Of a stretch of 35,078 nucleotides of DNA, positions 1-35,078 are shown one piece after another (the stretch's first letter is position 1; the number at the start of each line of letters is the position of its first letter). The stretch comes from an uncultured Lachnospiraceae bacterium (GTDB lineage: Bacteria > Bacillota > Clostridia > Lachnospirales > Lachnospiraceae), in NCBI GenBank assembly GCA_902799015.1, contig CADBZI010000019.1:1-35078 (forward strand), in the 5' to 3' direction. A program made the translations under genes and the position numbers. The notes beneath the pieces were generated by a model. That model had not been told where the DNA came from. It saw only the letters and a list, made by a program, of their open reading frames with translations, and searched no databases.

Positions 1-1841
1 TTCCGGATACCGCCGAGAATGGCTTCCGGACTTTTATCCCCGCATGTATTCAGCGCTAAGATCATGCGTTCTGTCCCAAACATCTCCCCGTCGGCGGCCG
101 TCGCCTCCGGTACACCGTCCGTATAGACAAAGAGCTTATCCCCGGGTGCTATATGGAGATCATATTCCTTATAGCGGACTCCTTCCATCCCGCCGAGTAC
201 AAAGCTATGCTTGTCCTTATACAGCTCAAAGCGGCCATTCTTCCTCCGGATCGCCGGAAACTCATGACCGGCGTTCGCAGCCGTCAGCTTTCCTGTGGAA
301 ATCTCCAGAATACCGAGCCAGGCGGTGACAAACATGTCCATCTGGTTGCTGTCACAGAGTGCTTCGTTTGTCTGATACAGAATCTCAGCGGGACTGTGTA
401 CCTGCCGCGCAAAATCCTCAATGATTCTCTTGGAAAACATCATGAACATCGCACCGGGAATACCCTTGCCGCTGACATCCGCGATGACCAGACACAGGTG
501 ATCTGCGTCAATGAAGAAAAAGTCGTAAAAATCCCCGCCCACGTCCCGCGCGGGGTCCATGGAAGCAAACAGATCCACCTCTCTCCGGTCCGGATAAGGC
601 GGGAAAATGTGAGGCAGCATGCTCTCCTGGATCTGTCTGGCCATGTTCAGTTCCCGGATAATCAGTTCCTGCTCCCTTTTCTGATTCTCCAGTTCCATCT
701 GCTCCCGCTCCATCCGGCGGATCGTATCCATCTGCTGCCGCAGAGCCTGGCTGGTTTTATTGATCTCCTGCTGCATCCTTTGGAATTCGATGATGCTGGT
801 GGGCACGAATTCCCTGGTTTCCAGATCGCCCTGCCCTATGCGTATGATTCCGTCCAGCAGTGATTCAAACTGCGGCATGCGTCTTTTCAGCCACAGGATG
901 TAGAGCGCCATGACAATCAGGAAGATGACGGAAGCGAGAATGGTGACCGTGCGGCGGACATATCGGACTACCTGCTCGTAGCTTTCCATGGAAACCTCGC
1001 GAACGACTGTCCAAGCCGGTGAATCCATCGTCATGGAAAACGCGCAGACAGGCTGATTGTTTTCATTTTGGAAGATTGTTCCGCTGTTGCTCTCGCTGAT
1101 CAGCCGCTCTATGTTCTGACATGCATCCTGGCCCGTATGATAGATTTCCGTCTGATCAGCGGTAAGGAGATGCCATCTGCTTTTTCCATCCTGCAGGGCG
1201 GCAAACTGGTCTTCAAAGATGGACTCATCCATCAGCATCATAGCGTAGCATTCACCGTAACTCGTATTGACAGATCTCCAGGCAGCGATCATGATGTTCC
1301 GGGGCGTTGTACTGTTTTCAAAGCCATAGATCGCAGACCCGGAGAGCGGGCCGACCCACACCGTCTGGCCAAGCGGTGTGTTCAGAATCTTCGCTTTCAT
1401 GTCCTCCGGAAGCGGATTTTCCTCTGGCTGATCAAGGAAAAAGTTGCCCTCCGGGAGTACACCGAACAGGCTTCCGTCCTGCCGCATGAACAGCAGGCCG
1501 AATATGGCGTCGTGTCTTGTCATTTCCCCCCGCAGATAATCCCGGCAGTCGATTCTGCCATGTACCAGCTCTGCCTTTGAAGCGTACTGCAGCCTCGCGT
1601 AGGCAGCGACACGGTCATCCGCCAGGATGCGCTGGACTTCGCTGACGGAAGATGAGATGAGAGGGGGAATCGAATGTGAAACCGTTTCAAAGCCGACTGC
1701 ATTCACATCGTTCTCCTGCTGAAGAATCATATCAATGTACGCCCGGGAAAACAGCGTGGTCAGCAGGATAACCACAAACAAGGTCATGAAGATGACCGGC
1801 AGCATCATGCGAACCCGAAGAGACATCAATTTCTGCTTCAT
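1..1841 (-). CDS. Membrane sensor with SpoIIE/PP2C serine phosphatase domain, 3' end off window
   Basis: I translated this frame through 613 codons without a stop; it leaves the window at position 1, so the C-terminus is missing. Seen: a membrane segment at about residues 12-33, an extracytoplasmic region of about 260 residues, a second membrane segment at about 300-318, a coiled-coil linker (about 350-400), then a PP2C/SpoIIE phosphatase domain from about 400, with metal-ligand motifs DVGGDFYD and IADVSGKGIP and later YTDGVPEA. Such enzymes dephosphorylate anti-anti-sigma proteins of the SpoIIAA/RsbV type (family knowledge). The start ATG follows GGAGGGG by 8 nt, and the upstream lipoprotein gene stops only 5 nt before it, so the two are translationally coupled. 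The sensor region resembles a Cache-type fold only by layout; I see no diagnostic motif. The phosphatase domain closely resembles the one at 11051-12208. Confidence 0.88.
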   Translation of the reverse strand, partial: MKQKLMSLRVRMMLPVIFMTLFVVILLTTLFSRAYIDMILQQENDVNAVGFETVSHSIPPLISSSVSEVQRILADDRVAAYARLQYASKAELVHGRIDCRDYLRGEMTRHDAIFGLLFMRQDGSLFGVLPEGNFFLDQPEENPLPEDMKAKILNTPLGQTVWVGPLSGSAIYGFENSTTPRNIMIAAWRSVNTSYGECYAMMLMDESIFEDQFAALQDGKSRWHLLTADQTEIYHTGQDACQNIERLISESNSGTIFQNENNQPVCAFSMTMDSPAWTVVREVSMESYEQVVRYVRRTVTILASVIFLIVMALYILWLKRRMPQFESLLDGIIRIGQGDLETREFVPTSIIEFQRMQQEINKTSQALRQQMDTIRRMEREQMELENQKREQELIIRELNMARQIQESMLPHIFPPYPDRREVDLFASMDPARDVGGDFYDFFFIDADHLCLVIADVSGKGIPGAMFMMFSKRIIEDFARQVHSPAEILYQTNEALCDSNQMDMFVTAWLGILEISTGKLTAANAGHEFPAIRRKNGRFELYKDKHSFVLGGMEGVRYKEYDLHIAPGDKLFVYTDGVPEATAADGEMFGTERMILALNTCGDKSPEAILGGIR

Positions 1842-1846
1842 GATAC

Positions 1847-3634
1847 TTACCCCTCCGTTCCTGCTGTAGATCGTCTTTCGTATTGCTCAGGCGTATAAGG
1901 CTCGATCCCGTTCGAAATCTGCGCCTCACGAACCAAAGGCACGATGATGGCCGCCGCCTCGTCCCATTGCTGCCGATACGCTTCGAAAACCTCCGGTTCG
2001 CCCAACTCGACGAGCTGACGGATGCTTTCATCCCTGATCTCGTTCCACTCCTCATCCGTTTCTGCCAGGGTAAGATCCACCCATACACTGTCCAGAATCG
2101 CTTCTGCCCTGGCAAGGATGCGAAGCTGCTCCCGAGTCAGGCTGCTCATGCAGGATGTAATCGCTTCACCGCAGTCATTTCTAAAGTCCAACCCGCCGGC
2201 CTGATAGAAGGCATCAGTCGGCAGCTCCACCCCGTAGTGCGCGCAAATATCTTTTGAAATATTGCTGGTCATAGTTGCCTTCGCATATTCACGGTTAATG
2301 GTGACAAAATCCAGCGGATACCCGTCCGGATGAATCACATTGTTGCGCAGCAGCGGCCACGCGCCTGTAAGATCGCCATAAGTCCCCCATTGGGCATAAT
2401 AGTTGTCATCGGAAGCATTCCCCGTCATATAGTCATCAAACTGTTCCTGACCGTATTCGGTCATTCGGGGAATGCCGTCCTCGTCATAATCCCAGGTCAC
2501 ACCCTGCTGGCCCATGGCTGCCTCACGCAGAAAGTCCGGATCGCACATATAGTTAAACAGGCTTAATGCCGCTTCCTTATGCTGGCTGTTCTCGGAGATA
2601 AACCACATGTATTTGGAACCGTTGCCGAGCAGCTGATAGACGTTTGTGTAAAGATTTGTACCAGCGGTTGGTACCAGACCATACCCGCACAGGGTATCCG
2701 GATCCGTCTCGACCATGGCGTTGTAGAAATCCTCAGATTTGTTCTGCAGTCCGAGATACTGCCCACGGATACATTTGGTCTCGTACTGCTCCACCGTCTG
2801 AGTGAGAAATTCCATATCGAAGGAGCCGTCCTCTTTACCGGCCCGGTAGAGCTTGTTGAACCAGCTCATGGTTGACCACCACATGGAGTGCTCCGGATCC
2901 GTGTATCCGTCATACACCTCATTGGTGAAAATATTGTTCTGATACTTATAGGCTGCCCAGTAATCAAGGCTTACCTCCGCCCGGAAGGCAGTGGCATAGC
3001 CGACAAAATTGTTGGTACCGAACAGATAGGTGGGATAGCCTTCCTCGGTGAAAGGATGGTTTTCGTGCATCTGCTGCAGCACCCTCAGATAGTCGTCCTC
3101 ATTGTTGATCGGCGGATAACCCAGCTCTTTGTAATAATCCCAGCGCACGACATACCCCCGGTTGGCAGGCTCATTGCTGTATCCAACGCCGTTGTACCCG
3201 ATCTTCTGGGGAAAAAAATAAAACCCGTCGTCTCCGTCCAACAGCGCAGTGAATACATCATAGGCCATCCGGGTTTCTCCCTGCATAAAGTTCGGGACAT
3301 ACTCCTCCAAATATGGACCGGCATTGAATGCAACGCCATTATCCAGGATGGTGGCAAGATTGTTGTCGGTAGCGACGATGTCCGGCAGATCGCCACTGGC
3401 GAGTCCCGCGGCATAAGCTTCAGGCGTCATATAAACAAACTGTATATCCATGCCCAGCTGATCTTCCAGATACTGCCACAGGCCCACCTGTTCCTCTCCA
3501 TCTACACGTGCACGGGAGCGATCTTCCACATCGCCGATCGTCAGCACCGGGCGTTCCTCGGTGCGGACGAAACAAGACGGAAGCAAACCAAACGTCAGCA
3601 CCGCAGCAAATGTGAGAAACAGGATTTTTTTCAT
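1847..3634 (-). CDS. ABC-type extracellular solute-binding lipoprotein (family 1, LplA/YtcQ-like)
   Basis: 595 residues. Signal peptide with lipobox LLPSC places the acylated cysteine at residue 21, so the mature protein should be membrane-anchored outside the cell. The body has the aromatic-rich pattern of large sugar/oligosaccharide-binding proteins of the YtcQ/LplA type (for example WWSTMSWFNKLY and the FNYMCDPDFL region), and is about 50-100 residues longer than many members because of a helical C-terminal part from about residue 480. RBS GGAGG lies 8 nt before the ATG. No permease or ATPase genes of a sugar ABC transporter occur in this window; the only partner is the SpoIIE phosphatase 5 nt downstream. 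I infer a possible role as ligand-presenting co-sensor for that phosphatase, but transporter genes could lie beyond the left edge. Ligand unknown. Confidence 0.85.
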   Translation of the reverse strand: MKKILFLTFAAVLTFGLLPSCFVRTEERPVLTIGDVEDRSRARVDGEEQVGLWQYLEDQLGMDIQFVYMTPEAYAAGLASGDLPDIVATDNNLATILDNGVAFNAGPYLEEYVPNFMQGETRMAYDVFTALLDGDDGFYFFPQKIGYNGVGYSNEPANRGYVVRWDYYKELGYPPINNEDDYLRVLQQMHENHPFTEEGYPTYLFGTNNFVGYATAFRAEVSLDYWAAYKYQNNIFTNEVYDGYTDPEHSMWWSTMSWFNKLYRAGKEDGSFDMEFLTQTVEQYETKCIRGQYLGLQNKSEDFYNAMVETDPDTLCGYGLVPTAGTNLYTNVYQLLGNGSKYMWFISENSQHKEAALSLFNYMCDPDFLREAAMGQQGVTWDYDEDGIPRMTEYGQEQFDDYMTGNASDDNYYAQWGTYGDLTGAWPLLRNNVIHPDGYPLDFVTINREYAKATMTSNISKDICAHYGVELPTDAFYQAGGLDFRNDCGEAITSCMSSLTREQLRILARAEAILDSVWVDLTLAETDEEWNEIRDESIRQLVELGEPEVFEAYRQQWDEAAAIIVPLVREAQISNGIEPYTPEQYERRSTAGTEG

Positions 3635-3680
3635 CGGTTTTTCCTCCCTCTGACAAATCTTTCAGTTTCACCGCTCAACT

Positions 3681-3686
3681 ATTATA
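3681..3686 (-). promoter_or_regulatory. Extended -10 promoter for the lipoprotein-phosphatase operon
   Basis: On the minus strand TGATATAAT gives a perfect TATAAT box with the TG extension. No good -35 is present at 17 nt, which fits an extended -10 or activator-dependent promoter. Predicted start of transcription is near 3674, about 40 nt before the lipoprotein ATG. Confidence 0.6.
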
Positions 3687-3737
3687 TCATGCTTATCATA
3701 TCGATTGTATCCCCGATCTGCAGACCTTGCTCACTCC

Positions 3738-3780
3738 AACTTTCTTCCCCAACACACAGTATAAAAACTTTCTTCCCCAA
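3738..3780 (-). repeat. Two 15-nt direct repeats upstream of the lipoprotein promoter
   Basis: The minus-strand 15-mer TTGGGGAAGAAAGTT occurs exactly twice, at 3738-3752 and 3766-3780, with 28 nt between starts. It lies roughly 50-95 bp upstream of the extended -10 box, a normal place for an activator. The regulator is not identifiable from sequence. Confidence 0.6.
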
Positions 3781-3781
3781 G

Positions 3782-3946
3782 TCTTCGTTAAATGATCATC
3801 CTATCATGAATGAGCTCTTCGATGGCTTCAGACATGAACAGATATTGAAGTTTATGTTTTCCCCGATTCTATTCCTATTTATTATCTATTGCATTCCGTT
3901 TTTGTTCCTTATTTGAATTATTTATATCCCGTTTCTATTCCTTTTC
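3782..3946. other. A+T-rich non-coding spacer between divergent genes
   Basis: Part of the 414-bp gap (3635-4048) between the divergent lipoprotein and ATPase genes. It is clearly richer in A+T than the flanking genes. I see no ORF with a ribosome binding site, no RNA gene and no long palindrome here; the only supported signals of the gap are the promoters and the direct repeats listed separately. Confidence 0.5.
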
Positions 3947-3975
3947 GTGACTTTAAGTATATTTTATGTTATGAT
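3947..3975 (+). promoter_or_regulatory. Promoter for the AAA ATPase gene
   Basis: GTGACT (3947-3952) and TATGAT (3970-3975) are separated by 17 nt, and the -10 is preceded by TGT, giving an extended -10. This places transcription start near 3982, about 67 nt before the ATG at 4049. Confidence 0.5.
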
Positions 3976-4048
3976 AGTGACCTGAATAACGGTGGTGGAA
4001 AACAGATGTGACAGATGGAATGGCCATCTCATTATTCGGAGGAAATGC

Positions 4049-5368
4049 ATGCTTAAAAGAAAACTTTACTCCAGGATTCTGGATTGGAAAAGGAATCATT
4101 CTCATTCATGCCTGATGATTAAAGGCGCCAGGCAGGTGGGCAAAACATTTATTGTCAGAGAATTTGGTGTTAACGAATACCGTTCCTTTATCGAGATCAA
4201 CTTTATAAAGCAAAAAGAACTCAAGGATATTTTTTCAGGCCCGCTGGATGCCGCAACGATCTATAAGAGAATGACAGCACAGATCAGGGATATACAGCTG
4301 ATTCCCGGAGAGACGCTCATTTTCCTTGATGAAATACAGAACTGCGGGAATGCACGAACAGCGATCAAATTTCTTGCTGAAGACGGCCGGTTTGATGTGA
4401 TTTCCTCCGGCAGCCTGCTGGGACTGACTTATGCGGAGGATGGTGATTCGGAAGTTGAAGAACCTTTTTCCGTTCCGACCGGATATGAAGATTTTCTGAC
4501 CATGTATTCTCTGGATTTTGAAGAATTCCTTTGGGCTATGGGATATGGTGATGAAGCAATCCACGTGCTGCAAAGCTATTTCGATTCAGGTGAAAAAGTC
4601 CCCGCCTCGCTGAATGAACAATATGAGGAACTGTTCCGTGAATACATAGTTGTCGGAGGTATGCCGGAAGCAGTCGATTCATTTTCCAGAAATCAGGACT
4701 TTAATGCGGTGGCTGCCATACAGGAAAGGATCCTTGAGAACTATCGTTTTGATATTGCAAAACACACAAAAGGAGCCGAGAAAGTAAAAGTAAAGGCATG
4801 CTATGAGGCCATACCCAAACAGCTTGCAAAAGAGCTCAAAAAATTTCAGTATGCGACAGTTGAAAAAGGAAAGACCAGTAAAAAATATGGAGGAAGCGTC
4901 CGCTGGCTGATCGATTCAGCGCATGTGCATGCCTGCTATAACGTTCACGAAGCTTACATCCCTCTTCTGGCAAACGCAATCGAAGAGCAGTTCAAGCTAT
5001 ATATCAACGATACAGGATTATTGTGCGCCATCTATGGTTTTGAAACAAAAAGAGCCGTGCTCAATAATACGCTTAAGGGAAATGCAAAAGGCGGCATTTA
5101 TGAGAATATTATCTCAGAATGCCTGGTAAAGAAAGGATACCGGCTTTTTTACTACAAACCGGACGATGACCATGAAGTGGAATTCCTGATTGAAAAGAAC
5201 GGTGAAGTCATACCTGTTGAAGTAAAAGCAGGAAACACCGCTTCCGTTTCGCTAAACAATTTCATCCGGGACTATCAGCCATCAGCAGCGTACAAGCTTG
5301 TCAATGGAAATGTAGGTGTTTCAGATGTAAAAAGAACACTTCCGCATTATATGGTCATGTTTCTATAA
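4049..5368 (+). CDS. AAA_14 / DUF4143 family ATPase
   Basis: 439 residues from the ATG preceded by GGAGG at 7 nt; an upstream in-frame ATG at 3992 lacks such a site. Seen: Walker A GARQVGKT (about residues 26-33), Walker B TLIFLDEIQ (about 89-97), and a C-terminal DUF4143 part ending in a PD-(D/E)XK-like strand pair, HEVEFLI then IPVEVKAG. In most relatives the first motif reads EVDFLI; here the acidic residue is Glu. The family is abundant in gut anaerobes, often in single-gene, variably placed loci, and its function is not established. The gene is alone on the plus strand, has its own promoter and terminator, and is visibly more A+T-rich than its neighbours, which suggests it was acquired or inserted between two signalling operons. 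Confidence 0.88.
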   Translation: MLKRKLYSRILDWKRNHSHSCLMIKGARQVGKTFIVREFGVNEYRSFIEINFIKQKELKDIFSGPLDAATIYKRMTAQIRDIQLIPGETLIFLDEIQNCGNARTAIKFLAEDGRFDVISSGSLLGLTYAEDGDSEVEEPFSVPTGYEDFLTMYSLDFEEFLWAMGYGDEAIHVLQSYFDSGEKVPASLNEQYEELFREYIVVGGMPEAVDSFSRNQDFNAVAAIQERILENYRFDIAKHTKGAEKVKVKACYEAIPKQLAKELKKFQYATVEKGKTSKKYGGSVRWLIDSAHVHACYNVHEAYIPLLANAIEEQFKLYINDTGLLCAIYGFETKRAVLNNTLKGNAKGGIYENIISECLVKKGYRLFYYKPDDDHEVEFLIEKNGEVIPVEVKAGNTASVSLNNFIRDYQPSAAYKLVNGNVGVSDVKRTLPHYMVMFL

Positions 5369-5410
5369 AAGGATGTTGGGGCAGAAGCTCCCCAACATCC
5401 TTTATTTAAA
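5368..5410. terminator. Bidirectional intrinsic terminator after the ATPase gene
   Basis: A perfect 14-bp stem, AAAGGATGTTGGGG with its complement, and an 8-nt loop begins inside the ATPase stop codon and is followed by TTTATTT on the plus strand. On the minus strand it is followed by TTTTATAG, so it can also stop transcripts of the kinase operon arriving from 5591. Confidence 0.85.
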
Positions 5411-5590
5411 CCTTCCGAACCATTTTCAAACATTATTTTTCAGACTCTGGTTTACAAAATGAAAGGCAATCTCTATAATTGAGAATCAATCTTCCGAACG
5501 GTAAAGGGTTCAAATCTCAGGATCGCATGGATGTATGCATGACCGATATTCCCGGTCAGTATAATGACGGTGAACAGAGTCAGGGCAACT
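5411..5590 (-). other. Intergenic stretch with a possible decayed membrane-protein fragment
   Basis: Downstream of the kinase-DegV stop, one minus-strand frame (about 5600-5473) reads a hydrophobic stretch, VALTLFTVIILTG, followed by a polar tail ending RKIDSQL. It has no start codon or RBS of its own outside the DegV coding sequence. It could be the relic of a membrane protein or chance. A short hairpin TGACCG/CGGTCA lies within it. No other feature is seen in the gap. Confidence 0.2.
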
Positions 5591-8329
5591 TTAATACTTC
5601 GTAAAGAACAGGAGACCGAATGTTCCCGGTCCGCAGTTGGTTGCAATCCCGGCAGAAGCTTTCTGGACATAAATTTCATCGAACGTCAATTCTACTTCAA
5701 CCTTCTGCCGGATTCTTTCCAGTTCTTTCGTTGTCATGCCGCTGTACGTAATGAAAAGCATGCGGCGGTCAATGGTCCCGTGCACACGGAAGGCGGAGGC
5801 AATGTATTTTTCCCAAACCTGTTCCCTGGAGCCGAAGAATACTTTCGCAACGCCGATCTTTCCTTTTTTAAGTCCCGTCACAATATGTGCGTTAAATGCT
5901 TTCACAAGATTTCCGACCGGTTCCGGAACCTGGTTCTGCCGTACCAGGTAGTCCAGTGTGTCAGTAATAAAGCGCGTGTGCACATGGCTTTTCATCTCTT
6001 CAAGTCTTGCGACGATCTGGCTGACTTCCAGGCCTTCGTCTGCCAGACGTGCTGCCTCGATAGCCATCAGTCCCTGACCGCTTGACAGTTGCCCGGAATC
6101 GACCACGGTCACATTTCCAAAATCTTCCGCAGCATCCATTGCCGCCTGGCAGCCGCTGTGCTCCACCTTGCCGGAAATAGCCAGATGAATGATGTTATTG
6201 GCGCTGTCAAGCTGTTTTGAGAAAAACAGGCTGTACTCTTCTTCCGTGGGCGAAACGACTTCCGCTTTCGAACCGGGATTCTCCATGTATGCCAACAGGC
6301 CGTCTGTTTCAATCTCCAGGCCGTCTTTGAAGAGTCCTTCATTTGTTTTGATCATATGAGGAATCTGCTCAATGTTATATCTTTCAAGCAGTACGTCCGG
6401 GATGTCCGCGACACTGTCAGTCGTTATCCTGATCCTCGCTCTCTTTATATCCTCATTTACCCAGACCGCGCTTTCCTTTGTGACATCGTTCACCGTTCTT
6501 GTCACGGTAACGATATCCTCCGGAAGAAAATGACAAACGGTGTTTTCCAGATCTTCTCCCCGGACAGGTTTCATCAGATACCCGTCAAATCCCTCTTTCC
6601 GGTACAGGTTCTGCATATCGCTTCCGGCATTGGCCGTCAGGGCTATGACCTTTGATTCGTGGCACGAGCCGCCGGTCTGTTTGCGTATGGCATGCAGGCA
6701 CTCGATCCCGTCCATCCCGGGCATTTTGTGGTCCATCAGGATGACATGGTAATAATTATCGAACGTCTTTTTCAATGCTTCCTGTCCGGATGAGGCTGTA
6801 TCCAGATTCACCCTGGTATCTGCGAGAAGCTTCGTTACTACCAGAAGGTTGGCTGCAGTATCATCCACGACAAGCACCTTTGCCTCCGGAGCCTCGAAGG
6901 ATTTCACATACTGATATGACTTTTTGTCTTTCCTGCTGCGCTCCGCGTCAAAGGCTCCCAGGGGTTCGTCGCTGATGATCCGCTGCGGTATCTCGATCAC
7001 AAAGGTGGAACCTTTTGTGTAAACACTGTTTACCGTAATCGTTCCTCCCATCAGATCCACAATCTGTTTTACAATGGACAGGCCGAGCCCGGTACCCTCA
7101 ATGTATTTATTTTTCTCATTATCAACCCTTTTATAGGCTGAAAACAAATGCGGGATGCTTTCCTTTTTGATTCCTATGCCGGTATCAATGACTGAAAAAA
7201 TGATTCTTGCGTTTCCCTTTTCATCCTTCTTACTCTGGACGGAAAGTGTTACAGAACCTTCGCGTGTGTACTTGATGGAGTTATTCAGTACATTGATCAG
7301 GACCTGCCGGATCCTCATCTCATCCCCTTCCAATTGTGAGGGAAGGTCCGGAGCTACTTCTATATGGAAAGCAAGATCTTTTTCGTTTGCCCGGAGCCAG
7401 AGCATCCCCACGATATCCGAAAGCATATCTCCGACGCTATAGGGAGCAAGGGTCAGTTCCATCTGTCCCGATTCTATTTTTGACATGTCGAGAATATCAT
7501 TGATCAGATGAAGCAGCATCCTGCTGGCAGCCTGTATATTTTCGGCGTCTTCGTTGATCTCCTCTGAGACGTTCTGGCGGAGGATCATTTCATTCAGTCC
7601 GATGATCGTATTGATGGGGGTACGTATTTCATGGCTCATGTTGGAGAAAAACCGGTTCTGAGCCTGATTAAGTTTCCGTATCTCTTCTTTCTGTGCCTCC
7701 TGCTCCAGGATATTTTTCTGGGCAACATATTTGCCATAGTAAATAACAATCGAAAGGACAAAATGTATGATGATAAAAACGAGAAAATCGCCCAGTTCGC
7801 TCTTGATGATCGTTCCGCCGATACTGGATGAGAGATAATAATTTATCTGAAACAGATCTGCAATCACTGTTAAGCCAAGAAACACCCGTATATCCATATA
7901 CACGCAGAAAGGCATACACATCGAGACGATGATGAAAAGCGTCGGCACGGCCCGTCCATGGGACAGATAATCCAGATGGCACACTGAAAGCGCCCATAAA
8001 TGCCATACCACCATCATCACCGTATTGATCAGCGGCAGCCACCGATATCTTTCATCAAATTTACTCCGGATGAACAAAAACAGACATTCAACCAGAAGGA
8101 GGCAGACAAGCATCACATTATAGCTGAGACGAAGGCTGGCCAGAAGAGCGGCGTCCCCATAGGATCCCGGCCATATATAGGAATTGACCTCAAATACGCC
8201 TATTGCCAGTGCAAAGATCGGATAGACAAAAAGCGATATCATGAGTGCATCGTATAAACAGCTTTTTTCCAGCTTCTCATAGTTAGGATTTTTCTTCGGA
8301 TGAAAAATAAATTCAAACACTTTACTCAT
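5591..8329 (-). CDS. Membrane hybrid histidine kinase - receiver - DegV (fatty-acid-binding) fusion
   Basis: 912 residues from the ATG at 8329, which overlaps the stop of the upstream kinase by 8 nt (ATGAGTAA). Order: five or six membrane segments (about 25-200); HisKA with H-box SNMSHEIRTP (His233); HATPase with N-box NVLNNSIKYT, DTGIGI and GTGLGLSIV; receiver domain (about 483-602) with VLVVDD, phospho-acceptor ILMDHKMPGMDG (Asp533) and LMKPV; then a full DegV/EDD domain (about 633-912) opening ITTDSVADIP, with IIHLAISGKVEHSG, TVVDSGQLSSGQG and the C-terminal GPGTFGLLF typical of the family. DegV/FakB proteins bind a fatty acid and present it to the kinase FakA (family knowledge). The usual TSQPS loop is replaced by VVSPT. 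The frame is continuous across the join with no internal start signal. Inference: a phosphorelay kinase that also reads or carries an acyl ligand. Confidence 0.92.
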   Translation of the reverse strand: MSKVFEFIFHPKKNPNYEKLEKSCLYDALMISLFVYPIFALAIGVFEVNSYIWPGSYGDAALLASLRLSYNVMLVCLLLVECLFLFIRSKFDERYRWLPLINTVMMVVWHLWALSVCHLDYLSHGRAVPTLFIIVSMCMPFCVYMDIRVFLGLTVIADLFQINYYLSSSIGGTIIKSELGDFLVFIIIHFVLSIVIYYGKYVAQKNILEQEAQKEEIRKLNQAQNRFFSNMSHEIRTPINTIIGLNEMILRQNVSEEINEDAENIQAASRMLLHLINDILDMSKIESGQMELTLAPYSVGDMLSDIVGMLWLRANEKDLAFHIEVAPDLPSQLEGDEMRIRQVLINVLNNSIKYTREGSVTLSVQSKKDEKGNARIIFSVIDTGIGIKKESIPHLFSAYKRVDNEKNKYIEGTGLGLSIVKQIVDLMGGTITVNSVYTKGSTFVIEIPQRIISDEPLGAFDAERSRKDKKSYQYVKSFEAPEAKVLVVDDTAANLLVVTKLLADTRVNLDTASSGQEALKKTFDNYYHVILMDHKMPGMDGIECLHAIRKQTGGSCHESKVIALTANAGSDMQNLYRKEGFDGYLMKPVRGEDLENTVCHFLPEDIVTVTRTVNDVTKESAVWVNEDIKRARIRITTDSVADIPDVLLERYNIEQIPHMIKTNEGLFKDGLEIETDGLLAYMENPGSKAEVVSPTEEEYSLFFSKQLDSANNIIHLAISGKVEHSGCQAAMDAAEDFGNVTVVDSGQLSSGQGLMAIEAARLADEGLEVSQIVARLEEMKSHVHTRFITDTLDYLVRQNQVPEPVGNLVKAFNAHIVTGLKKGKIGVAKVFFGSREQVWEKYIASAFRVHGTIDRRMLFITYSGMTTKELERIRQKVEVELTFDEIYVQKASAGIATNCGPGTFGLLFFTKY

Positions 8330-11048
8330 GGTATTCACTTCCTTCCGGATAAAATTCCAACACTTCGTTATCCGCACCGTCATCCGGATAGAATTTCATT
8401 ACTTCATTATCAGCGCCGTCATCCGGATAGAATTCCATTACCTCATCATCCGCACCGTCATCCGGATAAAACTCCATCGCTTCATCATCCGGCATAGTCT
8501 CATTGCTGCCCTTACGGAAACAGCCATGGATTTCGTCCGCTATACGTTTATATTCCTCCATCACACCACTGTGTGAAAGACGGATGGTATCCCCATCGCC
8601 GGAGTGTGCCGCCTTCTCAAGTTCATATGCCTCTTCTGAAAGATGCCCTGCCCCGATCATTTTTGCCGTTCCCTTAACGGCGTGTACAAGGATCTCGTAA
8701 TTTTTCAGGTCATTATCCTGCAGATGTCCCCCGGCTTCCCTGATCTTTCCTTCCGCTTCATCGGCAAACTGCAGAAGGAGGACCTTATAGAATTCCTCAT
8801 CCCCCTGACAGTATCCGAGTCCTGTGGCAGTATCAATTCCAAGTTCTTTCAGCACGGAGAATTGCTCATCCGCCTGTTTCTGCTGTTCTTCCGCTTCTTC
8901 CGGTTTTACTGCTTCACCCGGTTCCTTCGCTTCTCCGGCTTTTTCTGGTTCTCCTGATATTCCGGTCCCGGACCTTTTTATGCCAGATGCTTTTGTTTCC
9001 AGCGTGAGCATCGATTTTGGCAGCACTTTTTTCAGCACTCTTTCCAGTTCGGAAATGACGATCGGTTTTGCCAGGAAAGCATCAAACCCTTCCCGCAGGA
9101 ACATTTCATTCGCAGTACTTACCGTATTCGCAGTAAGGGCTACGATGACGGCTTCCTTCCCTTCCTTGCCAAGCACGGAACGGATCCGTTTCATGGCTTC
9201 CACTCCGTCCATACCGGCCATCATATGGTCCATGAAGATGAGGTCCACCTCGTTTGTCCGAACATACTCCACTGCTTCCGCACCTGATAAAGCCGTGTTT
9301 ACAACCATCCCGTATCCTTTCAGGATCTGGTTGGCAACGGTCAGATTCATAAACTCATCATCTACCACCAGCGTCCTGACACCCCTTGCATAAAGTTTTC
9401 CTTCTGCCGCTTTCCTCTCTTCCCTGTTCAGGTTTATGAATGTAGTATAGGAAAAACCGTAAAGGGGCCGCCGGATCAACGTGATCTCAGATCCTTCCGG
9501 CAGTTCAAATTCCCAGTCGCAGATGACGGCAACCATTGCTCTTTTTGACATGGCATCGATATATTCCCGGTCTTCCAGATATATCTGCATGCCAACGAAA
9601 ACATGCGTCAGTTTCACTTCCCGGTCAATCTCTTTTAAATCATCCAGCCGGTCTGCCCGATGTATTTTGACCCCGAGACCCAGCATGAGATTCTGTCCAT
9701 ATGCATCATAGAATTCCTTAACGAGAGGATGTTTGATAGTAGACATCTTGTAGCAGGTTCCGATGCACAGTTTTTCAGGGTTCCTAAGGCTCATGCAGTA
9801 TTCGCTGTTTACAACCTTCTGGGGAATGCTGATCCGGACAGTCGTTCCCACATTCGGCTCACTCTGTGCAACAAAAAAACCGTTCAGGCTCCTGACAAAG
9901 CCCCTTATGATAGCAAGTCCCAATCCCAGACCGCTTGAGTACCGCGTCCTGCCGGAATCCGCCTGATACAGGCCCTCGAATGCTTTTTCCAGCTGGGCCT
10001 GGTCCATCCCGATCCCGGTATCCCTTACTTCGATCAAAAGATTGATCCCGTACTCCCGCTGTTCAAAGGAAAGATGGAGATAAACACCACCCTCATTCGT
10101 ATATTTAATCGCATTATCGAGCAGGTGCCGGAGGATCTTTTTCAGTTTTACGACATCCGTCCTCAAAACAGAGGGGAGCCGCGGATCCACATTGATGATC
10201 AGCTCCAGGTTCTTTTTTCTGATCGGCGATATCTCCGTCACAAGGTCATGCAGCAGCGAAGAGATCATATAATCCTCTTCACTGACCGCGAGCGTTCCCA
10301 TGTCAATCTCAGAATAGTCCAGAATGTCGCTGATCTGATCTGCAACTTTATTTCCTGCTTCCATTACCGATGTCAGGTCCTTTTTTATCTCCCGGTCATC
10401 GGTCCTGTCAATGCAGATCCTGGTGAGCCCAATCACGGCATTGATGGGAGTCCGGATCTCATGGGAAATATTCGCGAGGAAATCATTCAGCCTTCCTGTC
10501 ATCTCAGCCAGTTCCTGCTTTGATTCCTCCGTCCGCCCCATCAGGTTCGCCTGCCGTCTCATATATGATCGCGCAATCAAACAAAACAGTGTGACGATAA
10601 ATAAATGGAGCAGCGTCCGGGTAATCAGCAGTCTGTCAAAAACTTCCCCCTGGTTGTACAGGAAAAACAGGTCATAGATGATCGCAAGGTAGTATGTAAT
10701 CTGGCATAAGGTGATCAGCCCGAGGACACCGGTAGACATGTAGATCAGGACGACTCCCGTCATAACGATCCCCAGATCAAAAGTACTCGTTGTATGGGAG
10801 CCATAAAAGAACGCAGTTGCCATCATCAGAATGGCGTACAGCCATATCCTGTAATTGGAGGGAATGCTTTGCCTGATATGTACGATCCAGGCCAGAACCA
10901 CTCCTGCCGCGATCAGGATCAAAGCCCATTTTTCCCAGGAAAGAAGCAGGGCTTCACCGATCAGAATGACCGAGAACAGGGTATAGCAGAATAAAATGGT
11001 ATTATGTGATGTTTCAGAATAATACTTGCCCGTTTTCTTTCCTTCCAT
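8322..11048 (-). CDS. Membrane hybrid histidine kinase with receiver and C-terminal Hpt domain
   Basis: 908 residues from the ATG at 11048 (GGAG 8 nt upstream); an in-frame ATG 13 codons earlier lies inside the preceding gene. Order: about six membrane segments (residues 17-160); HisKA with ANISHEIRTP (His196); HATPase with HLLDNAIKYT, DTGIGM and GLGLGLAII; a region at about 420-545 that has receiver-like length and lysine/aspartate pattern but no phospho-acceptor Asp, probably a pseudo-receiver; an active receiver (about 557-670) with LVVDD, FMDHMMAGMDG (Asp607) and LAKPI; an acidic linker rich in Glu-Pro-Ala; an Hpt domain with HAVKGTAK (His789); and a tail of 13-residue repeats. It begins 2 nt after the response regulator gene and overlaps the next kinase. 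The Hpt could pass phosphate to the PP2C response regulator of the same operon. Confidence 0.92.
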   Translation of the reverse strand: MEGKKTGKYYSETSHNTILFCYTLFSVILIGEALLLSWEKWALILIAAGVVLAWIVHIRQSIPSNYRIWLYAILMMATAFFYGSHTTSTFDLGIVMTGVVLIYMSTGVLGLITLCQITYYLAIIYDLFFLYNQGEVFDRLLITRTLLHLFIVTLFCLIARSYMRRQANLMGRTEESKQELAEMTGRLNDFLANISHEIRTPINAVIGLTRICIDRTDDREIKKDLTSVMEAGNKVADQISDILDYSEIDMGTLAVSEEDYMISSLLHDLVTEISPIRKKNLELIINVDPRLPSVLRTDVVKLKKILRHLLDNAIKYTNEGGVYLHLSFEQREYGINLLIEVRDTGIGMDQAQLEKAFEGLYQADSGRTRYSSGLGLGLAIIRGFVRSLNGFFVAQSEPNVGTTVRISIPQKVVNSEYCMSLRNPEKLCIGTCYKMSTIKHPLVKEFYDAYGQNLMLGLGVKIHRADRLDDLKEIDREVKLTHVFVGMQIYLEDREYIDAMSKRAMVAVICDWEFELPEGSEITLIRRPLYGFSYTTFINLNREERKAAEGKLYARGVRTLVVDDEFMNLTVANQILKGYGMVVNTALSGAEAVEYVRTNEVDLIFMDHMMAGMDGVEAMKRIRSVLGKEGKEAVIVALTANTVSTANEMFLREGFDAFLAKPIVISELERVLKKVLPKSMLTLETKASGIKRSGTGISGEPEKAGEAKEPGEAVKPEEAEEQQKQADEQFSVLKELGIDTATGLGYCQGDEEFYKVLLLQFADEAEGKIREAGGHLQDNDLKNYEILVHAVKGTAKMIGAGHLSEEAYELEKAAHSGDGDTIRLSHSGVMEEYKRIADEIHGCFRKGSNETMPDDEAMEFYPDDGADDEVMEFYPDDGADNEVMKFYPDDGADNEVLEFYPEGSEYHE
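8348..8486 (-). repeat. 39-bp in-frame tandem repeat encoding the kinase C-terminal tail
   Basis: Three contiguous 39-bp units (8348-8386, 8387-8425, 8426-8464) and a partial fourth encode near-identical 13-residue units of the type FYPDDGADNEVME. The period is an exact multiple of three, so copy number can change without a frameshift. It lies just upstream of the overlap with the DegV-fusion gene. Confidence 0.88.
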
Positions 11049-11050
11049 GG

Positions 11051-12208
11051 TCACTGCTCCTTTTTGCCCGGCAGGTATTCCAGACACAGCATGGTCAGGT
11101 CATCAAACTGCTCACTGTCCCGGACAAAGCTGCCCACTGCCTCGCTCACGCCAAGCAGTACCTGTCTGGGGCTCGCTCCGGCATTGTCATTCAAAGCGTC
11201 AATCATACGGGACGTTCCGAAAAGTTCACCTTCACTGTTGGCAGCTTCCGGTACGCCGTCTGTATAGACAAACAGCTTTGAACCGGGCGTCATCTGTATC
11301 TGGTATTCCCTGTACCGCATGTTCGGAAAAGCTCCGATGATCAGATCATGTTTGCGTTTCATCAGTTCAAAGCTGCCATCCGAATGCATGAACGCCGGAT
11401 ATTCGTGGCCCGCATTCGCGGCGGTCAGTATCCCTGTGGAAATATCCAGGATACCAAGCCACACAGTCACAAACATTTCCTCCGGATTATTGGCACAGAT
11501 CATCATATTTGTATCCTCCAGGATCTGTGCAGGCATTTTGCCGGCCTTGGCGTTTTCTGCAAGCACGATCTTGGAAACCATCATGAACAGGGCTGCCGGG
11601 ATTCCTTTGCCGGAGACATCTGCAATCAGCAGACACAGATGATCCTTATCCGTAAAGAAAAAATCGTAAAAATCGCCCCCGACACCTCTGACCGGTGTCA
11701 TGCTTGCATAGACATCAATATCCTCACGATCCGGAAATGCAGGGAAAATACCGGGCAGCATGGCCGACTGTATACGGGAGGCCATTGCGAGTTCGGCACT
11801 GATGCGTTCATTCTCCTTTTCCAGATTGTGCTGAAGCCTTACAAGCTCAATTGTATGTTTGACCCTGAGAACCAGAACATCCGGGACAAAAGGCTTTTTG
11901 ATAAAATCCATAGCACCGAGCGCAAGCCCCCGCGTTTCAGACTCCTGATTATCATCCGCTGTGAGAAAGATAACCGGGATCTGCTCCTGCAAAGGGGTCT
12001 GCTCCTTCAGCCGCTGCAGAGTTTCAAACCCATCCATGCCAGGCATTTTGATATCCAGCAGGATCAGGTCAGGTTTATTGGATTTAATAAAACCGAGCAG
12101 AGCCGTCCCCGACTTCAGGGCGGTCACACGCATATTATGTTTGCTCAGAATATGCCCAGCCATTTTGAGATTTAAAATATCATCATCTACAACAACAACC
12201 CAGTCCAT
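11051..12208 (-). CDS. Response regulator with SpoIIE/PP2C serine phosphatase output domain
   Basis: 385 residues. N-terminal receiver with VVVVDDD, phospho-acceptor LILLDIKMPGMDG (Asp52), FLTADD and FIKKPF; a coiled-coil linker (about 120-150); and a PP2C/SpoIIE domain from about 165 with GVGGDFYDFFF, IADVSGKGIP, YTDGVPEA and the final metal site SEQFDDLTML. This RsbU/RssB-like layout links a phosphorelay to dephosphorylation of an anti-anti-sigma factor (family knowledge); no such partner is encoded in this window. The ATG is preceded by GAGGG at 6 nt. It is the first gene of a three-gene operon and is followed after 2 nt by the Hpt kinase. The catalytic domain closely resembles that of the phosphatase at the left edge, so the two are paralogues. 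Confidence 0.92.
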   Translation of the reverse strand: MDWVVVVDDDILNLKMAGHILSKHNMRVTALKSGTALLGFIKSNKPDLILLDIKMPGMDGFETLQRLKEQTPLQEQIPVIFLTADDNQESETRGLALGAMDFIKKPFVPDVLVLRVKHTIELVRLQHNLEKENERISAELAMASRIQSAMLPGIFPAFPDREDIDVYASMTPVRGVGGDFYDFFFTDKDHLCLLIADVSGKGIPAALFMMVSKIVLAENAKAGKMPAQILEDTNMMICANNPEEMFVTVWLGILDISTGILTAANAGHEYPAFMHSDGSFELMKRKHDLIIGAFPNMRYREYQIQMTPGSKLFVYTDGVPEAANSEGELFGTSRMIDALNDNAGASPRQVLLGVSEAVGSFVRDSEQFDDLTMLCLEYLPGKKEQ

Positions 12209-12268
12209 AAAAAACCCTCTTCCAAATACTTATTCGCTCAATACCGCGCGATAACTGAGATAGTATTC

Positions 12269-12297
12269 AGTATAACAAAAGCCTGGTCTGATAACAA
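12269..12297 (-). promoter_or_regulatory. Promoter of the PP2C-kinase-kinase/DegV operon
   Basis: On the minus strand TTGTTA (12297-12292) and TATACT (12274-12269) are 17 nt apart. Predicted start near 12262 leaves a leader of about 54 nt. An imperfect palindrome, CTGAGATAGTATTCAG (12255-12270), spans the -10 edge and start point and could bind a regulator. Confidence 0.6.
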
Positions 12298-12405
12298 CGA
12301 ATTACCGTCAGGATATGAGGATATCAGAAAATGAGAAACGGAAACTCATCAGGGTACTTGAGATCCTTCGAGAAGAATAAAAAGCACAGAAAACCCTGCA
12401 CAAAA

Positions 12406-12441
12406 ATAAGGCGGTACATCGCTTTGATGTACCGCCTTTTT
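12406..12441. terminator. Bidirectional terminator downstream of tsf
   Basis: A perfect 13-bp stem, AAGGCGGTACATC with its complement and a 5-nt loop GCTTT. On the minus strand (reading away from tsf) it is followed by ATTTTTG; on the plus strand by TTTTT. Confidence 0.9.
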
Positions 12442-12482
12442 CGGCTCTGGATCTGATTATTACACAAACCTCGCTGAGGTAA

Positions 12483-13421
12483 TTACAGGCCCATCTGCGC
12501 TGCAACCTCAGCTGCAAAGTCCTCATTCTTCTTTTCAAGGCCTTCACCGGTCTCGAAGCGAATGAATCCCTTCACCTTGACGTTAGCGCCTGCTTCTTTG
12601 CCGGCCTGGGCAACATACTGCGCCACAGTCTGCTTTCCGTCTTCCGCCTTGACATAAACCTGATCAAGCAGGCAGATCTCCTTGAGCTCTTTGTTCAGTC
12701 TTCCCTGAACTGCTCCGTTGATCACCTTCTCCGGCTTGCCGGCCATCTTCGGATCTTCCGCGATCTGCTTTGTCAGGATCTCGATCTCCTTGTCCTTGAA
12801 CTCCTGCGGAACCTCATCAGCACTGGTGTACTGCGGTCTGAGCGCTGCAACCTGCATCGCGACGTTCTTGCCGATCTCACGGACAGCTTCGTTGTCAACA
12901 TCCGTCTCAAGGTCAACGATCGAGACAATCTTTCCACCCATGTGCGTGTAGGCAACAACGACGCCGTTCTTTTCCTCAACCTGCTGGAATCTGCGGATCT
13001 TCAGGTTCTCACCGATGACTGCGATCTGTGCGGCAAGCACTTCCTCAACACTCTTCTCCGGATCGATCTTACTGGGCTGCTTCATGAATTCTTCCAGTCC
13101 GCCCGCAACTGTATTCAGCGCATGCTCGGCAACCTGCCTGACATAGTTCTGGAACTTCTCATTCTTCGCGACGAAGTCTGTCTCAGAATTCACTTCAACG
13201 ACGACAGCCTTCTTTCCATCCTCGGAGACCGCTGCCATCGAAACACCTTCTGCCGCGATACGGCTGGCCTTCTTCTGTGCAGTAGCCAGTCCCTTTTCTC
13301 TCAGCCATTCGATCGCCTTCTCAATATTGCCCTCAGAAGCCATCAGGGCCTTCTTGCAGTCCATCATGCCCGATCCGGTCATCTCTCTGAGTTCTTTCAC
13401 CAGTGCTGCTGTGATAGCCAT
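12483..13421 (-). CDS. tsf: Translation elongation factor Ts
   Basis: 312 residues. EF-Ts exchanges GDP for GTP on EF-Tu in the cytoplasm. Seen: the N-terminal UBA-like helix bundle with the family signature TGSGMMDCKKAL, and the second EF-Ts signature region near residue 70-80 (VEVNSETDFVAKNEKF). Length matches the roughly 300-residue family. The start ATG follows AAGGAGAATGAATT. It lies 70 nt after rpsB in the conserved rpsB-tsf pair; the gap contains a small GATCC-centred hairpin and two copies of TTTCACAGA, but no separate promoter is evident. A strong terminator follows. Confidence 0.97.
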   Translation of the reverse strand: MAITAALVKELREMTGSGMMDCKKALMASEGNIEKAIEWLREKGLATAQKKASRIAAEGVSMAAVSEDGKKAVVVEVNSETDFVAKNEKFQNYVRQVAEHALNTVAGGLEEFMKQPSKIDPEKSVEEVLAAQIAVIGENLKIRRFQQVEEKNGVVVAYTHMGGKIVSIVDLETDVDNEAVREIGKNVAMQVAALRPQYTSADEVPQEFKDKEIEILTKQIAEDPKMAGKPEKVINGAVQGRLNKELKEICLLDQVYVKAEDGKQTVAQYVAQAGKEAGANVKVKGFIRFETGEGLEKKNEDFAAEVAAQMGL

Positions 13422-13491
13422 AATTCATTCTCCTTACATATCTGTGAAAGATCCCGCTTTTTGCGCAGGATCCATATCCTCTGTGAAATGA

Positions 13492-14262
13492 TTACTCTGC
13501 CGGAGCCTGCTCCTCTTCACCCGCGTAATCAATTCCTTCTCCTGTGAATACCTGGTTCTCGATCGGTGCAGCGCCCTCTGCTCCCTGCTTTGCCTCGATC
13601 ACCGCATCCGCCATCTTGGAAACGATCAGTCTGACAGCACGGATCGCATCGTCATTGCCCGGGATCACATAGTCCAGATCTTCCGGATCACAGTTCGTAT
13701 CAGCAATTCCGATCAGCGGAATGCCCAGAGCATGTGCTTCCTGAACACAGATGTGCTCCTTCTTCAGGTCAACGATAAAGATCGCGTCCGGAAGCTTCTT
13801 CATCTCTTCGATACCGCCAAGGTTCTTCTCCAGCTTCTCAAGCTCCTTCTCAAGCTTGATGACTTCCTTCTTCGGAAGCACCTGGAAGGTACCGTCTGCC
13901 TGCATCTTCTTGATATCCTTCAGCCTCTTGATCCGGCTCTGGATGGTCTTGAAGTTGGTCAGCATGCCGCCGAGCCATCTCTCGTTTACATAGTACATAC
14001 CGCAGCGCTCTGCTTCCTGTCTGATGGAATCCTGCGCCTGCTTCTTGGTACCGACGAAAAGGATCGATCCGCCGTTTGCAGCGATATCGCCGATTACATT
14101 GTAAGCATCATCAATCATTCCGACCGTCTTCTGCAGGTCGATGATGTAGATGCCGTTGCGCTCCGTATAGATATAGGGAGCCATCTTCGGGTTCCATCTC
14201 CTGGTCTGATGTCCAAAATGGACACCTGCTTCCAGCAGCTGTTTCATGGAAAGTACACTCAT
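13492..14262 (-). CDS. rpsB: 30S ribosomal protein S2
   Basis: 256 residues from the ATG preceded by AGAAGGAG; an upstream in-frame start at 14340 would add an unrelated 26-residue leader and has no RBS. The sequence has the S2 signatures [19 protein letters not shown] near the N-terminus and the later [13 protein letters not shown] region. S2 binds the 30S head/body junction and is needed for translation initiation. A C-terminal acidic tail of about 35 residues ending EEEQAPAE is typical of clostridial S2. First gene of rpsB-tsf. Confidence 0.97.
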
Positions 14263-14360
14263 GTTCAATTCTCCTTCTGGTTTGTACTTCCGCATGTTTC
14301 CGATCCGCGGGAACCTTTCGGCACCGCCCGCAGAATCCACACGCGTGTTTTTTCAGCAAC
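14263..14360 (-). promoter_or_regulatory. rpsB 5' leader with hairpin
   Basis: The roughly 97-nt leader between the predicted start and the rpsB ATG contains a GC-rich hairpin (GCGGG...CCCGC) about 45 nt before the start codon. Ribosomal-protein leaders often bind the product for feedback control; whether this one does is inference. Confidence 0.3.
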
Positions 14361-14366
14361 TCAAAT

Positions 14367-14395
14367 AATATATCACGCAAGCTTCCCGGATGCAA
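14367..14395 (-). promoter_or_regulatory. rpsB-tsf promoter
   Basis: On the minus strand TTGCAT (14395-14390) and TATATT (14372-14367) are separated by 17 nt, and the -10 has the TGA extension (TGATATATT). Confidence 0.72.
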
Positions 14396-14425
14396 CCGCT
14401 TTCTTTCCTGCTCCGGCAGCTTGTT

Positions 14426-15682
14426 TTATTCTCTTCTCAGTGCTTCGATCGGATCCAGATTCGAAGCCTGTACAGAGGGAAGAAGTCCGAATACGATACC
14501 GATGACCATGGAAAACAGCACGGCAATCAATGCTGCCGGCCAGTTGATGCCGACCAGAATTCCTGTGAATCTGTGGATCAGCTGGCTCATGGCGATTCCT
14601 GCTCCTACTCCGAGCACTCCGCCGAGGCTGGTCAGCACAGCCGCTTCCGTCAGGAACTGCCACAGAATAGCCCCTTTCCTCGCGCCGATTGCTTTCTTCA
14701 GACCGATCTCATTGGTACGCTCTGTCACCGACACCAGCATGATGTTCATGACGCCGATTCCTCCGACCAGAAGTGAGATGCCGGCGATCCAGATCAGCTG
14801 CAGGTTGGATGCGTTCGCCAGTTCCTGCTGCTTCTTCACGATGCCCAGCAGGTCTTCCGCACTGTAGGTAATGGTGGAGTTTTTATTTGTGATCGTATCG
14901 TTGAGGATATTGGCCGTTCTCTGCCCGGCCTTGGTCATTTCCTCCGTGCTGGTCGCCTTGACGACCACATTCTCCGGTTCATCATACTGAAATACAATCG
15001 GCCATGTGGTCTTTGGCATGAAGAAGATTCCGTTGGAACCGTCATCGTTGGTATAGTAGTCATCCAGGTCCTTGATGTTCGGCTCGTAGGTAGAGGTCTT
15101 ATAGACAACACCCACTACCGTAAATGGCTGACTGTTGATCTCCACGGTCCGGCCCAGCGGATTCGCACCCTGGAACAGGTTGTCCGAGGCGGTCTGATCC
15201 ACAATGATGACCCGGCGGAAATCGTCATAGTCTGACTGGAGAAACTCTCTTCCGGTCCGGATCGAGTAACTGAGCGTATCAAAATAATCCATGTCGATGC
15301 CGTAGATATTAAACTCACTCAGAGATTTGTCTTTGTAGTAAACGCCGTCTGTCACAAACCGCGTGGTATAGCTCGTTACTTTCTCGACATTCTCCAACGC
15401 CAGAATCTTCTGTCTGGTCTCCTCCGAGATGACCGGAATTCCGGTCGGGATCGATGAGGAATCGTAGATCTGATAGCTTTCACCGCCCTGGCTCAGATTG
15501 ACATTTACCGTATTGTTTCCGGATCCAACCAGCTGATCCCGCAGGGCATTGTTCGTCCCCTGAATCGTAGAGACAATCGCAATGATTGAGGCGATTCCGA
15601 TGATAATTCCCAGCATGGTTAGGAAAGACCGCATCTTATGCGACCAGATCCCCTGAAATGCAAGTCGTATATTCTCTATCAT
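14426..15682 (-). CDS. MacB/FtsX-type ABC transporter permease
   Basis: 418 residues. One membrane segment near the N-terminus (about 17-40, SFLTMLGIIIGIASI), a long extracytoplasmic MacB_PCD domain (about 45-280), then three membrane segments (about 290-315, 340-370, 385-405) with the FtsX-family stretch GGIGVMNIMLVSVTERT and IGLKKAIGARKGAI. Such permeases do not form a classical channel but transmit ATPase movement to an extracytoplasmic domain, acting on peptides, lipoproteins or toxins (family knowledge). Last gene of a four-gene operon, 12 nt after the large membrane-fusion protein. No terminator is visible between its stop and the rpsB promoter. Confidence 0.93.
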   Translation of the reverse strand: MIENIRLAFQGIWSHKMRSFLTMLGIIIGIASIIAIVSTIQGTNNALRDQLVGSGNNTVNVNLSQGGESYQIYDSSSIPTGIPVISEETRQKILALENVEKVTSYTTRFVTDGVYYKDKSLSEFNIYGIDMDYFDTLSYSIRTGREFLQSDYDDFRRVIIVDQTASDNLFQGANPLGRTVEINSQPFTVVGVVYKTSTYEPNIKDLDDYYTNDDGSNGIFFMPKTTWPIVFQYDEPENVVVKATSTEEMTKAGQRTANILNDTITNKNSTITYSAEDLLGIVKKQQELANASNLQLIWIAGISLLVGGIGVMNIMLVSVTERTNEIGLKKAIGARKGAILWQFLTEAAVLTSLGGVLGVGAGIAMSQLIHRFTGILVGINWPAALIAVLFSMVIGIVFGLLPSVQASNLDPIEALRRE

Positions 15683-15694
15683 GTGCTTACTCTC

Positions 15695-18481
15695 TTAAAA
15701 GTCTTCGCCTTCTACCGCTGTCAGATACTCGACTTCCACAGTCTGTGCGCCTTCCTCCACGCCATCTCCGTACGGAAATGCGATACAGTCTCTCGGAGTC
15801 AGGCCGGACTTTATGGTGATGGTACCCCAGTTGTTGGCACCTACCTCCAGATACCTCTTCTCAAGCAGACCGTCCTCTCCCCGGACGAAGCAATAGCTTC
15901 TTCCGTTGTTGTCCGTTCTGATAAAGTACTCCTCCAGGCTAAGCCCGTCGCTCAGCATCGGATCTGAGTAGCTGGATGCGCTCGAACCCGACAGGGACAG
16001 ATCCACGTAGGAATCGACCTCCAGCCCGTCCGCATTCTCGATATAAGCCAGGAACGGATAATACGACGAATTCGTGTTTCCATCCCCATATCCGTAGAAG
16101 TTGTTGCTGGAATCCTCCGGATATTCCGAGATCTCGACGATCTCCGCAGTGAAGGTGCTGCCGGTCTCATAAGAAGTTCCGGTAATCGTATTTCCGACCT
16201 TCACCGTATCGAGTGCAAGCTCATTCACGGAGCCTTTTACATACAGGCCGGCCTTGCCGGTGATCGTGATAAATGAATTCCCGGACGCCGATTCCAGCGT
16301 GCCTGCACTCTTCACGATTCCATCCATCGTCGCATAGACGATCTTTCCTTCCAGAATCTTCTTATGCTCCTTGATCCCCAGCTCCGCTTCACGGATCTGA
16401 AGCTCCGTCTCCTTGATATTCTTTTCCTGCTCCTTGATGGCCTCCGCCAGTTCCTCGGCTGTATAGCCCAAACCATCATCGCCGTCATCTCCGCTCGGTG
16501 CAGGTGTCGTCCAGATTTTTCCTTCCGTGGAGATTTCCGGATTGATGTTGGTCGGCTCCTCCAGCACATAGTTTTCATTCACTTTGAGTGCTGCGCCGCG
16601 GAGGAAATCAATCATTGACTCTCCGGAGAAAAGCGCCTGGTTCATTCCGGAGTAAAGATCCCGGAATTCAATGGAATTCGTGGCAGGATTGTACAGCCAC
16701 ATATCCTGAGGCAGGCTTGCAAGCTCGTTTACAGCTGCTTTCACGGCAGCCTCATTTGCGCTTGCCCAAGTCGGATCGACCGATGCAGAATCGGAACTAT
16801 CCGGATTCAGAGACAACATTGTATGAATAAAATGATATGCGCAGAGCCTCTCATACGCTGTCTGCATGACAGATGCAGTGGCTTGTCCTACCTGGCTGAT
16901 TACTTCCGGAGAGACCGCATAAGCTGTAACGATTACATTCTCCCCGAACAGATCCGTTGTCTCATGCTCACTTGACTGTGCAAAAGAATTCCGGAACTTG
17001 TCGATCGCGGCATTGATTGCACTGATCTGGGAACCAATCGTATTCCAGTCGCTGTCCACGGCAAGTGTGATATTATTCACCTGTGAGAGGAAGTTGTTGA
17101 TCTCCGCAATGATATCGAGGCTTTCCCCGACCACTTCTTCCTCATCTTCGATCAGAACATCTCCTTCAAAATTGGTTTCCGGAGTAATCGCCGGAGGAGG
17201 GGTTGTAGTTTCCGTGGAATCAGATTCGTAAGTTTCATCTTCCTCTGCTGCCGACAGCGAAGCAGAATCCGTCCCTTCCGGGTTCTCCTCCTCCATCGCC
17301 GATATCAGTGCAGGGTCCGTCTCCGCCGGGTCTGTCTCACTCAGTGAGGAAGCCAGGGCGGGAGCATCTGCCTCATCGCCGGCCCCATTGCCTTCTTCAT
17401 CAAAGATTCCATCCTGGATCGTAGTGGTATCCGCTATGTCCTCGTCTCCGATCAGAGCATCCGCAACGCTCTCCTCGTCCGCGGCAATCGCATCCGGAAT
17501 CACGCTCTGAACCGTTTCCTGGTCGCTGGTGTCGAAAAGGTCTGATGCTGTCAGGGGAGCATCCACGCTCTCCTCATTTTCCGGCAGCAGATCATCCCAG
17601 CTTTCGGCCGGAAGCAGGGAGAAATCATCCGATACAATCTCATCTCCTTCGCTCTTCAGAATCCCGTCCGCAGGATCTGACGTTTCCTCCTGCATACCCT
17701 CCTGCATACCCTCCTGCATGTCCTCCTGCAGCTGCTGCAGGGCGTGGAGAAATGCGGAAGGAGTCCAGACCGGTGTGGAAGGAAGCTTGCCGGCGGGCTT
17801 CTGTGTCTGTTTTGCAGATGGTTTCACCGTCAGTTTTGCAGCCGGTTTCGAATAGGCACCTGCAAGCGTGAGCGGTTTCTGCGCAAGCGTATCCGCAGCG
17901 CCGACCGCACCGCCTCCCTGTTTGGTGACTCCCGCATTCACATGGCTTCTTCCGCTGGCATCAACGTTCGCGGCACTGCCTGCGTCATCGTCGCCATCAT
18001 CCTCGTCTGCGCCGTCATCGTCATCATCACTGTCCATGGAAGTCGAATAGCCGCTCTCGCCTCCGCCCATCGATTCGGGCATTCTGCCGCTTTTGAGGGT
18101 TTCAAGGTCCTTCTTCATGCTTTCCAGCGTAAGCTCGAGCCCCATCTTCGTCAGCTCTTCCATCTCTTCCTTCAGTTCGTCCCCCAGCATATCGTATTCC
18201 AGAAGCTTGTCGCCCTTCTTGACCCGGTCTCCCTGCTGGACATAAACGTTCTTCAGTTCATGGCTGGAATCCAACGCTACCACCTGGGTATCCTTGGAGA
18301 TAATCGTTCCGCTTACCGTGCTGGAATCTCCCATACTATAAGCCGCATTATTCACGCTGGTCACAGGAACCACTTCCACCTTTACAATATTGGATTCGTG
18401 CGATCGCCGAACAAAATATGACGTAGCCGTTCCCGCACCTATGACGAGGACCGCCGTTATGAGAATAGTCTTAATCTTCAT
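15695..18481 (-). CDS. Giant HlyD/MacA-like membrane-fusion protein with large acidic insertion
   Basis: 928 residues, about twice the usual size. N-terminal membrane anchor (about 5-25); first biotinyl-lipoyl half and coiled-coil arm (about 50-131, QQGDRVKKGDKLLEYD); then a roughly 540-residue insertion (about 132-673); second coiled-coil arm (about 674-712); second lipoyl half with ATMDGIVKSAG; beta-barrel region to the end. The insertion starts with a poly-Asp/Glu tract, continues with Pro/Lys-rich and Ser/Asp/Glu-rich low-complexity sequence with few aromatics, contains short EGMQ repeats near 255-266, and ends in a more ordinary, probably folded segment (about 450-670). The ATG overlaps the ATPase stop (ATGA) and follows GGAGGG by 8 nt. 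Role of the insertion unknown; cation, cationic-peptide or cell-wall interaction are possibilities. Confidence 0.88.
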   Translation of the reverse strand: MKIKTILITAVLVIGAGTATSYFVRRSHESNIVKVEVVPVTSVNNAAYSMGDSSTVSGTIISKDTQVVALDSSHELKNVYVQQGDRVKKGDKLLEYDMLGDELKEEMEELTKMGLELTLESMKKDLETLKSGRMPESMGGGESGYSTSMDSDDDDDGADEDDGDDDAGSAANVDASGRSHVNAGVTKQGGGAVGAADTLAQKPLTLAGAYSKPAAKLTVKPSAKQTQKPAGKLPSTPVWTPSAFLHALQQLQEDMQEGMQEGMQEETSDPADGILKSEGDEIVSDDFSLLPAESWDDLLPENEESVDAPLTASDLFDTSDQETVQSVIPDAIAADEESVADALIGDEDIADTTTIQDGIFDEEGNGAGDEADAPALASSLSETDPAETDPALISAMEEENPEGTDSASLSAAEEDETYESDSTETTTPPPAITPETNFEGDVLIEDEEEVVGESLDIIAEINNFLSQVNNITLAVDSDWNTIGSQISAINAAIDKFRNSFAQSSEHETTDLFGENVIVTAYAVSPEVISQVGQATASVMQTAYERLCAYHFIHTMLSLNPDSSDSASVDPTWASANEAAVKAAVNELASLPQDMWLYNPATNSIEFRDLYSGMNQALFSGESMIDFLRGAALKVNENYVLEEPTNINPEISTEGKIWTTPAPSGDDGDDGLGYTAEELAEAIKEQEKNIKETELQIREAELGIKEHKKILEGKIVYATMDGIVKSAGTLESASGNSFITITGKAGLYVKGSVNELALDTVKVGNTITGTSYETGSTFTAEIVEISEYPEDSSNNFYGYGDGNTNSSYYPFLAYIENADGLEVDSYVDLSLSGSSASSYSDPMLSDGLSLEEYFIRTDNNGRSYCFVRGEDGLLEKRYLEVGANNWGTITIKSGLTPRDCIAFPYGDGVEEGAQTVEVEYLTAVEGEDF

Positions 18482-19194
18482 AAGCCTTTCCCTCCAGCCG
18501 CTTCAATTCTGGTCCGGTTGGAATCTGTACGTTCTGTCAGAACGCCATCAAAAATATTGCAGACACGCTTCGCGTAGGAAGCAATCTCCGGTGCATGCGT
18601 GATCATAACGATCGTCACGCCTTCATTGTTCAGTTCCTCAAACAGTTCCATCAATGCTTTGCTGGAACGAGAATCCAGCGCGCCGGTCGGCTCATCCGCG
18701 AGAAGAAGACGGGGATTGTTCACCATCGCACGCGCAATGGCGACTCTCTGCTTCTGTCCGCCGGACAGCTGCGCCGGAGTAAAGGACATACGATCCTGAA
18801 GTCCGACCCGGGTCAGAGCTGCTTTCGCGCGTCTGATGCGCTCACGCTTCCGGACCCCTGCGTAGACCAGAGGAAGCGCGACATTGTCCAGTGCGGACTG
18901 CCTGCTCAGCAGCTGGAAATTCTGGAACACAAACCCCAGATTGTTCAGCCGGATGGATGCCATATCCCTGTCATTTTTATTCAGGACATTCTCCCCGTTG
19001 AGCTCATAGGTTCCCTTTGTCGGACGATCCAGACAGCCGATGATATTCATCAGCGTGGACTTTCCCGAGCCGGACGGTCCCATGATCGCGACATACTCGC
19101 CTTCTTCCACATGAAGGGAGACGTCATGCAGGACCGGAACGATCAGCTTCGGCGTTATATAATCTTTGTCGATATGATCCAGTTTCAGAACCAT
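18478..19194 (-). CDS. ABC transporter ATPase, MacB/LolD type
   Basis: 238 residues. Walker A GPSGSGKST (about 38-46), Q-loop in VFQNFQLL, signature LSGGQKQRVAIA, Walker B LLLADEPTGALD and switch His in MITHAPE. This is the LolD/MacB subfamily of ATPases that pair with FtsX-like permeases. It begins 8 nt after the first membrane-fusion protein and overlaps the next gene by 4 nt, so all four proteins are likely made as one complex. It powers the export or mechanotransmission performed by the permease at 14426-15682. Confidence 0.96.
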   Translation of the reverse strand: MVLKLDHIDKDYITPKLIVPVLHDVSLHVEEGEYVAIMGPSGSGKSTLMNIIGCLDRPTKGTYELNGENVLNKNDRDMASIRLNNLGFVFQNFQLLSRQSALDNVALPLVYAGVRKRERIRRAKAALTRVGLQDRMSFTPAQLSGGQKQRVAIARAMVNNPRLLLADEPTGALDSRSSKALMELFEELNNEGVTIVMITHAPEIASYAKRVCNIFDGVLTERTDSNRTRIEAAGGKGL

Positions 19195-19202
19195 GTTTCT
19201 GA

Positions 19203-20717
19203 TTACCTCACAAGAACGAAACCATCTTCGTCTGTCTCATATTCCGGTACGGCGCGTGCACTGGCGGCGGGATCTGCTTCAGGGTCATATACATACCCTT
19301 CGCCGCTGTCCATCATCCCCAGCTCCGTCTCATCATAATACCAGTCTTCGGATTCTGTTTCGTAGGCTTCCTCGTCAAAGTAGAAGAAGTCATCTGCGCC
19401 GCCGAAGTCACCCTCTGTCTCGAAATAGCCATCTCCGTCCCATGTATACATGCTCTCCGTCTCGCCTTCTCCGGAAGCATCATTGTAATTGACCGGAAGT
19501 CCCTCCTCCAGAGAGCTCTGCGGCTGGCAGATATAGTCATCCGTGGTCAGTCCGGACAGGATCTGATGCTGCATCAGCTCTTCATCCGCATCTCCCAGCT
19601 CAACCACTCTCTTTTCCAGCTTATTCTCTGAAGAGGCTGCCCAGACATAGTGGGTTCCGTCCGCTTCATCCGCAATATAATAGTCATCGAGCCAGATCCC
19701 GGTTTTCGCGTTCTCCTGGCCGAGATCCTGCTCCAGATAGACATGCTGGCCAAGCATCAGCCCCTCCGAGTCTTCCAGATCAACATAGAACGGATAGTTT
19801 GTGGAGCCTGCGGAATTATCCGAGTCATAATAGGAGCCCTCGCTGTTATTGTTCTCTCCGCTTCCCTGGTCTGTCTTGATCTGGCCGATGGTGCCTCTCC
19901 AGAACTGGCTGGAATCCACGCGGGAGAAAACCAGAACCGATTCCCCGGTAAAGATATCCTTGATGTTCTGCTCATTTGCCTCAGCCTTGACCCGGTATGT
20001 CCCGAGCTTCAGGATCGTGATATAGGCGCTGTCTCCGCCGGACATCATATCGGCCGTCTCCGACTGATCATTGATGGCCTTCACCACGCCCTCCAGATCA
20101 CAGCTGACGGTTGCATTCTTGATCTGATCCTCCAGCTTTTCGATCTCCTTCTGCTTCGACTTCTGATCAAGCTCATTCTGCTTGAGCTCATTCTCCGCAG
20201 TCAGCACCTGGATCTGCTTCTCCGGCGTATTCGCCTCCGCCTTCTGCTTCTCCAGCTCCTTCTTTTTCGCTTCGGAGGTGTCCTCCGTATTCTGCAGGCG
20301 CTCGAGGTCAATCCTTGCCTGCTCCAGCTTCGATTCGTCCTCCGTTGTGTCATACGTAAAGAGTCTCTGACCCGGCTTGACGATATCGCCTTCCTTCACA
20401 TAGCACTTCTTGACCTTGCGTTCCCCCTCCAGCTTATAGTCTCTGGTTTCCTGCGGTTCAATCTTTCCCGCGAAACGGGGAATCTTCCCGGTACCGCTTC
20501 CGAGACTGGCAATCACCTGAATGCTGTCCACATACACAGCGTTGGCATCTGTAGAAGACACTCTGCCTGTCGCTTTCTCAGCGGAGGACTGATACCCCGG
20601 GATGACCTTTTCCATCACGCCGGGAAACCAACGATCTATATACCCCATCTGCAGGCAATAATAAAAACCGCCGCATACAATTGCCAGAATCAAAAATAAA
20701 GTAACTGCTTTCCTCAT
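19203..20717 (-). CDS. HlyD/MacA-like membrane-fusion protein with acidic-aromatic tail
   Basis: 504 residues. N-terminal membrane anchor (about 4-22); first lipoyl half with KEGDIVKPGQRLFTYD; coiled-coil hairpin (about 118-200, Glu/Lys/Gln rich, EKQKAEANTPEKQIQ); second lipoyl half with ATVSCDLEGVVKAI; beta-barrel domains to about 405; then a tail of about 95 residues dominated by Asp, Glu, Gly, Tyr and Phe (for example DDFFYFDEEAYETESEDWYY). First gene of the export operon; the ATPase RBS overlaps its stop. The RBS is only fair (GGGAG, 13 nt before ATG). Two fusion proteins for one ATPase and one permease is unusual; both carry acidic additions, implying a shared property of the cargo or outer surface. 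Confidence 0.9.
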   Translation of the reverse strand: MRKAVTLFLILAIVCGGFYYCLQMGYIDRWFPGVMEKVIPGYQSSAEKATGRVSSTDANAVYVDSIQVIASLGSGTGKIPRFAGKIEPQETRDYKLEGERKVKKCYVKEGDIVKPGQRLFTYDTTEDESKLEQARIDLERLQNTEDTSEAKKKELEKQKAEANTPEKQIQVLTAENELKQNELDQKSKQKEIEKLEDQIKNATVSCDLEGVVKAINDQSETADMMSGGDSAYITILKLGTYRVKAEANEQNIKDIFTGESVLVFSRVDSSQFWRGTIGQIKTDQGSGENNNSEGSYYDSDNSAGSTNYPFYVDLEDSEGLMLGQHVYLEQDLGQENAKTGIWLDDYYIADEADGTHYVWAASSENKLEKRVVELGDADEELMQHQILSGLTTDDYICQPQSSLEEGLPVNYNDASGEGETESMYTWDGDGYFETEGDFGGADDFFYFDEEAYETESEDWYYDETELGMMDSGEGYVYDPEADPAASARAVPEYETDEDGFVLVR

Positions 20718-20818
20718 AGGTGCCGGTAACTCCCTTTATGTTCACGTCCTCTACATCTTCTATCCTTGTAATACGATAAACATGCTCTCATGTCATCGAT
20801 ATCATACCTCTGTTCTGT

Positions 20819-20855
20819 GTAGAATCCGTGTTTTTTATGTAGTTCTATTCTACCA
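20819..20855 (-). promoter_or_regulatory. Candidate promoter/operator of the export operon
   Basis: On the minus strand TGGTAGAAT gives an extended -10 (20852-20847) with no clear -35. The heptamer GTAGAAT recurs inverted at 20819-20825 and 20847-20853, so a repressor could bridge the start region. Start would be near 20840, about 120 nt before the first ATG. Confidence 0.35.
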
Positions 20856-20868
20856 CATATATCACAAA

Positions 20869-20899
20869 AACCTCCGGAGGAAAGCCGGAGGCTTTTTTT
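20869..20899. terminator. Bidirectional terminator after aspS
   Basis: Stem CCTCCGG/CCGGAGG with a 7-nt loop; plus strand continues with seven T, minus strand (downstream of aspS) with TTTTTG. Confidence 0.85.
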
Positions 20900-20908
20900 A
20901 AGATATTT

Positions 20909-22705
20909 TTAAATCTGCGCTTTTTCGCGGATGGATATTCCGAGTTCTTCCAGCTGCGCCGCGGAAACCTCACCGGGCGCCTGCGTCATGAGATCGGAGG
21001 AATCCTTCACCTTCGGAAATGCGATGACATCGCGGATCGAATCCAGTCCAAGCATCATCATGACGACACGGTCAAGTCCGTAGGCAAGTCCCGCATGGGG
21101 CGGAACACCGTAACGGAACGCATTCAGCAGGAAGCTGAACTGCTCAGATGCCTGCTCTTTCGTGAATCCGAGGCACTCAAACATCTTCTCCTGTATATCA
21201 GACTGATGGATACGGACCGAACCGCCGCCGATCTCCGCTCCGTTCAGAACAATGTCATACGCCTTTGCGCGGATCTTTGACAGATCCTTGCCCGGCTCAA
21301 GCCAGGAAAGATCTTCTTCCATCGGCATGGTAAAGGGATGATGCATCGCCTGGAACCGGTTTTCCTCCTCGCTCCATTCAAACTGCGGGAACTCCACAAT
21401 CCACAGGAACTCGAACCGCGAACGATCGATCAGGTCAAGCTGCTTTGCGAGGTGGCACCTGAGCGCGCCCATCGTCTCCGATACCAGCTTGAACTTGTCC
21501 GCGCCAAACAGAATCAGATCCCCCTTTTCGGCACCGGCCGCATGAATCAGGGCTTCGATCTCCTCTTCCTTCATGAACTTCGCAAAGGAGCACTTCGTTC
21601 CGCTCTCCTTCACCTGTATATAGGCAAGGCCCTTCAGTCCGTACCCTCTGACAAATTCCGTCAGCGCGTCAATCTTCTTGCGCGGCATCTCTGCCTGGCC
21701 CTTCACGGTAATGCAGCGGACGTATCCGCCATTCTTTACGCAATCCGCAAATACGCCAAATCCGCAGTCCTTCACGACGTCTGATACATCAACCAGCTCC
21801 ATTCCGAACCGAAGATCCGGCTTGTCCGAGCCATAACGGTTCATCGCGTCGATCCACTTCATGCGGCGGAATGGTACGGTAATGTCGACGTCCAGCACTT
21901 CCTTCCACAGATACTGAAGCAGACGCTCATTGACATCGATCACATCATCAATGTCCACAAAGCTCAGCTCCATATCCATCTGGGTGAATTCCGGCTGGCG
22001 GTCAGCACGCAGGTCTTCATCACGGAAGCAGCGCGCGAGCTGGAAATAGCGGTCATATCCTGCCACCATCAACAGCTGCTTGTAGAGCTGCGGGGACTGG
22101 GGAAGGGCAAAGAAGGATCCCGGATAGATCCTGCTTGGCACCAGGTAATCACGGGCTCCCTCCGGTGTGCTCTTTCCAAGCATGGGAGTCTCGATCTCCA
22201 GGAAGCCTTCCTTTGCCATGAATTCTCTTGACAGCTGCGCGACCCGGCTCTTTACCATCAGGTTTCTCTGAATGTCAGGGCGGCGCAGATCCAGCGTACG
22301 GTTCTTCAGCCGAAGTTCCTCTTTCGTCTGGCTGTTCTCCTCAATCGGGAACGGAGGTGTTTCCGACTCGGACAGAATCCGCAGCTGTGTCGCACACAGC
22401 TCCATGGTTCCCGTCTTCAGCTTATCATTGACGGCTCCGCCCCGCTTCTGCACAACGCCTGTAACCGCAAGCACGAACTCACTGCGGATCTGCCCCGCCT
22501 TCGCGAATCCTTCCGCGCCGATCATGGTCTCGTCGAACAGAATCTGCATGATGCCGGACCGGTCTCTCAGATCCACAAAGATCAGGGAGCCGAGATTTCT
22601 CCTCTTCTGCGTCCAGCCCATCAGGGTCAGTGTTTTTCCGATCATATCCTCCGTGACTTCGCCGCACCTTACACTGCGTCTGAGTCCCTGCATTGATTCA
22701 GCCAT
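20909..22705 (-). CDS. aspS: Aspartyl-tRNA synthetase
   Basis: 598 residues from the ATG at 22705, preceded by GGAGG at 9 nt and overlapping the hemZ stop by 8 nt; a longer in-frame start inside hemZ is not needed. Charges tRNA-Asp in the cytoplasm. Seen: N-terminal OB-fold anticodon-binding domain (about 15-110), class II core with motif 2 FRDEDLRADRQPEFTQ, the bacterial GAD insertion (about 290-420), and motif 3 GLAYGLDRVVMMM. Length matches bacterial-type AspRS (about 590). Whether it also charges tRNA-Asn cannot be decided here; no gatCAB genes are present in the window. No T-box leader is visible, consistent with expression from the hemZ transcript. Confidence 0.97.
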   Translation of the reverse strand: MAESMQGLRRSVRCGEVTEDMIGKTLTLMGWTQKRRNLGSLIFVDLRDRSGIMQILFDETMIGAEGFAKAGQIRSEFVLAVTGVVQKRGGAVNDKLKTGTMELCATQLRILSESETPPFPIEENSQTKEELRLKNRTLDLRRPDIQRNLMVKSRVAQLSREFMAKEGFLEIETPMLGKSTPEGARDYLVPSRIYPGSFFALPQSPQLYKQLLMVAGYDRYFQLARCFRDEDLRADRQPEFTQMDMELSFVDIDDVIDVNERLLQYLWKEVLDVDITVPFRRMKWIDAMNRYGSDKPDLRFGMELVDVSDVVKDCGFGVFADCVKNGGYVRCITVKGQAEMPRKKIDALTEFVRGYGLKGLAYIQVKESGTKCSFAKFMKEEEIEALIHAAGAEKGDLILFGADKFKLVSETMGALRCHLAKQLDLIDRSRFEFLWIVEFPQFEWSEEENRFQAMHHPFTMPMEEDLSWLEPGKDLSKIRAKAYDIVLNGAEIGGGSVRIHQSDIQEKMFECLGFTKEQASEQFSFLLNAFRYGVPPHAGLAYGLDRVVMMMLGLDSIRDVIAFPKVKDSSDLMTQAPGEVSAAQLEELGISIREKAQI

Positions 22706-24155
22706 GTACCATATCCTCCTCACACCCGCAGACTGCACGCTTCCTGCGGATCATTTCATCAATTCGTTCGAGATAATTCCGAATGTCCTTCACATTCTCA
22801 ACTCTCTCGATCCGGCCGTCCTCATATACAATCTTGGTAGAGCCGGCCGCGCCAAGGGCAAGTATACACTCAACCTCTTCCATTATCAAGATATTATACA
22901 GCCCGGCTTTGTCTGGCTTTGCATATCCGACATTCTCAAAATTGCCTGCCATATTCTTCTGCCGGTACAGATAATACGGGGTCATATTCAGCCGCCGGCA
23001 CCCTTCCTCGCACAGGTTCATGATCCGGTCTGATGCCTGAAATGAGATCTTCTCATATTCGTCCATATGAAGTGCCAGCCGCGCTGCCCGCTTCAGTGCA
23101 AGTGCGTGCACCGTCACGTCATCCGGATCCAGTGCCTCAATCCTCTCCATCGTGTGCCGGACCTCTTCCAGTCCCTCACCGGGAAGGCCGACGATCAGAT
23201 CCATGTTGATATTATCATATCCCAGAGAGCGTGCCGCTTCATATGCGCGGATCGTGTCCTCCACCGTATGCCTGCGCCCGATCAGATCCAGCGTCTTCTG
23301 ATTCATGGTCTGCGGGTTCACGCTGATCCGGGTGACAGGATGCGTGCGGATCGCCTCCAGCTTCTCCCGGGTAATACTGTCCGGGCGCCCTGCCTCCAGC
23401 GTGAATTCCATCACATGGGACAGATCAAAATGCTTCTCCACTGCGCTCAGAAGACGGTCCAGCTGCGCAGGACTCAGGGTCGTCGGTGTTCCTCCGCCGA
23501 TGTAGACCGTGTGGAGCGTCTTGCCCGGGAAGCAGCTTCTGCACTCTGCCATCTCCAGAAGGAGTGCATCCAGATACTCGTCCACCCGCTTCTCCCATAG
23601 CGCATACGGACTTGAGGAGAAAGAGCAGTACAGGCAGATACTGGGACAGAAAGGAATCCCGATGTACAGACTGTAACCATTCTTCGTATCTATGCCACTC
23701 AGAATCTCCCGCTCTCTTAAGGCCGTCCTCACGGCAAGATCCGCCTTCTTCCGGCTGACATAGTACCGGTTTTCCATCTGGCTGACAGCCTGTTCACGGC
23801 CTTCCGGAAGATATTGCATGGCAAGCTTTACCGGGCGGATCCCGGTCAGATTTCCCCAGGGCAGATCGCTTCCCTTCAGCTGCCGCAGCATCTCATACAG
23901 ATTCCGTTTGATCAGATTCTTATAGGTGCTCCGGTCAGAATCGGGAACAACGCTGATCTCTCGTTTCCATTCCCCGGCCTCCAGGTCAATCCGCTCCGGT
24001 CCGATCATCGTCCGCACGAACAGATCCGGTTTCTCCGCGGGCTCAGTGCCCGGATCTATGACACTGGTGCGGACCCCCGGGTAAAATGCGATCACCAGGG
24101 TGTAGATGTCGTATTCAAAGCTCCTGTCATTCAGAACGATCACAATCTGATTCAT
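22698..24155 (-). CDS. hemZ: HemZ-type radical SAM protein (coproporphyrinogen dehydrogenase HemZ family)
   Basis: 485 residues. Radical SAM cluster motif CPSICLYC (Cys170, Cys174, Cys177) followed by YIGGGTPTTL and the NMDLIVGLPGE strand, as in the HemN/HemZ superfamily. The N-terminal extension of about 160 residues is the HemZ-specific part. HemZ is annotated as oxygen-independent coproporphyrinogen III dehydrogenase, but many clostridia carrying it lack a full haem pathway, so its substrate is uncertain. In clostridia it sits in the relA - MBL - hemZ - hisS - aspS neighbourhood; here it directly precedes aspS. Only a weak AAAGG precedes the ATG. No clear promoter is visible in the palindromic gap upstream. 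Confidence 0.92.
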   Translation of the reverse strand: MNQIVIVLNDRSFEYDIYTLVIAFYPGVRTSVIDPGTEPAEKPDLFVRTMIGPERIDLEAGEWKREISVVPDSDRSTYKNLIKRNLYEMLRQLKGSDLPWGNLTGIRPVKLAMQYLPEGREQAVSQMENRYYVSRKKADLAVRTALREREILSGIDTKNGYSLYIGIPFCPSICLYCSFSSSPYALWEKRVDEYLDALLLEMAECRSCFPGKTLHTVYIGGGTPTTLSPAQLDRLLSAVEKHFDLSHVMEFTLEAGRPDSITREKLEAIRTHPVTRISVNPQTMNQKTLDLIGRRHTVEDTIRAYEAARSLGYDNINMDLIVGLPGEGLEEVRHTMERIEALDPDDVTVHALALKRAARLALHMDEYEKISFQASDRIMNLCEEGCRRLNMTPYYLYRQKNMAGNFENVGYAKPDKAGLYNILIMEEVECILALGAAGSTKIVYEDGRIERVENVKDIRNYLERIDEMIRRKRAVCGCEEDMVHG

Positions 24156-24187
24156 GGATGATGCCTTTCGCCGCCTGCCTGTAGGTT

Positions 24188-24276
24188 CAAGAACGCCAAC
24201 GGCGTTCTTGCCGCGGTGCTGCGTGCCAGTGGCACGCGTTTAGCGCCGACCGGAGCGAAGCGGAGAACGCGCTCGG
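24188..24276. repeat. Cluster of GC-rich palindromes between the hemZ and relA units
   Basis: Within 90 bp: a perfect 10-bp inverted repeat CAAGAACGCC/GGCGTTCTTG with loop AAC (24188-24210), CCGCGG, a 7-bp inverted repeat GCGTGCC/GGCACGC (24221-24237), and a third GC-rich structured segment bounded by CCGA and TCGG (24246-24276). None is followed by a T tract. The layout is that of a REP/BIME-like or small palindromic mobile element; only one copy occurs in this window. Confidence 0.55.
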
Positions 24277-24310
24277 TACGACGCACCTTCCTCTGAACGC
24301 GGCTGAGATA

Positions 24311-24340
24311 AAAACCCCTGCCTGTTACAGGAAGGGGTTA
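24311..24340 (-). terminator. Terminator overlapping the MBL stop codon
   Basis: On the minus strand the stem AACCCCT(T)CCTG/CAGG(C)AGGGGTT has the stop codon TAA of the hydrolase gene as its loop and is followed by TTTTATC. It ends the apt-relA-MBL unit. The plus strand is also followed by a T-rich stretch. Confidence 0.82.
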
Positions 24341-24954
24341 TTCTTTCTTTCATGTCCGATGCTGGTTTTGGGACCATGTCCGGGAAAGACCACCGTGTCA
24401 TCCGGAAGCGTCATCAGCTTTTCCCGCACGGAGCGAAGAAGCTGAAGTGTGTTGCCGCCCGGGAAATCGCTTCTTCCGATGGATTCCCGAAACAGGGTGT
24501 CGCCTGTAAAGACGATCTTTTCCTCCGGAAAATAGAAGCATCCCCCTCCGACGGTATGTCCCGGGGTCAGCAGCGTCTTCATGCTCGTTCCGAGAACGGG
24601 AACCGTCTGATTGTCTATAAAAAACAGATCGGGCTCGGTAACTCTCGGATGTCCCATATTCATAGACAGATTGTACCGGACGGAAATGATTGCCTCCTCC
24701 TCTTCCTTCATCACGAACGTCAGGAGGCCATATTTTCTCTTGAGATCATTTGCAGCGCCAAAATGGTCATCATGACCATGCGTGATCCAGATTGCGGCCG
24801 GATGAAGCTTCTCCTCCTCTATGCACTGTACGATCTCATCGAATCCGTCTGACGGATCAATCACAACGCACTCTTTTGTCTGTGCATTCCATACGATGTA
24901 GGTGTTCGTCGGGAGCATTCCAAGCTCCAGGCAACGGACCTGAATCTCTGCCAT
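24325..24954 (-). CDS. Metallo-beta-lactamase-fold hydrolase (glyoxalase II-like)
   Basis: 209 residues. Zinc-ligand motifs THGHDDHFG (about 59-67), TPGHTVGGGC, FTGDTLF and PGHG are intact, as in the small stand-alone glyoxalase II-like family that ends with a NEKxxNP-type tail (here HERKNNPFL). Likely hydrolyses a thioester or related ester; the physiological substrate in clostridia is not known. Starts 6 nt after the relA stop in the conserved relA-MBL order; its last codon lies in the terminator stem. Cytoplasmic, no signal peptide. Confidence 0.92.
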   Translation of the reverse strand: MAEIQVRCLELGMLPTNTYIVWNAQTKECVVIDPSDGFDEIVQCIEEEKLHPAAIWITHGHDDHFGAANDLKRKYGLLTFVMKEEEEAIISVRYNLSMNMGHPRVTEPDLFFIDNQTVPVLGTSMKTLLTPGHTVGGGCFYFPEEKIVFTGDTLFRESIGRSDFPGGNTLQLLRSVREKLMTLPDDTVVFPGHGPKTSIGHERKNNPFL

Positions 24955-24960
24955 TCTCTT

Positions 24961-27342
24961 TTACCCCGTGGTTCTTCTGACATCAATCACGCTCTCCACC
25001 TGCCTGATCTTCCCGATCAGATCCGCAAGGGCATCCTTGCCGGGAACCTCGAACTCATAGCTGATCGTGACGGTTCCGCTCTTGCTCATGCGGGAAGCAA
25101 CACTGCGCACATCGATGTGCCGTTCCGTGAAGATCTTCGTGATATCCACGAGCAGACCGGTTCGATTGTGTGCGAAGATCCGGATCTCGGCCAGGTAGAG
25201 CTTTCCGTTTCTGCCGTCATCCTTCAGTGCAGCGGTCGACCATTCGACATCAATCAGTCTTGCCTGCTCTTCTTCGGTGAGCCCGGTCACGTTGACGCAA
25301 TCCTTCCTGTGCACCGTCACACCCCGTCCCCGGGTAATGAAGCCTACGATCTCATCTCCCGGAACAGGACTGCAGCACTTTGACAGGCGAACGGATACGC
25401 CGTCAATCCCGCGGACAATAATTCCTGTCTTCGACCGCGTAACCTTCGGACGCTCGCCCTTCGCGCTATGCGCAAGAATGTCCTCGTCCGTCAGGGCCCT
25501 GATATGATCCTTGTCATAACACTCCTGCAGCCGGTTGACGATCTGGCCTTCCTTCAGGCCGCCGTGCCCGATCGCCGCAAGAACGCTTTCCCAGTCCTTG
25601 AACCCATACTTCTTTGTCACCGTCTCTGTGTATTCGGGCTTCAGAAGCTCTGACAGATTCAGGCCTTTCGTTTTGCAGAAGGAAGCAAGCAGCTCCTTTC
25701 CGCGGATGATGTTGTCTTCTTTTCGCTCATGCTTGAACCATTGATTAATCTTGTTCTTCGCCTGCGTACTCCGGACGATCTTCAGCCAGTCGGCACTGGG
25801 TCCTTTTGAGTTCTGGCTTGTGATGATCTCGATCCGGTCGCCGTTCTGAATCTGGTAATCGATGGTGACAAGCTTTCCGTTTACACGCGCACCGACCATG
25901 GTATTTCCGACAGCCGAATGGATGCTGTAAGCAAAATCGATCGGTGTCGATCCGTTCGGAAGCGTCTTGACGTCTCCGGAGGGCGTAAAGCAGTACACAC
26001 TGTCATTGAACAGATTCAGGTCGCTCTTCAGAAGCGATAAGAATTCCTTATTGTCTGATTCCTGCTGCCATTCCAGAATCTGCCGGAGCCAGATCAGCTT
26101 CTCCTCCTCCTGCCGCTCGGAGGTTACCTTCTTTCCGTCAGACGTCTCTTTGTATTTCCAGTGTGCCGCGATACCGTATTCCGCCACTCTGTGCATGTCA
26201 AAGGTACGGATCTGAATCTCAAAGGGCGTTCCGCCCGGCCCGATCAGCGTTGTATGAAGCGACTGGTACATGTTCTGCTTCGGCATCGCGATGTAATCCT
26301 TGAACCGCCCCGGCACCGGCTTGTACATCTCATGAATCACGCCAAGCGCGCCATAGCAGTCCCGCACGGTATCAACGATAATCCGCACGGCAAACAGGTC
26401 ATAGATCTGGTCTATGGTCTTCCCCTGGTTCACCATCTTCTTGTAGATGGAAAACAGATGCTTCGCCCGCCCGTAGATCTCGGCATGGATGCCCGCCTTG
26501 GTGATATGCACCTCGACATTTCTTACTATCTCATTGATGAAGCTCTGACGTTCCCCCTTCTTCAGAGAAACCTTCTCCACAAGATCATAATAGACCTCCG
26601 GCTCCAGATACTTCAGGGACAGATCATCCAGTTCGACCTTGATCTTGCTGATACCAAGGCGCTGTGCAATCGGCGCATAGATCTCTCTTGTCTCTCTCGC
26701 CTTCTCCTTCTGCTTCTCCGGACGCATGTACTGAAGCGTGCGCATATTGTGCAGGCGGTCCGCCAGCTTGATCATGATAACCCGGATGTCCTTCGCCATT
26801 GCAAGGAACATCTTCCGGAGATTCTCTGCCTGCGTATCCAGCTTATCCGTAGAATAATTCAGACGTCCCAGCTTGGTAACCCCATCCACAAGCAGAGCCA
26901 CTTCGGGGCCGAACTCCTGCTGGATCTCCTCCTCCGTCATGATCGTATCTTCCACAACGTCATGAAGAAGTCCTGCTACGATCGTCTCCTTATCCAGCTC
27001 GAGATCTGCCAGAATAATGGCAACGCAGAGCGGATGGATGATATAGGGCTCCCCGGACTTTCTCTTCTGGTCTTTATGCGCTTCATAAGCGATCCGGTAT
27101 GCCTTGTCGATGATGGAAATGTCATCGGACGGATGATACTTCCTGATTCCGGCGACAAGCTCTCCATACAGCTCCTGCGGACTGGTAAAATCCTGCATCG
27201 CTTTCGCGGAGGAATCCGCTTCCTGTATCTGGGCACGCTCCGCATCCGAAAGCTTTCCGTCTTCCCGGGGCATGACAAAAGCGTTCATGTCCTTATTCAG
27301 ATTTGCTTCGGTCTCCAGGACCGCACTCCGTTCTTCTGCCAT
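24961..27342 (-). CDS. relA: Bifunctional (p)ppGpp synthetase/hydrolase (Rel/SpoT family)
   Basis: 793 residues. Order: HD hydrolase domain with His103, HDVVEDT (His127-Asp128, Glu131-Asp132) and LADRLHNMRT; synthetase domain (about 290-400) with RFKDYIAMPKQNMYQSLHTT; TGS domain (about 440-500, GSTPIDFAYSIHSAVGN); helical/zinc-finger region with CCSPVPGDEI; C-terminal ACT domain (about 715-790). The R-x-K-D motif (RFKD) is the signature of bifunctional rather than synthetase-only enzymes, and the HD residues are intact, so both activities are expected. An N-terminal extension of about 50 residues precedes the usual start of homology near DFTSPQELY; the RBS at the chosen ATG is weak (AGGCGG), so a somewhat later start is possible. 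Central to the stringent response. Confidence 0.95.
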   Translation of the reverse strand: MAEERSAVLETEANLNKDMNAFVMPREDGKLSDAERAQIQEADSSAKAMQDFTSPQELYGELVAGIRKYHPSDDISIIDKAYRIAYEAHKDQKRKSGEPYIIHPLCVAIILADLELDKETIVAGLLHDVVEDTIMTEEEIQQEFGPEVALLVDGVTKLGRLNYSTDKLDTQAENLRKMFLAMAKDIRVIMIKLADRLHNMRTLQYMRPEKQKEKARETREIYAPIAQRLGISKIKVELDDLSLKYLEPEVYYDLVEKVSLKKGERQSFINEIVRNVEVHITKAGIHAEIYGRAKHLFSIYKKMVNQGKTIDQIYDLFAVRIIVDTVRDCYGALGVIHEMYKPVPGRFKDYIAMPKQNMYQSLHTTLIGPGGTPFEIQIRTFDMHRVAEYGIAAHWKYKETSDGKKVTSERQEEEKLIWLRQILEWQQESDNKEFLSLLKSDLNLFNDSVYCFTPSGDVKTLPNGSTPIDFAYSIHSAVGNTMVGARVNGKLVTIDYQIQNGDRIEIITSQNSKGPSADWLKIVRSTQAKNKINQWFKHERKEDNIIRGKELLASFCKTKGLNLSELLKPEYTETVTKKYGFKDWESVLAAIGHGGLKEGQIVNRLQECYDKDHIRALTDEDILAHSAKGERPKVTRSKTGIIVRGIDGVSVRLSKCCSPVPGDEIVGFITRGRGVTVHRKDCVNVTGLTEEEQARLIDVEWSTAALKDDGRNGKLYLAEIRIFAHNRTGLLVDITKIFTERHIDVRSVASRMSKSGTVTISYEFEVPGKDALADLIGKIRQVESVIDVRRTTG

Positions 27343-27400
27343 ACAGACCGCCTGTTCTCAGCCTCTGTCTACTGTCCGTACTTCCCGTCATCACGAAACA

Positions 27401-27430
27401 ATATCAGATCGATATAAACCGATCTGATAT
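27401..27430 (-). terminator. Perfect palindrome between apt and relA (terminator or attenuator)
   Basis: ATATCAGATCG and its exact complement are separated by 8 nt. On the minus strand it is followed by TGTTTCGTG, a weak U tract, so it may give partial termination between apt and relA, or serve as a protein-binding site. Confidence 0.5.
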
Positions 27431-27449
27431 GATTGCCTTCTTCGATTCT

Positions 27450-27977
27450 TTATTTTCCTTCGTAGGTGATGACCGTCTCTACATCGTATCCCTTCAGCTT
27501 CTCTCTGCCGTTCAGACCTGCAAGCTCCATCAGGAAGACGCACTTCTTTACAACACCGCCAAGCTTCTCAATCAGCTTCACGGCGGCCGCAACGGTTCCG
27601 CCCGTCGCGATCAGATCATCCACGACCACAACCTTCTGGCCTTTCTTGATGGAGTCCTTATGCATCTCGATGGTGGCACTTCCGTACTCCAGATCATACG
27701 TCTGCTCGATGGTCTCACAGGGAAGCTTTCCCTTTTTGCGCACCAGCACAAACGGCTTATGAAGATTATACGCAAGAGGCATGCCGAATATGAATCCGCG
27801 GGATTCAAGTCCCACGATGACATCCACATCATCCGGGTCGCCGATCAGCTTCTGCATCTCGTTGATCGCAAGCTCCAGTCCGTCGGCGTCGGCGAGTACG
27901 CTGGTCACATCACGAAACATAATCCCGGGTTCCGGAAAATCCGGAATCGTTCTAACATAATCTTCCACTTTCTTCAT
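27450..27977 (-). CDS. apt: Adenine phosphoribosyltransferase
   Basis: 175 residues from the ATG preceded by GGAGGG (9 nt); a longer in-frame start at 28079 would overlap the promoter. Converts adenine and PRPP to AMP in purine salvage. Seen: N-terminal RTIPDFPEPGIMFRDVTSV, the GLESRGFIFG loop, and the PRPP-binding motif VVVVDDLIATGGT. Length is that of the family. In clostridia apt commonly precedes relA, coupling purine salvage to the gene for ppGpp metabolism; here a 107-bp gap with a palindrome separates them. Confidence 0.96.
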   Translation of the reverse strand: MKKVEDYVRTIPDFPEPGIMFRDVTSVLADADGLELAINEMQKLIGDPDDVDVIVGLESRGFIFGMPLAYNLHKPFVLVRKKGKLPCETIEQTYDLEYGSATIEMHKDSIKKGQKVVVVDDLIATGGTVAAAVKLIEKLGGVVKKCVFLMELAGLNGREKLKGYDVETVITYEGK

Positions 27978-28013
27978 CGTCAGATTCCCTCCTGCGTCTG
28001 GAATTTTTGGAAA

Positions 28014-28079
28014 GGCATCCATGGCTTTGGATGCCGCAAAAACAATTTTCAGTATATCATCTGCCCCAATTGCTTGCAA
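28014..28079 (-). promoter_or_regulatory. apt promoter and leader hairpin
   Basis: On the minus strand TTGCAA (28079-28074) and TATACT (28056-28051) are 17 nt apart with a TGA extension. In the leader a 7-bp hairpin GGCATCC/GGATGCC (28014-28035, 8-nt loop) is followed by TTTCC and may attenuate transcription. No purine riboswitch core is visible. Confidence 0.62.
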
Positions 28080-28090
28080 TAACCTCTCCG

Positions 28091-28435
28091 TTATCCCTTG
28101 TTGTAGATCAGAGCCATCAGTTCTACGTCAGAGTCCGTATTATTCTCGATCGAATGGCCTTCCCCGGGCTCGATCAGACAGACATCTCCGGGATGCGCAA
28201 GCTGCGGAACGCGGTCATTTCCCAGGAAGGTTGCTTCCCCTTTCAGGATATAATAGGGTTCCGTCTCCCCCTCGTGAATATGCCATCCAATGCTGGCCCC
28301 CGGCGGCAGTACAAGCCTTGCATACAGCCGGCCGTGTCCGTCCAGCTCTTCCTTCGTCAGGATGTCATGGACCGTTACGGTGCCTCTTCCGTCGCGCATG
28401 TGTTCTCTGTAAGCTGTTCCTTCATGCCTGATCAT
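28091..28435 (-). CDS. Small cupin-domain protein
   Basis: 114 residues from the ATG preceded by GGAGGAGGG at 6 nt. Single cupin_2 domain: GASIGWHIHEGETEPYYILKGEA carries the two His and the Glu of cupin motif 1 (region about 51-73), and PGDVCLIEPGEGHSIEN gives motif 2 with a His. The metal site appears complete. Function is not predictable: such small cupins include isomerases, dioxygenases and sugar-binding proteins. It stands alone between apt and the TPM protein, 113 nt upstream of apt, without a clear promoter or terminator of its own. Confidence 0.88.
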   Translation of the reverse strand: MIRHEGTAYREHMRDGRGTVTVHDILTKEELDGHGRLYARLVLPPGASIGWHIHEGETEPYYILKGEATFLGNDRVPQLAHPGDVCLIEPGEGHSIENNTDSDVELMALIYNKG

Positions 28436-28479
28436 GATAATCCCTCCTCCCATAATGCAGTTTTTGAAGTTGACTTACT

Positions 28480-28560
28480 GTTCTCGGATGCCGATTTTGT
28501 AATCTCGTTTTCTTCGTCTTTCAGACTCGAAACCGAGAACAAAATCTGGCTCCCTTTCTC
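28480..28560. other. Structured intergenic segment with alternative inverted repeats
   Basis: Between the TPM stop and the cupin start. The octamer GTTCTCGG (28480-28487) recurs inverted as CCGAGAAC (28533-28540), and GATTTTGT (28493-28500) recurs inverted as ACAAAATC (28539-28546). On the minus strand the two pairings share bases, so they are mutually exclusive. No T tract follows, so a simple terminator is unlikely. Confidence 0.4.
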
Positions 28561-28596
28561 TTCGCTTTTCAATATCAAGTATGCCGCTGCGTTCTG

Positions 28597-30186
28597 TTAA
28601 AATGAACCGCTGGTATGGGAGCTTCCGCTCGAAGAAGAAAAGCTTCCGCCTCCTGAGCCGGAGTCGCTCTTTTGCTGCGGACTGTACGTTCTCGAAACAA
28701 GCGTGCGGATGTAGCGGTCTTCCCGATTCGTGAAAGCCACCCTGTCGCCGGCGACATATTCCGCTGCGTTATTTGCCTTCTGTGTATTCTGCATCGAACC
28801 GCGCATCATCGCCGCAATCCCGTATCCAAACAGAAGGGCCAGAATCGCCGGTACGAAGATACCGATCATTCTGCCGGTGGTGTCGTTCTTAAAGCTGATC
28901 TGCTTTCCCTTTGCGGCAACCTTCAGAACGTCATCGGCTCCGTCCAGGAAGTCGCGAACTCCCTCGGCCCACTCGTTCCCCTTGAGATCATCCAGGAACG
29001 CGTCTCTGATCATTTCCCGTCCATAAACCGGGAACGCCCAGTTTGCGTAATCTCCGGAAACGCAGATGTCATACTTTCTCTCCTGCACCGCAACCGTCAG
29101 AAGAATCGAATCCTTCCAGTCCGTGTTCGTATTCTGTATATGCTTTTCCTTTTTCTGCGTTGTTCCGATGCCGATGGCATATCCGGCGCGCAGCTCTTCG
29201 CTCAGCGTCGAGATATTGCCGCTCCATGTATAGTTATCCCTGCTTCCGACCAGCGTTACATAGACGCCGACATCATATTGATCGGCCAGATCCTGTGCTT
29301 TCTGCGTCAATTCCTGCTCCTGCGCATCCGACAGTACATCTGCCTCATCCATGATAACAGGAAGATTCTTTCCCCAGTCCTCCGGAGACAGCGCATAGGC
29401 AGGAAGCGTCTGCTGTACCTGGTCAAATGTATAGCGATACCTTCCGTAGGTTCCTTCAATCCTTCCCGATGTCATCGTGCCTTTGAATTCCCTGTTCAGA
29501 TGATCGGTAAAGGAGAATGCGTCTCCCTCCTGCTCCCAGCGAATGAAAAAAGCGCTCTGATTGAACAGGAACACACCTGTGCCGTCTTCATTCAGCGCAA
29601 TATAATCGCTTCTCCAGGTCGGGTCCCCCTCCTCATCTCCATCCAGACTTCCGGAGGATTCCCGTGTATTGGCATAATAGACGGTCGGGCCTCCCTCCAC
29701 AGACGGGGTCTGCCCTGTGCCGTTTTGCGAAAACGCTGCCGCAGCTTCCGTCTCTTTCTCCCCTTTTCCGGCATCTTCCGCGATGTCCGCCGCATCCTCT
29801 TCTTCCGCTGCGTCAATCGCGCCGCTCAATGAGGAGTCACTTTCGATATAGATGTAATCATAGTCCAGATAGCTGACATTGATCACACCACCCGCAAGTG
29901 TACCGACAGACTTCTCTCCGTCTTCATCCGTGAAGGAAAATGTGTCACCGGTCAGTTCCCAGTTCAGCTTGTAGACAACTTCGTTGAACAGGATCTCGCC
30001 GGTTCCGTCTTCATTCAGAAGAATGTACTCGCCATCGAAATTGTAGTCGGTTCCGTCCTTTGCGCATCCGGCAGCCTCATATCTTCCCGCTGCCTCCGGT
30101 GCGGACGCATAGAGCACGGCGGAATACAGAATCAGCGCGCAGGCCGTAAGGAACAGGACCGCAGATAGTTTTCTGATCGTTTTCAT
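28597..30186 (-). CDS. TPM-domain membrane protein with N-terminal repeat region
   Basis: 529 residues from the ATG preceded by GGAGG at 7 nt. Signal peptide (about 1-28); two related beta-rich units of about 75 residues (about 48-115 and 192-258, each with LNEDGTG..LFN and FSFTD) separated by an acidic linker; TPM domain (about 275-425) beginning LPVIMDEADVLSDAQEQELT; a membrane helix (about 440-461); and a C-terminal Gly/Ser-rich end of the SGSGGGSFSSSSG type common to YgcG-like TPM proteins. TPM domains act in membrane-protein repair and in photosystem assembly, some with phosphatase activity; the bacterial role is poorly defined. It follows the double zinc-ribbon protein after 13 nt, so the two probably work together. 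Confidence 0.86.
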   Translation of the reverse strand: MKTIRKLSAVLFLTACALILYSAVLYASAPEAAGRYEAAGCAKDGTDYNFDGEYILLNEDGTGEILFNEVVYKLNWELTGDTFSFTDEDGEKSVGTLAGGVINVSYLDYDYIYIESDSSLSGAIDAAEEEDAADIAEDAGKGEKETEAAAAFSQNGTGQTPSVEGGPTVYYANTRESSGSLDGDEEGDPTWRSDYIALNEDGTGVFLFNQSAFFIRWEQEGDAFSFTDHLNREFKGTMTSGRIEGTYGRYRYTFDQVQQTLPAYALSPEDWGKNLPVIMDEADVLSDAQEQELTQKAQDLADQYDVGVYVTLVGSRDNYTWSGNISTLSEELRAGYAIGIGTTQKKEKHIQNTNTDWKDSILLTVAVQERKYDICVSGDYANWAFPVYGREMIRDAFLDDLKGNEWAEGVRDFLDGADDVLKVAAKGKQISFKNDTTGRMIGIFVPAILALLFGYGIAAMMRGSMQNTQKANNAAEYVAGDRVAFTNREDRYIRTLVSRTYSPQQKSDSGSGGGSFSSSSGSSHTSGSF

Positions 30187-30199
30187 AGCCGCCTCCTTC

Positions 30200-31360
30200 T
30201 CAGAACCCAGACAGAATAAACTGGACCAGTATATAGAACAGGACAAACAGAGCCGCGGAGATCCCTCCGAACAATCCCATGAACCTGCCCTTATCCACAG
30301 GAAGATCTCCCACAAACTTGCCGGTCTGGCCGTTCATGGCGTAGAGATAATTCTTCCCGTTCCAGCCCACCTTCAGAATATAAACCGGCAGGAGCGCGTA
30401 ATGCACCTCACCCTTTGAGAAGGATACCCTGCTCCCATAGGGAAGGACACTGGCGTAAGGCCCCTTGCGCGCGTCCATAAAGGCAATATTCTGGGCACTC
30501 TCTACCGCGCGCGTCTTCGCCCGGTCAGAACTCTCATCAATGGAGACATCGCTTCTGTCTGCCAGATAACCCGGCAGATAAGAGGTGGAAAACTGCGTCA
30601 TCTGGGAATAGTCATATGGCTCCAGGCTGTCCATCAGATCATCCGGCATGTTTCTGGATGCGTCCGTAGGAATGAATCGGAAGCCGACATCTACAGAACG
30701 GCGGATGGAAAACTGGCTCCTTCTGGTAACGATATAATCCCCCTCCCGGTGTGTCGAGGAATTCTCGCCCAGGAAAGAATAATCTCCGCTCACATTGCTG
30801 TCGAACAGCCAGAACGGCACATAGATCCCCCTCAGCTTTTCGATCGTACTATTGGAAGAGAAGGTCTTGGGAAGCAGGACTCTCTTCTTGCAGAACTTCT
30901 GGTAGGCCGCGGCAGCCGCCTTCTGATCCAGCTTGAACGGAATAATGTACTGAGGCCGCATCGAACCGCTCAGCTTGGATTCTATGATCGTCGGATTGCC
31001 GCAGTACGGGCAGGAGGTCGCAGCGGTAGAAGCCTCTGCCAGAATCTCACCTCCGCAGCTCGGGCAGGAGTAGGCAACCATGTTTGCGGAATCCTCTCCC
31101 CAGTCAGCAGGAATCGTAGACGCGTCCCATTTTCCGCCGACGGTAATCTCGTCCTCTTTCCGGGACATCACATCGGCTTCCGCTTCCTGGTCAAATTCAA
31201 CCTGCTGCTTGCCTTTCCCCTTGTCGCCGTACATCTCGGCAATCTCATCCGGCTTGTAGACGGACAGACAATAATCGCACTTCAATTTTCCGCTCGCGGA
31301 GTCAAAATGCAAAGGACCTCCGCAGGAGGGGCACTTATAGTTTACGGTTTTATTTGCCAT
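30200..31360 (-). CDS. Double zinc-ribbon protein with C-terminal membrane helix (TFIIB-type zinc ribbon family)
   Basis: 386 residues from the ATG preceded by GAGG at 8 nt; a longer in-frame start at 31396 lacks an RBS. First zinc ribbon CPSCGG...CDYC (Cys10, 13, 28, 31), second CPSCGG...CPYC (Cys99, 102, 117, 120), a mixed alpha/beta body without recognisable catalytic motif, and one membrane helix at the C-terminus (about 361-384). Relatives are often mislabelled as PriA helicase because of the zinc ribbons; there are no helicase motifs here. Co-transcribed with the TPM protein. Function unknown; I infer a membrane-associated partner of that protein. Confidence 0.82.
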   Translation of the reverse strand: MANKTVNYKCPSCGGPLHFDSASGKLKCDYCLSVYKPDEIAEMYGDKGKGKQQVEFDQEAEADVMSRKEDEITVGGKWDASTIPADWGEDSANMVAYSCPSCGGEILAEASTAATSCPYCGNPTIIESKLSGSMRPQYIIPFKLDQKAAAAAYQKFCKKRVLLPKTFSSNSTIEKLRGIYVPFWLFDSNVSGDYSFLGENSSTHREGDYIVTRRSQFSIRRSVDVGFRFIPTDASRNMPDDLMDSLEPYDYSQMTQFSTSYLPGYLADRSDVSIDESSDRAKTRAVESAQNIAFMDARKGPYASVLPYGSRVSFSKGEVHYALLPVYILKVGWNGKNYLYAMNGQTGKFVGDLPVDKGRFMGLFGGISAALFVLFYILVQFILSGF

Positions 31361-31446
31361 GCTTCTTACCTCTTTTATCCTGTCGTCCTCCGGCAAACAG
31401 ATCTCATATGTCTGCGGTATATCAGGGCTTTTGGCCCTTATCTCAT

Positions 31447-31455
31447 ACTATACCA
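31447..31455 (-). promoter_or_regulatory. Extended -10 promoter for the zinc-ribbon/TPM pair
   Basis: Minus strand TGGTATAGT: a TATAGT box with TG extension; no good -35 at 17 nt. Start near 31440, about 80 nt before the zinc-ribbon ATG. A short GGGC/GCCC hairpin lies at the start of the leader. Confidence 0.45.
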
Positions 31456-31510
31456 CAAAGCGGCGCATCAAGCGGGGATTAATATGATTTTTCTCTTGAA
31501 TCGTTTCGGT

Positions 31511-32314
31511 TTAATACCTGACTTCCATTAGAGTAAGCCCGGAGGCAGGAGCTGTATGGCTGGCTGCGCCTTTCTCGCACCGCGCAAGGATTTGGCCGAT
31601 CTGACCGGGAGATTGTTTCCCGGAGCCAACCTCCACCAGTTCCCCTGTCATCAGCCGTACCATATGATTCAGGAATCCGTCTCCGTAATAATCCAATACG
31701 ATCAGGTCATCTCCGGATCGATGAATGTCAATCTTTGTCACGGTACGCACTGTGCTCTTTTTCATTTTCAGTCCGCAGAAAGAAGCGAAGTCGTGGCGTC
31801 CGGTCAGGTACTGGGCACCTTCTTTCATCCGTTCCACATCAAGCTTCTCTTTGTACTGCCACAAGAACCGTCGATTGACCACATCGCTCACCACGCTGGT
31901 GCGGATCCGGTACTGATACCACTTTGAGCTGGTCAGGTATCTGGCATGAAATCTGTCTGACGCCCTTACCAGGCGGGAAACCGCGATATCCTCCGGAAGA
32001 TACTGGTTCAGCGCCGCAAATAGCGCGGCATCCTCCGCTTCCCTTCGCATGGAGTTTTGCATTCCGGAAGAAGCATCCCCGATCAGACACCTGAGATTCT
32101 CCTCCGGAACCTTGAAGCTCGCCGTCTGGCCCAGGGCATGGACGCCGGCATCTGTTCTGCCGGCACCGAATACCTCGACCGGCATCTCCATCAGCCTGGT
32201 CAGCAGCGTCTCCAGTTTTCCCTGAATGGTATTTTCCACGCCGGGCTGCTTCTGCCAGCCTCTGTAACGTGTCCCTTCATACTGAAGGGTCATCTTGTAA
32301 TTGATCAGGTACAT
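31511..32314 (-). CDS. truA: tRNA pseudouridine(38-40) synthase TruA
   Basis: 267 residues from the ATG at 32314, preceded by GGAGG at 9 nt. TruA isomerises uridines 38-40 in the anticodon stem-loop. Seen: N-terminal YEGTRYRGWQKQ, catalytic-Asp motif GAGRTDAGVHALGQ, and C-terminal FLNHMVRLMTGELVEVGSGK. A longer open frame (to 32470) only translates the upstream tRNA gene and terminator and is not real. The gene starts about 20 nt after the tRNA terminator, leaving no room for a separate promoter, so its transcripts must come from tRNA read-through or a promoter hidden in the tRNA region. Confidence 0.94.
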   Translation of the reverse strand: MYLINYKMTLQYEGTRYRGWQKQPGVENTIQGKLETLLTRLMEMPVEVFGAGRTDAGVHALGQTASFKVPEENLRCLIGDASSGMQNSMRREAEDAALFAALNQYLPEDIAVSRLVRASDRFHARYLTSSKWYQYRIRTSVVSDVVNRRFLWQYKEKLDVERMKEGAQYLTGRHDFASFCGLKMKKSTVRTVTKIDIHRSGDDLIVLDYYGDGFLNHMVRLMTGELVEVGSGKQSPGQIGQILARCEKGAASHTAPASGLTLMEVRY

Positions 32315-32334
32315 TCTTCTCAGCCTCCGATCAT

Positions 32335-32376
32335 ATAAAGAAGCCCTCTTTCCGAACCAACCGGAAAAAGGGCTTC
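32335..32376 (-). terminator. Terminator between tRNA-Arg and truA
   Basis: Minus strand stem of about 15 bp (GAAGCCCTTTTTCCG with CGGAAAGAGGGCTTC, one wobble) with loop GTTGGTT, followed by TTTATAT. It starts 6 nt after the tRNA discriminator base. Confidence 0.85.
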
Positions 32377-32381
32377 TCCCG

Positions 32382-32455
32382 CGTGCGCGACAAGATTCGA
32401 ACTCGCGACCTTCTGGTCCGTAGCCAGACGCTCTATCCAGCTGAGCTACGCACAC
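32382..32455 (-). tRNA. tRNA-Arg (anticodon ACG)
   Basis: 74 nt, complete cloverleaf on the minus strand. Acceptor GTGTGCG pairs with CGCGCAC with one wobble; D arm GCTC/GAGC; anticodon stem TCTGG/CCAGA around loop CTACGGA gives ACG (A34 expected to become inosine via TadA); T arm with TTCGAAT loop; discriminator G; CCA not encoded. The anticodon loop/stem positions 38-40 are A, C, C, so it is not itself a TruA substrate despite lying next to truA. Confidence 0.97.
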
Positions 32456-32476
32456 ACAGTGTTTTGACAAGTTCGT

Positions 32477-32505
32477 ATCCTACACCACTCAACCGCTTTT
32501 GTCAA
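32477..32505 (-). promoter_or_regulatory. Promoter of tRNA-Arg
   Basis: Minus strand TTGACA (32505-32500), 17-nt spacer, TAGGAT (32482-32477). Consensus -35; start near 32470, about 15 nt before the tRNA. Confidence 0.82.
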
Positions 32506-32536
32506 GCACTATATCAAAACCGCTTTTGATTCCAAG

Positions 32537-32586
32537 GATCCGGTTACAGGTCAGGGTATGACCGGTAACCGGATCTGTGATAAAAT
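32537..32586 (+). promoter_or_regulatory. Operator-like palindrome and -10 box of the GDPD gene
   Basis: GATCCGGTTAC (32537-32547) and its exact complement (32565-32575) flank an inner GGTCA/TGACC pairing with one mismatched position and loop GGGTA, giving a near-perfect 39-nt palindrome. TAAAAT (32581-32586) immediately downstream is a plausible -10 with a poor -35 inside the right arm. No T tract follows on either strand, so a repressor site is more likely than a terminator. Confidence 0.5.
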
Positions 32587-32623
32587 ATTTCCATATAGAA
32601 ATAAAGTCAGGAAAGGGGCGTCC

Positions 32624-34435
32624 ATGAAGAGCAAGCATCATTCCCGTCATCCACATCCATACACGCTTTCTTCCGGCTTCTTCAGCGTCCTGAAAAGAGC
32701 GTTTCCGGTTTTTCATCTTGGCTGGATGCTCTTCTATTCGCTGGTCTTCACCGCTGTTATCTTTGCGGCCATGCACGGTCTTGACTGGCTGAGCTCCGCG
32801 CTGATCACATCAACCGGCTTCAGTGCGCTTACCAGCGCAAACTTTCAGGTATTCCTGCGCGCGTGGCAGGGATATGCCGTGATTCTTCTGCTTCTTCTTT
32901 CTCTCGGTGTCGTCGGCGCCGTTGTCATGAACGGAGTGATCTTTCTTTCCGATGACATGCTTCATCAAAGACAGGTTCACCCGGGCAGGATTGCAAAAAA
33001 GAGCGTCCGCTCGATCCGGCTGTTTTTGTGCAGGGAAGCGATTCCGACGATTCTGTATTACTATGTTTTTGTCCTGTTTTTCTCCATATCGCTTCTTTCC
33101 GTCGTACCGAATCCTTTTGAGATTCCGGGATATTTCCGTTATCTGATCAGCAAGCGGATTCTGTCTCTGATCCTGTACTTTGCGGCTTTTGTCCTGATCT
33201 GCATTCCGCTGCTGCGCAATCCTTTGCTTCTGCATGAGATTCTTCTGAAGCAGGAAAGACCTGCCATTGCCAGAAGAAGAACGCGTGATTATGTCCGGTT
33301 CCACCACCGGTATCTCTTCCGGGAGATTCTGCTTTCGGTTCTTGTATTTTGCGCCGCCTTGATCGTTTCCGCCGGTATCTTTCTGTATTTTCCCCTGTTG
33401 ATTCAGACGGTCTTTTCTTTTTTGCCGCTTGCGCCGCGCAGAATTCTGGTTCTGTCCGCTTCCTGGATCGGGCTTGCCATTCTGATGCTCACAGTTCTTC
33501 TCGCGCTGTGGATTCTTCCGGTAAAGACCTGCTATCTGCTCCATTCCATGGACCATACCTCTTTCCCGGTTCAAAAGCGCAGAACGAACCACGGTATCCC
33601 CGTATGGGTCTGGCTGATCTGCCTTGCCGGTCTTCTGATTGTGACCACAATTTCATATGTCCAGTTCAATTATCTGTTTCCGCCGGCAAAAAACATTGAA
33701 GCCGTCGTGCACCGGCTGGGAGGAGATCTGGATACGGAGAATACCCTGGAAGGAATGGATCTGGCCATGGAGCTGGGGGCGCCGGCAATGGAAACAGATA
33801 TTCAGAGGACAAAGGACGGAGAATATGTCATCTTCCATGACAGTACACTGAAAAGGCTGTGCGGGATGAACACCAGCATTCATGATATGACCCTGGAAGA
33901 AGTCCGTGCGGTCAGGCTTCCCAGCCCTGACTGGAACAGCCGCCGCATCCCGCTTCTTTCCGAAGTGCTGGACAAGGCCAAAGGTCATGTAAGGCTCTAT
34001 CTTGAGCTCAAAGGCAGTGACGCGGATGTCCGGATGGCACAGGATGTCGCAAGAATGGTCCGGGAGCGGGATATGGAGGATGAATGTGTCATGATCTCCA
34101 TGAACTATAACCTCATCAATTATATCTCCCGCAGAATCCCGGACATCCAGTGCGGGTATCTTTATTTCTTCGCGTATGGTTCTCCTTCGTCCCTTGCCGG
34201 GAATATCCTTCTCGCCCAATCCAACGCCATCAGCATGCAGCGTACCAGAGCGATCCATTCCAAAGGAAAAAGAATGTACTGCTGGACTGTCAACAGCCGG
34301 AAGACGGCTCAGAATATGGTGCGGCAGCGTGTAGACGGTATCATCTCAGACCGCTACGATATCATTTCCTCGGTTTTGAATCATATGGAATCCAGAAATG
34401 ACTATGAGCGCATCATGGATGTCCTGCTTCGGTAA
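32624..34435 (+). CDS. Membrane-anchored glycerophosphodiester phosphodiesterase
   Basis: 603 residues from the ATG preceded by AGGAAAGGGG. N-terminal GPDPase membrane domain with about seven or eight hydrophobic segments (about 28-350), then a GDPD TIM-barrel domain (about 358-595). Catalytic pattern: His363-Arg364 (HRLGG...TENT, in place of the usual HRG...PENT), Glu390 and Asp392 (METDIQRTKDG), His405-Asp406 (FHD), Glu-x-Lys in YLELKGS and MYCWTVN. Hydrolyses glycerophosphodiesters, releasing glycerol-3-phosphate; members with this membrane domain may act on lipid or teichoic-acid head groups (inference). It is a single-gene unit with an operator-like palindrome upstream and a terminator shared with the convergent HPr-like gene. 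Confidence 0.93.
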   Translation: MKSKHHSRHPHPYTLSSGFFSVLKRAFPVFHLGWMLFYSLVFTAVIFAAMHGLDWLSSALITSTGFSALTSANFQVFLRAWQGYAVILLLLLSLGVVGAVVMNGVIFLSDDMLHQRQVHPGRIAKKSVRSIRLFLCREAIPTILYYYVFVLFFSISLLSVVPNPFEIPGYFRYLISKRILSLILYFAAFVLICIPLLRNPLLLHEILLKQERPAIARRRTRDYVRFHHRYLFREILLSVLVFCAALIVSAGIFLYFPLLIQTVFSFLPLAPRRILVLSASWIGLAILMLTVLLALWILPVKTCYLLHSMDHTSFPVQKRRTNHGIPVWVWLICLAGLLIVTTISYVQFNYLFPPAKNIEAVVHRLGGDLDTENTLEGMDLAMELGAPAMETDIQRTKDGEYVIFHDSTLKRLCGMNTSIHDMTLEEVRAVRLPSPDWNSRRIPLLSEVLDKAKGHVRLYLELKGSDADVRMAQDVARMVRERDMEDECVMISMNYNLINYISRRIPDIQCGYLYFFAYGSPSSLAGNILLAQSNAISMQRTRAIHSKGKRMYCWTVNSRKTAQNMVRQRVDGIISDRYDIISSVLNHMESRNDYERIMDVLLR

Positions 34436-34469
34436 TACCGAAGAAAGATCTTCTGCCCAGATGACAATC

Positions 34470-34499
34470 AGGCGTACGGCAGAAGCCGTACGCCTGTAT
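34470..34499. terminator. Convergent terminator between GDPD and HPr-like genes
   Basis: Perfect 11-bp stem AGGCGTACGGC with loop AGAA (34470-34495), followed by GTATTT on the plus strand. The T tract is weak, but the hairpin sits exactly between two converging genes. Confidence 0.65.
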
Positions 34500-34534
34500 T
34501 TCCATTCACGCTTTCTTCTAATCCGAATGCTGCT

Positions 34535-34780
34535 TTACGCAAGCAGCTGGGCGATCGTCTTCACAGCTTCCTCTTCGTCTTCCCCATCCGCATAGATCTT
34601 GATCTTTGGAGAATCCTGGCTGGCAAGCACCATGACACCCATAATGCTTTTTGCATTCACCCTTTTGTTGTTCACCTCAAAGGTAATCACACTCTTGTAT
34701 GCACACGCCGTCTGAACAATATGCGGAATCATCTTTCCGATATTGTCTCCCTGTTTTCCACTGATACTCTGACTGATCAT
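34535..34780 (-). CDS. HPr-family protein lacking the phospho-histidine (Crh-like)
   Basis: 81 residues from the ATG preceded by GGGAGG at 7 nt; an in-frame GTG five codons earlier falls on the RBS. The HPr fold is clear: IVQTACAYKS, then VNAKSIMGVMVLA around regulatory Ser45, and the C-terminal helix. The active-site segment GIHARPA of true HPr is replaced by NIGKMIP, so the PEP-dependent phosphorylation site (His15) is gone while the HPr kinase site KSIMG remains. This is the same pattern as Bacillus Crh, where Gln replaces His15: a regulator of carbon catabolite repression that cannot carry sugar phosphate. Neighbouring ppdK also deals with PEP. Its role in this organism is inference. Confidence 0.88.
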   Translation of the reverse strand: MISQSISGKQGDNIGKMIPHIVQTACAYKSVITFEVNNKRVNAKSIMGVMVLASQDSPKIKIYADGEDEEEAVKTIAQLLA

Positions 34781-34852
34781 TGCTTTTCCTCCCACGCTTC
34801 AGCATGCAGGGATTGCATGAATCCCGGCTAACGTACATTTAACCCAGAATCC

Positions 34853-34881
34853 ATACTATCACAATGAATATATGCGGTCAA
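34853..34881 (-). promoter_or_regulatory. Promoter of the HPr-like gene
   Basis: Minus strand TTGACC (34881-34876), 17-nt spacer, TAGTAT (34858-34853) with a TGA extension. Start near 34846; the leader of about 65 nt contains a GGGATT/AATCCC hairpin. Confidence 0.72.
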
Positions 34882-34946
34882 TCTCAGATTCGCCCAAAGA
34901 ATCCGCCGGAAAGCAGAGCATATTTCACCAATTTGAACACAGAGAA

Positions 34947-34972
34947 AGCGGGGGCCCTTCCGGACCCCCGCT
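34947..34972 (-). terminator. Probable ppdK terminator
   Basis: 8-bp GC stem AGCGGGGG/CCCCCGCT with an inner CC/GG pairing. It lies 18 nt after the ppdK stop; the following minus-strand sequence TTTCTCTGTG is only partly U-rich. Confidence 0.55.
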
Positions 34973-34990
34973 GAAAAAATACCAGTCGGA

Positions 34991-35078
34991 TCAATTCTGC
35001 TTCGCTTTGATCGCAGCCTGGGCGGCAGCCAGTCTCGCAATCGGGACACGGAACGGAGAACAGGATACATAATCCAGT
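34991..35078 (-). CDS. ppdK: Pyruvate, phosphate dikinase, C-terminal end only
   Basis: Only the last 28 codons lie in the window; the rest is beyond the right edge. The sequence LDYVSCSPFRVPIARLAAAQ plus a short AIKAKQN tail is the highly conserved end of PPDK and includes the catalytic Cys of the PEP/pyruvate domain. PPDK interconverts pyruvate, ATP and phosphate with PEP, AMP and pyrophosphate, and is a glycolytic enzyme in many clostridia. Confidence 0.9.
   Translation of the reverse strand, partial: LDYVSCSPFRVPIARLAAAQAAIKAKQN

Follow-up and report, generated by a model that had tools for sequence, protein, structure and literature searches.

A putative regulatory domain derived from FakB in a proposed two-kinase phosphorelay of Lachnospiraceae

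The described systems closest to the locus reported here are the regulator DhaQ, the unorthodox hybrid histidine kinases of the BarA, TorS and ArcB type, and the fatty-acid-binding FakB/DegV proteins (PF02645), of which Staphylococcus aureus FakB1 is an example. DhaQ of Lactococcus lactis is a paralogue of DhaK that has been reused as a ligand-sensing co-activator of DhaS and binds dihydroxyacetone. In PMC8892158, the carboxylate network of FakB is given as Thr62, Ser95, Ser171 and His270, changes in this network are described as destabilizing FakB, Arg173 and Arg205 are described as completely conserved in FakB, and Arg205 of FakB1 is reported to bind FakA. The protein considered here has HisKA, HATPase_c and receiver domains in common with the hybrid kinases but departs from them by carrying an additional DegV domain and by sharing a single Hpt with the kinase next to it. 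This DegV domain is FakB-like in fold from end to end (132 bits; TM 0.84 to 2dt8), whereas, in contrast to FakB1, DegV domains of this kind (relay DegVs) are fused to or lie beside hybrid kinases and do not keep the carboxylate network, Arg173 and Arg205. The fold of DhaQ (2iu6) is weakly similar (TM 0.57), and DhaK-type folds were among the weak Foldseek matches, but DhaQ is not fused to a histidine kinase. By analogy, the relay DegV may parallel DhaQ as a kinase carrier subunit turned sensor. Our preferred reading, to which we give a probability of roughly 0.55, is that a former FakB now serves a two-kinase phosphorelay as its cytoplasmic regulatory domain. Sequence analysis establishes the domain content, the close packing and order of the genes, the rule of one Hpt per kinase pair, the relay clade and the specific loss of FakB sites with retention of the fold.

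The window, that is, the whole stretch of 35,078 nt that was analysed (contig CADBZI010000019.1 of an uncultured Lachnospiraceae bacterium), contains the following features, given with the basis for each.

5591..8329, minus strand: 912-aa hybrid histidine kinase-receiver-DegV protein (open reading frame, Pfam, start alignment with relatives)
7766..8248, minus strand: membrane region of the fusion, five helices, residues 28-188 (hydropathy)
7466..7663, minus strand: HisKA of the fusion, SHEIRTP intact (Pfam and motif)
6980..7327, minus strand: HATPase_c of the fusion (Pfam)
6539..6877, minus strand: receiver of the fusion, Asp533 at 6731-6733 (Pfam and motif)
5600..6433, minus strand: relay-type DegV domain of the fusion (Pfam, AlphaFold2/Foldseek, alignment)
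8322..11087, minus strand: partner hybrid kinase with membrane region, HisKA, HATPase_c, receiver-like middle domain, receiver and Hpt; alternative start ATG at 11048 (open reading frame, Pfam)
9432..9788, minus strand: receiver-like middle domain of the partner (predicted fold, no Pfam match)
8589..8780, minus strand: Hpt of the partner, the sole Hpt in the pair (Pfam)
11051..12208, minus strand: response regulator with receiver and SpoIIE-type PP2C phosphatase, the probable output (Pfam)

The initial annotation had described a multi-pass membrane kinase, a receiver with an intact aspartate and a full-length DegV domain as joined in one uninterrupted frame, and each of these points was borne out. 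The minus strand from 8329 to 5591 holds a single unbroken frame for a 912-aa membrane region-HisKA-HATPase_c-receiver-DegV protein; the plus strand across these positions is stop-rich. The open reading frame (5591-8383, minus strand) stays open for 930 aa and a further ATG is possible at 8383, but the start at 8329, which gives 912 aa, agrees by alignment with the start positions in eight close relatives (L023, L025-L029, L037 and L038). Asp533 is numbered on the 912-aa protein and Pfam coordinates on the 930-aa frame, where HisKA (residues 241-306, 68.5 bits), HATPase_c (353-468, 99.3 bits), Response_reg (503-615, 75.0 bits) and DegV (PF02645, 651-928, 132.4 bits against a cut-off of 27) all exceed the Pfam cut-offs. 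The DegV match spans profile positions 2-279 of 280 and also passes TIGR00762 (145.2 against a cut-off of 99.7). Asp533, the SHEIRTP motif and the ATP-binding boxes are all intact, a simple hydropathy scan places five membrane helices within residues 28-188, and the best NCBIfam matches to hybrid kinases are TorS and BarA, both far under their cut-offs. An AlphaFold2 model of the DegV part (mean pLDDT 91, 17 sequences) matches DegV/FakB crystal structures, with 2dt8 as the best Foldseek match (TM 0.84). A chance open reading frame was ruled out by the presence of four domains above cut-off within one frame. An assembly or frameshift artefact was likewise ruled out, and a sequencing error between receiver and DegV excluded in practice, by 74 further distinct kinase-DegV fusions with the same type of join, which also means that the window protein is not a singleton.

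We compared 83 rows of relay DegVs with 54 rows of stand-alone DegVs. The relay rows were collected by similarity to the window DegV or by frame length and are not a random sample; 75 of them are fused (one from the window, 15 from named contigs and 59 from genomes of the family sample). The stand-alone rows consist of a first set of 21 and a later 33, in all 5 from the PDB and 49 from genomes, and residue counts use 53 of them, the Dak2-DegV fusion L185 being set apart. Partial loci (L003 and L047-L076) and exact duplicates (L025 and L078) were dropped from the DegV rows, as was the PDB row of Streptococcus pneumoniae FakB2, which does not cover the end. Residues are numbered as in FakB1, in agreement with twelve residues named in PMC8892158; for position 270 the alignment to 2dt8 was used first and FakB1 itself then served as a check.

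At FakB1 positions 62, 95, 171, 173, 203, 205 and 270 the window DegV has V, E, Q, Q, V, F and N, respectively. None of Thr62, Ser95, His270, Arg173 and Arg205 is kept, and Arg173, which is needed for the kinase reaction, is replaced by Gln. A VVSPT loop had been noted at the outset and changed head-group contacts suspected from it; our alignment supports both and places the loop as one of several changed sites. All five FakB residues (T/S62, S/T95, R173, R205 and H270) occur together in 0/83 relay DegVs as against 49/53 stand-alone DegVs by script, or 50/53 when His270 of FakB1 is included. Taken singly, Arg205 is present in 2/83 relay and 53/53 stand-alone DegVs, His270 in 2/83 and 49/53 (50 with FakB1), and Lys203 in 0/83 and 51/53, while Arg173 persists in 29/83 relay DegVs, never together with Arg205 (0/83). 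Position 205 is hydrophobic in 69/83 relay DegVs. Entropy at positions 62, 95, 171, 173, 203 and 205 is 0-0.27 bits among stand-alone but 1.98-3.01 bits among relay DegVs, whereas mean entropy over 279 columns is alike in the two sets (2.04 and 2.12 bits, respectively). This indicates that constraint has been lifted at the FakB sites and not domain-wide. Other positions have become characteristic of the relay family: Thr32 is found in 96% of relay and 0% of stand-alone DegVs, and Asn replaces His270 in 73/83 relay rows, which points to a new and conserved role, although Asn270 also occurs in three stand-alone rows. Near FakB1 position 87 the fused DegVs have a conserved His, which was set aside because it does not appear among the relay-specific sites.

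A different type of stand-alone DegV, with five members here (L002, L012, L016, L018 and L019), keeps Ser62, Ser95, Arg173 and Arg205 but has Tyr270 and Gln203, and the DegV of L077 retains all five FakB residues. With these six DegVs added, none of which is in the tree described below, Arg173 and Arg205 are present in 59/59 and all five residues in 51/59. Thus, His270 alone is no strict mark of stand-alone DegVs, but the arginines are. The L077 protein itself (4407-6260, plus strand; genome G007, of the same genus as the window) is 617 aa long, with DegV at residues 333-611 and about 330 preceding residues without a Pfam match; L190 and L191 also encode such longer DegV proteins.

These residue patterns bear directly on the idea that the relay DegV still works as a FakB, binding free fatty acid and either sensing exogenous acyl chains or handing them over to FakA under control of phosphorylation. 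The full DegV fold, with a fatty-acid-binding DegV as the best structural match, would fit this idea, as would the presence in the same genome of FakA and two stand-alone DegVs, and the retention of Thr/Ser62 in 63/83 and Ser95 in 36/83 relay DegVs makes a changed lipid ligand possible in part of the family. However, the two stand-alone DegVs of this genome (L001 and L002) retain both arginines, which no relay DegV does, and the window DegV has lost the network whose alteration makes FakB unstable, as well as the arginine that binds FakA, according to PMC8892158. Acyl delivery to a FakA/PlsX system, as had been suggested, is contradicted by the changes of Arg205 to Phe and Arg173 to Gln in the window and by the near-complete loss of Arg205 across the relay family, and we regard a FakB-like role as quite improbable. 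Domain-based annotation would label relay DegVs as fatty-acid-binding even though they have lost the residues that this role requires.

The relay DegVs also form a group of their own. In a tree of 137 DegV rows, built by a quick method with no bootstrap, the 83 relay rows lie on one side of a single branch and the 54 stand-alone rows on the other (SH-aLRT 100, or 99 with fewer rows). The dN/dS of the DegV domain was 0.11-0.20 in three pairs, with values in two of these being rough because dS exceeded 1.5 and was near saturation; a fourth pair was too close for this use. These ratios indicate that the relay DegV is maintained by selection. A chance capture of DegV during a lineage-specific expansion of hybrid kinases, followed by drift, might be read from the patchy presence of the fusion in its own genus and from the faster evolution of DegV than of the kinase core in three of four pairs. 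Nevertheless, the domain evolves about as fast as the membrane part, under purifying selection, and belongs to one widely spread clade that has been repeatedly rearranged inside the same module, so that we find drift hardly credible.

The module is a pair of kinases. In the window the partner lies directly upstream of the fusion, with an overlap of 8 nt when the fusion starts at 8329, and the HisKA His, ATP-binding boxes and receiver Asp are intact in both proteins. The partner carries the Hpt (32.2 bits against a Pfam cut-off of 24.6) and a middle domain without a Pfam match that has a receiver-like predicted fold (pLDDT 85); the best Foldseek match of this domain is a lysine decarboxylase at 1e-4, followed by many receivers at 1e-3 to 1e-2, and the domain is conserved beside DegV proteins. 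A second hybrid kinase is found directly upstream in 72/83 relay rows. In a set of 73 rows taken for spacing, the two genes lie within 40 nt in 69 and overlap by 4 nt in 29. The 11 rows without a partner include three at a contig end (L024, L030 and L153, the last a receiver-DegV frame truncated where its contig stops and included in the eight rows labelled as beside the kinase), four with less than 600 nt upstream (L033, L034, L091 and L120) and one that sits behind another DegV fusion (L087_610). In the partnerless rows with room, a kinase-receiver ORF overlaps beyond our limit (L103), a kinase lies one ORF further up (L127) or no kinase was seen (L137).

Every complete kinase pair contains exactly one Hpt (67/67), located on the partner in 55 and on the DegV protein in 12, and in the two pairs with no Hpt (L106 and L157) the contig ends within the DegV protein. 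This rule suggests that the kinases of a pair function together. It also disposes of the earlier suggestion that DegV takes the place of an Hpt, since in some relatives the Hpt follows DegV and otherwise it is on the neighbouring kinase. Pfam scored an Hpt above the cut-off on L096, L116, L119, L125 and L135, whereas that of L122 fell short of it. DegV-first order was seen in L106, L116 and L135, DegV-Hpt without kinase in L122 and L125, and DegV as a separate protein beside the kinase in L103, L136 and L138-L140. On the DegV tree these arrangements require a minimum of three changes in the place of the Hpt (five rows with cut ends excluded), one for DegV-first order and five for joining to the kinase, so that parts appear to shift about yet remain within the module.

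Output genes next upstream vary among the 72 partnered rows. A receiver gene with HD and/or GGDEF domains, that is, of c-di-GMP type, occupies this place in 23 and a receiver-PP2C gene in four (the window, L023, L027 and L037), so that a PP2C output was seen only in the window and three close relatives. The remaining neighbours are a receiver alone (7), two receivers (1) and another kinase-receiver-Hpt protein (2); in a further 30 rows the 1,200 nt upstream of the partner, of which at least 400 nt are present, contain no receiver gene, and five rows have no room. Pfam HD_5 or GGDEF was confirmed in seven output proteins (L079, L083, L084, L085, L098, L108 and L122). We take the HD_5 domain to be an HD-GYP phosphodiesterase; the motif HxER.DG.GYP is present in 19 of 23 receiver-HD proteins of the fetched loci. 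The window's own genome has 21 GGDEF matches, indicating that c-di-GMP has not been lost there. A PF01740 (STAS) model, used alone, gave no match at E 0.001 in this genome, which is 85% complete.

Taken together, we propose that the window encodes a three-gene phosphorelay consisting of the DegV kinase (5591-8329), the Hpt kinase (8322-11087) and the receiver-PP2C phosphatase (11051-12208). Both kinases would act in one complex, and the phosphoryl group would pass from the receivers of both to the single shared Hpt and on to the output enzyme's receiver. For its part, the DegV domain, a former FakB that would no longer feed FakA, may serve as a cytoplasmic regulatory domain that binds a ligand, perhaps still a lipid though not through the FakB carboxylate contacts, and thereby sets how efficiently the receiver or Hpt is served. 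The old face for docking on FakA and the membrane (Lys203/Arg205), now mostly hydrophobic, may dock on a relay domain.

The main rival to this proposal is that DegV is a ligand-free scaffold, a pseudo-FakB whose docking or dimerization joins the kinases or orients the receiver without any sensing. Such a scaffold would explain the loss of FakB sites equally well, which weakens the regulatory-domain reading: relay DegVs are freed of constraint at every FakB ligand and docking site, a hydrophobic position 205 (69/83) together with loss of Lys203 in 83/83 is as in a buried interface, and DegV may be C-terminal, N-terminal or a protein of its own next to the kinase. In contrast, a scaffold has no need to keep Asn270 (73/83) and Thr32 (96%) among domains with 30-58% identity to the window. 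The old FakB sites moreover differ among the paralogues L081, L112 and L133 of genome G347, a pattern that resembles ligand tuning but also fits lost constraint. We judge a scaffold to be less likely than the regulatory reading. Returning to the regulatory reading, its broader form, in which a new class of cytoplasmic sensor domain arose from FakB in Lachnospiraceae, responds to an intracellular metabolite such as a lipid and thereby controls a relay of two kinases and one Hpt with c-di-GMP or PP2C as output, the old FakA-docking face touching the relay, is put forward tentatively, as somewhat short of an even chance. Lipid sensing by the relay DegV, if borne out, would couple c-di-GMP to the lipid state of these bacteria.

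Among the matches listed and the loci read, kinase-DegV fusions were seen in one family. DegV matches in frames of at least 680 aa were found in at least 67 of 397 genomes of the same family, with at least 92 such frames (not every frame was read), and 75 distinct kinase-DegV fusions, the window included, were read in the fetched loci. A fusion is present on 16 named contigs, of which two are identical in the DegV part; they are labelled Lachnospiraceae (11), Eubacterium sp. (2), Butyrivibrio sp. (1), Clostridiales (1) and Clostridia (1). In the window's own genus 1/19 genomes has a kinase-length DegV frame, and the module is thus patchy. Among the matches listed, no DegV frame of at least 680 aa lay outside the family in an order sample (196 genomes) or a phylum sample (398 genomes, E up to 1e-52), and none of 25 loci read from these samples (20 outside the family and five inside) had a kinase-joined DegV; in L169 and L178 a DegV of stand-alone type has an ordinary kinase and a receiver gene nearby. 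Among plasmids, searching with the DegV part returned 17 records, all below 60% identity. Several kinase-length DegV frames per genome were present, among the matches listed, in G347 and G324 (four each) and in G405, G348, G059 and G020 (three each). The old FakB sites vary between copies within G347 and within G324, and these copy-to-copy differences may resemble those of an expanding sensor family.

Kinase relays and the DegV fold are both of known kinds, but we found no description of their fusion, of the module or of its loss of FakB sites in searches of the open-access PMC literature; public databases presumably hold such fusion proteins, annotated by domain. The Dak2-DegV fusion L185 is also a multidomain DegV without Arg205, but its other domains are those of a fatty acid kinase and not of signalling. 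It joins Dak2, a FakA-like middle region and DegV in one frame (3588-5378, plus strand), where DegV takes the position of the C-terminal domain usual for FakA and has Phe at position 205, and frames of similar length occur in G583, G446 and G533. Within the window, an open frame at the edge (3-1841, minus strand) has a C-terminal SpoIIE-type PP2C domain and is thus a second PP2C near that of the relay; it is adjoined by a 595-aa protein without a Pfam match (1850-3634, minus strand). The window therefore holds two SpoIIE-type phosphatases in a genome in which PF01740 gave no match, and their targets may differ in kind.
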